DNA from: Umezawaea tangerina
GTDB taxonomy: Bacteria; Actinomycetota; Actinomycetes; Mycobacteriales; Pseudonocardiaceae
Length of the DNA stretch: 64,000 nt
Direction of reading: 5' to 3'
Assembly: GCF_003002815.1 (NCBI RefSeq)
Contig: NZ_PVTF01000002.1
Location: 1-64,000 of the forward strand
Below, in pieces: positions 1 through 64,000 of this stretch; within the stretch, counting starts at the first letter, position 1; every line of letters starts with the position of its first letter. The notes under the pieces are model-generated. The model saw only the letters and a program-made list of their open reading frames with translations. It ran no database searches and was not told where the DNA came from. A program made the position numbers and the translations under genes.

Positions 1-99
1 CCGGCGTCTGCCACACCTGTCGACAACCCGCCCAGGCCACAACCAACCCACAGAAACCCCAGGTCGACAGCACCTAACGAAGCCCTACTAGGACCCACT

Positions 100-129
100 C
101 CCCCGACCGCGGCTCCCTGCGGCCGGGGG
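100..129 (-). terminator. Second hairpin beyond the 180-2807 gene
   Basis: An 11-base arm (100-110) pairs with 119-129 around an 8-base loop, with one A-C mismatch. It lies just past the better hairpin at 141-172, so the two form a tandem terminator for the minus-strand gene. Bases 1-99 show no gene. Confidence 0.5.
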
Positions 130-140
130 TGGGGCGCGCC

Positions 141-172
141 GAGCCGGGTCGGCCCCACGACCGACCCGGCTC
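141..172 (-). terminator. Perfect-stem terminator hairpin
   Basis: GAGCCGGGTCGG (141-152) and its exact complement (161-172) enclose an 8-base loop. The hairpin begins 8 bases past the stop codon of the minus-strand gene at 180-2807, the usual position of an intrinsic terminator in high-GC actinomycetes, where a U tract is often absent. Confidence 0.75.
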
Positions 173-179
173 TGCCGTC

Positions 180-2807
180 CTACTCGCACCTGGCGGGGGT
201 CGGCGGTGCGGCGCTGTCCGCCACACCCGTCCGGTAGATCTCCTTCGGCACGTCGTCCTCCGACCGGAACGCCTTCCTGATGTCGGTGGCGCACAACAGG
301 GACAGCGGCTTGCCCTTGACGACCCCGTCGCCGTCGAAGGTGATCACGCCCGTCACTCCCTGGTGATTCTCCCCGGCCACCTCCCGGATCGTGGAGTGGA
401 GCTGGCCGGGAACGACAAGTCCGGGGTCCCAGGCCCGCTCGCCCCCGTCCTCCAGCCGCTGCGAGGCCTTGTCCCGGACGCCGAGCAGCAGCAGTTGGAC
501 ACCGTCGTAGGCGAGGCCGACCCGTTCACCGACCGGCAGCTTCCCCTCGTCGTCGCACTTGCCCAGGACGGCGCGGACGGCAGCGCGGAAGTCCCTGCGG
601 ACCGGGTCATCCGTCGACCTCAGCCGGTCGCAGAACGCCAACGACCCCTTGGACACGTAGGCCAACCGCAGGTTCTCGGGTGCGAGCTCCCGCAGGGAGG
701 CGTTGGCCATGTAGCGGTTGACGGAGTCGTCGCCGATGACCACCGGCATGTTCCCGCTGCAGTCCTTGGCGAGCTGCTTGGCGAACCCGCCGAACTCGGA
801 GTAGCGGCCACCGAAGAAGACCACGCCGTCCAACTGCCCGTCCTTCGGGCAGACCTCGCCCAGCGACTGGCCGTTCCAGTAGTGCTCCTGGTAGTCCCCA
901 CCCGGAAAAGCCGCTTTCAGGTCCTGGCGGAGCGTGTTGACGTACAGGTCGGTCTCGTCGGCTTCCTTGCCCCCGGCGCCGAAGCTGTAGTAGTTGACAA
1001 GGGACTTCTTCCTGACCACGTCGACGGTGTACTGGCGCACCATCGCGGCCTGGTCGAGGTTGGGCGGGGCGATCTGGAGGTACTGGGTCGACACCGATCC
1101 GACGCCGTCGGCCGACAGCGTCGGCGCGATGACCGGCAGACCCGTCTGCCTCAGGCTCTTCAGCGCGTCCCTCGTCCACGTGCGGCTCTCCACCAGCCCG
1201 ACGACCCCGACCACGGTCGGGTCGTCCCGCTGCAACGACGTCAGCGACCGCGCGACCTTCTCGGCCGACCGCATCTCCAGCCCGGCGTTGGCGACGACCA
1301 CGCGCAGCACCGGCGCGTTCGGGTCGACCGCCGCGTCCAGCTTGGCCTGGTGCTGCGCCACGGCGATGCCTTCGAGCTCTTCGCGTTCGGCGGCGAAGGT
1401 CTCCTCGTCGGGGTTGACCCCCGGTTTGGTCAGCGTGCCCAGGTAGACGACGGTGACCTGCGGCCGCCCGACGTTGCCCTCGGCGATGTCCTTCGCCTCC
1501 TGGTTCTGCTCGAAGATCTTCCCCTGGATCTTGCGGAGGCCCTCGTCGGAGCCGAAGAACTGGCGCGCGTCGTCGCTGTAGCCGACGCACTGCCCGTCCT
1601 CCATCGAGACGTCGACCCGCCCACCGAAGTGCACCGGCGAACAGTCGGAACGCAGCCCTTGCAAGAGCCAGGCGCAACTCGCCAGGACAGGCAGCAACGG
1701 GACCAGGACAAGGGCCGCGCGGTGCACGAGCCACGGCGGACGTCGCGGTTCGATCTCCGGGATCAGCGCGGGGAAGCGCTCCAACCCGCTCAACGCGGGG
1801 ATCCTCACCAGGAAGCGGCCGGACCCGCGCTCACCTCGCGGGAGCTCGCGCCACCGGCGCAGGGCGTCGTCGGCCAAGGCCAGCGGCACGACGTCACCCG
1901 GCGGGAGCTCGACAGGGCAAGTTCCGTCCTCGGCCGTGACGACCAGAAGCGGGTCCGCGGAGTCGGAGTGCTTCCGCACCACGGCGATGAGGCGCAGCAG
2001 GTCAGCGCCGGGTCCGTCGCCGCGCACGTTGTCGACCAGCAGCACCGGGTAGGCGGTGCGCCGCCACGGCCGGATCCTCCACGGCACCCGCCGGTACTGG
2101 TCGCGCAGGTCTTGCAGGAACGCGTGCACCAGCAGCCGTCGCACCTGGTCGGGGTCGCGGTGTCCCTTCGCGTTGTCGGTCAGCCGCAACGCGAACGCCC
2201 AGAAGTCCGACGACTGCCGGGACGCGTACCTCTGCCGCATCAACCAGCGGAACACCCGACCGGGTCCGGGCACACGCCCGCTCACCAGCACCCGGAACAC
2301 GATCGCGGGAACGAACGCGGACACGACCAGCAGCACCAGCCCGGACCAGCCGGTCAACACCGACGCCCCCAGCTTGGGCAGCTCCGACCTCGGCCCCGAC
2401 GCCCTGCGCACCCGCCTCACCAGCTCGGCCCGTCGTTCCCGTTCGGTCCCTTCGAGCTCCGACTGGTTCATCAACCAGTCGAGGAACCAGAAACGCCGGA
2501 ACCTCAACGGATGGCCACGGCCGAACGGTCCGATCACCAGGTCCTCGGCCGCGCTCGACAACAACTCCCGGAGGCCGTCGCCCCCGGCCGCGTCGACCCT
2601 GGCGTGCGGGACCTGGCGCGACTTGGGGGTGCGCAGGCCGTCGAGCAGTGTGCCCAAAGCCGGTGACGCGCCGACCGCGCCCGTCAGGGACACAATCGGT
2701 TGGCCGCGGTCACCGCGCCACCGCGTGGTCAGGACCCCGATCTCCTTGATCAAGTCCGCCAGTGGCTCGACCAGCGAGCCGATCTCGTCCACATCTTGTT
2801 CGGTCAA
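180..2807 (-). CDS. Membrane protein: degenerate NTPase-like half fused to periplasmic-binding-protein-type ligand domain
   Basis: An 875-aa protein. Residues 1-140 and 175-360 form an NTPase-like half: the stretch around 40-50 (LTGAVGASPALG) looks like a P-loop that has lost the GK[ST] lysine, and YPVLLVDN (253-260) looks like a Walker B strand. Hydrophobic segments lie at about 148-172 and 363-384. Cys389 and Cys407 follow the second one, and residues 448-860 resemble type-I ligand-binding domains of branched-chain amino-acid ABC systems. No permease or ATPase gene is adjacent, so a sensor is more likely than a transporter subunit. Topology is puzzling, because the two NTPase motifs flank the first membrane segment. 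Actinomycete proteins of this plan are usually labelled ABC substrate-binding protein, but their role is not established. The start is supported by the AT-richer upstream region. Confidence 0.75.
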   Translation of the reverse strand: MTEQDVDEIGSLVEPLADLIKEIGVLTTRWRGDRGQPIVSLTGAVGASPALGTLLDGLRTPKSRQVPHARVDAAGGDGLRELLSSAAEDLVIGPFGRGHPLRFRRFWFLDWLMNQSELEGTERERRAELVRRVRRASGPRSELPKLGASVLTGWSGLVLLVVSAFVPAIVFRVLVSGRVPGPGRVFRWLMRQRYASRQSSDFWAFALRLTDNAKGHRDPDQVRRLLVHAFLQDLRDQYRRVPWRIRPWRRTAYPVLLVDNVRGDGPGADLLRLIAVVRKHSDSADPLLVVTAEDGTCPVELPPGDVVPLALADDALRRWRELPRGERGSGRFLVRIPALSGLERFPALIPEIEPRRPPWLVHRAALVLVPLLPVLASCAWLLQGLRSDCSPVHFGGRVDVSMEDGQCVGYSDDARQFFGSDEGLRKIQGKIFEQNQEAKDIAEGNVGRPQVTVVYLGTLTKPGVNPDEETFAAEREELEGIAVAQHQAKLDAAVDPNAPVLRVVVANAGLEMRSAEKVARSLTSLQRDDPTVVGVVGLVESRTWTRDALKSLRQTGLPVIAPTLSADGVGSVSTQYLQIAPPNLDQAAMVRQYTVDVVRKKSLVNYYSFGAGGKEADETDLYVNTLRQDLKAAFPGGDYQEHYWNGQSLGEVCPKDGQLDGVVFFGGRYSEFGGFAKQLAKDCSGNMPVVIGDDSVNRYMANASLRELAPENLRLAYVSKGSLAFCDRLRSTDDPVRRDFRAAVRAVLGKCDDEGKLPVGERVGLAYDGVQLLLLGVRDKASQRLEDGGERAWDPGLVVPGQLHSTIREVAGENHQGVTGVITFDGDGVVKGKPLSLLCATDIRKAFRSEDDVPKEIYRTGVADSAAPPTPARCE

Positions 2808-2856
2808 CTGTCCACCATCGCCTCAACGCGGACGAAAGATCCGCGGTATTGGTAGT

Positions 2857-2872
2857 ACCGCATTTGTGCGGT
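2857..2872. promoter_or_regulatory. Palindromic site, copy 1
   Basis: ACCGCA-TTTG-TGCGGT has perfect 6-bp arms and lies 50 bp upstream of the 180-2807 gene. A second copy differing at 2 of 15 positions is at 2972-2986. The binding protein is unknown. Confidence 0.45.
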
Positions 2873-2971
2873 GTCGTTCTCTGGATGGGAAACGACATGG
2901 AACCATTTGAGGACGAATGCAGACAAGATTTCTCATTTACACCAATGGGTGAATTGAACGATGATCTAAAG

Positions 2972-2986
2972 CCGCAATCGTGCGGT
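2972..2986. promoter_or_regulatory. Palindromic site, copy 2
   Basis: CCGCA-ATCG-TGCGGT matches the site at 2858-2872 in 13 of 15 bases, 114 bp away. Both sit in the 221-bp AT-richer gap (2808-3028) that holds no gene I can support. Confidence 0.4.
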
Positions 2987-3028
2987 CTTCCGAATGGTGA
3001 ACGACAATACGATCGGCATCAGGCCACC

Positions 3029-4033
3029 CTAAGCCCCCGCCCCCGCCAACAGCTCCAGGTGCTCCACCCCCAACTCCACCCCCAACGCGGGCAGGAACGC
3101 CTCGAACTGCCCCCAAGTCCGCGTCCCGGCGATCGGGATCACCCGCGGTGACCGCTGGTGCAGCAGCCACGCCAAGGCGACCTGGTTGCCGGTCACCCCG
3201 AGGTCGGCGGCGACCTTCCCGACGGCGGCGAGGCGGGCCTCGGAGTCGGGGCCTGTGTAGGTGGTCCACATGCCGTGGCGTGCACGCCTGGCCGGGTCGT
3301 CGTAGATGCCCTGGAGGATCGGGGAGTAGGCGACCAGGGACAGGTCGTCGTGGTGGGTCAGGTAGTCCAGCAGTTCCGGGCCAGCGATGCCCGTGCGGTC
3401 GACGCCCGGAGCGGGGCGGAGGTAGGAGTGCTGCTGCTGGACCGCGACGGGGGCCGCCCAGCCGTGGCGGTCGGCGAGCTGCCGGATCCGTTCCAGCCGC
3501 CAGGTCCGCACGTTGCTCCAGCCGATGTAGCGGACCTTGCCCGCGCGCACGATCCCGTCCAACGCCTCCAGGGTCTCCTCCAGCGGTGTGGTCAGGTCGT
3601 CGACGTGGACGTAGTAGAGGTCGACGTGGTCGGTGCCGAGCCTGCGCAGGCTCGCGTCGATGCCGTGGCGGACGACGTCGGCGCCGGTGCCCTCGAAGTG
3701 CCGCGCCGCGACGTCCCAGTCGGCCTTGCCGTCGACGAGCGCGGCGGGGACGTCGGTGACGATGCCGCCGACCTTGGTGGCCAGGAAGACGCGGTCGCGG
3801 TGGCCGGTGCGGGCGAGCCAGCGGCCGAGCAGCTCCTCGCTGTCGCCGCCCGCGCCGCCGGAGTGCCACCAGCAGTAGCAGTTGGCGGTGTCGAGGAAGT
3901 CGCCGCCGGCGTCCAGGAACGAGTCGAGCATCCGGTACGAGGTGGGCTCGTCGGTGTAGGTGCCCATCAGCATGCAGCCCAGCGCGACCTGGCCGACGGT
4001 CGTGCCGGTGCGCCCGAGTTCGGTTCGCTTCAT
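3029..4033 (-). CDS. Aldo/keto reductase
   Basis: A 334-aa NAD(P)H-dependent oxidoreductase of the AKR superfamily, a cytosolic TIM barrel. The catalytic tetrad is visible: Asp and Tyr in FLDTANCY, Lys in FLATKVGG and His in YYVHVDD. The C-terminal part (PIAGTRTWGQ) carries the usual cofactor-binding residues. I start at the ATG reading MKRTELGRTG, because the 23 codons upstream in frame have no family similarity and run into the divergent gene. Only 49 bp separate it from the divergent MocR regulator, which probably controls it. The substrate is unknown; a pyridoxal or other aldehyde substrate is possible given a PLP-binding regulator. Confidence 0.88.
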   Translation of the reverse strand: MKRTELGRTGTTVGQVALGCMLMGTYTDEPTSYRMLDSFLDAGGDFLDTANCYCWWHSGGAGGDSEELLGRWLARTGHRDRVFLATKVGGIVTDVPAALVDGKADWDVAARHFEGTGADVVRHGIDASLRRLGTDHVDLYYVHVDDLTTPLEETLEALDGIVRAGKVRYIGWSNVRTWRLERIRQLADRHGWAAPVAVQQQHSYLRPAPGVDRTGIAGPELLDYLTHHDDLSLVAYSPILQGIYDDPARRARHGMWTTYTGPDSEARLAAVGKVAADLGVTGNQVALAWLLHQRSPRVIPIAGTRTWGQFEAFLPALGVELGVEHLELLAGAGA

Positions 4034-4082
4034 CACGGGTTCCACGGTAGGGCGGATCGGTCCGGTGCTACGGTCCGTTTCC

Positions 4083-5468
4083 GTGCCGGAATCGCAGACC
4101 AATCTGGGTTGGGACGTGCTGCTGGACCTGTCCGGTCCGGGTGGCGGCGCCCGGCACGAGCGGCTGGCCAGGGCGTTGCGGGCGGTGATCCGGGACGGGG
4201 TGCTGCCGGTCGGGACGGCGCTGCCGCCCAGCCGGAAGCTGGCGGCCGACCTGGGGTGTTCGCGGTGGCTGGTGACGCAGGCGTACGCGCAGCTGGTCGC
4301 GGAGGGCTACCTGGAGGCGCGGACCGGGGCGGCGACGCGGGTGTCGTGGTCGCCGGAGGGGCACGAGCGGGAGCCTCGCGCGGCACGGGTCGCCGCGTCG
4401 GCGCCGCGCTACGACCTGGCCCCCGGTGTGCCCGACCTGCGCGCGTTCCCGCGGCGGAGGTGGGCCGAGGCGCTGCGGCACGCGCTGACCACGATGCCGC
4501 ACACCGACCTCGGGGTGCCGCCGCGCGCCGGGCATCCCCGGTTGCGGGCGGTGCTGGCCGAGTACCTGCGGCGGTGCCGGGGCGCGTCGGCCGCGCCGCG
4601 GGACGTCACCGTCACCGCGGGTGTCACGGCGGGTGTGACGCAGGTGTGCCGGGCGTTGGAGGCCAGGGGCGTCACCGCCGTGGCCGTCGAGGACCCGTGC
4701 TGGGGGCGCACCCGCGACGCGGTCGCGGCGGCCGGGTTGGCGGTGGTGCCGGTGCCCGTGGACGAGGACGGGGTGCGGGTCGACCTGCTGGGCGGGGTGC
4801 GCGCGGTGGTCGTGACGCCCGCGCACCAGTTCCCGACCGGCACGGTGCTCGCCCCCGCCCGGCGGGCGGCTCTCGTGGCGTGGGCGCGGGACGTGGACGG
4901 GCTGGTGCTGGAGGACGACTACGACGCGGAGTTCCGCTACGACCGGCGTCCGGTCGGCGCGGTGCAGGGCATGGCGCCCGGCCACGTGGCGCTGTTCGGG
5001 TCGGTGAGCAAGACGCTGAGCCCCGCGCTGGGGATCGGCTGGCACGTGCTGCCGCCCGCCTGGGCGGAGGCCTGCCGCGCGGCGAACCCGGCCGCGGCGA
5101 CGCCGCCGGTGGTCGACCAGCTCGCGCTCGCCGCGTTCGTCGAGCAGGGCGGGTACGACCGCCACCTGCGGGCGGCCCGGCTGCGCTACCGGGCCCGGCG
5201 GGACGCGGTGGTGGCGGCGCTGGCCGAGCACCTGCCGGACTCGCGGACCACCGGGGTGGCCGCGGGTCTGCACCTGCTGCTGCACCTCGCCGGTGCGGTG
5301 GACACCGCGGCGCTGGTCCGCCGTGCCGAGGCACGGGGCCTGCACCTGGTGGACCTCGCGACCTACCTCGACACCCCGCCGGAGGAGCCGACGCTCGTCC
5401 TGGGCTACGGCGACCTCGCCGACAACGCGGTCGTGCCCGCCATCGCCCTGCTCGCCTCGCTCCTGTGA
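4083..5468 (+). CDS. MocR-type (GntR-aminotransferase) regulator
   Basis: A 461-aa transcription factor of the MocR/PdxR/GabR group. A GntR winged helix (about residues 15-80, LPPSRKLAADLGCSRWLVTQ) is followed by a fold-type-I aminotransferase domain (about 110-455). The PLP lysine is in SVSKTLSPALG and the cofactor Asp in LEDDYDAEFRY. Such proteins sense PLP or a PLP-amino acid adduct and usually act on the divergent gene, here the aldo/keto reductase. The chosen GTG start gives the family N-terminus ESQTNLGWDVLLDLS; a GTG at 4065 is the alternative. No pdxS/pdxT or gabT genes are nearby, so the effector is unclear. Confidence 0.85.
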   Translation: MPESQTNLGWDVLLDLSGPGGGARHERLARALRAVIRDGVLPVGTALPPSRKLAADLGCSRWLVTQAYAQLVAEGYLEARTGAATRVSWSPEGHEREPRAARVAASAPRYDLAPGVPDLRAFPRRRWAEALRHALTTMPHTDLGVPPRAGHPRLRAVLAEYLRRCRGASAAPRDVTVTAGVTAGVTQVCRALEARGVTAVAVEDPCWGRTRDAVAAAGLAVVPVPVDEDGVRVDLLGGVRAVVVTPAHQFPTGTVLAPARRAALVAWARDVDGLVLEDDYDAEFRYDRRPVGAVQGMAPGHVALFGSVSKTLSPALGIGWHVLPPAWAEACRAANPAAATPPVVDQLALAAFVEQGGYDRHLRAARLRYRARRDAVVAALAEHLPDSRTTGVAAGLHLLLHLAGAVDTAALVRRAEARGLHLVDLATYLDTPPEEPTLVLGYGDLADNAVVPAIALLASLL

Positions 5469-5547
5469 CGCCGGTCACCTGGCTTCACGTCTCCCCCAGC
5501 TGCCTCGTCCCGTGTTCGTCGGCAGGACGCGAGGGAAGGACGGGGCG

Positions 5548-6696
5548 ATGCGCCGGATCGTGGTTCTCGGAGCGGGGTACGCGGGCTTGATGACGGCGGT
5601 GGTGCTGGCGGCGCGCACGAGGCGGCGCGCGGACGTGCGGATCACGCTCGTCAACGCGACCGGGCGGTTCACCGAACGGCTGCGGCTGCACCAGACCGCC
5701 ACCGGGCAGCAGACCGCGCGGCTGCGCGTGCCGGACCTGCTGGAGGGCACCGGTGTCGAGTTCGTGCGCGGCCGGGTCACCGGGATCGACGCGGCGGCGC
5801 GCACCGTGCGCGTGGACGGCGAGCGGGTGCTGCCCTACGACACGCTGGTCTACGCGCTCGGCGCGGTCGCCGACCCGGCGGGCGTGCCCGGCGTCGAGGA
5901 CCACGCGCACACCCTGGACAGCGCGCGGGACGCCGAGCTGCTGGCGGACCGGCTGGGCGCGGGGACGGTCGTGGTGTGCGGCAGCGGGCTGACCGGGGTG
6001 GAGGCGGCGGCCGAGATCGCCGAGCGGCACCCGGAGGCGGACGTCGTGCTCCTCGGCCGGGACGAGCCGGGATCCTCGTTGGGGCGCAAGGCGAAGGCGC
6101 ACGTGGCCGCAGCGCTGGACCGGCTCGGCGTGCGGGTGCTCAGCGGCGTCGAGGTCGTCAAGGTGCTGCCGGACTCGGTCGAGCTGGCCGACGGCGGCGA
6201 CGTGCGGGCGGACGTGGTGCTGTGGACCAGCGGGGTGCGGGTGTCGCCGCTGGCGGCGGCCGCCGGGCTGGAGGTCGACGGACGCGGCCGGATCGTCACG
6301 GACGCCGCGCTGCGGTCGGTGTCGCACCCGGAGGTCTACGCCGTCGGGGACGCGGCGGCGGTCCGGCAGGCGTTCGGCGTCCTGCACGGCACCTGCCAGA
6401 GCGGCATGCCGACCGGCGTGCACGCCGCCGGGTCCATCGTGCGCGAGCTGACTGGCAAGCGGCTCGAGGACTTCCGGTTCGGCTACTACCACGCGCCGGT
6501 GAGCCTGGGCCGCCACGACGCCGTCGTGCAGTTCACCAGACCCGACGGCGAGCCGCGGAGGTCGGCGCTGACCGGGCGGATCGCGGTCTGGTACAAGGAG
6601 ACCGTGAGCGGATCGCCGTGGCCGACCTACCGGCGGCTGAGGACCTTCCCCGGCATGGGGTCGGTCTGGCCGCGCGGCGGCCGGTACACCCGATGA
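5548..6696 (+). CDS. FAD-dependent NAD(P)H oxidoreductase (NDH-2-like)
   Basis: A 382-aa pyridine-nucleotide-disulfide-type flavoprotein. The N-terminal dinucleotide fold (VVLGAGYAGL) binds FAD, a second one at about residues 140-165 (VVVCGSGLTGVEAA) binds NAD(P)H, and VYAVGDAAAV is the C-terminal FAD motif. It resembles type-II NADH dehydrogenases, although no membrane anchor is evident. The ATG follows AAGGA. The stop overlaps the start of the next gene by 4 bases (ATGA), so the two are translationally coupled. An oxidoreductase beside an ECF41 sigma factor is the classic arrangement in which the flavoprotein gene is the sigma factor's own target. Confidence 0.85.
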   Translation: MRRIVVLGAGYAGLMTAVVLAARTRRRADVRITLVNATGRFTERLRLHQTATGQQTARLRVPDLLEGTGVEFVRGRVTGIDAAARTVRVDGERVLPYDTLVYALGAVADPAGVPGVEDHAHTLDSARDAELLADRLGAGTVVVCGSGLTGVEAAAEIAERHPEADVVLLGRDEPGSSLGRKAKAHVAAALDRLGVRVLSGVEVVKVLPDSVELADGGDVRADVVLWTSGVRVSPLAAAAGLEVDGRGRIVTDAALRSVSHPEVYAVGDAAAVRQAFGVLHGTCQSGMPTGVHAAGSIVRELTGKRLEDFRFGYYHAPVSLGRHDAVVQFTRPDGEPRRSALTGRIAVWYKETVSGSPWPTYRRLRTFPGMGSVWPRGGRYTR

Positions 6697-7589
6697 CCGA
6701 CGACGCCTTCGCCGACCACCGCGACCTGCTGTTCTCGGTGGCCTACCGGATCCTCGGCTCCGCGGCCGACGCCGAGGACGCGGTGCAGGACACCTGGCTC
6801 AGGTGGACGGCCGCCGACCGCTCGCGGGTGGCCGACCCGAAGGCCTACCTCGCGCGGATCGTGTCCAACGTGGCCGTGGACCGGCTGCGGTCGGCGAGCG
6901 CCCGCCGGGAGGTCTACGCGGGACCGTGGCTGCCGGAGCCGATCCTCACCGGCGTCGACGACCCGGAGGCCGCGGAGTCGGTGTCGGTGGCGCTGCTCGT
7001 GGTGCTGGAGGCGCTGACCCCGTTGGAGCGCGCGGTGTTCGTGCTCAAGGAGGCGTTCGGGTTCGGCTACGCCGAGATCGCCGACGCCGTCGCGCGCTCC
7101 GAGGACACCGTGCGCCAGGCCGCGCACCGGGCCCGCGGTCACGTGCGCGCGCGGCGGCCGCGCTTCCCCGCCGACCGGGCGCGGCAGCGGCAGGTGACCG
7201 AGCGGTTCTTCGCCGCCGCCACCGGGGGTGACATCAACGCGTTGATGGACCTGCTCGCGCCGGACGTGGCGCTGTGGACCGACGGCGGGGGCAAGGTGCG
7301 GCAGGCCATGCGCCCGGTGGTCGGCGCGGCCAGGGTCGCCGCGTGGTTCGCGGGCGTCGCCACCCGGCCCTACGAGGGCGTCGCCATCGCCGACATCTCC
7401 GCCGAGGTGGTCGAGCTCAACGGGAGCCCCGGCGTCGTGTTCACCGGCGCGGGCCGGGTGATCGGCACGCTCACCCTCGACCTCGACGACCGCGGGCTGA
7501 TCGCCGCCGTGCACAACGTCGCCAACCCGGACAAGCTCCGCGCCGTAGCCACCGGCACCGTCCACCCCGTCGGGCTCGACCTCAGGTGA
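6693..7589 (+). CDS. ECF sigma factor of the ECF41 family with SnoaL-like regulatory extension
   Basis: A 298-aa sigma factor. Region 2 spans about residues 10-75 (AEDAVQDTWLRW) and region 4 about 105-155 (FGYAEIADAVARSEDTVRQ). A SnoaL-like extension follows (165-285) with the two ECF41 signatures: DGGGK at 197-201 and NPDKL at 278-282. In that family the extension replaces an anti-sigma factor, acting both as activator and as brake, and the target is a neighbouring carboxymuconolactone decarboxylase, oxidoreductase or epimerase gene. Here the neighbour is the overlapping flavoprotein. Its 3' end overlaps the convergent response-regulator gene by 8 bp. Confidence 0.92.
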   Translation: MTDDAFADHRDLLFSVAYRILGSAADAEDAVQDTWLRWTAADRSRVADPKAYLARIVSNVAVDRLRSASARREVYAGPWLPEPILTGVDDPEAAESVSVALLVVLEALTPLERAVFVLKEAFGFGYAEIADAVARSEDTVRQAAHRARGHVRARRPRFPADRARQRQVTERFFAAATGGDINALMDLLAPDVALWTDGGGKVRQAMRPVVGAARVAAWFAGVATRPYEGVAIADISAEVVELNGSPGVVFTGAGRVIGTLTLDLDDRGLIAAVHNVANPDKLRAVATGTVHPVGLDLR

Positions 7590-8232
7590 GCAGCCGGTTG
7601 CGCCACGCCCAGATGGCGATCTCGGTGCGGTTGCGCGCCTCCAGCTTGCCCTGCACGCTCGCCAGGTGCGTCTTGACCGTGGACAGGGAGATCCGCAGCT
7701 CCGCGCTGATCTCCGCGTTCGTCCGTCCTCTCGCGACGGCCAGCACGACGTCCAGCTCCCTGGACGTCAACGGGACGTCCGGCCGCACGAGGGACCTGTT
7801 CGGGTCGCTGGTGAAGTGCGCCAGCAGCCGGACGGTGACCGACGGCGACACCATCGACTCGCCCTTGGCCGCCGCGTGCACCGCCTCCACCAGCAGCCGG
7901 GGACCCGCGTCCTTGAGCAGGAACCCGCACGCGCCCGCGAGGAGGGCGGCGTAGACGTTCTCGTCCACGTCGTAGGTCGTCACCACGACCACCCGCAACG
8001 GGTCGGCGACGGTGGGACCCGCGAGCAGCTCGGTGGCGCGGATGCCGTCGAGCTTGGGCATCCGGATGTCCATCAGGGTCACGTCGGGCCGGAAGCGCTG
8101 GGCCAGCCGCACCGCCGACTCGCCGTCCGCGGCCTCGCTGATGACCTCGATCTCCGGGTCGGCGTTGAGGATGAGCCGGAAACCGGTGCGCACCAGCGTC
8201 TGGTCGTCGGCGATCAGCACCCGGATCGGCAT
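7582..8232 (-). CDS. NarL/LuxR-family response regulator
   Basis: A 216-aa two-component regulator. The receiver domain (1-120) keeps the acidic pair (ADD), phospho-acceptor Asp55 (LMDIRMP), the Thr in VVVTTY and the Lys in FLLKD. A LuxR-type helix-turn-helix follows (about 150-210, LTSRELDVVLAVARGRTNAEIS). Its start overlaps the stop of the histidine kinase by 1 base, so this is the kinase's cognate partner. It is convergent with, and overlaps, the ECF41 gene. Target genes cannot be read from the sequence. Confidence 0.92.
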   Translation of the reverse strand: MPIRVLIADDQTLVRTGFRLILNADPEIEVISEAADGESAVRLAQRFRPDVTLMDIRMPKLDGIRATELLAGPTVADPLRVVVVTTYDVDENVYAALLAGACGFLLKDAGPRLLVEAVHAAAKGESMVSPSVTVRLLAHFTSDPNRSLVRPDVPLTSRELDVVLAVARGRTNAEISAELRISLSTVKTHLASVQGKLEARNRTEIAIWAWRNRLLT

Positions 8233-9416
8233 CAGGCCCCTTCCTCGGTGCGCAGCGGGAGCCGCGCGGTGGTGCGCCAGCGACGGCCGGGTTCCGGTCC
8301 GGCGCTCAACGCGCCGCCCAGCGCGGCGGCCCGTTCGGCCATGCCCACCAGACCGTAGCCGCTCCCGGACCGGTCGCCGCTCACCCCGTCGTTGCGGATG
8401 TCCAGCACCAGGTCGTCCTCCTCCAGGCTGACCCCGACCTCCACGGCGGTGGCCTCGGGGGCGTGCCGCCGCACGTTGGTCATGGACTCCAGCACGATCC
8501 GGTGCACGGTCCCGGACAGGTCCGACGGCACCGCCATGACGTCCAGCTCGTCCGGGATGTCGACGTCGGCCTGCCCCGCGGTGGCGGCCCGCACGGCGTC
8601 GCCGAGGGTGCCGCCGGGCAGCGACGGCATGGGGTCGCTGCGCAGCATCCCGACGAGCCTGCGCATCGACGTGAGGGCCTCCGCGCCCGCCTGCTCGACC
8701 TCCCGGTACACCTCGACCGGGTCCTGGTCGGGCACCGCCGGGTTCTCCGCCAGCGCGTGCGCGGCCTGCGCCAGGACGACGATGCCGCTGACGTGGTGGG
8801 CCACCAGGTCGTGCAGCTCCCTGGCCAGCTGGAGGCGTTCACCCTCGCGCACGCGCTCCAGCGTGGCCACGTGCCGGGCGTCGGCGTCGCGCAGCACCAG
8901 GCCGAACGCCAGCGCGGTGCCCCACAGCAGCGCGGCGGGCACGGCGGCCAGCGCCACGGGCGAGTCGACCCCGTAGCGCACGACGGGCGCGGCGACGACC
9001 GCCACGCCCGCGGCCGTCGCGAGCACCCCGGCCGCCACCGGCCGCAGGCGCCTGCACGCCGCGCCCGCGAGCAGCGCGATGCCCAGGACCTCGGTGGCCG
9101 CGGGCTGGGCGGCCGCTCCCCCGCCGATCAGCCAGGCGGCTCCCGTGCTGGCCAGCGAGAACCCGATCACCGACCAGCCGAGGACGGCGACGCGGTCCGG
9201 GAAGCGGCGGCGCAGGACGGCCAGCACCGCCACCGCGGTCCCCAGGTACGGCACGAGGGTCGTCAGCAGGGGTCCCAGCACGCCCGGCGCGCTGCCCTTC
9301 CCGACCCCCAGCACGGTGTCCGCGATCGTCGCCACCACCAGCGCGACGACCTCCGCGACGAGCACGCCGCGACGTGGCCGCGGTCCGACTGGGGTCATGG
9401 GCACGATCATGCCCAC
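8232..9416 (-). CDS. Sensor histidine kinase (HisKA_3/NarL type)
   Basis: A 394-aa membrane kinase. Residues 15-175 hold about six hydrophobic segments with almost no extracytoplasmic loops, suggesting it senses a membrane signal. The dimerisation/phospho-acceptor motif is ELHDLVAHH with His202. The ATPase domain follows (about 285-390) with NVRRHA and SGYGLVGMAER. Start alternatives at Met3 and Met7 are possible. It is coupled to its response regulator downstream and lies 115 bp downstream of a second, abnormal response regulator. An envelope-stress role like LiaS/VraS is possible but unproven. Confidence 0.9.
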   Translation of the reverse strand: MGMIVPMTPVGPRPRRGVLVAEVVALVVATIADTVLGVGKGSAPGVLGPLLTTLVPYLGTAVAVLAVLRRRFPDRVAVLGWSVIGFSLASTGAAWLIGGGAAAQPAATEVLGIALLAGAACRRLRPVAAGVLATAAGVAVVAAPVVRYGVDSPVALAAVPAALLWGTALAFGLVLRDADARHVATLERVREGERLQLARELHDLVAHHVSGIVVLAQAAHALAENPAVPDQDPVEVYREVEQAGAEALTSMRRLVGMLRSDPMPSLPGGTLGDAVRAATAGQADVDIPDELDVMAVPSDLSGTVHRIVLESMTNVRRHAPEATAVEVGVSLEEDDLVLDIRNDGVSGDRSGSGYGLVGMAERAAALGGALSAGPEPGRRWRTTARLPLRTEEGA

Positions 9417-9531
9417 TCCGTGCCCGGTGCCGCCCGCCGGGCGGGTGGGCGGGGTCTTCGGCGGTCCGCCTCCGGACCGCCCGCGCGCAGCGGTCCCGGT
9501 AGGAGGGTCGTGGTCGCTCCGCGGTGTCGGG

Positions 9532-10176
9532 TCATTCGGGGACGAGTCCCCCTTCCCACGCCCAGATGGCGATCTCGGTGCGGTTGCGGGCGTCCAGCTT
9601 GGTCCGGGCGCCCGCGAGGTGGGTCTTGACGGTGGACGTCGAGATCGACAGGTCCGCGGCGATCTCGACGTCCGTGCGTCCGCGGGCCACCGCCAGCACC
9701 ACGGCGGACTCCCGCGCGGTCAGCCGGGCGTCATCCCGCCGCGGGGTCCGGCGGCCGGTGCGGGTGAAGTGCCGCAACAACCTCGTGGCGATCGGCGGTG
9801 ACACCACCGCCTCGCCGCGGGCCGCGGCGCGCACGGCCTCGACGAGCAGCCGCGGCCGGGAGTCCTTGAACAGGAACCCGGACGCGCCCGCCGCCGAGGC
9901 GGCCCGGAAGGTGTCGTCGACGTCGTGGAGGGCGACCACGAGGACCCGCAACGGGTCCGGGACGCCCGCGAGGAGCTCGGTGACCCGGATGCCGTCGATC
10001 CTCGGCAGCCGCGCCTCCACGACGGTCACGTCCGGGCGCAGCCGCCGCGCCAGCCGCACGGCCGAGTCCCCGTCGGCCGCCTCGCCGACGACCCGGATGC
10101 CGGGTTCGGCGTCGAGGATGAGCCGGAAACCCGTGCGCACCAACGTCTGGTCGTCGGCGACGAGCACCCGGATCAC
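9532..10176 (-). CDS. NarL-family response regulator with altered phospho-acceptor (pseudo-receiver)
   Basis: A 214-aa paralogue of the regulator at 7582-8232. The receiver's phospho-acceptor aspartate is Glu54 (VVEARLP; codon GAG) and the conserved Thr of the signalling strand is Ala (LVVALHD). The acidic pair and the Lys (FLFKDS) remain. The LuxR helix-turn-helix (LTARESAVVLAVARGRTDVEIA) is intact. Asp-to-Glu often mimics the phosphorylated state, so it may bind DNA without a kinase. It starts with GTG overlapping the stop of the membrane-protein gene upstream (GTGA). Confidence 0.9.
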   Translation of the reverse strand: MIRVLVADDQTLVRTGFRLILDAEPGIRVVGEAADGDSAVRLARRLRPDVTVVEARLPRIDGIRVTELLAGVPDPLRVLVVALHDVDDTFRAASAAGASGFLFKDSRPRLLVEAVRAAARGEAVVSPPIATRLLRHFTRTGRRTPRRDDARLTARESAVVLAVARGRTDVEIAADLSISTSTVKTHLAGARTKLDARNRTEIAIWAWEGGLVPE

Positions 10177-10622
10177 GCCGAGCGCTTGACGTCCGCGATG
10201 TAGGCGTTGGACGCGGGCAGGTAGCTCAGGACCACGGCGACGACGGCGATCGCGCAGCTGGCGTAGCCGACCGCGGTGTTGCCCTGGGTGGCGACGATCG
10301 AGGCGAGCTGGAGCAGCGTGATCACGGTCAGCACGACGCGGGCCCAGTTGCGGCCCGCCTTGAGCTTGAACGCGAGCCACAGGTGCACCAGCGCGATCAC
10401 CGCCGCGACCCCGATGGCGAAGCCGAGGCCCAGCGTGGCCGTGCTCTGGAGCTGCTCGTCGGTCATGGAGGGGTTGGACTGGCGCAGCGAGTCGACGAGC
10501 TGCCCGTGCGATCCCGCCAGCAGGACGATGGCCGCCAGGCTCACGACGGTGGAGGCCAGGAAGCCGAAGAAGGCCGTGATGATCGTGGACGGAGGGGTGA
10601 GGCCGTTCTTGGTGGTAACCAT
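10173..10622 (-). CDS. Small four-helix membrane protein of unknown function
   Basis: A 149-aa integral membrane protein with hydrophobic segments at about residues 12-35, 65-90, 95-115 and 120-140, and a polar loop between the first two (SHGQLVDSLRQSNPSMTDEQL). I do not recognise a characterised family. It is the first gene of the unit that continues through the pseudo-receiver regulator (4-base overlap), the kinase and the response regulator, so it may be the sensed component or an accessory of the kinase. Confidence 0.8.
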   Translation of the reverse strand: MVTTKNGLTPPSTIITAFFGFLASTVVSLAAIVLLAGSHGQLVDSLRQSNPSMTDEQLQSTATLGLGFAIGVAAVIALVHLWLAFKLKAGRNWARVVLTVITLLQLASIVATQGNTAVGYASCAIAVVAVVLSYLPASNAYIADVKRSA

Positions 10623-10685
10623 GGTGGTGAAGCTATGGCCTTTCCCGGATGCCTTGCCGGACAAGGACGTTCCGCCTAGTTCTTT

Positions 10686-10725
10686 CGGCCGATCCCCTAG
10701 TGCGCGGGCACTAGGGGATCGGCCG
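10686..10725 (-). terminator. 18-bp perfect-stem hairpin
   Basis: The 18-base arms (10686-10703 and 10708-10725, beginning CGGCCGATCCCCTAG) enclose a 4-base loop. The hairpin lies immediately past the stop of the minus-strand peptidase gene and 64 bp upstream of the next minus-strand start, so it separates the two units. Confidence 0.8.
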
Positions 10726-10729
10726 GGTG

Positions 10730-12403
10730 TCACCCGAGCACGGAGTTGACCCGGCTGAGGTAGCGCTGGACGTTGTCCCGCAACGGGGTCGCGGGCTTCG
10801 GCTCCTGCGCCGCCTGGACGGCGACCGGCGCCGTCACGGGTCCGGCGACGGGGAACACGGTGTCCTCCTGCAGGAGCGGCACGCCGGGGCACACCACGGC
10901 GCCGGGCCGGGAGTTGTCCAGCAGGAACACGTTCACCATGCCGTCGACGCACGGGTTGCCGCTGGTGGCGTACTGGCCGTGGTACGGGGCGTCGTCCACC
11001 GAGACGAACCCGACGCCGGGTGCGGCGCGCACGGCGGCACGCGCCTGCTCGTACCCCGTCTGCGGGTCCATCTCGCCCTGCACCACGAGCACGTTCGCCG
11101 CGACCTGCGGGGGCAGCGTCGGCAGCTGCTGCCGCGGCGCGTCCGACCAGAAGCCGCACGGCTCCGAGAGCCCGTAGGCCCAGCCGTACACCGGGTTCAG
11201 CGGGCCCTGGCGGTCGCTCAGCGCGCGGTACCAGGACGCGGAACGGGTCTGCTGGTCACCGCAGGCCACCGCGAACCGGGTGCCGGGCACGTCGGTGTAG
11301 TCCGGGCCCGCGGCGGTGATCCGCTCGGGCGTCAGGTCGGCGGCGGGCACGCCGAACTCGGCGCGCGACACCTCGTCCAGGTCCCGCAACGACTCCGGGT
11401 CCACCGCCGCGCCGCCGTCGGCGCTGTTCGCGGAGACGACGAACACCAGCGTGGCCAGCAGCCAGCCCAGCGGGCTGCCCATGCCGACGAACGCGCGGTC
11501 GAAGTTGTCCGGCGGCAGCTGGTGCGCGGCGAAGTACCCGCGCGCCCGCTCCCAGGTCTCCTTCGCCTCCGCCGGCGTCGAGCCGACGACGTCCGGGTAG
11601 TGCCGGGTCATCCACGGCAGGTACTGGACGTCGAACTGCCGCTGGTCGATCTCCGGGAACGCCTCGAACGCGGCCTGGAGCCTGCCCTGCCAGTTCACGC
11701 TGGAGTCCAGCACGACCTTCCCGGTGTGCGCCGGGAACAGCGACGCGTACTTCGCGCCGAGCCACGTGCCGTAGGAGTAGCCGAGGTAGTTGAGCTTCGC
11801 CTCCCCCAGCAGGCCGCGCACCAGGTCCATGTCGTGGACGGTCTGCCAGGTGGTGATGTACGGCGCGATGGCGTCGCTCTGGCACGCCTCGGCGATCGCG
11901 CGCGGGAGCTGCTGGTGCGCCGCGATGCTCTGCGCCGACCTGTCCCGCGCGTCCAGGAGCCCCTGCGGCAGGCGGCCGGTGGGCACGTGGCACTGGAACC
12001 CGCGGTCCTGCGGCGACGTGCCGGTGCCGCGGGGGTCCATGCCGATGAAGTCGTACTGCCCGTTGACCTCCGGCGCGAGGCCCGCCAGGGAGTTGGCGAA
12101 CCCCGTGCCCTGGCCTCCGGGTCCGCCGGGGTTGAGCAGCAGCACGCCCTTGCGCTCGCCGGTCGCCTTCGACCGGCTCAGCGAGACGTCGAGGTCCACA
12201 CCGGACGCCGGGGCCGCCCAGTCGCGCGGCACCTTCACCAGCGCGCACTCGACGGCGGGCGCTCCTTCCGCGGGGGTGAACGCACACGGCCCCCAGGTGA
12301 CCTGCTGCCCGGTGTAGGGGTCGAGCGGGTCGGCGTGGGCGGGTGCGACCGCCGTGACGGCGGCCAGCACCACCGCCGCCGCGACCTTCGCCTTTCGTCG
12401 CAT
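10730..12403 (-). CDS. Secreted S33-family alpha/beta-hydrolase (tripeptidyl aminopeptidase-like)
   Basis: A 557-aa exported hydrolase. A signal peptide (about residues 1-25, ending AHA) precedes the catalytic domain, which has the NPGGPGG oxyanion-hole motif, the DPRGTG motif and the nucleophile elbow GYSYG. The C-terminal TAP-like part carries the likely acid (GEMDPQTGYE) and the histidine region (YHGQYATSGN). Length and layout match Streptomyces tripeptidyl aminopeptidases, which remove N-terminal tripeptides from secreted proteins. It ends at a strong hairpin. It could instead act on another ester or amide substrate. Confidence 0.88.
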   Translation of the reverse strand: MRRKAKVAAAVVLAAVTAVAPAHADPLDPYTGQQVTWGPCAFTPAEGAPAVECALVKVPRDWAAPASGVDLDVSLSRSKATGERKGVLLLNPGGPGGQGTGFANSLAGLAPEVNGQYDFIGMDPRGTGTSPQDRGFQCHVPTGRLPQGLLDARDRSAQSIAAHQQLPRAIAEACQSDAIAPYITTWQTVHDMDLVRGLLGEAKLNYLGYSYGTWLGAKYASLFPAHTGKVVLDSSVNWQGRLQAAFEAFPEIDQRQFDVQYLPWMTRHYPDVVGSTPAEAKETWERARGYFAAHQLPPDNFDRAFVGMGSPLGWLLATLVFVVSANSADGGAAVDPESLRDLDEVSRAEFGVPAADLTPERITAAGPDYTDVPGTRFAVACGDQQTRSASWYRALSDRQGPLNPVYGWAYGLSEPCGFWSDAPRQQLPTLPPQVAANVLVVQGEMDPQTGYEQARAAVRAAPGVGFVSVDDAPYHGQYATSGNPCVDGMVNVFLLDNSRPGAVVCPGVPLLQEDTVFPVAGPVTAPVAVQAAQEPKPATPLRDNVQRYLSRVNSVLG

Positions 12404-12494
12404 GATGGCCTTTCGGATCGAGGTACGGGACCGCGATCCTGGCGGGGCCGGGTGCCCGGCGACTTCGGCCGGGAGTACGGAGTCGGGCCGGCGG

Positions 12495-12962
12495 CTAGTC
12501 CTCCGGGACTAGGCGGGTCTTCCGCTCGCGCACCACGACCGTGCGCGCCACGAGGTCGCCGAACCGCTGGTGCCGCGGCGTGACCGCGATCAGCACCACC
12601 CCGACCAGGCACAGGAACAGCCCGTCGACCGCGAACAGCAGCCAGCGCACGAGGTAGTCGCGCAGGCTCGGCTCCCCGCCGTCGGTCCGGACGATCCGCA
12701 GCCCCAGCCGCCGCATGCCCGGCGTGGCACCGCCCTGCCGGTGCGGCACCCACACCTCGGCCCACATCGTGCCCAGCAACGGGACCGCGGCGAGCAGCAC
12801 CAGCGGGAGGTACAGCACCTTGCCGGGCACACCGATCCGGACCAACGAGTAGGCGGCGGCCGCTCCCCACAGCGTCGCCGAGACCGTCGCCACCATGACC
12901 AGCAGCTGGTCCAGCACGTACTGCGCGTAGCGGCGCAGGACCACGGTCTCCCCTTCGGCCAT
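12495..12962 (-). CDS. RDD-family membrane protein
   Basis: A 155-aa protein with the RDD pattern: the Arg/Asp-containing start (RRYAQYVLDQLLVM), a first pair of membrane segments (about 18-38 and 48-66), then GGATPGMRRLGLRIV and a third segment (about 112-130) before RFGDLVARTVVV. Function of the family is mostly unknown; some act in sodium/proton exchange. The stop codon lies in a small inverted repeat (12495-12512). It is 91 bp upstream of the peptidase gene and may be co-transcribed with it. Confidence 0.85.
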   Translation of the reverse strand: MAEGETVVLRRYAQYVLDQLLVMVATVSATLWGAAAAYSLVRIGVPGKVLYLPLVLLAAVPLLGTMWAEVWVPHRQGGATPGMRRLGLRIVRTDGGEPSLRDYLVRWLLFAVDGLFLCLVGVVLIAVTPRHQRFGDLVARTVVVRERKTRLVPED

Positions 12963-13022
12963 CCCGGCAGCCTTTCCAGAAGCCGGAGCGCCGAAACGGC
13001 CCGCGTCTCAGGTGGGGGTCGG

Positions 13023-14075
13023 TCAGAGGTGGCCGGTGAGCGCCTGCAGACCGAGGCTGCTCGCCGCGACCGTGAGCCACAGGAGGCCGCCGAGCAGCAG
13101 CGGGCGGGTGCCCGCCCGGCGCATCGCGGACAGCCGCAGCGACAGCCCGATCCCGGCGAGCGCGGTGGTGATCAGGAACGCGCCCAGCGCCGTGAGCGCG
13201 GGGTGCCAGGTGGCGGGGACGACACCCAGGGTGCCGAGCGCCGCGGCGACGAGGAAGCCGACCAGGAACACCGGGACGATCCGGCGCCACGGCATGCTCC
13301 TGAACCCGACCCCGGACCGGGCCTCCTTGCGGGCGGTCAGCACCGCGAGCACGACCACCACGGGGACCAGCATCAGCGAGCGGGTCAGCTTGACGACGAT
13401 GCCGTACGACCCGGCGTCGCCACCGTAGGAGTAGGCCGCCGCGGCCACCGAGGACGTGTCGTTCACGGCGGTCCCGGCCCACAGGCCGAACGCGTGCGGG
13501 CTCAGGTCGAGCAGGTGGCCGATCGGCGGGAACAGCAGGACGGCCGCGATGTTGAACACGAAGATCGTGCCGACCGCGTAGGCGACCTGCTCCTGCTTCG
13601 CCTTGATCACCCCGGTCGTCGCCGCGATCGCCGACGCCCCGCAGATGCCGGTGCCCACCCCGATCAGGATCTGCGCGTCACCCCGCACGCCGAGCCACCG
13701 GCCGAGCAGCCACGCACCGCCGAGCGCGACCGCGAGGGTGCCGAGCATGACCGGCAACGACTCCCCGCCGACCTCCAGCACCTGCCGCAACGACAGCCCC
13801 GCCCCGAGCACCACGATCGACAGCTGGAGCACCGCCTTGGCGGCCACCTCGTAACCGGGCACCAACCGGCCGTCCCGCAGACCCGGCACCACAGCCGCCG
13901 CGAGCACGCCCAGCACGATGCCGAACACCGGCCCACCGACCACCGGCACCAGCCTGCCCAACCCGGAGGCGATCCCGGCCACGACCACCGCCACCCCCAG
14001 CCCCGGCACCACCCGCGCGGACCACCCGGTCCGGCGCTCGGAGCCGGACGACGGCCGTGGGAGTACAGCGGTCAC
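13023..14075 (-). CDS. YeiH/UPF0324-type putative sulfate exporter family membrane protein
   Basis: About 350 aa with some ten membrane segments. Conserved family stretches include GPVFGIVLGVL, LQLSIVVLGAGLSL, GTGICGASAIAAT and WAGTAVNDTSSV. Family members are annotated as putative sulfate exporters, but transport has rarely been shown. I prefer the GTG at 14073-14075, preceded by GAGG at a good distance. The in-frame ATG at 14126 would place 17 residues inside a large palindrome (14091-14127) that is better explained as a control site. The DeoR gene just upstream on the same strand may be its regulator. Confidence 0.8.
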   Translation of the reverse strand: MTAVLPRPSSGSERRTGWSARVVPGLGVAVVVAGIASGLGRLVPVVGGPVFGIVLGVLAAAVVPGLRDGRLVPGYEVAAKAVLQLSIVVLGAGLSLRQVLEVGGESLPVMLGTLAVALGGAWLLGRWLGVRGDAQILIGVGTGICGASAIAATTGVIKAKQEQVAYAVGTIFVFNIAAVLLFPPIGHLLDLSPHAFGLWAGTAVNDTSSVAAAAYSYGGDAGSYGIVVKLTRSLMLVPVVVVLAVLTARKEARSGVGFRSMPWRRIVPVFLVGFLVAAALGTLGVVPATWHPALTALGAFLITTALAGIGLSLRLSAMRRAGTRPLLLGGLLWLTVAASSLGLQALTGHL

Positions 14076-14090
14076 CAGAAACCTCGTCTC

Positions 14091-14127
14091 AATGTCCGTA
14101 CATTTCTCGTCGGAGTGTACGGACATT
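14091..14127. promoter_or_regulatory. 12-bp-arm inverted repeat, probable operator
   Basis: AATGTCCGTACA (14091-14102) and its exact complement TGTACGGACATT (14116-14127) flank 13 bp, immediately upstream of the preferred YeiH-type start. Size and symmetry suit a dimeric repressor. The DeoR regulator encoded 53 bp away is the obvious candidate. Confidence 0.65.
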
Positions 14128-14179
14128 TACTCACGACAGCGAGCGGCCCGAGGGGAACGTCACCGGACGCCGGCCGGGA

Positions 14180-14947
14180 TCACACCTCGGCGACGTGGAC
14201 GGTGACACCGGCGGCGCGCAGCCCGTCGAGCTCGTCGCTCGGGGCGTGGCTGTCGGTGACGACGTGGGTGATGCGGTCCGGGAACACGGTGCGGACCATC
14301 GTGTCGACGCCGATCTTGGTGTGGTCGGCCAGCACGGTCACGTCGTCGGCGATCGCGGCCATCGCCCGGTCGACCCCGGCGACCTCGGTGTTCGGGGTGG
14401 ACAGACCGCGGGCGGCCGACAGGCCGTTGCCGGACAGGAAGGCGCGCTGCACGCGCAGGCCGCCGATCCCCTGCTCGGCGGTGCTGCCGACGAGCGCGAA
14501 GATGGGGCCGCGCAGGACGCCGCCGGGCAGCAGCACCTCGACGCCGGGGCTGCGGGCGAGCGCCTGGGCGACCAGCAGCGAGTTCGTCACTACCGTCAGC
14601 CGCGGCAGGCGGGCGAGGTGCCGGGCGAGCGCCTGGGTGGTCGTGCCCGCGCCGACGACGATCGCGTCGCCGGGCGAGACCAGGCCCGCGGCGAGCTCGG
14701 CGATGGCCTCCTTGGCGGCTCCGGCCACCCCGGTCTTCTCGGAGTGGCTCGGCTCGTAGGCGGGTCCGTCCGAGGCGACCGCGCCGCCGCGCCTGCGCGA
14801 GAGCAGACCCTCCGCGTCGAGGAAACGCAGGTCGCGCCGGACGGTCACCTCGCTCGCCCGGACGATCCTGGCCAGCTCCCGCAGCGACACGGCCCCGTTG
14901 GCGCGGACCAGCTCGAGGATGACCTGGCGACGTTCGGCGGCGAACAC
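14180..14947 (-). CDS. DeoR/GlpR-family transcriptional regulator
   Basis: A 255-aa repressor. An N-terminal DeoR helix-turn-helix (about 5-57: RRQVILELVRANGAVSLRELARIV, then VTVRRDLRFLDAEGLLSRRRGGA) precedes a sugar-phosphate-binding domain with GAGTTTQALARHL (ligand loop) and VLADHTKIG. The ligand is usually a phosphorylated sugar. It reads toward the YeiH-type gene, and its start is 133 bp from the divergent Tat-exported propeller gene. It could control either. A sugar-phosphate ligand would fit the divergent carbohydrate-related protein better. Confidence 0.9.
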   Translation of the reverse strand: MFAAERRQVILELVRANGAVSLRELARIVRASEVTVRRDLRFLDAEGLLSRRRGGAVASDGPAYEPSHSEKTGVAGAAKEAIAELAAGLVSPGDAIVVGAGTTTQALARHLARLPRLTVVTNSLLVAQALARSPGVEVLLPGGVLRGPIFALVGSTAEQGIGGLRVQRAFLSGNGLSAARGLSTPNTEVAGVDRAMAAIADDVTVLADHTKIGVDTMVRTVFPDRITHVVTDSHAPSDELDGLRAAGVTVHVAEV

Positions 14948-15080
14948 GGTCCCACGCTATGACCGGTTCCGACCGAAGTCGACCGCCGCGGAGCGTTCGG
15001 GGTGCCACTTCCGATCAATCCCTGGCGCGTCCCAGCCGCTCCGGGTACATGTCGGTGTGCCGATCAAGGGAGGGCACGCG

Positions 15081-16523
15081 ATGGCCAACGGGATCGACCG
15101 CCGCACGCTGCTGCGGGGTGTCGCGGGGGCCGTCGCGGTCCCCGCACTGCTCAGCCAGGCGACGGCGACGGCCGACCGCGCGCCGACGCCGTTCGACCTG
15201 CACTTCGAGATCGCCCACCAGTTCCGCCCGTTCGACCTCATCGCCCCTCGGTTCCAGCAGTACGACAAGCGGGCCGCCCCGGCGTCGGACAAGCTGGTCA
15301 GGACCGGGGTGCGGCCGCGGGCGCCGTTCGGGACGGTGCTGGTCGAGGTGCGCTCCGGTGCCGCGGTCGCGGGCCTCGCGGGTGGCGGCACGTCCGTGCT
15401 GGGCACCGTCGACCCGGTCGCGGGCCGGGCCACCATCGAGGTCACCGCAGGCGGGACGACCACGGTGGTGAAGTCGGCCGCGGTCACCGTGTCCGGGTCC
15501 TACGGGCTGGCCGTCGTGGTGAACGAGAACGCGGTGACCGTGCTCGTGGACGGTCAGCCGGTGCTGACCGAGCGCGACGGCGTGCGGGCGCTGGTCGACC
15601 TGCGCGTGCCCGCGGTGCTGGGCGGGCTCGACTACGCCTACGGCGGTCGCGGCCAGGTGCGGCTCGGCCGGGTGCGGGCCGGGTACTACGGGCAGGCCGG
15701 GGTGCGCGACCCGCACGTGGTGCAGCACGCCGACGGCAGGCCGTTCATCCGCGACGGCAAGCTGTACCTGACGATGACCAACGCCGGGCTCGGGTTCTTC
15801 CAGCAGGCGCACTGGGCGGTGTGGACGCTGGACCTGGCCGACCCGACCCGCGTGGAGCAGGTCGCGGCCCTGTTCTTCGCCCGCGACGGGGTCGTCCTCG
15901 GCGACCACGCGGGCCAGATCGTCTACGACGACCGCACCCGCCGGTTCATCCTGCTGATGAGCTCCTGGGGCGACTTCGACTTCAAGGGCGTGCACGTCCG
16001 GCACGCCACCACGCGGGCGGACGTGCTGTCCGGGGTGCACGTCATCCCCACCGAACAGCTCGCGCTGCCCACCTCCGTCAGCTCGTGGGACCCGGCGCTG
16101 ACGCTCGTGGACGGCCGCTGGCGGCTGGCGTTCGTGGAGAGCGAGGCCCAGCAGCCCGCGTTCGTGTTCCACCCCGCGCTGGCGACCGGGCCGCCGGGCG
16201 CCGACTACGCCGAGTCGCTGACCCTGGTCGGCGCCGACCGGACCGTCGACCAGACCGAGGGCACGATCATCCAGCGCGTCGGCGGCAGGTGGTACCTGTT
16301 CGCCAGCGACGGCGACGCCCGCGAGTACCCGGTCTACGACCTCTCCTCGATGGCCAAGCTCGGCGAGCTCGACGCCCCGTACGGCACCAACATCCCGCAC
16401 CCGGTGCTGCTGCCGGTCGGCCGGGACTGGTGGTTGGTCACCTTCGACGGGACCCAGTTCGCCGAGCCCGTGCTCGGCTACGGCGGTCACGGCGACCTGA
16501 TCGTCATGCGCGCTCGGGGGTAG
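15081..16523 (+). CDS. Tat-exported beta-propeller protein, glycosidase-like
   Basis: A 480-aa secreted protein. The N-terminus has a twin-arginine signal (DRRTLLRG, then a hydrophobic run ending about residue 30). Residues 30-200 are beta-rich, with concanavalin-like character. Residues 205-480 contain repeated blades (RDPHVVQHADGRPFIRDGKLYL, WDPALTLVDGRWRLAFVES, VDQTEGTIIQRVGGRWYLF) typical of five-bladed glycoside hydrolase folds (GH43/GH32/GH68-like). I cannot assign catalytic residues or a family with confidence. AGGGAGGG precedes the ATG. The divergent DeoR gene suggests control by a sugar metabolite. Confidence 0.7.
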   Translation: MANGIDRRTLLRGVAGAVAVPALLSQATATADRAPTPFDLHFEIAHQFRPFDLIAPRFQQYDKRAAPASDKLVRTGVRPRAPFGTVLVEVRSGAAVAGLAGGGTSVLGTVDPVAGRATIEVTAGGTTTVVKSAAVTVSGSYGLAVVVNENAVTVLVDGQPVLTERDGVRALVDLRVPAVLGGLDYAYGGRGQVRLGRVRAGYYGQAGVRDPHVVQHADGRPFIRDGKLYLTMTNAGLGFFQQAHWAVWTLDLADPTRVEQVAALFFARDGVVLGDHAGQIVYDDRTRRFILLMSSWGDFDFKGVHVRHATTRADVLSGVHVIPTEQLALPTSVSSWDPALTLVDGRWRLAFVESEAQQPAFVFHPALATGPPGADYAESLTLVGADRTVDQTEGTIIQRVGGRWYLFASDGDAREYPVYDLSSMAKLGELDAPYGTNIPHPVLLPVGRDWWLVTFDGTQFAEPVLGYGGHGDLIVMRARG

Positions 16524-16570
16524 CGGAAAACCGCTGGCACTCCGGGGGCCGGGGTCGGGACACTCGGGGG

Positions 16571-17722
16571 ATGGAGCTGCGCACGGCCGGACCTGGTGAC
16601 CTGGAGCAGATCGCCGCCCTGCTGGCGGAACGGGGCGAGCAGGAGGACGCGCTGGACCACCGGCTCGTCGTGGACGACCCCGACCAGGGCTGGGAGTCCT
16701 GCGCGGTGGTGGTCGACGGCGACCGGGTCGTCTCCACGCTGACGCTGCTCGACGAGACCCTGGTGCTGGGCGGGGTGGAGATCCCGGCGGGCCAGGTCGA
16801 GCTGGTCGCCACCGACCGCGAGTACGAGGGCCGCGGCCTGGTGCGGCGGCTGATGGCGTGGGCGCACGAGCGCTCCGCCGCCCGCGGGCACCTGGCCCAG
16901 GTGATGGTCGGGATCCCGTACTTCTACCGCCAGTTCGGCTACACCTACGCCATCCCGATCCCGCCGACCCGCCCGGTCGCCACGCCGCCGCCCGCGGTCG
17001 CGGGGCACGTGGTGCGGCGGGCGGAGGTCGACGACATCAAGGTCATGGCGGCGTTGCAGGACGGCCTCCAGGCCGATCTCGACCTGCGGATGCCGCACTC
17101 GGCGGCGTGCTGGCGCTGGCTGGTGGCGCGCGAGGGCAGCACGCTCTGGGTCGTCGAGCGCGACGGCGTCCCGGTCGGCACCGGCAGGTCCGCCGACTCC
17201 CAGCTCACCGAGGTCGCCGCCGTGGACGCCGCCGCCGAGCAGGCGCTGCTGCACCACGTCCTCGGCCTCGGTCCGGAGGACGAGGTCGAGGTCGAGGTCA
17301 CCGACCGGCCCGGCAACCGGCTGGCGCCGTTCCTCGGGCCGCCGCCGCGGAACGCGGAGATGTACTGCTCGCGGGTGGCCGATCCCGCCAAGCTCCTGGA
17401 ACACCTGCGTCCGCTGCTGTCCCGACGCGCGGACGGCTACGACGGCGACGTCGTGGTCTCGTTCTTCCGCTCGCACGTGCGCTTCCGCTGCACCGACGGG
17501 CAGGCCGGGCCGATGACCGCCGGCGGTGTGCTGGCCGGACCGGCGTCCGTCGGCGGCGCGGGCGTGGCCCCCGACCTCGTGCCCGCCCTGCTGTTCGGTC
17601 CGCTGGGCATCGAAGGCCTCGCCGAACGGCACCCGGACGTCTACCCCGGACCGGCGCGCGAGCTCATGGCCGCGCTGTTCCCGCCGGTCCGCGCCGACCT
17701 GCTGACCTACTACGTGCCGTGA
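16571..17722 (+). CDS. Eis-like GNAT N-acetyltransferase
   Basis: A 383-aa protein with the three-part plan of Eis: an N-terminal GNAT domain (1-150) with the acetyl-CoA loop ATDREYEGRGLVRRLM, a second degenerate GNAT domain (about 155-280), and a C-terminal sterol-carrier-like domain (about 285-383). The C-terminus TYYVP ends in a free carboxylate of the kind used in Eis catalysis. Mycobacterial Eis acetylates amines, including aminoglycosides; substrate here is unknown. It ends at a strong shared terminator. Confidence 0.87.
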   Translation: MELRTAGPGDLEQIAALLAERGEQEDALDHRLVVDDPDQGWESCAVVVDGDRVVSTLTLLDETLVLGGVEIPAGQVELVATDREYEGRGLVRRLMAWAHERSAARGHLAQVMVGIPYFYRQFGYTYAIPIPPTRPVATPPPAVAGHVVRRAEVDDIKVMAALQDGLQADLDLRMPHSAACWRWLVAREGSTLWVVERDGVPVGTGRSADSQLTEVAAVDAAAEQALLHHVLGLGPEDEVEVEVTDRPGNRLAPFLGPPPRNAEMYCSRVADPAKLLEHLRPLLSRRADGYDGDVVVSFFRSHVRFRCTDGQAGPMTAGGVLAGPASVGGAGVAPDLVPALLFGPLGIEGLAERHPDVYPGPARELMAALFPPVRADLLTYYVP

Positions 17723-17723
17723 C

Positions 17724-17760
17724 GCGGACGTGGCCACCGCCTCCCGGTGGCCACGTCCGC
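17724..17760. terminator. Bidirectional terminator, 16-bp perfect stem
   Basis: GCGGACGTGGCCACCG (17724-17739) pairs exactly with 17745-17760 around a 5-base loop. It sits between the convergent Eis-like and permease genes, starting 1 base past one stop and ending 10 bases before the other. Confidence 0.85.
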
Positions 17761-17770
17761 GGGCCGCCGG

Positions 17771-19306
17771 TCAGACCGAGTCCAGGTCCCGTTCGATCGC
17801 CGCCAGCTCCTCCGGCGTGCCCTGGACCTTGGGGCCGGTGAACCACTTCCGGGCGGAGACCAGCCACCACACGCCCGCGAAGCCGAGCACCACGAGCACC
17901 GCGATCGGCGTGTAGTTGAACGACTTCGCGGTCACCGGGCTCGCCTGCGGCAGCATGAACAGCACGCTGATGAAGACGACCCAGACCACGGCGACGACGC
18001 CGATCGGCTTGCTCCACCGGCCGAGGTGCCACGGTCCGCGCTGGAACCGGTCGCCCTGCAGCAGCCGGAGCAGCGTCGGCATGACGTAGGCGATGTAGAG
18101 GCCGATCACCGCGATCGACGTGACCGCCGCGTAGGCGGTGGGGTTCCACAGGTACGGCAGGCCGAGCACGAACGCGCCGCCCGCGGCCAGCCAGATGGCG
18201 TTCGTGGGCGTCCGGGTGCGCTTGTTGATCTTGTGCCAGAACTTCGACGCGGGCAGCGCGCCGTCGCGGGAGAACGCGTAGATCATCCGCGAGTTCGCCG
18301 TCACCGACGACATGCCGCAGAACAGCTGCGCGCCGATCGCGATCAGCAGCAGCAGCTTGCCACCCGTCGCGCCGAGCGCGTCGATGAAGATCTGCGCGGG
18401 CGGCACGCCGGTCGAGCTGCCGATCGCGCCGTCGTAGTCCTGGATGGCGAAGGTGATGCCCACCAGCAGGACCCAGCCCGCGACCAGCGAGACCACGATG
18501 GACATCACGATGCCGCGCGGACCGCTGCGGGCCGCGTCGTGCGTCTCCTCGGTCATGTGCGCCGAGGCGTCGTAGCCGGTGAAGGTGTACTGCGCCAACA
18601 ACAAGCCCAGCAGACCGACGTACAGCGGCGAGGTCCACCCGGTGTTGTTGACGAACGTTGTGAACACGTAGCTCGCCGACTGGTGCTCGGACGGGATGAA
18701 CACCAGCGCGCCGACGATCACCAGCACGCCGACGATGTGCCACCACACGCTGATGTCGTTGAGCAGCGACACCAGCTTCACGCCGAAGGTGTTCAGCAGG
18801 CCGTGCAGCACCAGCACCAGGCCGAAGATCAGGATCGTGTGGGCCGGCGTCGCGGCGAACCCGAACTGCAGGTCCAGGAACGCGTTGATGAAGAACGCAG
18901 CGCCGAAGTCGATGCCCGCCGTCACCGCGACCTGGCCGAGGAAGTTGAACCACCCGGTGAACCACGACCACGCCGCGCCGTTGCTCGGCGCCAGCTTCGC
19001 CGCCCAGTAGTACAGCCCGCCCGCCGTCGGGAAGCTGGAGCACACCTCGGCCATCGCCAGGCCGACGACCAGCGTCATCAGCCCCACGAACGGCCAGCCC
19101 CACACGATCAGCGCGGGCCCGCCGGTGTTCATCCCGAACCCGTACAGGGTCAGGCACCCGGACAGGATCGAGATGATCGTGAAGGACACCGCGAAGTTCG
19201 AGAACCCGGACATGGTGCGGGACAGCTCTTGGGCGTAACCGAGCTCGTGCAACCGCTTCTCGTCAGCGGACTGTGGTGCGGCCGGACTGTCGACTTCGTC
19301 GCTCAC
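17771..19306 (-). CDS. APC-family amino-acid permease
   Basis: A 511-aa transporter with twelve predicted membrane segments, starting after a polar N-terminus at about residue 35 (MSGFSNFAVSFTIISILSG). The sequence FTGYDASAHMTEET and the first-helix unwound region identify the amino acid-choline-transporter/GABA-permease branch. The N-terminal DEKRLHELGYAQELSR is typical. It probably takes up GABA, another amino acid or an amine by proton symport. It is monocistronic, with a 271-bp divergent gap (19307-19577) before the CBM32 gene in which I see no further gene or clear operator. Confidence 0.9.
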   Translation of the reverse strand: MSDEVDSPAAPQSADEKRLHELGYAQELSRTMSGFSNFAVSFTIISILSGCLTLYGFGMNTGGPALIVWGWPFVGLMTLVVGLAMAEVCSSFPTAGGLYYWAAKLAPSNGAAWSWFTGWFNFLGQVAVTAGIDFGAAFFINAFLDLQFGFAATPAHTILIFGLVLVLHGLLNTFGVKLVSLLNDISVWWHIVGVLVIVGALVFIPSEHQSASYVFTTFVNNTGWTSPLYVGLLGLLLAQYTFTGYDASAHMTEETHDAARSGPRGIVMSIVVSLVAGWVLLVGITFAIQDYDGAIGSSTGVPPAQIFIDALGATGGKLLLLIAIGAQLFCGMSSVTANSRMIYAFSRDGALPASKFWHKINKRTRTPTNAIWLAAGGAFVLGLPYLWNPTAYAAVTSIAVIGLYIAYVMPTLLRLLQGDRFQRGPWHLGRWSKPIGVVAVVWVVFISVLFMLPQASPVTAKSFNYTPIAVLVVLGFAGVWWLVSARKWFTGPKVQGTPEELAAIERDLDSV

Positions 19307-19577
19307 CGGTGTCCTCCTCGATGCAGAGGGTCAGGCAGGTCCGTCTTATGGGCAAAACCCGATCCATTTGCTCGCTGCGGACCAGGCGTGTCAAGAGAGC
19401 CGCCGCCGATCGTTACAGTCGACGCTCCCGTTTAACCGGAGCGCGCGGGCGTCCCAGGTGGATGACCACCTCCCCCGCGGCTGTGAAGCGTCAACGGAGA
19501 CCGGTCGTCAGGGGTCTTCCCGGACTGCCGGGCGCGTTGGGAGGCTTGCCGTTGCGGACCACTCGGGAGGCGCCCCC

Positions 19578-21146
19578 ATGACCGTCCTGGACACATCGCG
19601 GAACCGGCACCGGCTCGTGCTCGGCGCGGTGCTCCTCGGCCTGTTCGCCGGATTCCTCACCGGCGCGGTGCCGCGGGCCGCGGCGGCGGACGCGGTGGTG
19701 TCGCAGGGCAAGCCGGTGACGGCGTCGTCGACCGAGTCGGCGGGCACGGCGGCGGCAGCGGCGGTCGACGGGAACGACGGCACGCGGTGGTCGAGCGCGT
19801 TCTCGGCGGAGCAGTGGTTCCAGGTCGACCTCGGCGCCGCGACGACGGTCAGCCAGGTCGCGGTGAACTGGGAGAGCGCGTACGCGAAGGCGTTCACGAT
19901 CCGGCTGTCGACCGACGGGAGCACCTTCACCCCGGCGTACTCGACGACGACCGGGACCGGCGGCAGGCAGGACATCGCGGTGAGCGGCACCGCGCGGTAC
20001 GTGCGGATCGACCTCACCGGGCGGGCGCTGCCGTCCTACGGCTACTCGATGTGGGAGTTCCAGGTCCGCGGCACGGCCACCGCCACCCGCGCGGTCGCCG
20101 ACGTGGCGCTGGTCAACAACGCGTCGCGCAAACCGGTGCTCGGGCTGAGCCCGCTGGTCGACGGCTCGGTGGTCGACCTGACCCGCCTGGCCAACCGCGG
20201 CCTGAGCCTGCGGGCGACGCTCGCCAACGGCGTCACCGCGGGCAGCGTCGGCTTCACCCTGGTGGGCGCCAAGGGATCGACGTACACGCGCACCGAGAAC
20301 ACCGCGCCCTACTTCCTGTGCAACGACTACGTCGACTGCCCGCTGCTGGCCACCGCCGACTCGTACGCGCTGACCGTCCAGGCCTACTCGGGCGCCAACG
20401 CGTCGGGGCCGCTGGGGGCGCCGTTCACGGTGCGGTTCAGCGTCTCGGCGACGGCCGTGGCCCCCGCCCCGGTGGACGTCCTGTTCGTCGGCAACAGCCT
20501 GATCGGCACGGCGACCACCGCGACCGGCGCGGACACGCCGAAGGTGGTGCAGCAGCTGGCGACCGCGGCGGGCCGCACGCTGCGGTTCACCGAGGTGGTC
20601 CACTTCGGCAACACGCTCCAGCAGACGTGGGACGGCGGCGAGGTCGCGGCCGCGCTGAGCGGGTCGACGAAGTACGACTACGTCGTGCTGCAGGAGTACA
20701 GCACCCTGGTCGCCACCGACCCGGCCGCTGCGGCCCGCACCCTGGTGGACACCTACTCCCCCACCTTCGGCCGGGCGCTCAAACCGGGAGGCAAGGTGGT
20801 GCTGTTCAAGAACTGGGCGCTCGTGGACCCGGCGCCGTTCCCCAGCCGGGCCGCCAACGTCGCCGCGATCGACACCAACTACGCCGCGCTGTCGACCGGA
20901 CTGCCGACGCCGAACGCGCTCGCGCCGATCAGCGAGGAGTTCGAGGCGCTGGTCGCCGCGAAGGGCACGTCGTACCTGATCGTCGCCGACGGCAAGCACC
21001 CCAACGACACCGCGATCTACCTGGACGCCGCTACGCTGTACGGGATCCTGTTCCGCGAGTCGCCGCGCGCCCTCGGCCCGCTCTACCTCGCCCCGGCGAC
21101 GGCGACGTCCCTGCGGGAGGTGGCCGCCACCGCGATCGGCTACTGA
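19578..21146 (+). CDS. Secreted CBM32 (F5/8 type C)-SGNH esterase
   Basis: A 522-aa exported protein. The signal peptide (about 1-37, ending AAAADA) follows a GGGAGG ribosome-binding site. Residues 40-165 form a discoidin/F5-8C sugar-binding module (AVDGNDGTRWSSAF, WFQVDLGAATTVSQVAVNWES, RYVRIDLTG). Residues 170-290 are a beta-sandwich linker. Residues 297-522 are an SGNH-type hydrolase: GNS nucleophile at 305-307, FGNTLQQTW as the Gly/Asn region, and DGKHPND near 488 as the Asp-His pair. A deacetylase on a polysaccharide is likely. Its 3' end overlaps the convergent STAS gene by 7 bp. Confidence 0.87.
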   Translation: MTVLDTSRNRHRLVLGAVLLGLFAGFLTGAVPRAAAADAVVSQGKPVTASSTESAGTAAAAAVDGNDGTRWSSAFSAEQWFQVDLGAATTVSQVAVNWESAYAKAFTIRLSTDGSTFTPAYSTTTGTGGRQDIAVSGTARYVRIDLTGRALPSYGYSMWEFQVRGTATATRAVADVALVNNASRKPVLGLSPLVDGSVVDLTRLANRGLSLRATLANGVTAGSVGFTLVGAKGSTYTRTENTAPYFLCNDYVDCPLLATADSYALTVQAYSGANASGPLGAPFTVRFSVSATAVAPAPVDVLFVGNSLIGTATTATGADTPKVVQQLATAAGRTLRFTEVVHFGNTLQQTWDGGEVAAALSGSTKYDYVVLQEYSTLVATDPAAAARTLVDTYSPTFGRALKPGGKVVLFKNWALVDPAPFPSRAANVAAIDTNYAALSTGLPTPNALAPISEEFEALVAAKGTSYLIVADGKHPNDTAIYLDAATLYGILFRESPRALGPLYLAPATATSLREVAATAIGY

Positions 21147-21478
21147 CGACCGGTCGCGGCCGCCACCGTCGGGAAGAGCGGCAGCTCGGTGTCCGTCCCG
21201 GCGAGCGCCACCACCCTGGCCACCTGCCGGGAGCCGACGACCCGGAGGTCGACGCCGCGGTGGGGTGCCGCCAGGACGCAGGCGAGCCCCACCGAGTCGC
21301 AGAACGTGATGCCCGTCAGGTCCAGCACCACGACGCCGGACGTGGCGTCGAGCCGGGACAGGCGTTCGTCGAGCGCCCGCGCGGTGTTCGCGTCCAGCTC
21401 GCCCGTGGCGGTGACGACCGTGGCGCCAGGGGTGCGGTCGACCCCGACGACCAGGTCGTCCTTCGACGTCATCAGCAC
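21140..21478 (-). CDS. STAS-domain anti-anti-sigma factor
   Basis: A 112-aa cytosolic protein of the SpoIIAA/RsbV type. The phosphorylatable serine lies in TFCDSVGLACVL. Unphosphorylated STAS proteins bind anti-sigma kinases and free a sigma factor; PP2C phosphatases such as those at 33783 and 39557 reactivate them. A start at Met3 (21472) is an alternative. No anti-sigma kinase gene is adjacent, so the partner must be elsewhere. The MerR gene lies 100 bp upstream on the same strand. Confidence 0.9.
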   Translation of the reverse strand: MLMTSKDDLVVGVDRTPGATVVTATGELDANTARALDERLSRLDATSGVVVLDLTGITFCDSVGLACVLAAPHRGVDLRVVGSRQVARVVALAGTDTELPLFPTVAAATGRQ

Positions 21479-21580
21479 GGAACGTCCTCTCTGTCGTGTG
21501 CTTCCGCGTGCCGCTGGGCCCGGCGCCCGCCAGGCCCTTCGTCCTCTTGTCGTGCGTTGTCAGGGGGGACCGGTTCCCGG

Positions 21581-21961
21581 TCAGACGCCCCGCAGCGGTG
21601 GGTAGGGGTCGCCCGGCCGGTGCGCGGGCTTGTTGGCGTCCCTGGCTTCCTGGAGCTGGTCCTCCAGGGTCACGATGCGGCAGGCCGCGTCCAGCCCGGT
21701 GCCCCGGTCGACCAGCTCGCGCACGCGCGCGGCCAGCCGCAGCTGGTGGCGGGAGTAGCGCCGGTGGCCGCCGCTGGAGCGCTGCGGCTCGATCAGCTTC
21801 GCCTCGTCCAGGCTGCGCAGGAAACCCGCCGTGGTGTTGAGCATCTCCGCCGCCCGGCCCATCGTGTAGGCGGGGTAGTGGTCGTCGTCGAACTTCTCCG
21901 CCGCCGTCTGCGGTGGGGGTACCGCGTTCGGCGGGTGCTGCCGGTCGTCCTCTGCTGTCAT
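21581..21961 (-). CDS. MerR-type helix-turn-helix regulator
   Basis: A 126-aa protein with a MerR DNA-binding domain (about 32-100: YTMGRAAEMLNTTAGFLRSLDEAKLI, then SSGGHRRYSRHQLRLAARVRELVDRG) and a short C-terminal coiled coil (TLEDQLQEARD), but no effector domain. The ATG is chosen because GGAGG lies just upstream and the earlier in-frame residues include a hairpin. Small MerR proteins like this are common in actinomycetes; their targets are mostly unknown. The leader carries two strong hairpins. Confidence 0.85.
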   Translation of the reverse strand: MTAEDDRQHPPNAVPPPQTAAEKFDDDHYPAYTMGRAAEMLNTTAGFLRSLDEAKLIEPQRSSGGHRRYSRHQLRLAARVRELVDRGTGLDAACRIVTLEDQLQEARDANKPAHRPGDPYPPLRGV

Positions 21962-21979
21962 CGAGCCTCCGCGCCACGA

Positions 21980-22009
21980 GGAGCCCCGGTGCCGTGGCAC
22001 CGGGGCTCC
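21980..22009 (-). promoter_or_regulatory. Strong hairpin in the MerR leader
   Basis: GGAGCCCCGGTGCC (21980-21993) and its exact complement (21996-22009) are separated by only 2 bases, 18 bases upstream of the MerR start. This is either a near-perfect operator palindrome or an mRNA hairpin close to the ribosome-binding site. Confidence 0.6.
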
Positions 22010-22033
22010 AGGATTGTGGGTTTCACTGCCATC

Positions 22034-22053
22034 GATCGGCCAGCAGGCCGATC
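22034..22053. promoter_or_regulatory. 8-bp-arm hairpin
   Basis: GATCGGCC (22034-22041) pairs with GGCCGATC (22046-22053) around AGCA. It lies beyond the stronger hairpin in the same 485-bp gap (21962-22446) between the MerR and GAF-ANTAR genes. On the plus strand it is followed by a T/C-rich run, so it may be a terminator or an operator. Confidence 0.4.
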
Positions 22054-22232
22054 TCCTCTTTCCGCTTCGTCCGCCCGAGTGGCGGGAACAGCGGGGATCG
22101 CTTGTGCGTAACCGAAGACCACCTTCCAATCCGATGGGAAAGCCCTATCCGACGGGACTGCGGTACCCGCCCGGCGCTATCGGCCGAAGGCAGGCGATCC
22201 GATGGTGTGCAACCCTCCCCTTCTCCTCTGGT

Positions 22233-22254
22233 GATCAGGCCCGCGGGCCTGATC
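22233..22254. promoter_or_regulatory. 22-bp perfect palindrome
   Basis: GATCAGGCCCG followed directly by its own complement, with no spacer. It lies 193 bp upstream of the GAF-ANTAR gene in a gap without a supported gene. A rotationally symmetric protein site is likelier than a hairpin, since no loop is available. Confidence 0.45.
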
Positions 22255-22446
22255 CTGTCGTCCAACGAGGAGGACACTACCCACCACCATCCGCGAATGT
22301 CTACCCTCGCCGGCACAGATTTGCTCGATCGGGTGACTCAGGCCTTCTCACCTGCGGCAACGAGGTAGTCGACAGGGCCTTCGGCCCGTGTCGCCGCCCG
22401 CCCCACCGGGTACACCGTGGGGCACACGACGAGGAGGGCAGGCGGG

Positions 22447-23199
22447 ATGGCGGAGCAGAACGGGTCGGGAGACCCGGTGACCGAACAGCTCGTCCGGCAG
22501 CTCGACGACGTGACCGGCGCGGTGGAACGGCTGTCGCGGACCCTCGACCAGGACGAGGACCTCGACGTCATCCTGCGCAGGGTGTGCCTCCAGGCCATCC
22601 ACGCGATCCCCGAGGCCGACCTGGCGACGGTGACCATGGTCGGCGACGGCACGCCGAAGACCGCCGCGGTGAGCCACGACCACGCCGTCCACCTGGACGG
22701 CCACCAGTACCGGTCGGGGCAGGGACCGTGCCTGGAGTCGGCGCGCACCAAGAAGGTGGTTCGGGTGTCGGTGACCGAAGCCCACCAGCGGTGGCCCGCG
22801 TTCGCCTCCTCGGCCGCCGGGTCGGGAGTCGCGAGCTTCCTGTCCGCGCCCCTGTTCATCGACGAGGAGTACCACGGGTCGCTGAACCTGTACGGGGAGA
22901 AGGAACACGGGTTCCACGCGCTCGACGCGGCGCTGCTGGAGCTGTACACGGCGGCGGCCGAAGCGGCGCTGCGGGCGGCCCGGAGGTACCGGCAGAGCCT
23001 GGAGCACATCGGGCAGCTGAAGGAGGCGCTGGGCTCCAGGGCGGTGATCGACCAGGCCAAGGGGATCCTGATGGCGGTGCGGAGGGTGGACGCGGAGGTG
23101 GCGTTCCGGTTGCTGGTGGAGCAGTCGCAGAGGGAGAACGTGAAGGTGAGGGAGTTGGCGGTGAGGTTTGTGGCTACGGCGGTGGAGGTTGGGGGGTAG
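22447..23199 (+). CDS. GAF-ANTAR RNA-binding regulator
   Basis: A 250-aa cytosolic protein. A GAF sensory domain (about 35-180, containing RSGQGPCLESARTKKVV and SFLSAPLFIDEEYHGSLNLYG) is followed by a C-terminal ANTAR domain (about 188-245: QLKEALGSRAVIDQAKGILMA). ANTAR domains bind paired hairpins in nascent RNA and prevent termination. GAF-ANTAR proteins are numerous in actinobacteria, and in mycobacteria they control lipid and redox genes. The chosen ATG follows GAGGAGGG; a start ten codons earlier is possible. It is monocistronic and followed by the dispersed repeat. Confidence 0.9.
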   Translation: MAEQNGSGDPVTEQLVRQLDDVTGAVERLSRTLDQDEDLDVILRRVCLQAIHAIPEADLATVTMVGDGTPKTAAVSHDHAVHLDGHQYRSGQGPCLESARTKKVVRVSVTEAHQRWPAFASSAAGSGVASFLSAPLFIDEEYHGSLNLYGEKEHGFHALDAALLELYTAAAEAALRAARRYRQSLEHIGQLKEALGSRAVIDQAKGILMAVRRVDAEVAFRLLVEQSQRENVKVRELAVRFVATAVEVGG

Positions 23200-23263
23200 G
23201 GGGTGGTTCGGGGAGTCGGTGGCGGGGGTCATGGACGGGGTATCGGTGCGGTGGTTTCTTGGG

Positions 23264-23436
23264 GGGGGTGTCGCTACAGCTGTCTCCGGGTGCGGTCGGC
23301 TTGACTTGGGGCCCCTTTTTTGGGCTTCGTCGGGCGAAAAAGGGCAGGTGGTAGAGCCTGCCCGCCGCCGCAAGTTTAAGCCCAAAAACCCCAAGTCAAG
23401 CCGACCGCACCAGCGGACGAGCATGCTCGCTTCCAG
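23264..23436. repeat. Dispersed hairpin repeat, copy 1
   Basis: The core 23290-23410 has 22-base terminal inverted repeats (beginning GTGCGGTCGGCTTGACTT; exact complement at 23389-23410) and an internal GGGCAGG/CCTGCCC pair. It matches, inverted, the sequence at 58119-58292, and the match extends about 26 bp beyond the core on each side. It fills most of the 336-bp gap 23200-23535. No coding capacity is evident, so it looks like a REP/MITE-type element that may also act as a terminator. Confidence 0.8.
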
Positions 23437-23514
23437 CTTCGTTGGGGACTTATGTGTTTGTTCCGGCGTTGGTGGGCCGCTTGTGTGTTTGTTCCAGCGT
23501 TGGTGGGCCGTTTG
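23431..23514. repeat. Tandem 31-bp units next to the hairpin repeat
   Basis: Two adjacent 31-bp units (23453-23483 and 23484-23514) share TGTGTTTGTTCC.GCGTTGG and TGGGCCG and differ at two positions. A more divergent unit starts at 23431 (TTCCAGCTTCGTTGGGG). Related units lie beside copy 2 near 58.0-58.1 kb. Confidence 0.7.
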
Positions 23515-23535
23515 CTCGCCGTTTGTGGTGGTTGC

Positions 23536-25116
23536 CTATTGCACGGGTGGGGATAGGTGGATGACTGTGCCTTCGCCGTTGGCTGATAGGTAGAGCGAGC
23601 CGTCCGGTGCGGTTGCCAGGCCGGCGAATTGGCGTGGGATGCCTGGGATGCCGTGGGTGAAGAGGGCGGGTTCGGGGTCTGGGCGGGTGGGGCCTGGGGG
23701 TTGGCCGACAGGGAGGTTTTCGGCCTCGATCCTCGTTTGGCCGGTGGTGATGTCGATGGCGGTCAGCCGTCGTTTTCCGACTTCCACGGTGAGCAGTTCG
23801 TGGCCGTGCACGACGAGGCCCTGTGGGGTGTCGAGGTCTTCGGCCACGGGGGTTGGTTTGCCGTGTTCGAGGCGGGAGACGGTGCCGCGGAGGTCGTCGG
23901 TGACGTAGCAGCGTTGGGCGGAGTCGAGTGCGACGTCGACGGGGCGGTCGAGGCCGTCGGCCAGTACTTCGACGGTGTCGTGTTCGTCGATGGTGAGGAC
24001 GCGGCCCGTGCCGGACTCGGCGATCACGAGGGTGCCGTCCTCGCGGGTGGTGATGCCGGTGGGGCGGTTGAGGTTCCTGGCGCGGGTGCGGAAGGTGCCG
24101 GTGGTCGGGTCGTAGGTGCGGACGTCGCCGTACTGGGAGGTCAGGTGGAACAGGGGGCCGTCGGCGGTGATGCCGTGGACGAAGGTCGTGAGCTCGTGGG
24201 TGGTGCCGTCGGTGGGGTCGACCATGCGGTAGTGGTCGGCGGCGCGGACGGTGCCCGCGAGGTCGACGGTGACGCCGTAGGGGCCGTCCAGGCCGTGGGG
24301 GACGACGGGTCTGGTGCGGCCGTCGGGGTGCAGTTCGGTGATGCCGCCGCCGGCGAAGCTGGAGACGAACATGCGGTTGTCGTCGTCGAACGCGGCGTTG
24401 TCCAGGCCGACCACGCCGCTGGCGACGACGGTCCGGTCGCCGGAGCCGAAGAGGTCGAGGCGGGTGACGATGCCGGTGGCGCCGCGGGACAGCACCACCA
24501 GGGTGCCGTCGAGGGAGAAGCGGACGGCGACCGGTTCGTGCACGTCCTCGGCGACCAGCTCGGGTGGGCCGCCGTCGAGCGGGACGCGGAAGACCTCGCC
24601 GGTCGACATGTGCGGGTAGTAGAGGCAGCCGTCAGGGCCGAGCTGCATGGCGTTGCCCATGGCCAGGTCGTCGGCGAGCACGAGCGGGTCGCCGCCGTCC
24701 GGGAACAGCTCCAGCAGGCGGCCGCCCGGCCGCATCTCGTTGACGAACAGCCGGTCGCCGACGCAGGTGATCCCGTTCGGCACGGCGACCTGGTCGGTCA
24801 CCAGGGTGAACCCGCCCCGCGGATCGCGCCGCCAGACCCGGCCGGGGACCAGGTCGGTGATGTACATGGACCCGTCCGCGCCGAACGCGAGGTCGTCGGG
24901 TGCCTGGACGGGGCCGTCCAGTGGGACGACCACCTCGACGTCGCCGGAGGCGAGGTCGACGGCGCTGATCTGCCCGGCGAGGAACTGGGCGACGTGCAGC
25001 CGCCCGTCCGGCCCGAACGCGACGCCGTTGGAGCCCCACAGCGGGTTCGGCGGGGTGAGCCTGCGCACGGTCCGCGAGGCGCTCGTGGGCTCGACGTGCC
25101 CGTAGCGGTTGCTCAT
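23536..25116 (-). CDS. SMP-30/NHL-type beta-propeller protein, probable lactonase
   Basis: A 526-aa protein made of repeated propeller blades (GVAFGPDGRLHVAQF, DDLAFGADGSMYITD, PNGITCVGDRLFVNE, GNAMQLGPDGCLYYPH and similar throughout). SMP-30/gluconolactonases have one propeller of about 300 aa; this one appears to have two in tandem. No signal peptide is seen. Its ATG overlaps the stop of the Baeyer-Villiger monooxygenase gene (ATGA). A lactonase directly downstream of an enzyme that makes lactones or esters from ketones is a sensible pathway pair. It is in the operon controlled by the operator at 27042-27061. Hydrolase activity is inferred. Confidence 0.75.
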   Translation of the reverse strand: MSNRYGHVEPTSASRTVRRLTPPNPLWGSNGVAFGPDGRLHVAQFLAGQISAVDLASGDVEVVVPLDGPVQAPDDLAFGADGSMYITDLVPGRVWRRDPRGGFTLVTDQVAVPNGITCVGDRLFVNEMRPGGRLLELFPDGGDPLVLADDLAMGNAMQLGPDGCLYYPHMSTGEVFRVPLDGGPPELVAEDVHEPVAVRFSLDGTLVVLSRGATGIVTRLDLFGSGDRTVVASGVVGLDNAAFDDDNRMFVSSFAGGGITELHPDGRTRPVVPHGLDGPYGVTVDLAGTVRAADHYRMVDPTDGTTHELTTFVHGITADGPLFHLTSQYGDVRTYDPTTGTFRTRARNLNRPTGITTREDGTLVIAESGTGRVLTIDEHDTVEVLADGLDRPVDVALDSAQRCYVTDDLRGTVSRLEHGKPTPVAEDLDTPQGLVVHGHELLTVEVGKRRLTAIDITTGQTRIEAENLPVGQPPGPTRPDPEPALFTHGIPGIPRQFAGLATAPDGSLYLSANGEGTVIHLSPPVQ

Positions 25117-26930
25117 TCGGCCACGACCATGACGTCGTCCATGCCGCCGTCGGCGCGCCAGCGCCTGAGCTCCTCGTGGAACGCGACGGGCCCGTCGACG
25201 AAGGACTCGCGGCGCTGCCGGGGCTTGCCCTCGTTGTTGTAGTAGCCGGGGGTGCACTCGGCCTGGAACCTGTGCAGGTCCGGGGCGTTGGCGCGGATAC
25301 CGGCGACCCAGGCGCCCTCGGCCTCCGGGCTCGGCTCGACGTACCTGGCCTTGCGCTCACGGGCCTCCTCGATCACCGCGGCGACGTGGGACGCCTGCTC
25401 GTCGAGGATGTGCACGAAGTTCACCGAGCTCGCGTTCTGCAGCGGGCCGAGGTGGAAGAGGTTCGGGAAGTTGTGGCTGTAGAACCCGTGCAGCGTCTTC
25501 GGGCCCTGCCCCCAGTACTCGGTGAGCGCGACGCCGCCGCGGCCGTGCACGGGCAGCAGTCCGGCCAGGACACCGGAGACGCCGACCTCGAACCCGGTCG
25601 CGAAGACGATGCAGTCGACCTCGTACTCGCGGCCGCCGACCACCACGGCGTTCCCGGTGATGCGCTCCACCCCGCCGTGGTCGGCGGTGTCGACCAGGGT
25701 GACGTTCGGACGGTTGAACGTCTCCAGGTAGTGGTCGCTGAACGTGGGCCGCTTGCACATGTACCGGTACCAGGGCTTGAGGAGCTCGGCGGTGGCCGGG
25801 TCGGCGACCACGGCGTCCACCCGGTCGCGGACCTCGTTCATCTTCTGGAAGTCCACGATCTCGTCCACCTGCTCGCGCTGCTCGCGGGAGAGATCCGCGT
25901 AGGCGTTGCTGGGGATGAGGTTCTGCAGCAGCCGGGCGCTGCCGGTCCAGCCGTCGGCCACCAGGTCCTCCTCGGCGTGCCCGCCGGTGACGATCCCGAG
26001 GAAGTTGTCCATCCGGCGGCGCTGCCAGCCGGGGGTGAGCGACCGCGCCCACTCCGGGTCGGTGGGGCGGTTGCCGCGGACGTCGACCGAGGACGGCGTG
26101 CGCTGGAACACGTAGAGGTGCTCGGCGTCGCGACCGAGGTGCGGCACGACCTGGATCGCGGTCGCGCCGGTCCCGATGACGGCGACGCGCTTGTCCCCCA
26201 GCTTGTCCAGCCCGCCGTCCGCGGAGCCGCCGGTGTAGTCGTAGTCCCAGCGGCTGGTGTGGAACGCCTTGCCCGCGAACGTCTCCAGGCCGGGGATGCC
26301 GGGCAGCTTGGCGCGGCTCAGGGTGCCGCTGGACACCACCGCGTAGCGCGCCCTCATCCGGTCGCCGCGGTCGGTGGTGACGATCCACTCCGAGGTGTCG
26401 TCGTCCCAGCGGAGTCCGGTCACGCGGGTCTGGAAGCAGGTGTCGCGGTAGAGGTCGAAGTGCCGGGCGACCGCCCGCGAGTGCTGCCGGATCTCCTCCC
26501 CAGGCGCGTACTTCCACTTCGGGACGTAGCCGACCTCCTCGAGCAGCGGGAGGTAGACGTAGGACTCGATGTCGCAGTGGATGCCGGGGTAGCGGTTCCA
26601 GTACCAGGTCCCGCCGAAGTCGGCGGCCTCGTCGACCACCCGGATGTCCTCGACACCGGCCTGGCGCAGACGCGCGCCCGCGAGCAGTCCGCCGAACCCG
26701 GCTCCGACCACGACCACCTCGACCCGGTCCTCCAGGGGTGCCCTGGTGAGCTCCCGGTCGGCGTGCGGGTCGTCGGCGTACGAGCTGAGCCCGCCGTCGA
26801 CACGCCGGTACTGCGCGCTGCCGTCCGGGCGGATCCGGCGGTCGCGCTCGGCGCGGTACCGGGCGCGGAGCTCCTCCGGGTCGAAGCCGAGCTCGGCGGG
26901 GACGACGGGCGAGGTCTGTGGCGTGGACAT
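25113..26930 (-). CDS. Type I Baeyer-Villiger flavin monooxygenase
   Basis: A 605-aa FAD/NADPH enzyme. An FAD-binding GAGFGG lies near residue 75 and an NADPH-binding GTGATA near 250. The Baeyer-Villiger fingerprint FxGxxxHTxxWD reads FAGKAFHTSRWD. A long N-terminal extension (DPEELRARYRAERDRRIRPDG) is typical of the cyclododecanone/phenylacetone/steroid monooxygenase branch. The enzyme inserts oxygen next to a ketone. I start at the ATG 5 bases after GAGAGG; a GTG two codons earlier also fits. It is coupled to the propeller lactonase gene, and an operator of the local TetR regulon lies 111 bp upstream. Confidence 0.92.
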   Translation of the reverse strand: MSTPQTSPVVPAELGFDPEELRARYRAERDRRIRPDGSAQYRRVDGGLSSYADDPHADRELTRAPLEDRVEVVVVGAGFGGLLAGARLRQAGVEDIRVVDEAADFGGTWYWNRYPGIHCDIESYVYLPLLEEVGYVPKWKYAPGEEIRQHSRAVARHFDLYRDTCFQTRVTGLRWDDDTSEWIVTTDRGDRMRARYAVVSSGTLSRAKLPGIPGLETFAGKAFHTSRWDYDYTGGSADGGLDKLGDKRVAVIGTGATAIQVVPHLGRDAEHLYVFQRTPSSVDVRGNRPTDPEWARSLTPGWQRRRMDNFLGIVTGGHAEEDLVADGWTGSARLLQNLIPSNAYADLSREQREQVDEIVDFQKMNEVRDRVDAVVADPATAELLKPWYRYMCKRPTFSDHYLETFNRPNVTLVDTADHGGVERITGNAVVVGGREYEVDCIVFATGFEVGVSGVLAGLLPVHGRGGVALTEYWGQGPKTLHGFYSHNFPNLFHLGPLQNASSVNFVHILDEQASHVAAVIEEARERKARYVEPSPEAEGAWVAGIRANAPDLHRFQAECTPGYYNNEGKPRQRRESFVDGPVAFHEELRRWRADGGMDDVMVVAE

Positions 26931-27041
26931 GCACACCTCTCTGCTGCGCTGGATGGCACGAGGGTGTTCGCGGCGCCGCGAACGGGATCGGGCGGACGAT
27001 CTTCGGCCTCGATGGATCCAGCTAACCGAGTTCCCGAGTTT

Positions 27042-27061
27042 GAGTCAAATGACTGACTTAA
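27042..27061. promoter_or_regulatory. Regulon operator, site A
   Basis: GAGTCAAATGACTGACTTAA, an imperfect palindrome upstream of the monooxygenase-lactonase operon. It matches sites at 27142, 30436 and 31331. The probable ligand is the TetR protein of 30519-31208. Confidence 0.75.
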
Positions 27062-27141
27062 AAGCGCAGGTGGTGGCGTTCCGTCATCGACCGACCCCGG
27101 CGCGTCACGGCGGATGACCTGCGCCACGGCCCCGTCGCGCT

Positions 27142-27161
27142 AAGTCAAGCGGCTGCTTTAA
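27142..27161. promoter_or_regulatory. Regulon operator, site B
   Basis: AAGTCAAGCGGCTGCTTTAA followed by TCATG, 40 bp upstream of the MFS gene. It is the most divergent of the four copies but keeps the AGTCAA and CTTTAATCA ends. The divergent region 26931-27201 holds only sites A and B and promoters. Confidence 0.65.
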
Positions 27162-27201
27162 TCATGGCGAACCAAGTCGCACACACGACCGGAGGCCGCT
27201 C

Positions 27202-28635
27202 GTGCCGTCCACACCATCCATCGCGCGGGCCGAACCGCCCGGCGCACCGGCCATCGAGGTGAGGCGGCCCAACGTCGTCGTCTCCGTGCTCGCGTTCGCG
27301 GGCGTCACGGTGGCGCTGATGCAGACCGTCGTCATCCCGCTGGTCCCCCGGCTGCCCGCGCTGCTGGGCTCCACGGCCGCCGACACCGCCTGGGCGATCA
27401 CGGCCACGCTGCTGGCCGCCGCCGTCGCGACCCCGACCGTCGGACGGCTCGGCGACATGTACGGCAAGCGCCGCATGCTGCTGGTCAGCCTCGGCCTGCT
27501 GGTCGCGGGCTCGGTGCTGGCCGCGCTGAGCACGAGCCTGGCACCGCTGGTCGTGGCGCGGGTCCTCCAAGGCCTCGCCTCCGGCGTGATCCCGCTGGGC
27601 ATCAGCATCATGCGCGACGAACTGCCCACCGAACGGCTCGGCTCGGCGACCGCGCTGATGAGCGCCTCGCTCGGCGTCGGCGGCGCGCTCGGCCTGCCGG
27701 TGGCGACGCTGGTCGCCGACAGCTTCGACTGGCACGTGCTGTTCTGGGGTGCCGCCGGGCTCGGCGTGGTGGCCACGGCACTGGTGGTGGCGCTGGTGCC
27801 GGAGTCGTCGGTCCGCACCGGCGGGCGCTTCGACTTCGTCGGCGCGATCGGTCTCACGATCGTCCTGGTGTGCTTCCTGCTGGCCGTGTCCAAGGGCACC
27901 TCGTGGGGCTGGACGAGCGGCCTCACGCTCAGCCTGATCGCCGTCGCGGTCGTCGTCCTGCTCGCGTGGGGCCGATGGGAGATGCGCACGAGGGAGCCGC
28001 TGGTCGACCTGCGCACCAGCGGGCGCAGGCCGGTGGCGCTGACCAACCTCGCCTCCGCCGTGTTCGGCTTCTCGATGTTCGCGATGTCGCTGGTCCTGCC
28101 GCAGCTCCTGCTGCTCCCGGCCGCCACCGGTCACGGCCTCGGCCAGCCGATGTTCGTCGTCGGCCTGGTCCTCGCCCCGTCCGGGCTGGTGATGATGGCG
28201 ATGGCCCCGGTCTCCGCCCGGATCACCCGCACCAGCGGGCCGCGCACGACGCTGATCGCGGGCACCCTCGTGGTCGCCGCCGGGTACGCGCTCAACCTGC
28301 TGCTGATGAGCCAGATCTGGCAGCTGGTGCTCGTCTCGTGCCTGATCGGCGCGGGCATCGGGCTGGCCTACGGCGCGATGCCGTCGCTGATCATGGCCAA
28401 CGTGCCGGTGTCGGAGACCGCGGCCGCCAACAGCCTCAACACGCTCATGCGGTCCATCGGCACCTCGGTGTCCAGCGCCGTCGCGGGCGTGGTCCTGTCG
28501 CAGCTGACCGTCCCGTTCGGACCCGCGGTCGTGCCGTCCCTGGCCGGGTTCCGGGTGATCATCGCGATCGGCGCGGGCGCGGCCCTCGTCGCGGCCGCCG
28601 TGGCGGTCTTCATCCCGCGGAAGATCCGGACGTGA
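27202..28635 (+). CDS. MFS transporter (DHA2-like)
   Basis: A 477-aa membrane protein with about fourteen hydrophobic segments. Motif A of the family reads GRLGDMYGKRR, with the antiporter motif near LGVGGALGLPVATLVAD. Such proteins export drugs or solvents by proton antiport, and here the substrate is probably the compound handled by the cluster or its toxic product. The GTG start follows GGAGG. Operator B is in its promoter, and the stop overlaps the remnant SDR start (GTGA). Confidence 0.88.
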   Translation: MPSTPSIARAEPPGAPAIEVRRPNVVVSVLAFAGVTVALMQTVVIPLVPRLPALLGSTAADTAWAITATLLAAAVATPTVGRLGDMYGKRRMLLVSLGLLVAGSVLAALSTSLAPLVVARVLQGLASGVIPLGISIMRDELPTERLGSATALMSASLGVGGALGLPVATLVADSFDWHVLFWGAAGLGVVATALVVALVPESSVRTGGRFDFVGAIGLTIVLVCFLLAVSKGTSWGWTSGLTLSLIAVAVVVLLAWGRWEMRTREPLVDLRTSGRRPVALTNLASAVFGFSMFAMSLVLPQLLLLPAATGHGLGQPMFVVGLVLAPSGLVMMAMAPVSARITRTSGPRTTLIAGTLVVAAGYALNLLLMSQIWQLVLVSCLIGAGIGLAYGAMPSLIMANVPVSETAAANSLNTLMRSIGTSVSSAVAGVVLSQLTVPFGPAVVPSLAGFRVIIAIGAGAALVAAAVAVFIPRKIRT

Positions 28636-28826
28636 GCCTCCGGGGCGACAGAGTGGTCATGCCGCACATGCCCGCCAAGGGCAAGGGCGCGGTCGTCAAC
28701 ACCGCGTCCAAGCACGGCGTCGTGGGCCTGACGAGGTCGCTCGCGGTCGTGTTCCTCGCCTCGGACGCGGCGAGCGACCGCAACGGCGTGGTGCTGCCCG
28801 TGGACAACGGGTGGTCGGCGGTCTGA
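28632..28826 (+). pseudogene. Internally deleted short-chain dehydrogenase remnant
   Basis: A 64-codon open frame begins with GTG overlapping the MFS stop. Three SDR pieces are joined: GKGAVVNTAS (strand before the catalytic serine), SKHGVVGLTRSLA (the segment after the catalytic Tyr) and VVFLASDAAS with GVVLPVDNGWSAV (the C-terminus). The NAD-binding N-terminus, the catalytic Tyr and about 60 residues before VVFL are missing. An alcohol dehydrogenase would have bridged the P450 and Baeyer-Villiger steps. The frame stays open, so a short peptide may still be made, but no enzyme. Confidence 0.8.
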
Positions 28827-28831
28827 CCGCG

Positions 28832-28872
28832 CGCGTCCGTCCACTCCGCACGGTGCGGAGTGGACGGACGCG
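28832..28872. terminator. Bidirectional terminator, 19-bp perfect stem
   Basis: CGCGTCCGTCCACTCCGCA (28832-28850) pairs exactly with 28854-28872 around a 3-base loop. It lies between the SDR remnant and the convergent P450 gene. Confidence 0.85.
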
Positions 28873-28881
28873 GGGACCGGA

Positions 28882-30105
28882 CTACCAGCTCACCGGCAGC
28901 TCGTAGACGCCGTAGACGAACCCGTCGTGCTTGAACGGCACCTTCTCGAAGTCGGTGGCCAGCGCCAGGTTCGGCACCCGCCGGTACAGGCTGCGGTAGA
29001 CGATCTCCAGCTCCAGCCTGGCCAGCGGCTGCCCCAGGCACTGGTGCACCCCGAACCCGAAGGCCACGTGGTGGCGGGCCGAGCGGGTGATGTCGAGCCG
29101 GTCGGGGTCCGGGAACGCCTCGGGGTCGCGGTTGGCGATGTCGTTCGGGATCACCAGGCCCTCCCCCGCCTTCACCGGGCAGCCCGCGACCTCCAGGTCC
29201 TCCAGCGCCACGCGGCGGCGTCCGCCGTGGGTGATGTTGAGGTAGCGCAGCATCTCCTCGACCGCGCTCCGCGCCAGCGCCGGGTCGTCGGACTCGCGCA
29301 GCATCGCCAGCTGGTCGGGGTTGCGCAGCAGCAACGCCGTGCTCAGCGCGATCATGTTCGCGGTGGTCTCGTGACCGGCGATGAGCAGCAGCACGGCCAT
29401 CTCGGTGGCCTGGCGGACCGTCAGGTCGCCCGCCTTGATCTTCTCGCCCAGCCGGGACAGCAGGTCGTCGCCGGGCTTCTCCAGCTTCCGGGCGACCAGG
29501 GCGCCGAGGTACTCCGCGAGCCGGGCGGAGGCGGACGTCCGCTCGTCCGGGGTGGAGTTCCGGTTGATCATGGTCCTGCTGTTGGCCTGGAAGAAGTCGT
29601 GGTCGCCGTAGGGGACGTCGAGCAGCTTGCAGATCACCAGCGACGGCACCGGCAGCGCGAACGCCTCCACCAGGTCCGTCGGGTTCGGCCCGGCCAGCAT
29701 CGCGTCGATCGCGTCGTCGACGATGGCCTGGACCATCGGCCGCATCTCCTCGACCCGCTTCACCATGAACGCCGGGCCCACCATGCGGCGCAGCCGCGCG
29801 TGCTCGGGGTCGTCCATGCCGATGAAGCTCAGCGTGCCGCCGCCGCCCGCCGCCTGCCGCGGGTAGGTCGGGTGGGTCATGTCGGCGCTGACCCGCCGGT
29901 CGGTGAGCACGGCGCGCTGGTCGGCGTGCCGGGTGACCAGCCACGGGGTGGTGCCGTCCCACAGCTTCACGCGGGTCACGCGCGCCTGCTCCTGCAGCTC
30001 GCGCAGGGCGGGCGGCGGGTCGAACGGACAGCCCTCCGCCCTGGGCATCGGGTACTCGGGAACCTCGGCCGGGCTGTGGCCCGCGGGGTCCATCGTGCTC
30101 GTCAT
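28882..30105 (-). CDS. Cytochrome P450 (CYP105-like)
   Basis: A 407-aa soluble bacterial P450. The oxygen-activating I-helix motif is AGHETTAN (about residue 235), the K-helix ExxR is EEMLR, and the heme-ligand loop is FGFGVHQCLGQPLAR with Cys near 350. It probably hydroxylates an unactivated carbon of the cluster's substrate, with electrons from the 3Fe-4S ferredoxin encoded 100 bp upstream in the same orientation. I start at the ATG reading MTSTMDPAGH, 13 codons into the longest frame. Operator C upstream of the ferredoxin controls both genes. A matching reductase gene is not in the window. Confidence 0.92.
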   Translation of the reverse strand: MTSTMDPAGHSPAEVPEYPMPRAEGCPFDPPPALRELQEQARVTRVKLWDGTTPWLVTRHADQRAVLTDRRVSADMTHPTYPRQAAGGGGTLSFIGMDDPEHARLRRMVGPAFMVKRVEEMRPMVQAIVDDAIDAMLAGPNPTDLVEAFALPVPSLVICKLLDVPYGDHDFFQANSRTMINRNSTPDERTSASARLAEYLGALVARKLEKPGDDLLSRLGEKIKAGDLTVRQATEMAVLLLIAGHETTANMIALSTALLLRNPDQLAMLRESDDPALARSAVEEMLRYLNITHGGRRRVALEDLEVAGCPVKAGEGLVIPNDIANRDPEAFPDPDRLDITRSARHHVAFGFGVHQCLGQPLARLELEIVYRSLYRRVPNLALATDFEKVPFKHDGFVYGVYELPVSW

Positions 30106-30205
30106 CGCCTGTCCTTCCGGTGGGACCGCCGCCGTCTCGGGCACGGCGGAGGGCGTCAGTTCGTCGGGGCCGTGGGGTGCGCGCCCCGGTCGGGGGCGAT
30201 GCCCG

Positions 30206-30397
30206 TCACGCGAGGGTGATGGCCGCCGCGGGGCACACCTGGACGGCCTCGCGCACCGCCGCGTGCAGGTGCTCGGCGGGCTCGGCGTCCAGCAGCACCA
30301 CGACGCCGTCGTCGTCGCGCTGGTCGAACACCTCCGGCGCGGACAGCACGCAGGACCCCGCGCCGCAGCACTTGTCCTCGTCCACGAAGACCTTCAT
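30206..30397 (-). CDS. 3Fe-4S ferredoxin
   Basis: A 63-aa electron carrier. Cluster ligands are the cysteines in DEDKCCGAGSC and the CP near residue 55 (VQVCPAAAI), with the second position of the first motif not Cys, as in P450-partner ferredoxins of actinomycetes (SoyB/FdxD type). The start is the ATG at 30395-30397. It precedes the P450 gene and shares operator C (38 bp upstream). The 100-bp spacer to the P450 start shows nothing notable. Confidence 0.93.
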   Translation of the reverse strand: MKVFVDEDKCCGAGSCVLSAPEVFDQRDDDGVVVLLDAEPAEHLHAAVREAVQVCPAAAITLA

Positions 30398-30435
30398 CCG
30401 TCGCACTCCTTCGCCCCTCGTCAAGCAGATCGATT

Positions 30436-30455
30436 GAGTCAATCGACTGACTTAA
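30436..30455. promoter_or_regulatory. Regulon operator, site C
   Basis: GAGTCAATCGACTGACTTAA followed by TCATG: TTGAGTCA and TGACTTAA arms with one mismatch. This is the most symmetric of the four copies. It lies 38 bp upstream of the ferredoxin start and 63 bp downstream of the convergently read end of the TetR gene. Confidence 0.78.
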
Positions 30456-30518
30456 TCATGTCCGAAGACAGAGGACGACGCAACGTGATGGGACGACTGC
30501 GGAGCGGTCGGCCCGCGG

Positions 30519-31208
30519 TCAGTCGGAGGCGAGCACCCCGGACGGCTCGTCCACCGTGAACGGGGCGGTCCACAGCCCCGTGATCGCGTCGACGAGCCCG
30601 GTCGCCGCCGCGTCCCACGTGGGCCGCGGCGTCGCTCCCCCGTCGGCGAGGGCGCGCTCGCGCTCGGCGAAGACGTGCACGAGGAGGTGGCGGACCATGT
30701 GGGCGCGCTCGACGCGCACGTCGGCGGGCATGTCCGGCAGGCAGCGCCCAAGGTTCTCGAGCACCTCGCGCAGCGATGCCTCGGCCAGCGCGTCGTCGGA
30801 CACGATCCCCTGGAACGCCGGGTCGGTCATGACCTGCGCGCTGAACCGGGCGAACCACGTGGGCTGCCCGAGCGAGGCCAGGTGCCCGGCGAGCGGCCGC
30901 ACCAGGCAGCCCACCCAGTCGCGGACCTCGCTCGACCCGGCGACGGCCGCCACGGCGTCCACGCGCAGGGCCTCGATCCGCCGGGAGTGCGCGTGCACGA
31001 TCGCGCGGACGAGGTCGGCCTTGGTGCCGAAGTGGTAGCCGACGGCCGCGTTGTTGCCCTGCCCGGCCGCCGCGCTGATCTGGCGGTTGGACACCGCGTA
31101 GAGGCCCTGCTCGGCGAACAGCCGCTCGGCCGTGGTCAGGATCTGGTGACGGGTGGCGCCGACCTGGGCCGCCCGCGGGGTTCTGCCGACATCCACCACC
31201 ACGGTCAC
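30519..31208 (-). CDS. TetR-family regulator, probable master of the P450/monooxygenase cluster
   Basis: A 229-aa repressor. The N-terminal helix-turn-helix spans about 15-62 (ILTTAERLFAEQGLYAVSNRQIS, then NNAAVGYHFGTK), and the rest is a helical ligand domain. GTG start at 31206-31208. It is flanked by operator C beyond its 3' end and operator D 122 bp upstream of its start, so it probably represses itself and the three enzyme/transporter promoters. The inducer is presumably the substrate or an intermediate. Confidence 0.88.
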   Translation of the reverse strand: MTVVVDVGRTPRAAQVGATRHQILTTAERLFAEQGLYAVSNRQISAAAGQGNNAAVGYHFGTKADLVRAIVHAHSRRIEALRVDAVAAVAGSSEVRDWVGCLVRPLAGHLASLGQPTWFARFSAQVMTDPAFQGIVSDDALAEASLREVLENLGRCLPDMPADVRVERAHMVRHLLVHVFAERERALADGGATPRPTWDAAATGLVDAITGLWTAPFTVDEPSGVLASD

Positions 31209-31330
31209 AACCGTACAGGCAGGCGGCGCGGCGCCGCGCCGATCGTCGTCCCGTCATCGACCTGCGTCACGGGCGACCTCCTGCGCGTTCGGCGGTATGA
31301 CGGACCCAGTCAAACCGGACAGAGCGACCT

Positions 31331-31350
31331 GAGTCAAGCAACTGATTTAA
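31331..31350. promoter_or_regulatory. Regulon operator, site D
   Basis: GAGTCAAGCAACTGATTTAA followed by TCACG. It lies upstream of the TetR gene and 22 bp past the stop of the LexA-type gene, consistent with autoregulation of TetR. Confidence 0.72.
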
Positions 31351-31371
31351 TCACGCTGTCACGACCCCCGG

Positions 31372-32022
31372 TCAGATGCTGCGCAGCACGGAGACCACCG
31401 TGCCGAGCACGACCGCCCGGTCGCCGTCGATGACGCCGTAGGCGGGGTTGCGCGGCTCCAGGTACACGTGGCCGCCGCGCCGCCGGTACACCTTGACGGT
31501 CGCCTCGTCGTCGATCATCGCGGCCACGATCTGCCCGGAGTGGGCCTCGGACTCCTGCCGCACCACGACGATGTCACCGTCGCAGATCGCGGCGTCGACC
31601 ATCGAGTCGCCGCGCACGCGCAGCCCGAACACCCGACCGCGACCGGCCAGCTCGCGCGGCAGCCGCAGCACGTCGTCCACGTGCTGCTCGGCCAGGATCG
31701 GGCTGCCCGCCGCGATGTCGCCGACCACCGGGACGCGCACCGAGTCGTCGGCCCGCTCCCCCGAGGACGGCTCGCGCAGGAACATCCGCACGTCGATCGG
31801 CCGCGACATCGACGCGCCCCTGCGCAGGAAACCCTTGTCCTCCAGGCTCGCCAGGTGCTTGGACACCGACGACGGCGACCGCAGCCCGACCGCCTCGCCG
31901 ATCTCGCGCGTGCTCGGCGAGTACCCGTACCGCGTCGACCAGTCCCGGATGGCGACGAGGATCCGCTGCTGGCGCACCGGCAGGGTCGAGGTGTCGAGGT
32001 CGAGATCGTCGTAGGCGGTCAC
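31372..32022 (-). CDS. LexA-type self-cleaving repressor
   Basis: A 216-aa protein. The N-terminal winged helix (about 15-75: QQRILVAIRDWSTRYGYSPSTREIGEAV) is LexA-like. The C-terminal S24 peptidase domain has the Ala-Gly cleavage site in DIAAGSPI, catalytic Ser in RGDSM and Lys in EATVKVYRR. It would be inactivated by RecA-stimulated self-cleavage. I chose the GTG reading VTAYDDLDLD. No GAAC-N4-GTTC box lies in the 75 bp upstream, so it may be a second LexA paralogue rather than the autoregulated SOS repressor. Two such boxes do occur at 36571-36597. Confidence 0.85.
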   Translation of the reverse strand: MTAYDDLDLDTSTLPVRQQRILVAIRDWSTRYGYSPSTREIGEAVGLRSPSSVSKHLASLEDKGFLRRGASMSRPIDVRMFLREPSSGERADDSVRVPVVGDIAAGSPILAEQHVDDVLRLPRELAGRGRVFGLRVRGDSMVDAAICDGDIVVVRQESEAHSGQIVAAMIDDEATVKVYRRRGGHVYLEPRNPAYGVIDGDRAVVLGTVVSVLRSI

Positions 32023-32097
32023 CCGCGGAATGGTAAAGGCAGGCGCCCCGTGCCGATGACGCGCGACCGCCGGACGTCCCCGGTGTCCCCCGATCGT

Positions 32098-32139
32098 GAG
32101 TCCGGTGTGGACCGCCGGACCGCGGTCCACACCGGACTC
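32098..32139 (-). terminator. 16-bp perfect-stem terminator
   Basis: GAGTCCGGTGTGGACC (32098-32113) pairs exactly with 32124-32139 around a 10-base loop, 11 bases past the stop of the minus-strand cyclase gene. Confidence 0.8.
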
Positions 32140-32150
32140 GCGCCACGCCG

Positions 32151-33041
32151 TCAGAAGATGGCGAGCGGGTTCACCGGAACCCCGGTCAGCCCGAGGAACC
32201 TGGGCGGTGCGAAGGACAGCAGGAAGCTGCTCCGCCCCAGTTCCGCGGACACGGCGGCGAGGTCGTCGACCGCCGCGGCGTCGACGAGCGGCATGCCCAT
32301 CATGGCCAGGCCGATCGCGTGCAGGGGCAGCGGCCGCGCGGGGTCGAGCGGGGGCAGGGCCTCCCCCACGTCGGCGATGAACAGCGAGACGCCGCGGCGG
32401 TGCATCCACCGCACGGCGTCGACGCTCATCCCCGGCAGGGGCCCGGACGGGTCGGGCGCCGACCCCCAGCCGCAGCGCACGACGAGGGCGTCGCCGGGTT
32501 CGAGCCGCACGCCCTGGCGCTCCTCGGCGGCGTCGAGGTCGACCGAGGTGACCGGGTGGCCCGCGGGCAGCGGTCCGCCCGCGGCGAGGTCCAGGAGCAC
32601 TCCCCGCGTGACGAAGCCCTCGGCGAACGCCGTCGTGGAGCCGTGGACCGCGCCGGACGCGCCGACGCTCTCCGACCGCGGCCGTCCGGGGTAGACCAGC
32701 CCGTCGACGGCGATGTGGCAGAGCGCGTCGACGTGCGTCGACCTCGCGTGGTGGTTGGTGACCACGACCAGGTCCGCCGCCGCCGTCACGGGCGGGGGCG
32801 CTTCCGCCAGCACCATCACGTGCTGGACCGCGGAGGACTCGGACGTCTCGGGCACGAACGGGCCGCTGAGGATCGGGGTCGGCCGGATGGGCAGCGCCAG
32901 CGACACCGAACGCCCGGTGCGGACCTCGGCGGCGGCTCTCGCGCGGACCTCGTCGGTGATCAGGTTCAGCGTGCCGCGCTCGTCTTCGGCACCCCAGCGC
33001 CCCCGGTTGTCCAGCTCGGTGATGTCGATCAGGTCTTCCAT
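32151..33041 (-). CDS. Cyclase-family metal-dependent hydrolase
   Basis: A 296-aa protein of the cyclase/kynurenine-formamidase-like family. The metal-binding signature reads HHARSTHVDALCH. Family members hydrolyse amides, formamides or lactone-like rings, and several act in degradation of aromatic or isatin-like compounds. The ATG at 33039-33041 lies 20 bp from a 30-bp palindrome shared with the divergent TetR gene, so expression is probably induced by its substrate. Kynurenine formamidase itself is unlikely, since no kynurenine-pathway genes are adjacent. Confidence 0.85.
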   Translation of the reverse strand: MEDLIDITELDNRGRWGAEDERGTLNLITDEVRARAAAEVRTGRSVSLALPIRPTPILSGPFVPETSESSAVQHVMVLAEAPPPVTAAADLVVVTNHHARSTHVDALCHIAVDGLVYPGRPRSESVGASGAVHGSTTAFAEGFVTRGVLLDLAAGGPLPAGHPVTSVDLDAAEERQGVRLEPGDALVVRCGWGSAPDPSGPLPGMSVDAVRWMHRRGVSLFIADVGEALPPLDPARPLPLHAIGLAMMGMPLVDAAAVDDLAAVSAELGRSSFLLSFAPPRFLGLTGVPVNPLAIF

Positions 33042-33061
33042 GCGGCCGACCCTAGGGGATC

Positions 33062-33091
33062 TGACTGACAGAATCCAGATTCTGTCAGTCA
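33062..33091. promoter_or_regulatory. 30-bp operator palindrome
   Basis: TGACTGACAGAATC (33062-33075) and its exact complement (33078-33091) are separated by CA. It lies between the divergent cyclase and TetR genes, 20 and 16 bp from their starts, so one TetR site would block both promoters. Confidence 0.85.
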
Positions 33092-33107
33092 CCTGTATCG
33101 TTTGGCG

Positions 33108-33692
33108 ATGACCAAGGACGTGCTGCGGGTGGAGACGATCCTCACGACCACCGAGGACGTCCTGCGCCGCCACGGGCTCGCCAAGGCGACCGTGCTGGAC
33201 GTGGCGCGCGCGCTCGGGGTGAGCCACGGCAGCGTCTACCGGCACTTCCCGTCGAAGGCGGCGCTGCGCGGGGCCGTGACCAGGCGCTGGCTCACCCGCG
33301 CACGAGCCGTCCTCGCGACCATCGCCGCGAGCGACGACCCCGCGCCCGAACGGCTGAGCCGCTGGCTCACCGCCGCGTTCGAGAGCAAGCGCGCGAAGGC
33401 GCTGGACGACCCCGAGTTGTTCGAGACCTACCGGACGCTGGCGGTCGAGCACACCGACGTGGTCGAGGAGCACGTCACCGAGCTGCTCGCCCAGCTCAGG
33501 GCGATCGTCGAGGCGGGCCTCGCGTCCGGCGACTTCGCCCCCACACCGCCCGACGTGGCGGCGCGGGCCGTCTTCGACGCGGTGGCCCGGTTCCAGCACC
33601 CCCTGCTCGCCTCGGAGTGGGCGCGGCCGGGGATCGGGGCGGAGTTCGACGGGGTCCTCGGGCTGGTCGTCCGCGGCCTGCTCGCGCGGTAG
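33108..33692 (+). CDS. TetR-family regulator of the cyclase gene
   Basis: A 194-aa repressor with an N-terminal helix-turn-helix (about 10-55: VLDVARALGVSHGSVYRHFPSK) and a C-terminal helical domain. The DNA-binding helix region and the size resemble the AcrR/YbiH group. It is divergent from the cyclase gene with a 30-bp palindrome between them, a standard repressor/target pair. It is followed by a 90-bp gap containing a CTCCTCCC/GGGGAGGAG pair that covers the ribosome-binding site of the next gene. Confidence 0.88.
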   Translation: MTKDVLRVETILTTTEDVLRRHGLAKATVLDVARALGVSHGSVYRHFPSKAALRGAVTRRWLTRARAVLATIAASDDPAPERLSRWLTAAFESKRAKALDDPELFETYRTLAVEHTDVVEEHVTELLAQLRAIVEAGLASGDFAPTPPDVAARAVFDAVARFQHPLLASEWARPGIGAEFDGVLGLVVRGLLAR

Positions 33693-33782
33693 TTCGGGGC
33701 GCTCGGGCGTGGACTCACGGGATGCCGACCACCCGGTAGGTAAACTCCTCCCAGCCCGATCCTCGTCGGGGAGGAGGAAGAC

Positions 33783-35123
33783 ATGACCGCCAGTGGTCAG
33801 AGAGCGCTGCGTGTGGACCCGGTGGACCGGTCCGTGCTGGGTGACGAGACCGCCGCCACGGACCACGAGCTGCTGGCGCAGGCCCAGCTGCGCGTCGACC
33901 TCGCGATCGACGTGACCAGCGCGTTGACCGGGTCGCTCAACCTCCGCCGCACCGTGCTCCGCCTGCTCGACCTCATCACGCCGCGGATGGCCGACTGGGC
34001 GATGCTGGTCCTCGTCGACGACGCGGGCGGGCTCGACCTGCACGGCGGCTCCGACCCGACCTACACCTCGGGCGTGCCGCGCGCGCTCGTCGAGGGCAGC
34101 GGGCTGGACCGCGTGCTGCGGTCCGGTCAGCACGAGCTGCTGCACGTGGCCATGGAGCTGGACAGCACGGGCGCGCTGGGGACGATGATCCCCGACCCCC
34201 GGCTGCGGGACGAGGCGATCGGGCTGCGCCCGGCGGACGTGCTGTGCCTGGCGCTGAGCGCCCGCGGCAGCACGATCGGCGCGCTGGTGATGATCCGCGG
34301 CGCCGGTCGGGGGTTCCCCGAGCAGGAGGTGGAGTTCGCCGGGCTGATCGCCGACCAGGCGTCGCTGGCGCTGGACTCCGCGCGGCTCTACGAGGAGCGC
34401 GGCCGGATCACGTCCGTGTTGCAGGCCAGCCTGCGCCCGCCGGCACTGCCCGCCATCCCCGGTGCCCGCGTGTCGGCCCGGTTCCGGCCCGCGGCCGAGC
34501 ACCTGGAGATCAGCGGCGACTTCTACGACGTGCACGGCTCGGACGACGACTGGCTGCTGGTGCTCGGCGACGTGTGCGGCAAGGGCGTCGAGGCCGCCGT
34601 GCTCACCGGCCGCGCCCGGCAGGGCGTCCGCACCGCCGCGCACTTCGACCGGCGGCCCTCCGCCGTGCTGGGCGCGTTGAACAACGTGCTGTGCGACAAC
34701 GACTCCACCCGCTTCGTCACGGTGGTCTGCGCCCGCTTCCGCCCCTCCCCCGACGGCACGTCCGCCGAGGTGGACGTGGCGGTGGCCGGGCACCCGGCGC
34801 CGATCGTGGTGCACGCCGACGGCGTGGTGGACCAGCTCGACGTCGCGGGCATCGCCGCGGGCGTGGTGCGCGACATCGACTACACCGAGGTCCGGTTCAC
34901 CCTCACCTCCGGCGACACGATGCTGATGTTCACCGACGGCGTCGACGAGGCCAGGGGGTCCGACGGCTTCTACGGCATGGACCGGCTCCTGGCCCTGCTG
35001 CCCGCCTACGCGGGCGCGGGTCCGGTGGCCGTGTGCGAGGCCGTGGAGCAGAGCGTCGTGGAGTACCTCGACGGCCGCGCCCACGACGACATCGCCCTGC
35101 TCGCGGTGTCCTGCGAGCGGTGA
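33783..35123 (+). CDS. GAF-PP2C (RsbU/SpoIIE-type) serine phosphatase
   Basis: A 446-aa cytosolic phosphatase. A GAF domain (about 40-200) precedes a complete PPM/SpoIIE domain (about 215-445): ISGDFYDV, GDVCGKGVEAA, FTDGVDEAR and HDDIALL provide the metal-binding aspartates. Such proteins dephosphorylate STAS anti-anti-sigma factors in response to a GAF-bound signal. Seven bases separate it from the cobalamin-binding gene, which in turn overlaps a STAS gene, so sensor, phosphatase and probable substrate are in one operon. GGGGAGGAGG precedes the ATG. Confidence 0.92.
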   Translation: MTASGQRALRVDPVDRSVLGDETAATDHELLAQAQLRVDLAIDVTSALTGSLNLRRTVLRLLDLITPRMADWAMLVLVDDAGGLDLHGGSDPTYTSGVPRALVEGSGLDRVLRSGQHELLHVAMELDSTGALGTMIPDPRLRDEAIGLRPADVLCLALSARGSTIGALVMIRGAGRGFPEQEVEFAGLIADQASLALDSARLYEERGRITSVLQASLRPPALPAIPGARVSARFRPAAEHLEISGDFYDVHGSDDDWLLVLGDVCGKGVEAAVLTGRARQGVRTAAHFDRRPSAVLGALNNVLCDNDSTRFVTVVCARFRPSPDGTSAEVDVAVAGHPAPIVVHADGVVDQLDVAGIAAGVVRDIDYTEVRFTLTSGDTMLMFTDGVDEARGSDGFYGMDRLLALLPAYAGAGPVAVCEAVEQSVVEYLDGRAHDDIALLAVSCER

Positions 35124-35130
35124 CCGAGCG

Positions 35131-36153
35131 GTGACGACGCCCGACGGGCTGCCGACCGAGGCCTTCGACCACGCGCTGTCCACAGTGGACGCGCCCGCCG
35201 CGATCGCCCTCGTGCAAGGGCTCCTGGACGACGGCGTGGACCCGTTGGCCGTGCTGGTGGACGTGATCGCGCACGGCCAGCGGGCGGTCGGCGACCGCTG
35301 GCAGCGCGGCGAGTGGACGGTCGCCAAGGAGCACGCCGCGACCGCCGTCGCCGTGTCGGCCACCGAGGTGGTCACCCGCTTCGCCGACCGCGTCCCGGTG
35401 ACCAGGGGCAAGGTCGTCGTCGCCTGCGCCGAGCGCGAGTGGCACGCGCTGCCCGCGATGATCATCGGCACCGCGATCCGGCTGGACGGCTGGGACACCG
35501 TGCTGCTCGGCGCGAGCACCTCCCCCGCCCGGCTCAGCCAGTGCCTGCACGACGTCGGCCCGGACGCGACGGCGGTCAGCTGCTCGGTGCTGGGCGCGCT
35601 GCCGACGACCCGGCGGTTCATCGAGGCCAGCACCACCGCGGGCGTCCCGATCATGGTCGGCGGCTCCGCGTTCGGCTCGGACGACGTGCGCGCACGGGCG
35701 CTCGGCGCGACCGCGTGGGCACCGCACGCACAGGGTGCCGTGGACGCGCTGCACCACCTGCCGCCGGTCGTGCGCCGGGCGGCCCCGCTGCCCAAGGCGC
35801 CGATGGCCGAGCAGGCCGCCATCGAGGTCGGCCACCAGCGCCTCGTGCAGACCCTGCGCGACCGCTGGTCGGCCACCACCACCGACGGCCCGGCGACCGA
35901 GGTCGCCCGCGAGGTCCCGCACCAGGCCGTGCACGCGGTCTCCGCCGCACTGCTCACCGGCGACCCGCGCCCGCTGGCCGAGACCGCCAGGTGGATCGAC
36001 CACCTGCTGACCGTCCGCGGCGCCGACCCCCGGCTGTCCGCCGAGCTGGGCGACGAGCTCGCCACCGCGCTGCGCGACTACCCCGCCGCACACGGCCTCG
36101 TCCGACGCCACTGGACCGAAGGCCTTGTCCCCCAAGGAGAACACGCAAGGTGA
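35131..36153 (+). CDS. Cobalamin-binding protein with CarH-type photoreceptor signature, no DNA-binding domain
   Basis: A 340-aa protein, GTG start. A helical bundle (about 10-90) contains Trp57-x9-Glu67-His68 (WQRGEWTVAKEH), the W-x9-EH signature that caps adenosylcobalamin in the light sensors CarH and LitR. The Rossmann-type B12 domain (93-205) has a probable lower-ligand His105 in EREWHALPA, Ser150, and the Gly pair in MVGGSAF. CarH carries a MerR-type helix-turn-helix at its N-terminus; none is present here. Instead residues 225-340 form an extra helical domain I do not recognise. Placed between a PP2C phosphatase and a STAS protein, it may pass light or B12 status to the partner switch. 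Confidence 0.85.
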   Translation: MTTPDGLPTEAFDHALSTVDAPAAIALVQGLLDDGVDPLAVLVDVIAHGQRAVGDRWQRGEWTVAKEHAATAVAVSATEVVTRFADRVPVTRGKVVVACAEREWHALPAMIIGTAIRLDGWDTVLLGASTSPARLSQCLHDVGPDATAVSCSVLGALPTTRRFIEASTTAGVPIMVGGSAFGSDDVRARALGATAWAPHAQGAVDALHHLPPVVRRAAPLPKAPMAEQAAIEVGHQRLVQTLRDRWSATTTDGPATEVAREVPHQAVHAVSAALLTGDPRPLAETARWIDHLLTVRGADPRLSAELGDELATALRDYPAAHGLVRRHWTEGLVPQGEHAR

Positions 36154-36479
36154 ACGAGTTGTCGTGGACACTCGAACGCACACCCGGACGAGTCGTCGTG
36201 TCGGTCGCGGGCGCACTGACCGTCAGCACCGCCCCCAAGCTCCAGGACGCCCTCGTCCCCCTGCTGGCCGACGCCGACGTGACGCTGGACCTGACCGAGC
36301 TGGCCTTCGTCGACTCCAGCGGGCTCACCGTGTTCATCGCCGCGTACAAGGCCGGCGTCCGCCACGGCACCACCGCCACCCTCTCCCACGTCCCCGACTT
36401 CCTCGCCCGCGTGCTCAGGGTCACCGGCCTCGGCACCCTCCTGCCCACCTCCGACGAGGTGGGCCCACCCGCCCGATGA
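36150..36479 (+). CDS. STAS-domain anti-anti-sigma factor
   Basis: A 109-aa protein of the RsbV/SpoIIAA type with the phosphorylation site FVDSSGLTVF and the typical strand AGALTVSTAPKL. Its GTG start overlaps the stop of the cobalamin-binding gene (GTGA), so they are translationally coupled. It is the expected substrate of the GAF-PP2C phosphatase two genes upstream. The anti-sigma kinase and sigma factor are not in the window. Confidence 0.92.
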   Translation: MNELSWTLERTPGRVVVSVAGALTVSTAPKLQDALVPLLADADVTLDLTELAFVDSSGLTVFIAAYKAGVRHGTTATLSHVPDFLARVLRVTGLGTLLPTSDEVGPPAR

Positions 36480-36542
36480 CCTGACCAGCCCGAAGCTGCT
36501 CTGATCCCACCCGCCGTCGGCAGGCAGAACAACGACAGACCC

Positions 36543-36580
36543 TTGCCCGCCTTCAGGCCGCCCGCTACTTTGAACGCATG
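36543..36580 (+). promoter_or_regulatory. Promoter of the CrtI-like operon, probably leaderless
   Basis: TTGCCC (36543-36548), 17 bp, TACTTT (36566-36571), then the ATG starts 6 bases later at 36578. The spacing places the transcription start at or next to the A of the ATG. No ribosome-binding site is seen. Confidence 0.65.
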
Positions 36581-36598
36581 TTCAGAACGAGCGTTCAA
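36570..36598. promoter_or_regulatory. Two adjacent GAAC-N4-GTTC palindromes over the start codon
   Basis: TGAACGCATGTTCA and AGAACGAGCGTTCA sit 15 bp centre to centre and span the end of the -10 region and the first codons. The outer TTGAACGC/GCGTTCAA also form a larger inverted repeat. Both fit the Gram-positive LexA core GAACRNRYGTTC; a TetR site is the alternative. Confidence 0.7.
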
Positions 36599-38122
36599 CC
36601 AAGGTCGTCGCTCGCGGACCGCGGATACGACGTGGCGGTCGTCGGCGGCGGGCTGGCCGGGATGGCGACGGCGCTGCGGTTGCAGGCCGGGGGTCTGTCC
36701 ACGGTCGTGCTGGAGGCGCACGGCCACGCCGGGGGCTGTGCCGGGTACTACCGCAGGCGGGGGTTCAGCTTCGACGTGGGCGCGACCACGCTGGTGGACT
36801 TCGAGCCCGGCGGCGTGGGTGCCGAACTGCTCGACTCCGTCGGCATGCCCCCGCCCGCCGGGGAGTGCCTGCCCGGTTACGCCGCCTGGCTGCCGGACCG
36901 CACGGTCGTGCTGCACCGGGAGAAGGCTGCGTGGCACCGGGAGCGGCTGCGGGCGTTCGGGGACACGCCGGACCACCGGGCGTTCTGGGCACTGCTCGAC
37001 CGGCTGGCCGACGGGTTCTGGCGGGCCAGCCGCGCCGGGGTCCGGATGCCGATGCGGACCCCGGCCGACGTCCTGCACAACGCCCGCGCGATGCGGCCGC
37101 GGGACCTGCCGCTGGCCCGGCACATCGGCGGGACGCTCGGCGGGGCGCTGGCCCACCACGGCCTGCGCGACGACGCGGCGCTGGTCGGGCTGCTGGCGAT
37201 GCTGGTCGAGGACACCGTGCACAGCACCGTGGACCGGGCGCCGCTGGTCAACGCCGCGCTGGGCATCACCATCCGGGGCGCCGGGCTGACCAGGGCGACC
37301 GGCGGGATGCGCGGCTTCTGGCGGGCGCTGGTCGCGCACTACCGCTCGCTGGGCGGCGTCCTGGGCACTGGCTGGCGGGTCGAGCGGATCATTGGCTCGC
37401 GCGACGACTTCGTCGTCCACAGCGGACGCGGCACCGTGCACGCGGGCCAGGTGGTCAGCTCGGTGACGGCGGCCGCGACCGCCGGGATCAGCGACGTGCC
37501 AGGGGTGCGGGCCGCGCTCGCGCCGTTCCTGCGCCGCGACGCGGGCGACCTCGGCGGCGCCGTCGTGGTCTGCCTCGGCGTGCCGGAGCACGAGGTCGCC
37601 GGGCGGACCCTGACGCACCACCAGATCCTGCGCTCCTACGGCACCCGGCTGGGCGACGGGAACAACATGTTCGTGTCCGTCTCCGCCCCCGGCGACACCG
37701 ACAGCGCGCCGGCGGGGTTCCGCGCGGTCATGCTGTCGACCCACACCGAGCTGGCCGACTGGGAGGGGCTCGACGACGTCGGGCACGCCCGGCGGCGGGA
37801 CGCGCTCGGCGACCTGCTGGTCGAGCAGGCGCGCCGGGTGTACCCGGAGCTCGCCGAGGCCGCGGTCGTGCGCGAGGTCGGCACACCGCGCACCTACGAG
37901 CGGTTCACCTCGCGCCCGCGCGGCGCGGTCGGCGGGGTCCGGCAGAGCCCCGCGAACAGCAACCAGCACGCCGTGCCGCACGACCTGGGCGTTCCCGGTT
38001 TCCGGCTGGTCGGCGACTCCACCTGGCCGGGGCTCGGCACGGTGGCGTGCGTCCTGGGCAGCCGGATCGTCGCCGAAGGGGTCCTGCGGACGGCACGTCG
38101 ATCGAAGGTGAGGACAGCGTGA
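36578..38122 (+). CDS. CrtI-like phytoene desaturase-family flavoprotein
   Basis: A 514-aa FAD enzyme. The N-terminal dinucleotide fold (VAVVGGGLAGMATAL, about residues 20-34) is followed by EAHGHAGGCAGYYRRRGFSFDVGATT, the extended FAD-binding pattern of carotenoid desaturases and isomerases; the C-terminal VGDSTWPGLGTVACVLGSRI closes the FAD site. It may desaturate or isomerise a carotenoid, or oxidise another polyene or lipid; crtB and crtE are not in the window. Its stop overlaps the next gene (GTGA). Start: the ATG is 6 bases after a -10 box and inside the operator pair. The upstream B12-protein operon ends 98 bp away. Confidence 0.8.
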   Translation: MFRTSVQPRSSLADRGYDVAVVGGGLAGMATALRLQAGGLSTVVLEAHGHAGGCAGYYRRRGFSFDVGATTLVDFEPGGVGAELLDSVGMPPPAGECLPGYAAWLPDRTVVLHREKAAWHRERLRAFGDTPDHRAFWALLDRLADGFWRASRAGVRMPMRTPADVLHNARAMRPRDLPLARHIGGTLGGALAHHGLRDDAALVGLLAMLVEDTVHSTVDRAPLVNAALGITIRGAGLTRATGGMRGFWRALVAHYRSLGGVLGTGWRVERIIGSRDDFVVHSGRGTVHAGQVVSSVTAAATAGISDVPGVRAALAPFLRRDAGDLGGAVVVCLGVPEHEVAGRTLTHHQILRSYGTRLGDGNNMFVSVSAPGDTDSAPAGFRAVMLSTHTELADWEGLDDVGHARRRDALGDLLVEQARRVYPELAEAAVVREVGTPRTYERFTSRPRGAVGGVRQSPANSNQHAVPHDLGVPGFRLVGDSTWPGLGTVACVLGSRIVAEGVLRTARRSKVRTA

Positions 38123-38928
38123 AACCCTCCTTGGCCGAGCTCGGCACCGACCTGCTCGCGACGGACCGGCGCAGGCGGCTGATCGCGTTGGCGCGTCCCC
38201 CGGTCGGGGTCGCGGTGTTCGCCCTCACGGCGTGGTGGGCGGACTCGACGCCGTGGGCGTGGTGGCTCACACCGGTCGTGGTGTTCGGCATCTTCGTCGC
38301 GGTGGTGACCGTGACCCACGACGTCGTGCACCGGTCCATCGGCCTCGGCCGCAAGGGCACCGAGTGGGCGCTGTTCCTGTGCGGTCTCGTGCTGCTGGAG
38401 AGCGGTCACGCCTACCGGGCCACGCACGAGCAGCACCACCGGATCTTCCCGCACGAGGACGACCCGGAGGGCTACCCGGCGAACCTGTCGCTGGTCGGCG
38501 CGGTGCTGTACGGGCCGGTGTTCCTGGTCGGCCTGTGGCGGTGGGCGTTCAGGCGGGCCGCGGGCGACCGGGTCCAGCGCACCTGGCTCCTCGTAGAGGC
38601 CTGCGCGCCGTTCCTCGCGCTCGGCGGCGGCGCGCTGCTGTGGTCCAGGACGCCCGCGCTGCTCGTCTACGCCGTCATGGCCGTCGTCGGCAGCTGGGTG
38701 TACCCGCTGCTCACGGTGTACCTCCCGCACCACGACTACGGCGACACGCCGCTCACCCAGACCCGCACCCTGCGGGGCCGGATCATCCCGGCGATGTTCC
38801 TGGAGCTGACCTACCACCTCGAGCACCACCTGTACCCGAGCGTCCCGAGCCACCACCTCGCGGAGCTGGGCCGCCGACTGGACCCGTTCCTCGCCGGCGA
38901 GGGAGTCCGACCGCACCGGGTGCCCTGA
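38119..38928 (+). CDS. Membrane fatty-acid desaturase-superfamily protein (CrtR/CrtW-like hydroxylase or ketolase)
   Basis: A 269-aa membrane di-iron enzyme. The histidine boxes are HDVVH (about 66-70), HEQHH (about 100-104) and HLEHH (about 234-238), between four hydrophobic segments. Enzymes of this class desaturate acyl chains or hydroxylate/ketolate carotenoid rings. Coupling by GTGA to a CrtI-like gene favours a carotenoid substrate. I cannot separate the hydroxylase, ketolase and lipid-desaturase options from sequence alone. Confidence 0.8.
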   Translation: MKPSLAELGTDLLATDRRRRLIALARPPVGVAVFALTAWWADSTPWAWWLTPVVVFGIFVAVVTVTHDVVHRSIGLGRKGTEWALFLCGLVLLESGHAYRATHEQHHRIFPHEDDPEGYPANLSLVGAVLYGPVFLVGLWRWAFRRAAGDRVQRTWLLVEACAPFLALGGGALLWSRTPALLVYAVMAVVGSWVYPLLTVYLPHHDYGDTPLTQTRTLRGRIIPAMFLELTYHLEHHLYPSVPSHHLAELGRRLDPFLAGEGVRPHRVP

Positions 38929-38949
38929 GCACCTTTAAGGTTGGCGGCG

Positions 38950-39549
38950 ATGACCCGCAAAGCCGAGGCGCGCGACCGCATCCTGCGCGCCACCATCGAC
39001 ACCCTCGCCGCACAGGGCTTCCCCGCCACCACCGCACGGGCGATCGCGACGACGGGCGGCTTCACCCCCGGCGTCATCTACTACCACTTCGACGACCTGG
39101 ACGACCTGTTCCTGGCCGCCATGCGGCACAGCAGCGACCTCCGGATGGCCCGCTACACCGAGCGGACCGACCACCTCGACCGCGCGCAGGAGATGTTGCG
39201 GACGCTGCGCGAGCTGTACGAGGAGGACATCTCCACCGGGCACATCGCCGCCGTGCAGCAGCTGGTCGCGGGCGCGGCGCGGTCCAGCGGGCTGGCGCTG
39301 GGGGTGCGCGCCGAGATCGACCGGTGGGAGGAGTTCACCGGCTCGCTCATCGGCCGCTTCCTCGACGGCACCCCGCTGGCCGCGTTCATCCCGAAGCAGG
39401 AGGTCGCCATGACCGTCCTGGCCTTCTACCTCGGCCTGGAGATGCTGGCGCACCTCGACGGCGACCGGTCCCGCGGGGCCGCGATCTTCGACTCGGCCAA
39501 GCGGATGGCGAGCATGATCGACGCCTTCCTCCCCGCGGACCCGGCGTGA
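38950..39549 (+). CDS. TetR-family regulator in the CrtI-like operon
   Basis: A 199-aa repressor with helix-turn-helix at about 5-52 (ILRATIDTLAAQGFPATTARAIA, then GVIYYHFDD) and a helical ligand domain. It is 21 bp downstream of the desaturase gene and likely co-transcribed with it, so autoregulation of the operon through the palindromes at 36570-36598 is plausible. It is convergent with the PAS-PP2C gene (7 bp apart). Confidence 0.87.
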   Translation: MTRKAEARDRILRATIDTLAAQGFPATTARAIATTGGFTPGVIYYHFDDLDDLFLAAMRHSSDLRMARYTERTDHLDRAQEMLRTLRELYEEDISTGHIAAVQQLVAGAARSSGLALGVRAEIDRWEEFTGSLIGRFLDGTPLAAFIPKQEVAMTVLAFYLGLEMLAHLDGDRSRGAAIFDSAKRMASMIDAFLPADPA

Positions 39550-39556
39550 GGCCGCG

Positions 39557-40714
39557 CTAGCCCGTCCCGCCGGACCTCCGGTAGAGCAGCAGGGCGACGT
39601 CGTCGTCGTGGCCGGGGTCCATCAGGTCGCGGACGAGCAGGTCGGCGAGGGCGTCCAACGACGACGCGCGGTGCCGCACCACCACCTCGGCCGTGCGGAG
39701 CAGCCCGGCGTCGAGCACGTCGTCGCGGCGCTCGACCAGGCCGTCGGTGTAGAGGAGCAGCGTGGCGTCGGCGGGCAGGGCGGCACTGGCCTCCACGCGC
39801 TCGACCCCCGCGATGACCGCCAACGGCACCGAGAGCGCCCCGTCGAGCCACCGGTGGCCGCCGTCCGGGTCGACCACGAGTGCGGGGAGGTGTCCCGCGC
39901 TGCAGTACACGACGACCTGGTCGCCGGGGTCGATGACCGCGCAGAAGACGGTCGTGCAGCGCGCCCCCGGCAGCATGGCCGCGAAGGTGTCCAACGACGA
40001 CAGCACGCTGGCGGGTCCGTGGTCCTGCAACAACAGCGCTCGCGCGGCACTGCGCAGCTGCCCCATCACCGCCGCGGCGTCGAGGCCGTGCCCCACCACG
40101 TCGCCGACGACGACGCCGCAGCGACCTTCCGGCAGCGGCACCACGTCGTACCAGTCGCCGCCCACCTGCGAGATCGCCGGTTCGTAGCGCACCGCGAACG
40201 AGTCGGGCAGCGACACCGGTCCCAGGATCGCCCGTTGCAGGGTCAGCGCGACCTGCGACCGCTCCGCCAGCAGCTCGCGCTCCCGCGCCTCGGCCCGCAC
40301 CCGCTCGGTGATGTCGGCGAACACCACGGCCACCTCGGCACGGGTGTCCGGGTCGACGCAGAACGCGTAGAGCTCCAGCTCCCGGCCGTAGGTCCCGAGG
40401 CTCTGCTGGAACCGAATGGGCTCGCCGGTGCGCAGCACCTCGTCGAAGACCAGGTACCAGTCCTCGGGCTCGCCGGGGAGCACCTGGCGCATCGTGCGCC
40501 CGACCACGCCCGCGACCCCGGACTGCGTCTCCAGGGCGGCGTTGGCGGCGGTGTAGCGGAAGTCCAGCTGCCCCGGCACGTCCGTGGTCGCGCGTTCGAG
40601 GATGCAGAACCCCTCGTCGAGCCGCTCGAACAGGGCCCGGTAGGTCGCCTCGGACCTGCGGAGGGCGGTGAGGACGTCGTCCTCGACTCCCGAGTCACCG
40701 CGGGCCGTCTCCAT
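39557..40714 (-). CDS. PAS-PP2C (SpoIIE-type) serine phosphatase
   Basis: A 385-aa phosphatase. A PAS domain (about 15-140: ATYRALFERLDEGFCILER to VVFADITER) is joined by a short helix to a SpoIIE/PPM domain (about 165-385): VGGDWYDV, GDVVGHGLDAA, YTDGLVERR and HDDDVALL. PAS may bind a redox or small-molecule ligand. Start: the ATG after GAGGAGG, 10 codons into the longest frame. It is the second PP2C phosphatase within 7 kb and probably acts on STAS proteins such as those at 36150 or 21140. KatE lies upstream beyond a terminator. Confidence 0.9.
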   Translation of the reverse strand: METARGDSGVEDDVLTALRRSEATYRALFERLDEGFCILERATTDVPGQLDFRYTAANAALETQSGVAGVVGRTMRQVLPGEPEDWYLVFDEVLRTGEPIRFQQSLGTYGRELELYAFCVDPDTRAEVAVVFADITERVRAEARERELLAERSQVALTLQRAILGPVSLPDSFAVRYEPAISQVGGDWYDVVPLPEGRCGVVVGDVVGHGLDAAAVMGQLRSAARALLLQDHGPASVLSSLDTFAAMLPGARCTTVFCAVIDPGDQVVVYCSAGHLPALVVDPDGGHRWLDGALSVPLAVIAGVERVEASAALPADATLLLYTDGLVERRDDVLDAGLLRTAEVVVRHRASSLDALADLLVRDLMDPGHDDDVALLLYRRSGGTG

Positions 40715-40847
40715 GTCCGCCTCCTCACCGGGCGGCTCCACCACCGAACGCGGGCGGGGTGCCGTGCGGGTGCGGGATCGCCGGGCCCTGGGACGTCGAT
40801 CCGATCAGGAAGCCTACGACATGGGCGTCGACCCGGCCCACCGCACA

Positions 40848-40886
40848 CGCCGCCGCCCACCGGGATGGACCCGGTGGGCGGCGGCG
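40848..40886 (-). terminator. 17-bp perfect-stem terminator of the catalase gene
   Basis: The arm at 40848-40864 (ending CGCCCACCGGG) pairs exactly with 40870-40886 around ATGGA. It lies 10 bases past the stop of the minus-strand catalase gene. Confidence 0.82.
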
Positions 40887-40896
40887 GGGTGCGGGG

Positions 40897-42987
40897 TCAG
40901 GCCGTTCCGGCGGGCACGGCGCGGTCCCACGCCCGGTGCCTGCCCAGCGCCGTGAGCAGGTCGGCGGTGAACGGCTTGGCGACGCTGTCGCCCAGCACGA
41001 CGCCGGGTGCGGAGGTGTCGATCCCGGCGGCCTCCAGCACGGCCGCGCCGTCACCCCAGGCGCCGAGCGCCTTGCAGTGCCGGAACACCTCCTGGAGCAG
41101 CACGACCAACCGGGGGTCGTTCGCCACGGTGCCCGCGGCGACCACGACGGCGTCGTACTCGATCGACCGGGTCGCCAGGAACGTCCGCTCGACGGTCTCC
41201 TTGGCGCGCCCCTTGGTCAGCTCTCCGCCGACCTGGGCCACCACGTGCAGCACGGCGCCCTTCGCCTCGACGGCCTTGCGCAGCCTGCCGATCCCGGCCA
41301 GGTCGGCACCGGGTCCCGCGACGACGCCGACCACCCGGCCCGCCACGGGGCCGACCTCGGTCGTCACCTGCGAGAGCGCGGGCGAGGGCACCACGCCGCG
41401 GGCCGGGTCGCCCTCGGGCGCGGGCAGGCCGAGCCCGGCCGCGACCCTGGCGCACAGCTCGGCGTCCACGTTCGCCAGCACGCCCAGGACGCGTTCGCGG
41501 ATCGGCTTCTCGAAGAGCTTGGACAGCTCGAACGTGTAGGCCTCGACGATGTGCGCCTGCTCGACCTGGCTCATGCTGCGCCAGAACAGGGTCGCCTGCG
41601 AGAAGTGGTCGTCGAAGGACACCGGGTTCGCCCTGACCTTCGGCCCGGAGACCTCGCGGGGCAGGTGGACGTAGGCCCCCTCGGCCTCCGTGGCCAGCTC
41701 GGGCTGGTCGTCGTCCACGGTGTTCGGCTTGTACGGCGCCATGCCCTGGTGGATCGCGGTCTGGTGCATGCCGTCGCGCAGGTTGTCGTTGACCGCCGCG
41801 TGCGGGCAGTTGATCGGCAGCTGGGCGAAGTTCGGCCCGCCCAGCCGGGTCAGCTGGGTGTCGAGGTAGGAGAACATCCGCGCCTGCATCAGCGGGTCGT
41901 TCGTGATCTCGATGCCGGGCACGAGGTGGCCGGTGTGGAAGGCGACCTGCTCGGTCTCGGCGAAGTAGTCGGTCGGGTTGCGGTCCAGGGTCAGCTTGCC
42001 GACGAGGACCACCTCGGCCAGCTCCTCGGGCACGAGCTTCGTCGGGTCGAGCAGGTCGATGCCCTCGAACGTCTCGTCCTCGGAGTCGGGCAGCACCTGC
42101 AGCCCCAGCTCGAACTCCAGCGGCGCGCCCGCCTCGATGCCGTCGGCCATGTCGCGGCGGTGGAAGTCCGGGTCGGCGCCCGCCGCGATCTGGGCCTCCT
42201 CCCAGACCAGCGAGTGCACGCCCGCGACCGGCTTCCAGTGGAACTTCACCAGCGAGGTCTCCCCCGCCGCGTTGACCAGCCGGAACGTGTGGACGCCGAA
42301 GCCCTCCATGGTCCGGTAGGAACGCGGGATGCCGCGGTCGGACATCGCCCAGATCACGTGGTGGGTCGCCTCGGTGTGCAGCGAGACGAAGTCCCAGAAG
42401 GTGTCGTGCGCGGACTGCGCCTGCGGGATCTCCCGGTCGGGCTGCGGCTTGCCCGCGTGGATGACGTCGGGGAACTTGATGCCGTCCTGGATGAAGAACA
42501 CCGGCATGTTGTTGCCGACCAGGTCGAAGTTCCCCTCCTCGGTGTAGAACTTCACCGCGAACCCGCGCACGTCGCGGACGGTGTCCGCCGACCCGCGCGA
42601 GCCCAGGACCGTGGAGAAGCGGGTGAAGACCGGCGTCTCCCGGCCCTTGGCGAGGAACCCGGCCTTGGTGACGGACTCGGCGTTGCCGTAGGCGCGGAAC
42701 GTCCCGTGCGCGGCGGCACCGCGGGCGTGCACCACCCGTTCGGGGATGCGCTCGTGGTCGAAGTGCGTGATCTTCTCGCGGAGGTGGAAGTCCTCCAGCA
42801 GCGTGGGGCCGCGCGGACCGGCCTTCAGGGAGTGGTCCGTGTCGTTCAGCCGGACCCCCTGCGACGTGGTCAGGTACCGCCCGGCCTGCGCCCGCCGGTC
42901 GTCCCCGACGTTGGCGGCGACCTCCGCCTTGCCCGTCGGGCTCGTCGACTTGGGCGCTGCCTGGTCGCGCTGGCGCTTGGGGGGCAT
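40897..42987 (-). CDS. katE: Large-subunit catalase HPII
   Basis: A 696-aa clade-2 catalase that disproportionates hydrogen peroxide. The catalytic His is in [13 protein letters not shown], the heme tyrosine in [13 protein letters not shown], and the C-terminal flavodoxin/class-I-amidotransferase-like domain (about 540-696) distinguishes HPII from small catalases. I start at the ATG preceded by AAGGAG at a 7-base distance; the longest frame has 34 more codons of non-family sequence. A SigB-like promoter lies about 55 bp upstream, fitting a general-stress gene. Orthologues in Streptomyces are induced by osmotic and stationary-phase stress. Confidence 0.96.
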
Positions 42988-43041
42988 CTGGGACTCCTTC
43001 GGAGGACGGCGGCCGGGAACGGCTGCCGGTACCGACGCCGG

Positions 43042-43066
43042 GTACCCGTTCCCCGCGGCCGCAAGC
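43042..43066 (-). promoter_or_regulatory. SigB-like stress promoter of the catalase gene
   Basis: Read on the minus strand: GCTT, 15 bases, GGGTAC. This fits the actinomycete SigB-type consensus GNNT-N14-16-GGGTAY. It lies about 55 bp upstream of the catalase start codon. Confidence 0.55.
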
Positions 43067-43105
43067 GGATCCACCCCGTCCGGGTTCACCGGTCCACTGT
43101 GGACA

Positions 43106-43450
43106 TCACCCGACCGCGACCGCGGTGACGACGTGGACCAGCGTCGCGACGCCCGCGCCGACCACCATCCGCCGCTCGCCCCGCGAGAGGCCGATCCCCG
43201 CGTCCGCGGCCTGCGCCACCGCGGCCGCGACGAGGCAGAGCACGGCGGCGGTGCCCGTGGCGACGAAGGGCACCACCGCCGTGAGCACCCCGAGCGGGAC
43301 GCCCCGCGCGGTGTACATCCAGGCGTAGAACCGCTCCCCCGCCGTCGGCGCGTCGCTGTAGCTCAACGACTCCGGGCGCACCGCCGCCGCCACGGCGAAC
43401 CCGGTGCCCGCCGTCGCGACCAGCGCGTTGAGGACGAGCAGGACGATCAC
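43106..43450 (-). CDS. Four-helix membrane protein (DUF4267-like)
   Basis: A 114-aa protein with four hydrophobic segments (about 2-24, 45-65, 66-84 and 95-112) and the loop SYSDAPTAGERFYAWMYTARGVPLG typical of DUF4267. Function unknown. GTG start overlapping the stop of the cupin gene (GTGA), so it is made with the cupin. Confidence 0.8.
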   Translation of the reverse strand: MIVLLVLNALVATAGTGFAVAAAVRPESLSYSDAPTAGERFYAWMYTARGVPLGVLTAVVPFVATGTAAVLCLVAAAVAQAADAGIGLSRGERRMVVGAGVATLVHVVTAVAVG

Positions 43451-43944
43451 GAGGCCGCGTACTCGGTCGAGGGCTCGGTGGCGTAGCGGGCCATCACCGG
43501 CGCGACGTCGTCGACGCTGAGCGGCCGGCCACGCTCGATCATGTCGCGCAGGTCCCGGAAGTACTGCACGTAGGTGTCCGGGGTGAAGGTGTTGACCACC
43601 ACCGCGGGCTCGTCGCCGGGGTTGGCGAAGGTGTGCGGGGCACCCGTGGGGACCATGACGAGCGTGCCGGGACCCGCGTCGTGGTCCTCGTCGCCGATGG
43701 TGAAGCGCACGGTCCCGGAGACCACGTAGAACCCCTCGTCGTGCTCGGCGTGCCGGTGCTGGGGCGGGCCCGGCGCGTGCGGCGCCAGCGTGATCTCGGC
43801 GATCCCGAGCCGGTGGGCGGTCGTGCTGCCGTCCTCCAGGACGCGCATCCGCACCGTGTCGGAGGAGAGGACGACCTCCCCTTCACCGGGACCGACGATC
43901 GAGATGGGAACCACTGGTACTCCTCCATGAGAGTGGACTGTCAT
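43447..43944 (-). CDS. Cupin-domain protein
   Basis: A 165-aa single-domain cupin. Metal-binding residues are seen in HRHAEHDEGFYVVSGTVRF (motif 1) and PHTFAN (motif 2). It may be a small dioxygenase/isomerase or a binding protein; nothing identifies a substrate. A promoter (TTGCAC, 18 bp, TACTGT on the minus strand) ends 4 bases before its ATG, so the mRNA is probably leaderless. The start codon lies inside the operator at 43928-43962. Divergent TetR gene upstream. Confidence 0.85.
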   Translation of the reverse strand: MTVHSHGGVPVVPISIVGPGEGEVVLSSDTVRMRVLEDGSTTAHRLGIAEITLAPHAPGPPQHRHAEHDEGFYVVSGTVRFTIGDEDHDAGPGTLVMVPTGAPHTFANPGDEPAVVVNTFTPDTYVQYFRDLRDMIERGRPLSVDDVAPVMARYATEPSTEYAAS

Positions 43945-43962
43945 GAAAACAGTACGCTCTCA
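43928..43962. promoter_or_regulatory. Operator overlapping the cupin start codon
   Basis: TGAGAGTGGACTGT (43928-43941) and ACAGTACGCTCTCA (43949-43962) match as an inverted repeat at 12 of 14 positions around CATGAAA. It covers the -10 box and ATG of the cupin gene. The divergent TetR protein is the likely ligand. Confidence 0.72.
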
Positions 43963-44032
43963 CGAATAACTCGTGCAAGCCTCCTCTCATCGCGAGAGTC
44001 CGCTACAGTCGCGACCCGACGAGGAGGAAGCG

Positions 44033-44614
44033 ATGACCGGCACGACGAGGCCCAGCCAGCGCAGCAACCAGAAGGAGCGCACCCGCGCGGCCATCGTGGC
44101 CGCCGCGCAGGAGCTGGTGGACACCGACAGCGACCTGACGATGCCCGCGGTCGCGGCGGCCGCGAAGGTCTCCGAGGCGACGGCCTACCGGTACTTCCCC
44201 GACCTGGTCACGCTGCTCGGCGAGGTGACGAACCGGATGGACCCCGACGCGGTGATGGAGCCCGTCGCCGGGTCGGTCGACCCGGTCGAGCGGATCGGCC
44301 ACGCCGCCGAGGTGCTGGCGCGCAGCGCGTTGCGGCGCCAGACGGCGCTCCGGGCGATCATCGCCGCGACCATCGTCCAACCGCGTCCCGTGGTGCGGCC
44401 GGGGAACAGGTTCGCGCTCATCGAGCGGGCCCTCGCGCCGTGGAGCGCGACCGCCAACCCCGACGCGGTGCGGCGGCTCACCCGCGACCTGGCCGTCGTG
44501 ATCAGCGCCGAGGCCGTGTTCACGCTGGTCGACCTGTGCGACCTGTCCGCCGACGCGGCGGTAGAGAGCCTCGTGCGCACCGCCCGGACCCTGACCGCGG
44601 CGGCGACGCGGTAG
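44033..44614 (+). CDS. TetR-family regulator of the cupin operon
   Basis: A 193-aa regulator with a helix-turn-helix at about 18-62 (AAIVAAAQELVDTDSDLTMPAVAAAAKVSEATAYRYF in the usual arrangement). GAGGAGGAAG precedes the ATG. It is divergent from the cupin/DUF4267 pair with the operator between them. A second small palindrome (CTCTC-ATCGC-GAGAG) lies at 43985-43999 in its own promoter. Its stop abuts the convergent monooxygenase stop with no gap. Confidence 0.88.
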   Translation: MTGTTRPSQRSNQKERTRAAIVAAAQELVDTDSDLTMPAVAAAAKVSEATAYRYFPDLVTLLGEVTNRMDPDAVMEPVAGSVDPVERIGHAAEVLARSALRRQTALRAIIAATIVQPRPVVRPGNRFALIERALAPWSATANPDAVRRLTRDLAVVISAEAVFTLVDLCDLSADAAVESLVRTARTLTAAATR

Positions 44615-46126
44615 TCAGCGGGGCGCGTCCACGGCGGAGGACGCGGCGGTGCTGGCGGACATGCGCAGGCCGTCGTCCCGCACGGGCAGCCTGCGCAGCA
44701 GCTCGACGTCGGCGTGGTAGTCCGTCGAGGTCGACCACGGCGCCCGGTCGCCCTGCCTGGGCAGCCGGTCGACCACGCGGCGGACGTACCCGGCGCCGAA
44801 GTCGAGGAACGGCCGGGTCGGCATGGCCGGGTCGCCGACCACCGGCACGCAGGTGTCGTGGCCGCCCGCGTCCATCACCGCGAGCAGGCGGCAGAAGTGC
44901 TCGCAGAGCAGCCCGATCTTCAGCGTCCACGAGGAGTTGGTGTAGCCGACCGCGTAGGCGAGGTTCGGCACGCCGGACAGCATCATCCCCTTGTAGGTCA
45001 CGGTGTCGGGCAGCCGGACGGGCTCGCCGTCGACGGACAGCTCGACCCCGCCGAACGCCTGCACGTTCAGGCCCGTGGCCGTCACGATGACGTCGGCCTC
45101 CAGCTCGCGCCCCGACAGCAGCAGCACCCCGCGCTCGGTGAACGTGGTGATCCGGTCGGTCACGACCGACGCCGCCCCGGAGCCGATCGACCGGAACAGG
45201 TCGCCGTCGGGCACCACGCACAACCGCTGGTCCCACGGGCTGTAGGGCGGGTTGAAGTGCTCGTCGACCGGATAGCCCGCCGGGAGCTGCTTGACGGTGA
45301 TCGCGCGGATCAGCCTGCGCGCCGCGCGGGGGAACCTGCGGCAGAACCGCCAGATCGCGAGCTGCTGGGCGATGTTCTTGCGCCGCGCCAGCCGGTAGCC
45401 GCGCTCCTGGCCGAGCACCTTGAGCGCGAGGTTCGCGAACCCGTCCTTGGACGGCACGGGCATGATGTAGCTCGGCGTGCGCTGGAGCATCGTGACGTGC
45501 GCGGCCGTCCTCGCCAGCGCCGGGACCAGCGTGACCGCCGTGGCGCCGCTGCCGATCACCAGGACGCGCCTGCCCGTCGTGTCCAGGTCCTCCGGCCAGT
45601 GCTGCGGGTGCACGACCGGGCCCGCGAAGCGCTCCCGCCCCTCGAAGTGCGGCGTGTAGCCCTCGTCGTAGCGGTAGTAGCCGCCCGCGCAGAACAGCCA
45701 GTTGCACGTCAGCGCCGTCCGCTCGCCGGTGTCGGTGCGCTCGACCTCGACCCGCCACCGCGCCGTCGCGCTCGACCAGGCCGCCGTGAGCACCCGGTGG
45801 TGGAACCGGATCCGGCCGTCGATGCCGTTCTCGGCGGCGGTCTCGCGGACGTAGCGCAGGATGGCGTCGCCGTCGGCGATCGCGTGCTCGTCGAGCCACG
45901 GCTTGAACTCGTAGCCGAAGGTGTGCAGGTCGGAGTCCGACCGGATGCCGGGAAACCGGAACAGGTCCCACGTGCCGCCGATCGCGCCGCGCGCCTCCAA
46001 GACGGCGAACGTGCGCCGCGGGTGCGCCCGCTTGAGGTAGCGCGCCGCTCCGATGCCGGAGATCCCGGCGCCGATGACGAGGACGTCGAGGTCCTCGACG
46101 GCGTCCGGGTCGGGGGAGGTGTCCAT
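44615..46126 (-). CDS. EthA-like Baeyer-Villiger flavin monooxygenase
   Basis: A 503-aa FAD/NADPH enzyme. FAD motif VIGAGISGIGAARYL (about 17-31), fingerprint FAGPVVHPQHWP matching FxGxxxHxxxWP, NADPH motif VIGSGATAVTL. Together with GGTWDLFRFPGIRSDSDLHTFGYEFKPW it belongs to the EthA/EtaA branch, which oxidises ketones and sulfides and in mycobacteria activates ethionamide. Start: the ATG after GAGGAG. It is divergent from a PucR regulator rather than the usual TetR EthR, and an ester-hydrolase gene follows that regulator, so a ketone-to-ester-to-alcohol route is plausible. Confidence 0.9.
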   Translation of the reverse strand: MDTSPDPDAVEDLDVLVIGAGISGIGAARYLKRAHPRRTFAVLEARGAIGGTWDLFRFPGIRSDSDLHTFGYEFKPWLDEHAIADGDAILRYVRETAAENGIDGRIRFHHRVLTAAWSSATARWRVEVERTDTGERTALTCNWLFCAGGYYRYDEGYTPHFEGRERFAGPVVHPQHWPEDLDTTGRRVLVIGSGATAVTLVPALARTAAHVTMLQRTPSYIMPVPSKDGFANLALKVLGQERGYRLARRKNIAQQLAIWRFCRRFPRAARRLIRAITVKQLPAGYPVDEHFNPPYSPWDQRLCVVPDGDLFRSIGSGAASVVTDRITTFTERGVLLLSGRELEADVIVTATGLNVQAFGGVELSVDGEPVRLPDTVTYKGMMLSGVPNLAYAVGYTNSSWTLKIGLLCEHFCRLLAVMDAGGHDTCVPVVGDPAMPTRPFLDFGAGYVRRVVDRLPRQGDRAPWSTSTDYHADVELLRRLPVRDDGLRMSASTAASSAVDAPR

Positions 46127-46225
46127 CGACGGCTCCTCGCTGCTGGCGTGGCCGAACACTCCCGATCTTGCGGATCCCACGTTCCCACGGGCAAGAGCGG
46201 ACTGCACCTCGTGCCGTCGACAGGA

Positions 46226-46238
46226 GTGCACAGTGCAC
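46226..46238. promoter_or_regulatory. GTGCAC direct/palindromic pair
   Basis: GTGCACAGTGCAC lies 22 bp upstream of the PucR start and between the divergent genes. Each GTGCAC is itself a palindrome. A short possible operator; weak evidence. Confidence 0.3.
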
Positions 46239-46259
46239 CAGCGGAGCTAAGGTGGCCCC

Positions 46260-47477
46260 ATGCCTTGGCCGCGGCCGCCCGCGCACATCCGGGAGCTGAT
46301 CCGCCGGGGTGCCGAGATCGCGCTCAACCCGCCGCGGGAATGGCTCGACGAGCTCGACGAGGCCACCCTGGCGGGCGAGTCCCGGCGGGCCGTGGCGGCG
46401 GACCCGGTGCTGAACGCGGCCACCCGGCAGACCAACCGCTCGAACCTGCTGTTCTGGGCCGCCGCCAACGTGGGCGACCCCGGCGCGCCGGTGCCCGCCA
46501 ACGTCGGTGCGGCCACCCTCGCCACGGCCCGCGACCTGGTGCGCCGCGGCCTGGACGAGGCCACCCTCGACTCCTACCGGGTCGGCCAGGGCGTCGCGCT
46601 GCGGCTGTGGATCCGGATCGCGTTCACGCTGACGTCCGACACCGAGGAGCTGCGCCAGCTCCTGGACGTGACCTGCCGGTCGATCTCCACGTTCGTCGAC
46701 GACACCGTGGCCGCGATCGCCGCCCGGATGGAACGCGAACGCGAAGAGCTCACCCGTGGCACGCACGCCGAGCGCCGCGAGATCACCACCCTGCTCGTCG
46801 AGGGCGCGCCGATCGGCCGGGCCCACGCCGAGGCGCGCCTCGGCTACGCGCTCACCCCGACCCACACCGCCGCCGTCATCTGGAGCGACGACCCCGACGC
46901 CGACCTGTCCGCGCTGGACCGGGCGGCCGACGACCTCGCCACCGGGGCGGACCGCCCGCTTGTCGTGCTCGCGAGCGCCGCGACCCGGTGGGTGTGGCTG
47001 CACACCGCGCCGGACGTCGACCGCGCCCGCGCGGCCTGCGCCGCGACGCCGGGCGTGCACATCGCCCTCGGCTCCCCCGCGCCCGGTGTCGACGGCTTCC
47101 GGCGCAGCCACCTCCAGGCGCTCGCCACGCAGCGGATGCTCGCCCGGCTGTCCTCGCCGCAGCAGGTCGCCACGCACGACGACGTCGAGCTGGTCGCGCT
47201 CGTCACCGGTGACCGCGAGGGCGCCGACCAGTTCGTCCAGCGCGTCCTGGGCCGCCTGGAGACCGCGCCGCCCGACCTCACCGAGGCCGTGCGCGCGTTC
47301 CTGGCCGAGCAGTGCAACGCCTCCCGTGCCGCCCAACGCCTGTACACGCACCGCAACACGCTGCTGCGCAGGCTGGCGCGCGCCGACCGCCTGCTCCCCC
47401 GCCCGCTGGCCGACAACGCGCTCGAGGTCGGCGTCGCCCTGGAGGTCGCGCGCTGGCGCGGCCGCCCCCGCCCCTGA
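46260..47477 (+). CDS. PucR/CdaR-family transcriptional regulator
   Basis: A 405-aa regulator. An N-terminal helical sensory region (about 1-170) leads to a GGDEF-like CdaR middle domain (about 180-290) and a C-terminal PucR helix-turn-helix (about 340-395: LAEQCNASRAAQRLYTHRNT and LLRRLARAD). Such proteins are usually activators of neighbouring catabolic genes. It is divergent from the EthA-like gene and 15 bp upstream of the esterase gene, probably in one operon with it. Confidence 0.88.
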   Translation: MPWPRPPAHIRELIRRGAEIALNPPREWLDELDEATLAGESRRAVAADPVLNAATRQTNRSNLLFWAAANVGDPGAPVPANVGAATLATARDLVRRGLDEATLDSYRVGQGVALRLWIRIAFTLTSDTEELRQLLDVTCRSISTFVDDTVAAIAARMEREREELTRGTHAERREITTLLVEGAPIGRAHAEARLGYALTPTHTAAVIWSDDPDADLSALDRAADDLATGADRPLVVLASAATRWVWLHTAPDVDRARAACAATPGVHIALGSPAPGVDGFRRSHLQALATQRMLARLSSPQQVATHDDVELVALVTGDREGADQFVQRVLGRLETAPPDLTEAVRAFLAEQCNASRAAQRLYTHRNTLLRRLARADRLLPRPLADNALEVGVALEVARWRGRPRP

Positions 47478-47492
47478 GCCACCGGAGGCCCC

Positions 47493-48399
47493 ATGTCCGC
47501 GTTCCACCCCGAACTTGCGCTCGCGCGGTTCCTCCCGAAGTTCTCGATGGGCCCCCGCGCGACCCGCCTCGCCCAGCGCGTGAAGCCCAGGACACCGGCC
47601 ACACCGGACGACATGCTCATCGAGGACGTCGTCGCACCCGGCGTCTCGGTCCGCGTCTACCGGCCGAAGGCCCTGGAGGGCACCGCCCCCGCCCTGCTGT
47701 GGCTGCACGGCGGCGGCTACCTCATGGGCTCACCCGAGCAGGACGAGCCCTCCAGCATCGGCTTCGCCCGCGACCTCGGCATCACCGTGGTCGCCGCGCG
47801 CTACCGCTTCGCCCCCACCCACCCCGCGCCCGCCGCCGTCGAAGACGCCTACGCCGCACTGCTGTGGCTCGTCGCGAACGCCGACGCCCGCGGCGTCGAC
47901 CCGTCGCGGATCGCCCTCGGCGGCGCCAGCGCGGGCGGCGGCCTCGCTGCCGGACTCGCCCTGTACGCCCACGACCACGACGACGTCTGCCCCGCGTTCC
48001 AACTGCTGGTCTACCCCATGCTCGACGACCGCACCGTGCTCCGCACCGACCACGACACCCGCCACGTCCGCCTCTGGACCCCCAAGAGCAACCGCTACGC
48101 CTGGACCTCCTACCTCGCCACCACCCCCGGCTCCCCCACCACCTCCCCCCTACGCCGCCCCCGCCCGCCGCGACGACCTCACCGGCCTCCCCCCGACCTG
48201 GATCGGCGTCGGCACCCTCGACCTCTTCCACGACGAAGACCTCACCTACGCCTCCCGCCTCCAGTCCGCAGGCGTCCCCTGCGAGGTCGTCACCGTGCCG
48301 GGGGCGTTCCACGGGTTCGACGGGATGTTCCGCGGGACGCGGGTCGCGCGGGGGTTCTGGGAGGCGCAGGCGACGGCACTGCGCAGGGCGTTGTTCTGA
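47493..48399 (+). pseudogene. HSL-family alpha/beta-hydrolase (esterase) with frameshift
   Basis: The first 218 codons encode an Abhydrolase_3 esterase: oxyanion motif HGGGYLMG and nucleophile elbow GGASAGG. At the run of six C (48145-48150) the frame shifts. Removing one C continues the family sequence: YAAPARRDDLTGLPPTW, the acid GTLDLFHDEDL, the histidine PGAFHGFDGMF and a stop at 48399, giving about 301 aa. Unshifted, the frame runs to 48404 as arginine/proline-rich nonsense and lacks Asp and His. Either a real inactivation, a slippage site, or a sequencing error in a homopolymer. It probably hydrolysed the ester made by the divergent monooxygenase. Confidence 0.85.
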
Positions 48400-48404
48400 G
48401 GTGA

Positions 48405-48619
48405 CGCCCTGGCCGTGGCGCACCTATTCCAAGCGAACAGGGACGACTTCGCCCGAATATTCGCGGACCGGCCCGCAATAGTCGTGATACCGGACATTCG
48501 ATTCGATTGCGCAGGACAACCGCCAGCCCGATCGAGTGACGGGTCGGCAGATCGGTAACGATTGGTAGCGACTTCTCGATAACGCGTTCGACCTGCGAAT
48601 TGCGAGATAGGGCGAACGA
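48405..48619. other. AT-richer gap, no gene supported
   Basis: These 215 bases are visibly less GC-rich than their neighbours (for example TTCGATTCGATTGC and GGTAACGATTGGTAGCG). Codon patterns in all frames look random. It probably holds the promoter of the next gene and marks the edge of a compositionally different patch. Confidence 0.5.
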
Positions 48620-50290
48620 ATGTTGCGAGGCTTCCTCAAATTAGTTTCCGTGATGATCCTCGTGGCCCTGTCGGTGCTCAACATCATGATCGCGACCGGC
48701 GTTTACCGCAGTTCCGGCTCGGGCTGGCAGTCGCTCGTCCTGACCATGTTGCTCGGACTCGCCTTCGCCGCTGTGCACACGTGGTTCTTCCACACCCGCT
48801 TCTTCCTCGCCCCACCGGCCAAACCGTTCCCGTTCCACCAGGTCCCGGACGGTCCCGTACTCGCCCTCCAGCACGAGGCGAGGCTGGCTCGCGACGTCAC
48901 CCTGGTCGAGGCCAAGATCTTCGCCGCCGCCATCACGATGCCCCAGCAGTTCCGCCGCCGCGTGGTCGAGGAGTACACGCCCGATCGCCGAACGCTCACC
49001 AAGGCCTGCACGATCGACGTGGAGATCCCCGGCAAGCTGATGGTGGGGAACGGGTCCAAGCACATCCACATCCCGGTCGTCCTCAACAAGAAGGGCGAAC
49101 TGCTGGACGATTTCCACATCCTCCACGCGAACAACGACGAGACCCAGTGGCTGTCCTACCGCCAGTACCTCAGCCTCGCGGCGAAGGTCCTCCACGTCCT
49201 GCTCCTGGGAGCGGAAGGACTCGGCTTCAACGACCCGCTGCCACGCGAGACCGACAAAGCCGAAATGCTCGCCCTGCGCGGGATCGTCGAGCGGCGCGAC
49301 GGCCGGGCGTCCGATTCCGTGGACCCGACCGGAGTGGACGCGATAAGGACGTTGGAGGTCGCCAACCCGGTGGCCCTCAAACTGGCCGTGAAGTTCGTCG
49401 AGCAGCTCACGAGCCACTACGCGATCGTCGCGTCCATCGGCAACGTCGGCACGGAACCGCGACACCGCTTCAAGTACCACCTGACGCAGACGCCGGACGT
49501 CAAGTTCACCTCGCCGCGATCCAGCCGCCGGTGGTCCCTCGGCGGTTACGTGCGACTGGTGTTCGGCACGCGACCGGTGCGGCTCACCGTGGACATCGCG
49601 AACGCCTCCACCGCCGAGAGCTACCACCTCCACGTCCACGCGCCGAACGACCTCTACCTGGCGGGCCAGGAGGCCGTCGGCTTCTCCTCGATCCTGCAGC
49701 GGACCGCGGAACTCGCACCCACCACTCCGCACTGCCGTTTCCGCCGACGTCTCGGACAACCGCACGCCCACTTCTACTGCCGGTACATGCCCACCCTCCA
49801 GGAACGGGAGAGACCCACCCTGGTCTTCAAGTTCTTCGAGGTGCCACCGGGCACGGTCCTGCGGGCCACCATCACCGCGATCGCCGCGTTCGCCATCCTG
49901 TGGCTCATCGGTTTCGTCAGTTCACGATTCGGGGAGTCGGATACCGACGCACCGGCATTCCTCCTTGCCTTTCCCGCACTCGCGGCGACGTGGCTGGGTT
50001 TCGACGCCCCATCCAGGAAACTGCTCGAAGGAACGATGTCCGCGCGATTCTGCCTGATCTTGACAGCCGTCCTGTCACTGGCGGGCAGCGCCTTGTTCCT
50101 GCTCCACGAGAGCTATCCGGACAACTTCGAATGGCCGAAACTCCCCGACGGTCGCGCCTTTCTCGGCGTGACCGACGCCTGGTGGGCTGTAGTGGTGGGA
50201 CTGGCACTGGTGAACGCGATGAGGATCGGATACCAATGTTTGGTGAGAACGTGGAACTATTCACACCTTCTAGCGAAAAAAGTCGAATGA
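48620..50290 (+). CDS. Unrecognised 556-aa membrane protein
   Basis: I do not recognise a family. Two hydrophobic segments lie at the N-terminus (about 8-28 and 40-58) and four at the C-terminus (about 422-440, 450-465, 482-500 and 525-543), enclosing a soluble middle of some 360 residues with beta-rich stretches (LTVDIANASTAESYHLHVHAPNDLYL). The middle is probably cytoplasmic. Composition is less GC-rich and less codon-biased than neighbours, suggesting transfer. A 70-aa acidic gene follows 133 bp downstream and may be its partner. Confidence 0.75.
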   Translation: MLRGFLKLVSVMILVALSVLNIMIATGVYRSSGSGWQSLVLTMLLGLAFAAVHTWFFHTRFFLAPPAKPFPFHQVPDGPVLALQHEARLARDVTLVEAKIFAAAITMPQQFRRRVVEEYTPDRRTLTKACTIDVEIPGKLMVGNGSKHIHIPVVLNKKGELLDDFHILHANNDETQWLSYRQYLSLAAKVLHVLLLGAEGLGFNDPLPRETDKAEMLALRGIVERRDGRASDSVDPTGVDAIRTLEVANPVALKLAVKFVEQLTSHYAIVASIGNVGTEPRHRFKYHLTQTPDVKFTSPRSSRRWSLGGYVRLVFGTRPVRLTVDIANASTAESYHLHVHAPNDLYLAGQEAVGFSSILQRTAELAPTTPHCRFRRRLGQPHAHFYCRYMPTLQERERPTLVFKFFEVPPGTVLRATITAIAAFAILWLIGFVSSRFGESDTDAPAFLLAFPALAATWLGFDAPSRKLLEGTMSARFCLILTAVLSLAGSALFLLHESYPDNFEWPKLPDGRAFLGVTDAWWAVVVGLALVNAMRIGYQCLVRTWNYSHLLAKKVE

Positions 50291-50423
50291 GCCGTACCCG
50301 GGACAGGCGTCGACTGCTACCGTCAAAGCCGAACGGCCAGATCGACGCGCGAGGTTGACATGATCTTCGAAGGCGCTAGAGCGTAAATCCGAGGACAGCT
50401 CACACCACTGAGGAGAGATGGCG

Positions 50424-50636
50424 ATGGGGATTTCCGGATTGTTCGGCGGGGCCGCACAGGACGACGACACCGGAGACACCTACTCCGGCTACTACGTACC
50501 GGTGCACACCTGGACCGCGACATCCGGCTCCTCCCAGACCTCCGTGCGCGACCTCTTCGCCGCTCTCGACACGCTGGACGACGTGTACTCCAAGAAGGCC
50601 GACCACTCGACGACCGATCACACGTCGCGAACCTAG
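50424..50636 (+). CDS. Small acidic protein of unknown function
   Basis: A 70-aa protein, acidic and rich in Ser/Thr/Asp (DDDTGDTYSGYYVPVHTW), without membrane segment or signal. I prefer the second ATG, with AGGAG 8 bases upstream; an ATG two codons earlier has the same site too close. It lies in the compositionally distinct patch behind the unrecognised membrane protein. Confidence 0.6.
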   Translation: MGISGLFGGAAQDDDTGDTYSGYYVPVHTWTATSGSSQTSVRDLFAALDTLDDVYSKKADHSTTDHTSRT

Positions 50637-50660
50637 GTCGCAGGCCGGGCAGCCGTCCTC

Positions 50661-51512
50661 TCACCCCCCGATCTCGTGCGTCCGCTCCTCCCGCAGGATC
50701 CGCAGGTGAACCGCCGCCCAAGTTCGGAACGGGCGCCAAGACGCCGACACGTCGGCGAGGGTGCGGCCTGTGCCGTAGCGGTGGGTGACCTCGTCCTCCA
50801 GCCTGGGTTCGTGGTGGGGGATGGCGTCGGGGGCGTTGGCGCCGCGGAGGACGACCAACTCGGCGGCGAACGGGCCGAGGCCCTTAACCTGGCGGACGGC
50901 GTGAACGGCCTCGGTGGGGTCGAGGGTGCGGAGGTGGGTGGTGTCGAGGAGGCCGTCGAGGGCGGCGTCGGCGACCGCGTGCAGGTACTCGGTCTTGCGG
51001 CCGGGCAGGTCCAGGGCGAGGGTGCGGAGCTCGGCCGGTGCGGGGAACGCGCCGTCGGGGCCGAGGAGGCCGTCGCGCAGTCGGGCGGCCTGCACGATCC
51101 GCAGCCGTTGCGACAGCACCGCCCACGCCGCGGCCTCGTACGGCGAGTGGAAGCCGCACGGTCGAAGGCCGGGCAGGTGGCGCTGGGCTTCGGCGATGAC
51201 CGGGTCGCGGCGGCCGACCTCGGGCCAGTCGCGGGCGTCGACGTCGAGGGAGAGGAACCGCCCGACCTGCGCGGCGGCCCGGTCGAGGTCGCCGTCACCG
51301 GTCACGACGACGCGCGCCTTGCCGTCCTCCTGGGTGACGCGGGCCTCGGCGCGGCTCCAGTCACCCTCGACGCGGAACACCGTCCGCACCTCGGCGGGCG
51401 GGGCGCCGTCCTGGGAGGGCAGCGCGGCGGGCGCGAAGCCCTCCCAGAACCGCTTGCTCGTGGCCAGCGACCACGGCCCCAGCACGTCCACGGTCAGCTC
51501 GTGGCGGGTCAT
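50661..51512 (-). CDS. AlkA-like DNA-3-methyladenine glycosylase II
   Basis: A 283-aa HhH-GPD-superfamily protein. The helix-hairpin-helix reads VRQVKGLGPFAAELVVLRG (about 210-228). In AlkA the catalytic aspartate follows about 17 residues later in FLPDDYL; the matching stretch here is AIPHHEPRLEDE, with Glu rather than Asp at the aligned place. The enzyme would excise alkylated bases, but activity is uncertain. Its start lies 11 bp from the first of two ATGTCAG-N4-CTGACAT sites. Confidence 0.8.
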   Translation of the reverse strand: MTRHELTVDVLGPWSLATSKRFWEGFAPAALPSQDGAPPAEVRTVFRVEGDWSRAEARVTQEDGKARVVVTGDGDLDRAAAQVGRFLSLDVDARDWPEVGRRDPVIAEAQRHLPGLRPCGFHSPYEAAAWAVLSQRLRIVQAARLRDGLLGPDGAFPAPAELRTLALDLPGRKTEYLHAVADAALDGLLDTTHLRTLDPTEAVHAVRQVKGLGPFAAELVVLRGANAPDAIPHHEPRLEDEVTHRYGTGRTLADVSASWRPFRTWAAVHLRILREERTHEIGG

Positions 51513-51522
51513 GACACCTTCC

Positions 51523-51570
51523 GATCCATGTCAGGTAACTGACATGGATCGTATGTCAGAATACTGACAT
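51523..51570. promoter_or_regulatory. Tandem ATGTCAG-N4-CTGACAT operators
   Basis: ATGTCAG-GTAA-CTGACAT (51528-51545, with arms extended to GATCC/GGATC, 51523-51550) and ATGTCAG-AATA-CTGACAT (51553-51570) are spaced 25 bp apart. They lie upstream of the AlkA-like gene. On the plus strand the second ends in an ATG that begins only a stub (see findings). Confidence 0.75.
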
Positions 51571-51615
51571 GGGCAAGTTGGACGGACGAGTGCCACGCGT
51601 CCCCCACCACATGCG

Positions 51616-52734
51616 TCAGCGCGCCGGAGCGACCCCGTCCAGGCGCTCGTTGCGCGCGGCGATGGCCTCCCAGGTCGGCGGGATGATCAGGTCCGCCCCG
51701 GCGTCCACGCTCTTCTGCGCGAACTCCGCGTACGGGCGCTGGCGGGTCTCGTAGCGCTCGAACGCGACGACGTGGTCGCCGTCCGCCCGGTCCAGCTCCT
51801 CGGCGAGGAAGTAAGCGCCGGTGAACGCGAGCGAGGTGCCGCGGCCGGACAGGCTGGTGGCGCAGTGCGCGGCGTCGCCGACGAGGACGACCCGGCCGCG
51901 GTGCCACGTCCGCATGTGGATCTGGCTCGACGAGTCGAAGTACAGCTCGGGGTCGACGCGGACGGCCTCGATGAGCTGCGGCACCTTCCACCCCGTGGTG
52001 CCCGCGAAGGCGTCGACGATGATCCGCCGCTGCTCGTCGAGGTCGTGGTAGTCGTAGTCGATCGGGTCCGAGCGGAACATCAGCACCGCCAGCGCCCTGT
52101 CCTTGTACCGCGCGATCCCCGCCAGCCTGCCGGGGGCGTTGTACATCGGGTTCATCCGGTGCGGCCGGACCTCGTCGGGCAGGTCGGCGAGCGCGACGTA
52201 GTACCCCAGGTGGCGGGCGAAGTCGCCCTCCGGCCCGAAGACCAGCCCGCGCACCCGCGAGTGCTGGCCGTCGGCGCCGACCACGATGTCGAAGCGCTGC
52301 CGGTGACCGGACGCGAAGGCGACGTCGACCCCCGTGCCGTCGTCGTCGAGCGAGCGGACGGAGTCGCGGAAGAGGATCTCCACGTCCGGCGGGAGCGCGT
52401 CGACGAGGATGTTCGCGAGGTCCTCCCTGGCGATCTCCAGGTCGTCCGGGGAGTCGCCGATGTCGGCGCTCCTCGGACGCCCGACGGGCTCGCCGTCGTC
52501 GTCGACGAACTGGACCAGCTCGGTGGTCAGGACCCGCTGCTCGCGGACGCGGTCCAGCAGGCCCATCTTCTCCAGGATCCCGAGGGCGTCGCCGCGGACG
52601 TCGATCGGCGACCCGTTGACGCGGAAGTGCGACGCGCGTTCCACGACGGTGACGCGGTGGCCGCGCGCGGAGAGGTCGAGCGCGGTGGCGAGGCCCGCCA
52701 TGCCCGCGCCGGAGATGAGGATGTCCATGGTCAC
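51616..52734 (-). CDS. PHBH/TetX-type FAD monooxygenase
   Basis: A 372-aa group-A flavoprotein hydroxylase. FAD motif ILISGAGMAGLATALDL, the DG motif DIVVGADGQHSRVR (about 155-168), and GDAAHCATSLSGRGTSLAF (about 290-308) that contacts the FAD phosphate. It hydroxylates an aromatic or polyketide-like substrate using NAD(P)H. The GTG start overlaps the stop of the upstream hydrolase gene (GTGA); an ATG two codons later is possible. The pair is controlled by the TetR operator at 53602-53630. Confidence 0.88.
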   Translation of the reverse strand: MTMDILISGAGMAGLATALDLSARGHRVTVVERASHFRVNGSPIDVRGDALGILEKMGLLDRVREQRVLTTELVQFVDDDGEPVGRPRSADIGDSPDDLEIAREDLANILVDALPPDVEILFRDSVRSLDDDGTGVDVAFASGHRQRFDIVVGADGQHSRVRGLVFGPEGDFARHLGYYVALADLPDEVRPHRMNPMYNAPGRLAGIARYKDRALAVLMFRSDPIDYDYHDLDEQRRIIVDAFAGTTGWKVPQLIEAVRVDPELYFDSSSQIHMRTWHRGRVVLVGDAAHCATSLSGRGTSLAFTGAYFLAEELDRADGDHVVAFERYETRQRPYAEFAQKSVDAGADLIIPPTWEAIAARNERLDGVAPAR

Positions 52735-53594
52735 TTGCTCCCTGTCGTCGTGCGGACGTCGTCGTGCGGGTGGGCGAGGACGTGCTCGCGCACCAGCCGG
52801 GCGGTGATGTCCTTGCCTTCCAACGTGATCCCGTGGCGGACCCGCGGGATCACCTCGAGCCGTGCGCCGGGGATGGCGTCGGCGATCCCGCGGCCGACGT
52901 CCGGTCGTGCCGCCGGGTCGTCGCCGCCGTAGACCAGCAGGGTCGGTGCGGTGATCGCGGACAGCCGGTCGGTGAGGTCGACACCGCGGACGGCGTCGAG
53001 CCGCCGGGCGTCCTGGGCGGCGGGCCGGTGCACCAGCACGGCCATGGTCTCGGCGACGAGCTGTTCGGACGCCCGCCCCTCGGGCGTGAGGACGAAGTCG
53101 AGCATCTTCCGGGCGCGCCGGTCGGGCGGGAGGTCGACGATGTCGCCGGTGACCGATCCCGGCACGAACGCGACGCGGGCGACGGTCGCGCCGACGGACA
53201 GCGTCCGCACGACCTCGGGGACGCTGATCGCGAGCTGGAGCGCGACCAGCCCGCCGAACGACGCGCCGAACACGTGCGCCCGCTCGTAGCCGAGCCCCCG
53301 GATGAGCGCCGCGCAGTCCCGCGCGAGGTCCTCCAGGTCGTAGGGCGCGTCGGGGTTGGTGGAGTCGCCGGTGTCGCGCTGGTCGTAGGCGATGGCGCGG
53401 ATCCCGTCGCCGAGCAGCGGTCGGAACACGTCGTACTGGATGCGGCCGCTCTCACCGCCGTGGAGCAGCACCAGGGGTTCGCCGGAGCCGGACTCCGTGT
53501 AGGCGATCCCGATGTCGCCCGCGTCCACCCGGCCGGTGGCGGGGTCGTTCCCGACGGCCAGCGGGCCGGCGGGCGCGGAGGGGTAGTCCGTCAT
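52731..53594 (-). CDS. Alpha/beta-fold hydrolase
   Basis: A 287-aa cytosolic hydrolase. Oxyanion motif LLHGGESG, nucleophile elbow GASFGG (about 110-115), acid in YGGDDPAARP and His in RVRHGITL. It may be an esterase, epoxide hydrolase or ring-cleavage hydrolase. GGGAGG precedes the ATG. Coupled to the FAD monooxygenase and divergent from a TetR gene, it looks like the second enzyme of a two-step conversion or resistance pathway. Confidence 0.87.
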   Translation of the reverse strand: MTDYPSAPAGPLAVGNDPATGRVDAGDIGIAYTESGSGEPLVLLHGGESGRIQYDVFRPLLGDGIRAIAYDQRDTGDSTNPDAPYDLEDLARDCAALIRGLGYERAHVFGASFGGLVALQLAISVPEVVRTLSVGATVARVAFVPGSVTGDIVDLPPDRRARKMLDFVLTPEGRASEQLVAETMAVLVHRPAAQDARRLDAVRGVDLTDRLSAITAPTLLVYGGDDPAARPDVGRGIADAIPGARLEVIPRVRHGITLEGKDITARLVREHVLAHPHDDVRTTTGSK

Positions 53595-53601
53595 GGTCCT
53601 C

Positions 53602-53630
53602 CCTTAAAGTTTCTATCTGTCACTTTAAGG
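53602..53630. promoter_or_regulatory. Operator between hydrolase and TetR genes
   Basis: CCTTAAAGT (53602-53610) and its exact complement ACTTTAAGG (53622-53630) flank 11 bp. It lies 7 bp from the hydrolase start, overlapping the leader, in the 108-bp divergent gap. Confidence 0.72.
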
Positions 53631-53702
53631 TACCCCATCGTCGGAGCCGGCGTCTGGGAAGATCCACGGGCACGCGGAACGCACTACGGAAGCGGACGAC
53701 GG

Positions 53703-54299
53703 ATGACGGACAGCCCGAGGCAGGTGGCGCAGCGCCCCGGTGGGCGCACGGCCCGCGTGCGAGCGCAGATCCTCGACGCGACGGTGCGCCTGGTCGCGCG
53801 GCACGGCATCGCGGGCTTCCGCTACGAGGAGGTCGCCGAGCTGGCGGGCGTGCACAAGATGAGCGTGTACCGGAACTGGCCCGACCGGGACGTGCTGGTC
53901 GGCGAGGCGCTGATGGGGGTCGCCGAGGAGATGGCGCCGCTGGCGGACACCGGCGACCTGCGCCAGGACCTGGTGGACTTCCTGGTCGCGATGGCCACCA
54001 GCCTGGCCGACCCGTGGGGACGCGCCCTCATGCACGCCATCCAGTCCTCGCCCGAGAGCGCCGAGGTGCGCCGCACGGTCGACACCGTCATCGACAGGCG
54101 GGTGGACCTGCTCCGGCGCAGGCTCGACAGCGCGGTCGGGCTCGGTCAGCTGCCCCCGGTCGACGCGCAGCTGCTCGCCGACCTGCTGTCCGGCCCGGTG
54201 CACCTGCAGGTCGGCCGCGACCAGCGGCCGTTCACCCGCGCGGACGCGGAGCGGATCACCGACGTGGTGCTCGCGGGAGTCCGCGCGACCACGCCCTGA
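53703..54299 (+). CDS. TetR-family regulator of the hydrolase-monooxygenase operon
   Basis: A 198-aa repressor: helix-turn-helix at about 20-65 (ILDATVRLVARHGIAGFRYEEVA, then KMSVYRNWPDRD), with a TetR_C-type helical C-terminus (LADLLSGPVHLQV). It is divergent from its probable targets, with the CCTTAAAGT palindrome between them. It ends 4 bp from the convergent acyl-CoA dehydrogenase stop. Confidence 0.88.
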   Translation: MTDSPRQVAQRPGGRTARVRAQILDATVRLVARHGIAGFRYEEVAELAGVHKMSVYRNWPDRDVLVGEALMGVAEEMAPLADTGDLRQDLVDFLVAMATSLADPWGRALMHAIQSSPESAEVRRTVDTVIDRRVDLLRRRLDSAVGLGQLPPVDAQLLADLLSGPVHLQVGRDQRPFTRADAERITDVVLAGVRATTP

Positions 54300-54303
54300 G
54301 CGG

Positions 54304-56088
54304 TCAGAACCAGTCGGGCTCGGTGTCGAGCGTCGTCCGGTCCAGCGAGGCGAGCAGGTCGAACTGCGCGGTGGTCCTGGGCAGCTCGTAGCGCAGGAAG
54401 TACCGGGCGGCCTGGCGCTTGCCGTCGTAGAACGCGCCTTCCTTGGCACCGACGGCCAGCAGCTGCTCCAGCCACATCCAGGCGACCACCACGTGCCCGG
54501 TGGCCTCCAGGTAGACCGAGGAGTTGGCCAGCGTGGTCGTGGGGTCGCCCGCCGACCACAGGATCTTCGTGACGTCGACCAGCCGCCGGGTCGCCGCCGC
54601 GACCGCGGTCGCGTACTCGACCAGGTCGGGGCCACCGGTCTCGGCACGGGCCACCGTCGCGCCGATGGTGTCGACGAGCAGCCGCAGCCCCGCGCCGCCG
54701 TCCGCCACGACCTTGCGCCCCAGCAGGTCCAGGCCCTGGATGCCGTGCGTGCCCTCGTGGATCTGGTTGAGCCGGTTGTCCCGGTAGAGCTGCTCCACGT
54801 CGTAGTCGCGGGTGTAGCCGTAGCCGCCGTGCACCTGGATCGCCAGGCTGTTCGCCTCCAGGCACCACTGCGCGGGCCAGCTCTTCGCGATGGGCGTCAG
54901 CACGTCGAGCAGCACCCCGGCGCGCTCCCGGTCGTCGTCGGTCGCCGCGGTCTCCTGCTCGTCGATCAGCAGCGAGCAGTACAGGCCCAGCGCCAGCGCA
55001 CCCTCCACGTAGGACTTCTGCGCCAGCAGCATCCGCCGGACGTCGGCGTGCTCGATGAGCCGCACCGGTCGCGCGGCGGGGTCCTTGGCCGCGGGCGGAC
55101 GGCCCTGCGTGCGGGACTTGGCGTACTCGACGGCCTTCAGGTACCCGGTGTAGCCGAGCGCGGTGGCCAGGAACCCGACGCCCACCCGCGCCTCGTTCAT
55201 CATGTGGAACATGTAGGCCAGCCCGCGGTGGCGTTCGCCGACGAGGTAGCCGACCGCGCCGGGCTCGCCGTCCACCGGGTGGGTGCCGTCGCCGAAGGCG
55301 AGCACGGTGTTCGTCGTGCCGCGGTTGCCCATCTTGTGGTTGAGGCCGACCAGGGTCACGTCGTTGCGGGTGCCGTCGGCCAGGAACTTCGGCACGACCA
55401 GCAGGGAGATCCCCTTCACGCCCGGCCCGCCGCCGGGGACCTTCGCCAGCACCAGGTGCACGATGTTCTCGGACAGCCCGTGGTCACCGCCGGAGATCCA
55501 CATCTTCGTGCCGCTCACCCGGTACGTGCCGTCGTCCCGCGGCAGCGCCCTGGTGGTGATGTCGGCCAGCGAGGAGCCCGCACCGGTCTCCGACAGGCAC
55601 ATCGTGCCGAAGAACCGACCCTCCAGCATCGGCCGGACCCACTGGTCGACCTGCTCCGGCGTGCCGTACTCGACCAGCAGGTTCGCGTTGCCCACCGTCA
55701 GCAGCGGGTAGCTCGACGTGCCCGCGTTCGCCGCCTGGAACCAGCACATCGACGCCCGCGCCAGCACCGCGGGCAGCTGCATCCCGCCGATCTCCTCGTC
55801 GAACTGCGCCGCCGTCAGGCCCGCGTCCGCGAACACCTTGAGCGCCCGCGCCACCTCGTCGACCACCTCGACCGTGCCGTCGGGCAGCATCACCGGCTCG
55901 TTCGCGTCGGCCTTCTTGTTGTGCGGCGCGAAGTGCTCCGTCGCGATCTCCGCGCTGAGCTCCAGCACCGCGTCGAACGTCTCCCGCGAGTGCTCGCGGA
56001 ACCGCTCCCGCGAGGTCAGCGCCGTGACGTCGAGCCACTCGTAGAGGAGGAACTCGAGATCCCGGCGGGACAGGATCGTTGACGCCAT
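54304..56088 (-). CDS. Acyl-CoA dehydrogenase, long (about 600 aa) DmdC/FadE5-like form
   Basis: A 594-aa flavoenzyme that introduces a double bond into acyl-CoA. It has the extra N-terminal helix (LEFLLYEWLDV), the FAD/substrate region CLSETGAGSSLADI, the catalytic glutamate region LNQIHEGTHGIQGLDLLGRK and a C-terminal domain of about 120 residues found in the longer homotetramer-like relatives. These include 3-methylmercaptopropionyl-CoA dehydrogenases and broad-specificity FadE5. Substrate is not inferable; no other beta-oxidation gene is adjacent. It is monocistronic as far as seen. Confidence 0.92.
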   Translation of the reverse strand: MASTILSRRDLEFLLYEWLDVTALTSRERFREHSRETFDAVLELSAEIATEHFAPHNKKADANEPVMLPDGTVEVVDEVARALKVFADAGLTAAQFDEEIGGMQLPAVLARASMCWFQAANAGTSSYPLLTVGNANLLVEYGTPEQVDQWVRPMLEGRFFGTMCLSETGAGSSLADITTRALPRDDGTYRVSGTKMWISGGDHGLSENIVHLVLAKVPGGGPGVKGISLLVVPKFLADGTRNDVTLVGLNHKMGNRGTTNTVLAFGDGTHPVDGEPGAVGYLVGERHRGLAYMFHMMNEARVGVGFLATALGYTGYLKAVEYAKSRTQGRPPAAKDPAARPVRLIEHADVRRMLLAQKSYVEGALALGLYCSLLIDEQETAATDDDRERAGVLLDVLTPIAKSWPAQWCLEANSLAIQVHGGYGYTRDYDVEQLYRDNRLNQIHEGTHGIQGLDLLGRKVVADGGAGLRLLVDTIGATVARAETGGPDLVEYATAVAAATRRLVDVTKILWSAGDPTTTLANSSVYLEATGHVVVAWMWLEQLLAVGAKEGAFYDGKRQAARYFLRYELPRTTAQFDLLASLDRTTLDTEPDWF

Positions 56089-56152
56089 GGCGGCCTCCAG
56101 CGGTTCGGGACGGTGCCTTCCCGCACCATCTCACGCCCGCCCCGCCGACGCG

Positions 56153-56896
56153 TCAGCCACCCAGCCGGTAGACCGACACGTGCGAGGTGGACTCGCCCGT
56201 GAACGGCGCGCCCCGCCAGTCGGCGTGCCTGGTCTCCAGGGTGAACCCGGCGATCCGCGCCATCAGGTCCAGCTCGGCGGGCCACACGAACCGATGGGTG
56301 CTGCGGGACAGCCGCGCCTCCCGCTTCCCGTCCTCGTGGAAGCGGAAGTGGTGGGAGACCAGGTGCTGCGGCACGAGGTCGTAGGTGTCCAGGCCGATGT
56401 AGCCGGGCGCGGTGCCGAACACCGCGGCGTCCTGGCCGGGTGGGAGCACGCGCAGGTCCGGCACGCCCAGCTCGACCACGAACCGCCCGCCCGGAACGAG
56501 GTGGCGGGCCGCGTTGACGAAGCACCGCACCTGCCCGTCCTGGGTGAGCAGGTTGGAGATCGTGTTGTAGACGAGGTACACCAGCGTGAACTCCCCCGGC
56601 ACGACCGCGGTCGCCATGTCCCCCACGACCACCGGCAGCGCCGCCTCGTCGACCTTCTCGCGCAACCGGGCGAGCATCGGCCGGGACAGCTCGACCCCGC
56701 TCACCGGAACCCCGCGCTCCAGCAGCGGCACCGCCACCCGCCCCGTCCCGACCGCGAACTCCAGCACCCGCCCGCCACCGGCCAGCTCCACGAGCCGGTC
56801 GACGGTCGGCGTCAGCACCTCCGGCGCGAACATCCCGGTCCCCGGCGTGTCGTAGCCCTCGGCCGCTTCCACGTCCCAGATCTCGTCCTGTCGCAT
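56153..56896 (-). CDS. SAM-dependent methyltransferase
   Basis: A 247-aa class-I methyltransferase. The SAM motif I reads VLEFAVGTGRVAVPL (about 44-58), motif post-I VSGVELSRPML, motif II region FTLVYLVYNTISNL. The N-terminal DVEAAEGYDTPGTGMFAPEVL is common in actinomycete members. Substrate unknown. The ATG at 56894-56896 is chosen, 19 codons into the longest frame. The 252-bp gap after it (56897-57148) shows no gene. Confidence 0.87.
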   Translation of the reverse strand: MRQDEIWDVEAAEGYDTPGTGMFAPEVLTPTVDRLVELAGGGRVLEFAVGTGRVAVPLLERGVPVSGVELSRPMLARLREKVDEAALPVVVGDMATAVVPGEFTLVYLVYNTISNLLTQDGQVRCFVNAARHLVPGGRFVVELGVPDLRVLPPGQDAAVFGTAPGYIGLDTYDLVPQHLVSHHFRFHEDGKREARLSRSTHRFVWPAELDLMARIAGFTLETRHADWRGAPFTGESTSHVSVYRLGG

Positions 56897-57148
56897 GCCC
56901 CGATCCTGGCCGCGGCCGGGCGACGACGTCCAACGGTTATCAGGCGAGGTCACGGTTCACGGCGACCATCGTCCGCGCGGTGGTGGGGTCGCGCCTCGGC
57001 TTACGAGGCGACCAGGGCGTCGCCGGATGCGGTACCCGGCGGGAGTCCGCAGGGAACCGATCGGTCTTCGCCGTCCGCGCCCGCGCGTACTGGCGACGCG
57101 CCGACGTTCCCTCCGCCCGCTGTCGGACCGACGCCCTACGCTTCGCCC

Positions 57149-57997
57149 GTGACCTCCGAACCACCGCTCCCCGCCGAGCTGCGGGCCCTGTTCACCGACG
57201 GCACCGACGGACGATCGCTGGCGGTCGGCCTCCCGCCGGGCCGTCCCGTGGTCTCCGAGGAGGAGGAAGGCGACCGGCCCGCGTTCTGGCTCAGCGACAA
57301 GCCCGCCCCCGAGGGCCTGTGGGCACGGCTGCGCGCCGAGCACGCCAGGTCCGGCCTGTGGCCGCTGCTGCTCGACGCCCTGGACGACGACGACGAGGAA
57401 TACCGCCCCTGGGGCAACGGCGAGGTCGTGCCCGGCGACATGTCCTCCCCCGCCGACCACGACCCGGCCAAGCTGCTCGCGACCTGGTGGGACGACTACA
57501 CCTCCGAGAACCCCGACGACACCCTCACCCCCGCCGAACGCCTCGCCGTCACCGCCCCCTACGGCCACACCTGGCCCGGCCTCTCCCAACCACCACCCGC
57601 CCGCATCGACCCCGACCGCGCCGCCGACGGCCTCGCCGAACAGCTCCTCGCAGGCCACAACTCCATGCGCCTCGGCCTGGTCGCCGCCACCCGCGGCTCC
57701 GACGCACTCACCACAGCGGGCTGGACCGGCCCGGTCAACCACACCAACGACACCGCCGAGATCTCCGCGGTCCTGCGCAACTGGGAAGACCGCTTCGGCG
57801 CCAGGATCATCGGCCTCGGCTTCGCCACCCTCGTCCTCAGCATCTCCTCCCCACCCACCACCCAGGCCGAGGCACTGGCCGTAGCCGCCGAACACTTCGC
57901 CTTCTGCCCCGACAACATCTGGCAAGGCACCGAAACCCTCTCCGCCTACGCCGAACGCCTCATCAACGACCACTCCTGGACCTTCTGGTGGGACTAA
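57149..57997 (+). CDS. DUF4253 protein
   Basis: A 282-aa protein. The C-terminal half (about 170-282: TNDTAEISAVLRNWEDRFGARIIGLGFATLVLSI, then HFAFCPDNIWQGTETLSAYAERL) is the DUF4253 domain, which often occurs in polymorphic-toxin immunity-like proteins. The N-terminal half is acidic (EEEEGDRPAFW, DDDDEEYRPWG). GTG start with a TACGCT box ending 6 bases upstream, so it may be leaderless. No toxin gene is seen nearby. It is followed by the dispersed repeat. Confidence 0.8.
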   Translation: MTSEPPLPAELRALFTDGTDGRSLAVGLPPGRPVVSEEEEGDRPAFWLSDKPAPEGLWARLRAEHARSGLWPLLLDALDDDDEEYRPWGNGEVVPGDMSSPADHDPAKLLATWWDDYTSENPDDTLTPAERLAVTAPYGHTWPGLSQPPPARIDPDRAADGLAEQLLAGHNSMRLGLVAATRGSDALTTAGWTGPVNHTNDTAEISAVLRNWEDRFGARIIGLGFATLVLSISSPPTTQAEALAVAAEHFAFCPDNIWQGTETLSAYAERLINDHSWTFWWD

Positions 57998-58028
57998 CCA
58001 CCTGACCAGCCAGCAAGCAGCCCAACGA

Positions 58029-58125
58029 CGCTGGAAGCAGCGACCAAGCTGCCCGACAACGCTGGCACCAAAAGCCAACGGTCCAGCGACGCTGGAAGCG
58101 AGCAACCTCCCCGGCGGCGCTGGAA
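58029..58125. repeat. Degenerate short tandem units
   Basis: CGCTGGAA (once CGCTGGCA) recurs at 58029, 58060, 58090 and 58118, a spacing of 28-31 bp. Read on the minus strand the units start TTCCAGCGTCG and resemble the 31-bp units at 23453-23514. They adjoin copy 2 of the hairpin repeat. Confidence 0.6.
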
Positions 58126-58292
58126 GCGAGCGGCGCTCGTCCGCTAGTGCGGTCGGCTTGACTTGGGGTTTTTGGGCTTAAAATCGGTCGGCGGGCAGGC
58201 TCCACCACCTGCCCTTTTTCGCCCGACGAAGCCCAAAAAAGGGGCCCCAAGTCAAGCCGACCGCACCCGGAGACAGCTGTAGCGACACCCCC
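58119..58292. repeat. Dispersed hairpin repeat, copy 2 (inverted)
   Basis: The core 58147-58266 carries the same 22-base terminal inverted repeats as copy 1, with small internal differences, in opposite orientation. Outer flanks also match (GCTGGAAGCGAG and GACAGCTGTAGCGACACCCCC). It lies 122 bp past the DUF4253 stop. Bases 58293-58398 contain nothing else I recognise. Confidence 0.8.
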
Positions 58293-58398
58293 GGAGACCG
58301 CGGCACCGACACCCGACGCCAAGCCGCTACCCAAAGCACCACCCGCACCACTCCACAACATCGACCCACCATGATCACTCCGTTACCCTGAGTATTCC

Positions 58399-58412
58399 TG
58401 GGAACGCTCCCA
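58399..58412. promoter_or_regulatory. CebR-like operator
   Basis: TGGGAACGCTCCCA differs at one base from TGGGAGCGCTCCCA, the site of the LacI-family cellobiose repressor CebR in Streptomyces. It lies upstream of the broken esterase genes. Confidence 0.55.
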
Positions 58413-58483
58413 GAACCTCAAGACAGGGGCAACGGTGCTCACCAACTCGACCCCACCCGCACTCCAGGGCCTGGAGCTCGACT

Positions 58484-58684
58484 CCGGGGCACGGACGGCT
58501 GGTCGGCGAACGCCTGGGCACCGCGCACACGCAGATCGCCGTGGGCGGCGCCTGCCTCGTGCCGGCCGCCGACGGCTGCATCGGCATGAGCGCCGGTCGA
58601 CCCCGCTCATCTCCGCGACGCTGGGCTCCTGACCCACCGTCCACCAACGACACCCTGCCGGAGAATCGACGAGGATCCCCTTGA
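58484..58684 (+). pseudogene. Fragment of an SGNH carbohydrate esterase
   Basis: One frame, without a start codon, reads RLVGERLGTAHTQIAVGG and then ACLVPAADGCIGM (about 58496-58585). This resembles the segment between the nucleophile and the Gly/Asn blocks of secreted SGNH esterases. The nucleophile block, signal peptide and C-terminus are absent, and the frame ends at 58684 after unrelated sequence. The GTG-started frame at 58435-58632 through the same bases looks like a shadow. Confidence 0.4.
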
Positions 58685-59409
58685 GCCACAAGCTGTTCGC
58701 ACTGGCGGCACTGGCCGGTGACGCCACCATGGCCGATCCCAGGACGAGCTGCCCGGTCGGCTGGGGCAACCAGTTCGACGCGCTGTTCGACGACGGCGTC
58801 ACCGTGGTCAACAACGCGGTCGCGGGCCGCAGCGTCCAGACCTGGCTCCACGAGTCCGCCGTGACGGGCGCCAAGGACGCCGCGGGCGAGTGCGTCCTGA
58901 GCTCGCAGACCTACTCCCAGCGCTGGTCGGGCATGCTCGACCCGTCCACCGGCATGAAGTCCGGCGACTACCTGGTCGTCCAGTTCGGCATCAACGACGG
59001 CGACCCCGGCTGTCCGCGGCACGTCGGCTCCGCGCGCTACCAGCAGCTGCTGGCCGTCATCGCGAAGGCGGCCGCGGACCGCGGTGTCCGGGCGATCTTC
59101 GTGACACCGGTCGCGGCGATCACGTGCAGCGGCAGCACGGCAGTCGGCAACCGCGGGTTCCTCACCGAGACCTCCGCGGCGGCCACCGCCGCAGGGGTCC
59201 CCCTGATCGACCTGCACAAGCTGAGCCTGGCTCTCTACAACAACCTCAAGCTCTGCCCCAACAACGGGGACTACGGCAGCGGTCCGGTGGGGGCGTTCTT
59301 CTGCGCCGACCACACGCACTTCGAGGCGGCGGGCGCGAGGCAGATCGCCGTCGTCGTCGCCACCGCCCTGCGGAACCAGCGGATCGACCTCGCGAGCCAC
59401 CTCAAGTGA
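58681..59409 (+). CDS. CE12-like SGNH esterase lacking nucleophile serine and signal peptide
   Basis: A 242-aa frame beginning with TTG after AGGA. The SGNH blocks of rhamnogalacturonan/xylan acetylesterases are recognisable: GDATMAD (block I), VVNNAVAGRSVQTW (II), VVQFGINDGDP (III) and CADHTHFEAAGA (Asp-His, V). Block I normally reads GDSTM; here the codon is GCC (Ala), so the nucleophile is gone. Only about 12 residues precede block I, too few for a signal peptide in a family of secreted enzymes. Probably a pseudogene that has kept its frame, less likely a non-catalytic binder. Confidence 0.65.
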   Translation: MSHKLFALAALAGDATMADPRTSCPVGWGNQFDALFDDGVTVVNNAVAGRSVQTWLHESAVTGAKDAAGECVLSSQTYSQRWSGMLDPSTGMKSGDYLVVQFGINDGDPGCPRHVGSARYQQLLAVIAKAAADRGVRAIFVTPVAAITCSGSTAVGNRGFLTETSAAATAAGVPLIDLHKLSLALYNNLKLCPNNGDYGSGPVGAFFCADHTHFEAAGARQIAVVVATALRNQRIDLASHLK

Positions 59410-59465
59410 CCGGTGGGCACGGGGGTGTCCACCGCGGCGCCCCCGTGCCCGGACAGGAGACCCCG

Positions 59466-60502
59466 ATGAAGCTCGTGCTGCCCCTGGCCGTCCTCGTCCT
59501 GCTCGGCACGACGGCCACCGCTCCCGTCGCCGAGGCGGGCCCGCTCACCACCGCGCACACGGTGGGCCGGGTGACCCCGACCGGCCACGCCGTCCGGTAC
59601 ACGTGGCCGGGGATCTCGTTCGAGGGCCGGTTCCGCGGCACCGGCGTCGGGATCGCGCTGGCGGACGGCGTGAACGACTACGACGTCCAGGTCGACGGGA
59701 CCACCGTCGCCACCCTCGTCACGCCCGGCCGCACCACGTACTGGGTGGGCGGCCTCTCCCCCGCCGTGCACGACGTCCGCCTGGTGAAGCGCACCGAAAG
59801 CCCGTGGGCGGAAGGGGAGTTCGACGGGTTCGTCGCCGCACCGGGCGGTGCCCTGCTCCCGCCACCGCGGGCTACGGCAACGCGTCCACGACCCGCGACT
59901 GCTCGACCACCGGCGGCGTGGACCGCAACACCGACGCGGACCTGTCCTTCGGCGCGCTCACCGCGCGCGGGCTCGGCGCCGACTACCAGATCACCGCCCA
60001 GTCCGGCCTGGGCATGGTGCGCAACTACGGCGGCGGCAGTCCCGACGTCGACTTCCGCACCTCCTACGACCGCGCGTCCCAGAACGGCGGCACCTGGCCC
60101 GTCCCCCGCACGTGGCATCCGCAGGTCGTCGTCGTGGGCCTGGGCATCAACGACTTCTCCACGCCGGTGGGCCCCGGCGAGCGGTGGACGCCGGAAAGCC
60201 TGGTGTCGGCGTACGAGGAGGCCTACCACGGGTTCCTGGACCACCTCCGCGCCCGGTACGGCGCCGACACCACGATCGTCGTCAGCGCCACCGCCGCGGG
60301 CGGGACCACGACGTTCGCCGACTCGGCCCGCCGGGTCGTCGAGGAGCACAACCGGCGGGGCGACGGCCGGGTGCACTACTGGTACTACGACGACCCCCGC
60401 CTCGACCACCTCGGCTGCGACTGGCACCCGTCGCTCGCCGACCACCGGGTGATCTCCGAGCTGCTCACCGCGCGCCTGGCCGAGCTGCCGGTCCGGTGGT
60501 GA
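59466..60502 (+). pseudogene. CE2-like secreted SGNH esterase, catalytic block deleted and frame shifted
   Basis: The first frame encodes a signal peptide (about 1-25, ending AEA) and the N-terminal jelly roll (SFEGRFRGTGVGIAL, then EFDGFVAAPGGALLPP). Near 59865 the family sequence jumps to another frame, which continues TAGYGNASTTRDC, the Gly/Asn block VVVGLGINDFSTP and the C-terminal Asp-His CDWHPSLADH to the stop at 60502. The expected segment between, containing the GDS nucleophile, is missing. A deletion plus frameshift, not a simple base-call error. ACAGGAG precedes the ATG. Confidence 0.85.
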
Positions 60503-60516
60503 CGGCGCGGTTCGCC

Positions 60517-60531
60517 CCGGATGACATCCGG
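60517..60531. promoter_or_regulatory. 15-bp palindrome upstream of a TetR gene
   Basis: CCGGATG-A-CATCCGG is perfectly symmetric. It lies just upstream of TAGGAT (60542-60547), a -10 box 6 bases before the GTG of the TetR gene. Probable autoregulatory operator. Confidence 0.6.
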
Positions 60532-60553
60532 TGTCGTCGGTTAGGATGGCCGG

Positions 60554-61126
60554 GTGGGCAGATGGGAACCGGACGCGCGTGACCGGCTCAAGCGCGCCGC
60601 CGTGGACCTGTTCGTCGAGCAGGGGTTCGCCGAGACGACGGTCCCGCAGATCACCGCCCGTGCCGGGCTCACCACCCGCACGTTCTTCCGGCACTTCGCG
60701 GACAAGCGCGAGGTGCTGTTCGTCGGCGAGGAGGAGTTCCCGGCGCTGGTCGCGAAGATGATGGCCGACGCGCCGCCGTCGCTGGGACCGATGGCGGTGA
60801 TCCTGCACGGGTTGCGGACGATCGCCGAGGGCGTGTTCGAGGGGCAGCGCGAGTACATGCGCACCCGGCGTTCGGTGATCCAGACCGACGCGGGGCTGCG
60901 GGAGCGGGAGCTGTGGAAGCTCTCCGCGCTGTCGAAGGCGATCCGCGAGGGCTTCCTGGAGCGCGGGGTGGACGACCTGACGGCGACCCTGGCCGCGCAG
61001 GCCGGGGTGACGGCGTTCGGCGTGGGGATCACCCGGTGGCTCGACCAGGACGACGGGTCGCTGGCCGAGATCGTGCGGGACACGCTCGACGCGCTGCGGA
61101 CCGTGCTCGCGGAGCCCGTGGAGTAG
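60554..61126 (+). CDS. TetR-family regulator
   Basis: A 190-aa regulator with a helix-turn-helix at about 12-55 (AVDLFVEQGFAETTVPQITARAGLTTRTFFRHFADK). GTG start with no ribosome-binding site but a well-placed -10 box, so probably leaderless. Only its own palindrome is near; targets may lie elsewhere. It follows the decayed esterase cluster and is convergent with the SGNH-xylanase operon. Confidence 0.87.
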   Translation: MGRWEPDARDRLKRAAVDLFVEQGFAETTVPQITARAGLTTRTFFRHFADKREVLFVGEEEFPALVAKMMADAPPSLGPMAVILHGLRTIAEGVFEGQREYMRTRRSVIQTDAGLRERELWKLSALSKAIREGFLERGVDDLTATLAAQAGVTAFGVGITRWLDQDDGSLAEIVRDTLDALRTVLAEPVE

Positions 61127-61134
61127 GTGCGGGC

Positions 61135-61175
61135 GGTGCGAGGTGACCTTGGGCGTCGGGAGGTCACCCCGCACC
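61135..61175. terminator. 14-bp stem hairpin between convergent genes
   Basis: GGTGCGAGGTGACC (61135-61148) pairs with GGTCACCCCGCACC (61162-61175) with one mismatch around a 13-base loop. It lies between the TetR stop and the SGNH hydrolase stop. Confidence 0.65.
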
Positions 61176-61180
61176 GGTCC

Positions 61181-62431
61181 TCAGCGGAACAGGCGCAACG
61201 GGACCGCCGCCGCCAGTGCCGCCATGCCCGCGTCGTTCGGGTGCAGGTGGTCGCCGCTGTCGTAGCCCGCCAGCAGGCGGTCGGGTTCGGCCGGGTCGCG
61301 GACCGCGCGGTCGAAGTCGACGTAGCCGTCGTACTCGCCGCTCGTCCGGATCCAGCGGTTCACGGTCTGGCGGGCGGCCTCGTTCTCCGGGCTGTAGAAG
61401 CCGAACGTGTCGTCCTTGAACGGCGTGATGGTGCCGCCGTGGACGAGCAGGCCGTGTGCGTGCGCACGGGCGATCAGCCTGCGGTGGCCGTCGATGACGT
61501 CCTGGGCGCTCACCCTCTCCGACTCGGGTGCGCTGGTGCCGGGGTGGCCGAGGTCGTTCACGCCCAGCAGCACGATGACGTGGGACGCGCCGGGCCGGGC
61601 CAGGACGTCCCGGTCGAAGCGGCGCAGGGCGGCCTGGCCGAAGTAGTTCGCGTACCCCTCCGCCGGGCTGCCCGCGGGCGGGTTCGGGTCGTGCAGCAGG
61701 CGGTTGCCGCTGATGCCGGAGTTGACGACGCCGAGGTGGCGCAGGTCGCGGTCGGCCTGGAACCGGCGGGCCAGCACGTCGGGCCAGCGGCGGTCGGCGC
61801 CGCGGGTCGTCTCGGCGCCGTCGGTGATCGAGTCGCCGAACGCCACCACGGTGGAGTCCCGACCGCCCGTGACGCTGACGCCGGTGAGGAAGTACCACTT
61901 GCCCAGCACCTCGGTGGGCGTGATGTCCGCGCTGCCGGTGACGTTGCCCGCCGCCGCGTAGCCGTCCTGGTAGGGGAAGGCGTGCACGGTGGTCGCCGGG
62001 GTCCGGCGCGGCAGGTGGACGCTGACCACCAGGTCGGAGTCGGCGGCGACGGACAGCGCCACGGGGTCGCTGAGCAGCGGCGCCCCCGGTGGCACGGTGG
62101 CCGACGCGCGCCCGCCGAACGTGAGCCGCCGGTCGGTGCGCGGGTCGACCGACGACGTCGTCCCGGCGCGGCGGGCCACGTGCGCCTCGCCGATCACCAG
62201 CGGCTGGGTGCCGAACTCGTTGGACAGCCGCACCCGCAGGCCGCCACCGCCCACCGAGAGGTGGACGACCTGCCGCAGCGTCTGGTCCTCGAACGCCGTC
62301 GTGTCCGAGGCGGGCACGGTCGTGGGCGAGGTCCCCCACGCACCGACCCACGACCGGTGCGGGGTCGCGGACGCCTGCGGCGCGCACAGCAGCAGCGCCG
62401 CCGCCGCGACGGCGGCCAACCCCCGCTTCAC
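61181..62431 (-). CDS. Secreted SGNH/GDSL hydrolase
   Basis: A 416-aa exported esterase. A signal peptide (about 1-22, ending ASA) and an N-terminal beta domain (about 25-185) precede an intact SGNH domain: FGDSITDG nucleophile block (about 198), GISGNRLL, LLGVNDLG and the C-terminal DHLHPND. This contrasts with the three damaged SGNH genes nearby. GTG start overlapping the xylanase stop (GTGA), so the two are co-translated; it probably removes acetyl or other esters from xylan. Confidence 0.9.
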   Translation of the reverse strand: MKRGLAAVAAAALLLCAPQASATPHRSWVGAWGTSPTTVPASDTTAFEDQTLRQVVHLSVGGGGLRVRLSNEFGTQPLVIGEAHVARRAGTTSSVDPRTDRRLTFGGRASATVPPGAPLLSDPVALSVAADSDLVVSVHLPRRTPATTVHAFPYQDGYAAAGNVTGSADITPTEVLGKWYFLTGVSVTGGRDSTVVAFGDSITDGAETTRGADRRWPDVLARRFQADRDLRHLGVVNSGISGNRLLHDPNPPAGSPAEGYANYFGQAALRRFDRDVLARPGASHVIVLLGVNDLGHPGTSAPESERVSAQDVIDGHRRLIARAHAHGLLVHGGTITPFKDDTFGFYSPENEAARQTVNRWIRTSGEYDGYVDFDRAVRDPAEPDRLLAGYDSGDHLHPNDAGMAALAAAVPLRLFR

Positions 62432-63552
62432 CGGCGCGCCTTGTCCAAAGTGGACCGCAGCGCGTAGTAGGCGGGCTTGCGGGAGAAGTCGTCCCACATC
62501 ACCGTCGCCGCGCCCTCGCCCTGGAAGAACACCGGCACCCAGGAGTACTTGTCGGTGAAGCCCCAGATCGTGAACGAGTCGCAGCCCTTGACGTTCAGGC
62601 ACGCGGTGAGCGTGCGGGTGTAGTAGTCGGCCTGCTGCGCGAGCTGCGCCACGGTCGGCACACCGCCCTCGGGCAGGTCCATCCGCACGTCCAGCTCGGT
62701 GATCGCGGTGCCGAGCCCCAGCGCGGAGAACCGCTTCAGGTTGGTCTCCAGGTCACCGGGGAACCCGTAGCGGATGCTCAGGTGCGCCTGCGCGGAGAAG
62801 CCGTCCACGGGCACGTGCTCGGCGCGCAGCCGCTTGATCAGCGCCAGGTAGGCGTCGCTCTTGGCGTTCACGCTCTCGACGCCGTAGTCGTTGAAGAACA
62901 GCTTGGCCTTCGGGTCGGCCTCGTGCGCCCAGCGGAACGCGTCGGCGATGACGCCGGGTCCCAGCTCGCGGAGCCAGATGTTGTCCGCGGTGCGCAGCTC
63001 GCCGGTGTCGGTGAAGATCTCGTTGGCCACGTCCCACTGCAGGATGCGGCCCTTGTAGCGGCCGACGACCGTCTTGATGTGGTCGCGCAGGATCGAGCGC
63101 AGCTGGTCGGGCGTGAAGTCGCCCTGCTCCAGCCACGCCGGGTTCTGGCTGTGCCACAACAGGGTGTGCCCGCGCACGACCTGGTCGTGCTGCCGGGCGA
63201 ACCTGACGATGGCGTCGGCCATGCCGAAGTTGTAGCGGCCCTGCTCCGGGTGGACGTACTCCCACTTCATCTGGTTCTCGGCGGACACCGAGCCGAACTC
63301 GGCGCCGAGCACCTTGCGGTAGGGCAGGTCCGAGGTGAACGGGTCGGGGTAGGGCTGGCTCTCGTGGTGCCCGCCGCCCGCGACGGCGGTCCCGATGTGG
63401 AACCCCTTCGGGGCGGCGCGGCGCAGGGTGTTCTTCCCGGCGTGGCCGGGCGACCGGTCGTCGACACCGGGCGCGGCCGAGGTCGCGGGCGTCAGCGGGA
63501 CCGTCAGTGCCACGGCGGCGAGCACCGCGGTGGCCAGGCGGGTCGGCTTCAT
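62428..63552 (-). CDS. Secreted GH10 endo-beta-1,4-xylanase
   Basis: A 374-aa enzyme: signal peptide (about 1-27, ending TSA) and a single GH10 catalytic barrel (about 45-370). The acid/base Glu is in WDVANEIF and the nucleophile Glu in AITELDVRM; GHTLLWHSQNPAW is also typical. No carbohydrate-binding module is attached. It cleaves xylan internally; the coupled SGNH hydrolase would deacetylate. CGAAACTTTCG lies 33 bp upstream of the ATG, a site associated with LacI-type xylanase control in actinomycetes. Confidence 0.94.
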   Translation of the reverse strand: MKPTRLATAVLAAVALTVPLTPATSAAPGVDDRSPGHAGKNTLRRAAPKGFHIGTAVAGGGHHESQPYPDPFTSDLPYRKVLGAEFGSVSAENQMKWEYVHPEQGRYNFGMADAIVRFARQHDQVVRGHTLLWHSQNPAWLEQGDFTPDQLRSILRDHIKTVVGRYKGRILQWDVANEIFTDTGELRTADNIWLRELGPGVIADAFRWAHEADPKAKLFFNDYGVESVNAKSDAYLALIKRLRAEHVPVDGFSAQAHLSIRYGFPGDLETNLKRFSALGLGTAITELDVRMDLPEGGVPTVAQLAQQADYYTRTLTACLNVKGCDSFTIWGFTDKYSWVPVFFQGEGAATVMWDDFSRKPAYYALRSTLDKARR

Positions 63553-63584
63553 CAGGCTCTCGCTCCTTTGCGACGGCTTGATTC

Positions 63585-63618
63585 CGAAACTTTCGACCGT
63601 ACAGGTGAAATGTTTCGG
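63585..63618. promoter_or_regulatory. Xylanase operators (GAAA/TTTC palindromes)
   Basis: CGAAACTTTCG (63585-63595) and a related TGAAATGTTTCGG (63606-63618) lie upstream of the xylanase start. The first is the palindrome known upstream of actinomycete xylanase genes. The LacI gene beginning 105 bp further on is the likely regulator. Confidence 0.6.
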
Positions 63619-63723
63619 TACGCCGGACCTTAAAAGGACAGCCGCGTCACCGTCAAGGGTCGCCAAAGCCGGCGAGGCCACCGAGGACCCGCCGTGGAAG
63701 ACCTACCAGGGGCTACCGCGTTC

Positions 63724-64000
63724 TCAGACCGCCACGCTGCTGCGGCGCACCGTGAGCCCGACCGGGACGCGGGCGCGGCCGACACCGCGGGACGCGGGTT
63801 CCAGCAGCACCATCGTCGCCGACGCCGCCAGCCGCTCCACCGGGCTCGCCACCGACGTCAGCGGGACGCTGGCCGACGAGGCGAGCACGCTGTCGTCGAA
63901 CCCCACCACGGCCACGTCGTCGGGTACCCGACGACCGGACTCGGCCGCCGCCTGGAGCACCGCCGAGGCGGTCAGGTCGCAGGCGGCGAAGACCGCGTCC
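63724..64000 (-). CDS. LacI-family regulator, C-terminal end only
   Basis: The last 91 codons are in the window; the start lies beyond 64000. The sequence FAACDLTASAVLQAAAESGRRVPDDVAVVGFDDS and the end PVGLTVRRSS are diagnostic of LacI/GalR ligand domains. It is encoded directly upstream of the xylanase-SGNH operon in the same orientation. It probably binds the GAAA/TTTC sites in front of the xylanase and responds to xylo-oligosaccharides. Confidence 0.9.
   Translation of the reverse strand, partial: DAVFAACDLTASAVLQAAAESGRRVPDDVAVVGFDDSVLASSASVPLTSVASPVERLAASATMVLLEPASRGVGRARVPVGLTVRRSSVAV

Follow-up and report, generated by a model that had tools for sequence, protein, structure and literature searches.

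The closest described systems to the operon analysed here are the photocobilins SasPcob of Saccharothrix syringae (PDB 8J2W/8J2X) and AbDPcob, whose sensor part, AbPcob from Acidimicrobiaceae, is PDB 8J2Y (Zhang et al. 2024, PMC10979010). SasPcob is a stand-alone protein composed of a four-helix bundle, a Rossmann B12 module, and a C-terminal globin, an organization shared by the protein studied here. AbDPcob has the same sensor architecture, and its output enzyme, a diguanylate cyclase, is fused to it, whereas the partner in our case is a separate PP2C. SasPcob and AbDPcob bind adenosylcobalamin (AdoCbl), the Co-C bond of which is cleaved by green light, and the light state of SasPcob is a monomer (PMC10979010). 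Asp270 is the main biliverdin contact in SasPcob; AbDPcob has His at this position and binds biliverdin weakly (PMC10979010). According to the same paper, the turnover of the AbDPcob cyclase increases more than 10-fold in light, and isolated photocobilins regulate the cyclase in trans: holo-SasPcob activates it in light, while SasPcob carrying only AdoCbl is activating in its dark state and seemingly inhibitory after illumination. The discoverers called the function of stand-alone photocobilins "less clear" and, from interaction-network data, gave STAS, SpoIIE, and PP2C-like proteins as those with which SasPcob "potentially interacts" (PMC10979010). The photocobilin network published by Zhang et al. 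has 506 sequences, and its supplementary figures may partly show the gene linkage described below. Our literature search found no paper testing the coupling of a photocobilin to a PP2C.

CarH and LitR carry a MerR-type DNA-binding domain. Their AdoCbl cap (W-x9-EH) and axial His also occur in the protein studied here, which differs from them in having no helix-turn-helix in Pfam. In the RsbQ-RsbP and RsbT-RsbU systems, a separate partner activates a sensor-PP2C, which dephosphorylates a STAS protein (PMC12143880), and our operon resembles these systems; RsbQ is an alpha/beta hydrolase, whereas the partner here would be a B12 photoreceptor. RsbU responds to its partner by way of a coiled-coil linker, and diguanylate cyclases have been proposed to share this mechanism (PMC12143880).

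The three-gene operon and its middle protein

The operon lies on the forward strand of the window, the whole 64,000-nucleotide stretch of DNA analysed (C2:1-64000), which comes from a soil actinomycete. Its first gene (33783..35123) encodes a GAF-PP2C serine phosphatase of the SpoIIE/RsbU type (446 aa; Pfam SpoIIE, 5.5e-44; GAF_2, 2e-08), in which GDFYD, GDVCGKG, FTDG, and DDIALL are all intact; these motifs are largely conserved in the 76 PP2Cs found upstream of family homologues (see below). Seven bases separate its stop codon (35121-35123) from the GTG start, at 35131, of the gene for the B12 protein (35131..36153; 340 aa). This gene overlaps by GTGA (36150-36153) with the third gene (36150..36479), which encodes a STAS anti-anti-sigma factor of 109 aa (Pfam STAS_2, 8.9e-19; TIGR00377, 64 bits with a cut-off of 53.45) bearing a DSSGL motif. 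The first Ser of DSSGL, the putative phospho-acceptor by analogy with SpoIIAA/RsbV, was kept in 51/51 downstream STAS proteins of the family loci. A PP2C with catalytic motifs and a STAS protein with a putative phospho-acceptor Ser are features of the RsbU/RsbV type. Open reading frames, junctions, and Pfam matches thus confirmed the gene order and the 7-bp and GTGA junctions given in a first-pass annotation.

In a phmmer search against PDB, the best matches of the B12 protein were 8J2X (6.4e-44) and 8J2W (6.7e-44), both over residues 14-321, and 8J2Y was matched over residues 23-329 (1.8e-37); Pfam assigned B12-binding_2 and B12-binding domains. W61, E71-H72, and H108 of SasPcob aligned with W57, E67-H68 (adenosyl cap, W57-x9-E67-H68, 35299..35334, + strand), and H105 (35443..35445, + strand), the predicted lower axial cobalt ligand, which lies in the E/DxH motif E103-W-H105 of the B12-binding domain. 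These residues, already pointed out in the first-pass annotation, were read directly from the translation and were invariant in all 136 aligned sequences (82 of the family and 54 further ones, the window included). Differences from SasPcob were the absence of D270 in the alignment and the replacements G105 to R, P134 to S, and H137 to R. The closest named relative was Umezawaea endophytica, with a B12 protein 75% identical to that of the window. The helix-turn-helix reported as missing is indeed absent, as Pfam gave B12 domains alone and the NCBIfam CarH model reached 44.7 bits (cut-off, 400).

The protein was also compared with corrinoid methyltransferase carriers, a placement which the first-pass annotation had named as fatal to its proposal. 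The score against TIGR02370 (37.9 bits) is what such a carrier, standing beside a PP2C by chance, would have in its favor; however, the cut-off of this model is 215.3 bits, MtgC gave 30.8 bits (cut-off, 310), the cap is present, a globin-like domain follows at the C-terminus, and none of nine scanned neighbours was a methyltransferase. This assignment was rejected, and its probability is negligible.

The C-terminal domain (residues ~221-340; 35791..36150, + strand), described in the first-pass annotation as unrecognised, is recognisable as a homologue of the globin-like, biliverdin-binding domain of photocobilins by the phmmer match of the whole protein (6e-44) and by profile and profile-profile comparisons. 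When the domain sequence of the window was searched singly, no photocobilin was found in PDB. A profile of 12 clade sequences reached 8J2Y, 8J2W, and 8J2X at E about 1e-3; the repeat protein 7RDR outranked them in this search via eight weak matches, and this was regarded as chance. Profile-profile comparison of the globin of the window's clade with an Asp270-bearing set gave a probability of 97% and an E of 1e-11. An AlphaFold2 model of the B12 protein, built from two sequences, was too poor for use (pLDDT, 44.2; pTM, 0.32), with five low-confidence C-terminal helices. By homology, the middle protein is therefore assigned to the photocobilin family as a predicted B12 sensor.

SignatureFinder defines the light-response signature of B12 domains as GxxW, EH, GxxH, and GxxxP (PMC11796333). 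The window protein has the first two (G54-D-R-W57 and E67-H68), and at the others it has R102-E-W-H105, with R102 for G, and G127-A-S-T-S-P132, with S131 for P. Since GxxH and GxxxP are lacking, it was not filed under the literal signature, literal use of which would miss this protein. In CtMerR, the Gly of the signature makes its contact via the main chain (PMC11796333).

Conservation of the PP2C and STAS neighbours

We searched 200 genomes of the window's family at a threshold of 1e-15 and obtained 83 matches to the B12 protein in 73 genomes. A fragment at a contig edge (G195:C14) was left out, and the remaining 82 loci were used; L005, which lies within L001, and L033, a repeat of L003, were each counted once. 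A GAF-PP2C gene on the same strand ended just upstream in 76/82 loci, 71/73 genomes, and 18/18 genera. STAS genes lay directly downstream in 51/82 loci and 13/18 genera, with PP2C present in every such case. No STAS gene was found directly downstream in the other 31 loci, 25 of which still had the upstream PP2C; because of these 31, the substrate may be encoded elsewhere. The six family loci with no PP2C include a paralogue in the window's own genome (C2:608253-609263, 58% identical), which lies beside a P450 gene.

These counts bear on a mechanism in which the photocobilin acts directly on the STAS protein in the manner of a stressosome, where RsbR carries a related non-heme globin, and the phosphatase is merely co-regulated. 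The globin domain of RsbR was used by homology as an outgroup to photoglobins (PMC10151467), and the STAS gene adjoins in those 51/82 loci. However, the 25 loci with PP2C and no STAS found directly downstream, together with the finding of STAS but no PP2C in 0/82, make this mechanism very improbable.

A phylum-wide sample gave matches in 29 of 396 genomes, the window's own included, and 28 new loci. Within the window's class, PP2C was upstream in 10/10 new loci and STAS was present in 7. Outside the class, PP2C was found in none of 18 loci, some of which are cut by contig ends. Loci truncated in this way include L099, L101, and L102. Six of these 18 have no residue at the Asp270 column, and therefore they may be B12-domain proteins devoid of a globin. 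In L101, a GAF domain was found in the same frame as the B12 protein. When sampling was restricted to the class, 66 of 394 genomes matched; PP2C was present in 24/24 new loci and STAS in 9, two of the latter coming after a second, tandem photocobilin. Among the new loci of the two samples (28 and 24), no photocobilin shared a reading frame with a PP2C.

Pooling the loci of the class, PP2C was upstream in 110/116 and STAS was present in 67/116, over ten families. The gap to the PP2C gene was measured in the 82 family loci, and the other 34 were judged from domain positions; 5 further matches of the phylum sample and class-sample matches with no locus were left out of the neighbour counts. As the window's genome has 14 SpoIIE matches in 10.7 Mb, the probability of chance adjacency to a PP2C is well below 1/1000 per locus, related genomes not being independent. 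The linkage to PP2C exceeds chance.

The first-pass annotation's proposal of a CarH-like cap with no helix-turn-helix beside PP2C/STAS was supported, being in accord with Pfam, the solved photocobilins, and the conserved PP2C linkage. Its claim that no system of this kind had been described did not, since Zhang et al. (2024, PMC10979010) already propose STAS, SpoIIE, and PP2C partners for SasPcob. The idea of this link is thus not new, having been hinted at in print; what is added here are the linkage counts over the class and a clade that lacks Asp270 and keeps the PP2C. The PP2C neighbour, given its frequency in the class, provides one specific, testable target for stand-alone photocobilins.

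The globin site and the clade lacking Asp270

In the MAFFT alignment, which is ungapped there, Val262 of the window protein sits at the column of SasPcob Asp270. Asp was present in 92 of the 99 sequences with a residue at this column outside a monophyletic clade of 32 tips (FastTree support, 0.991) and in 0/32 inside it; because the clade was delimited after the residue had been seen, these statistics are descriptive. An inner clade of 29 tips, which includes the window (support, 0.957), has C in 12, V in 10, A in 3, T in 3, and G in 1. Arg occupied the position of SasPcob Gly105 in 29/29 of its members and in 5/109 sequences outside, and at the Pro of GxxxP, 8/29 members, the window among them, have Ser and 17/29 have Pro. 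The PP2C neighbour was retained by 27/29, the exceptions being the orphan paralogues L003 and L035. Asp270 is also absent from the founding photocobilin AbDPcob and is therefore not family-defining. Its loss predicts, from the alignment, weak or altered use of bilin by the window protein. Since the main biliverdin contact appears to have been lost, the sensor in this clade probably relies chiefly on AdoCbl and so on green light, and the clade offers a natural comparison for the contribution of biliverdin.

Some observations would agree with a full two-chromophore photocobilin, in which biliverdin is bound by contacts other than Asp270 (the equivalent of W296, the Arg that replaces His137, or E261) and both red and green light evoke a response. 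Trp296 is kept in 28/29 clade members, and Arg at 137 occurs in 28/29. The profile-profile alignment is shifted by one residue, so that Asp270 would pair with the acidic Glu261, yet the acidic residue at the column next to 270 is variable within the clade (24/29). Biliverdin is bound only weakly by AbPcob, which has His at 270, and a red response persists in the fusion protein (PMC10979010). On the other hand, Asp is missing from 29/29 clade members against its presence in 92/99 sequences outside the 32-tip clade, and identity to SasPcob is 20/102 in the globin part as against 86/202 in the B12 part. The window's genome has a heme oxygenase match above the family cut-off (23 bits), but the score is low (6.6e-7, 31.9 bits) and the gene is located on a different contig, close to a SpoIIE gene. 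Heme oxygenase was found in 39/50 genomes with Asp270 and in 12/23 without it (Fisher p, 0.03), a difference driven by genus g24 (0/10). A two-chromophore sensor is possible but doubtful. In the most likely reading, the window protein senses green light through AdoCbl, has a bilin site that is weakened or altered, and acts in trans on the PP2C.

Proposed light switch and the other genes

We hold with fair confidence that the three genes form a sensor/partner-switch operon, in which the photocobilin would serve as an AdoCbl (green-light) sensor acting in trans on the GAF-PP2C and thereby on the STAS protein and an unlinked kinase. In the dark, we infer that the photocobilin binds AdoCbl as a head-to-tail dimer capped by W57, E67, and H68. 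Green light would break the Co-C bond, free the adenosyl group, and disrupt the dimer. The changed photocobilin may then act directly on the GAF-PP2C in trans, as RsbT does on RsbU, the effect passing through either the sensor domain or a coiled-coil linker. The GAF-PP2C would in turn set the phosphorylation of the STAS protein, its putative local substrate where present, and the STAS protein would free or tie up an RsbW-type anti-sigma kinase and so a presumed sigma factor. The sign of phosphatase control may depend on biliverdin: by analogy, the effect of light could be the reverse of that of holo-SasPcob if the window protein carries no biliverdin.

Neither an RsbW-type kinase nor a sigma factor was found at the locus. 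The genome has 75 HATPase_c_2 matches, none of them within the window, and for this reason the kinase and the sigma factor were taken as unlinked; all 16 SigBFG matches lie on contigs other than that of the window. Promoters of the sigma-B, ECF, or sigma-70 type were sought ahead of the first gene and appeared in 0-1 of the 47 loci, with no useful enrichment.

The neighbourhoods of 19 relatives were compared together with that of the window. Leaving aside the PP2C, the B12 protein, and shadow frames, no family was shared by more than 3 of these 20; P450, ABC-type, and regulator-type genes each occurred in 3/20. The gene picker used for this comparison was crude, missing the B12 gene in 12/21 stretches and also short genes such as STAS. 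No light-linked gene was recurrent beside the operon in the neighbourhoods inspected, as might be expected if the B12 protein sensed how much AdoCbl is available, or the cobalamin redox state, instead of light; the same ligand-dependent dimer would, we infer, report the AdoCbl level. However, none of the cap residues common to CarH and SasPcob varies, and those homologues with the cap that have been characterised are photoactive, which renders this alternative unlikely. A Cob_adeno_trans (PF01923) match in the genome accords with the AdoCbl (green-light) reading.

Because the pairing of a B12 sensor with a phosphatase was found in most of the related bacteria examined, light is probably the input to a gene-control switch of a known type in this organism. 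Development in actinomycetes uses partner switches. If the light-switch reading is true, a B12-based light input would be added to partner-switching control in these bacteria. More tentatively, and with less than even confidence, stand-alone photocobilins throughout the class could be dedicated in-trans light regulators of GAF-PP2Cs, a B12 counterpart of RsbT/RsbQ. The window's clade, having dropped Asp270 for Val, Cys, Thr, Ala, or Gly and kept the phosphatase, would then represent a one-chromophore or re-tuned bilin switch for sigma-factor control.

Downstream of the operon, genes for an FAD oxidoreductase and a fatty-acid desaturase (36578-38928) were considered as conserved partners and rejected, as they had no match in the nearest relative, L114, whose B12 protein is 90% identical to that of the window. 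In L114, a catalase gene directly follows the STAS gene.

Photocobilin arrangements within and beyond the genome

The U. tangerina genome carries an orphan photocobilin paralogue (C2:608253-609263, on the contig that also holds the window; 8242-9339, minus strand, of the own-genome stretch L033), without a PP2C neighbour. A cytochrome P450 gene adjoins this paralogue, and another P450, 39% identical to the first, is located upstream of the window operon.

At two other loci, L148 and L152, a tandem pair of photocobilins was placed between GAF-PP2C and STAS; the second photocobilin of the pair has Arg at the Gly105 position (SasPcob numbering) and keeps Asp270. Outside the class, the photocobilin-like protein of locus L101 shares one reading frame with a GAF domain. 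In members of the window protein's Asp270-less clade at L011-L022 (genera g15 and g24), the Asp270 position is occupied by Cys. The presence of Cys in the predicted bilin pocket of these proteins raises the question of a possible covalent attachment.

Further B12-domain proteins and a heme-oxygenase match

L011-L013 encode a second B12-domain protein on the opposite strand, convergent with the operon and ca. 1.4-1.5 kb from the photocobilin start. Its capping Glu-His is replaced by Glu-Trp, and it is perhaps a LitR-like candidate. In the U. tangerina genome, the CarH model gave two further matches (C6:546183-546899 and C3:335254-336108), both of which scored below the curated cut-off and spanned the HTH and B12 parts of the model. 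Therefore, this genome may encode other B12 photoreceptors.

A heme-oxygenase match was obtained at C5:150278-150817 (own-genome stretch L085; 31.9 bits versus a cut-off of 23). A SpoIIE phosphatase and a response regulator, the latter read by eye, were found nearby. These surroundings are possibly a bilin-source or phytochrome-type cluster.

Surroundings of the window operon

In the window, STAS and catalase are separated by genes for an FAD oxidoreductase, a fatty-acid desaturase, TetR, and a second PP2C, a PAS-PP2C phosphatase encoded on the opposite strand (36578-40744 for the whole group). Since these genes had no match in the nearest relative (L114), in which catalase directly follows STAS, the difference between the two sequences is an insertion or else a deletion.

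The 1304-aa open frame on the minus strand (32151-36065), antisense to the operon, is a GC-rich shadow frame, and it misleads a GC3-based gene picker. A Pfam cyclase family match falls in its last part (32151-33068).
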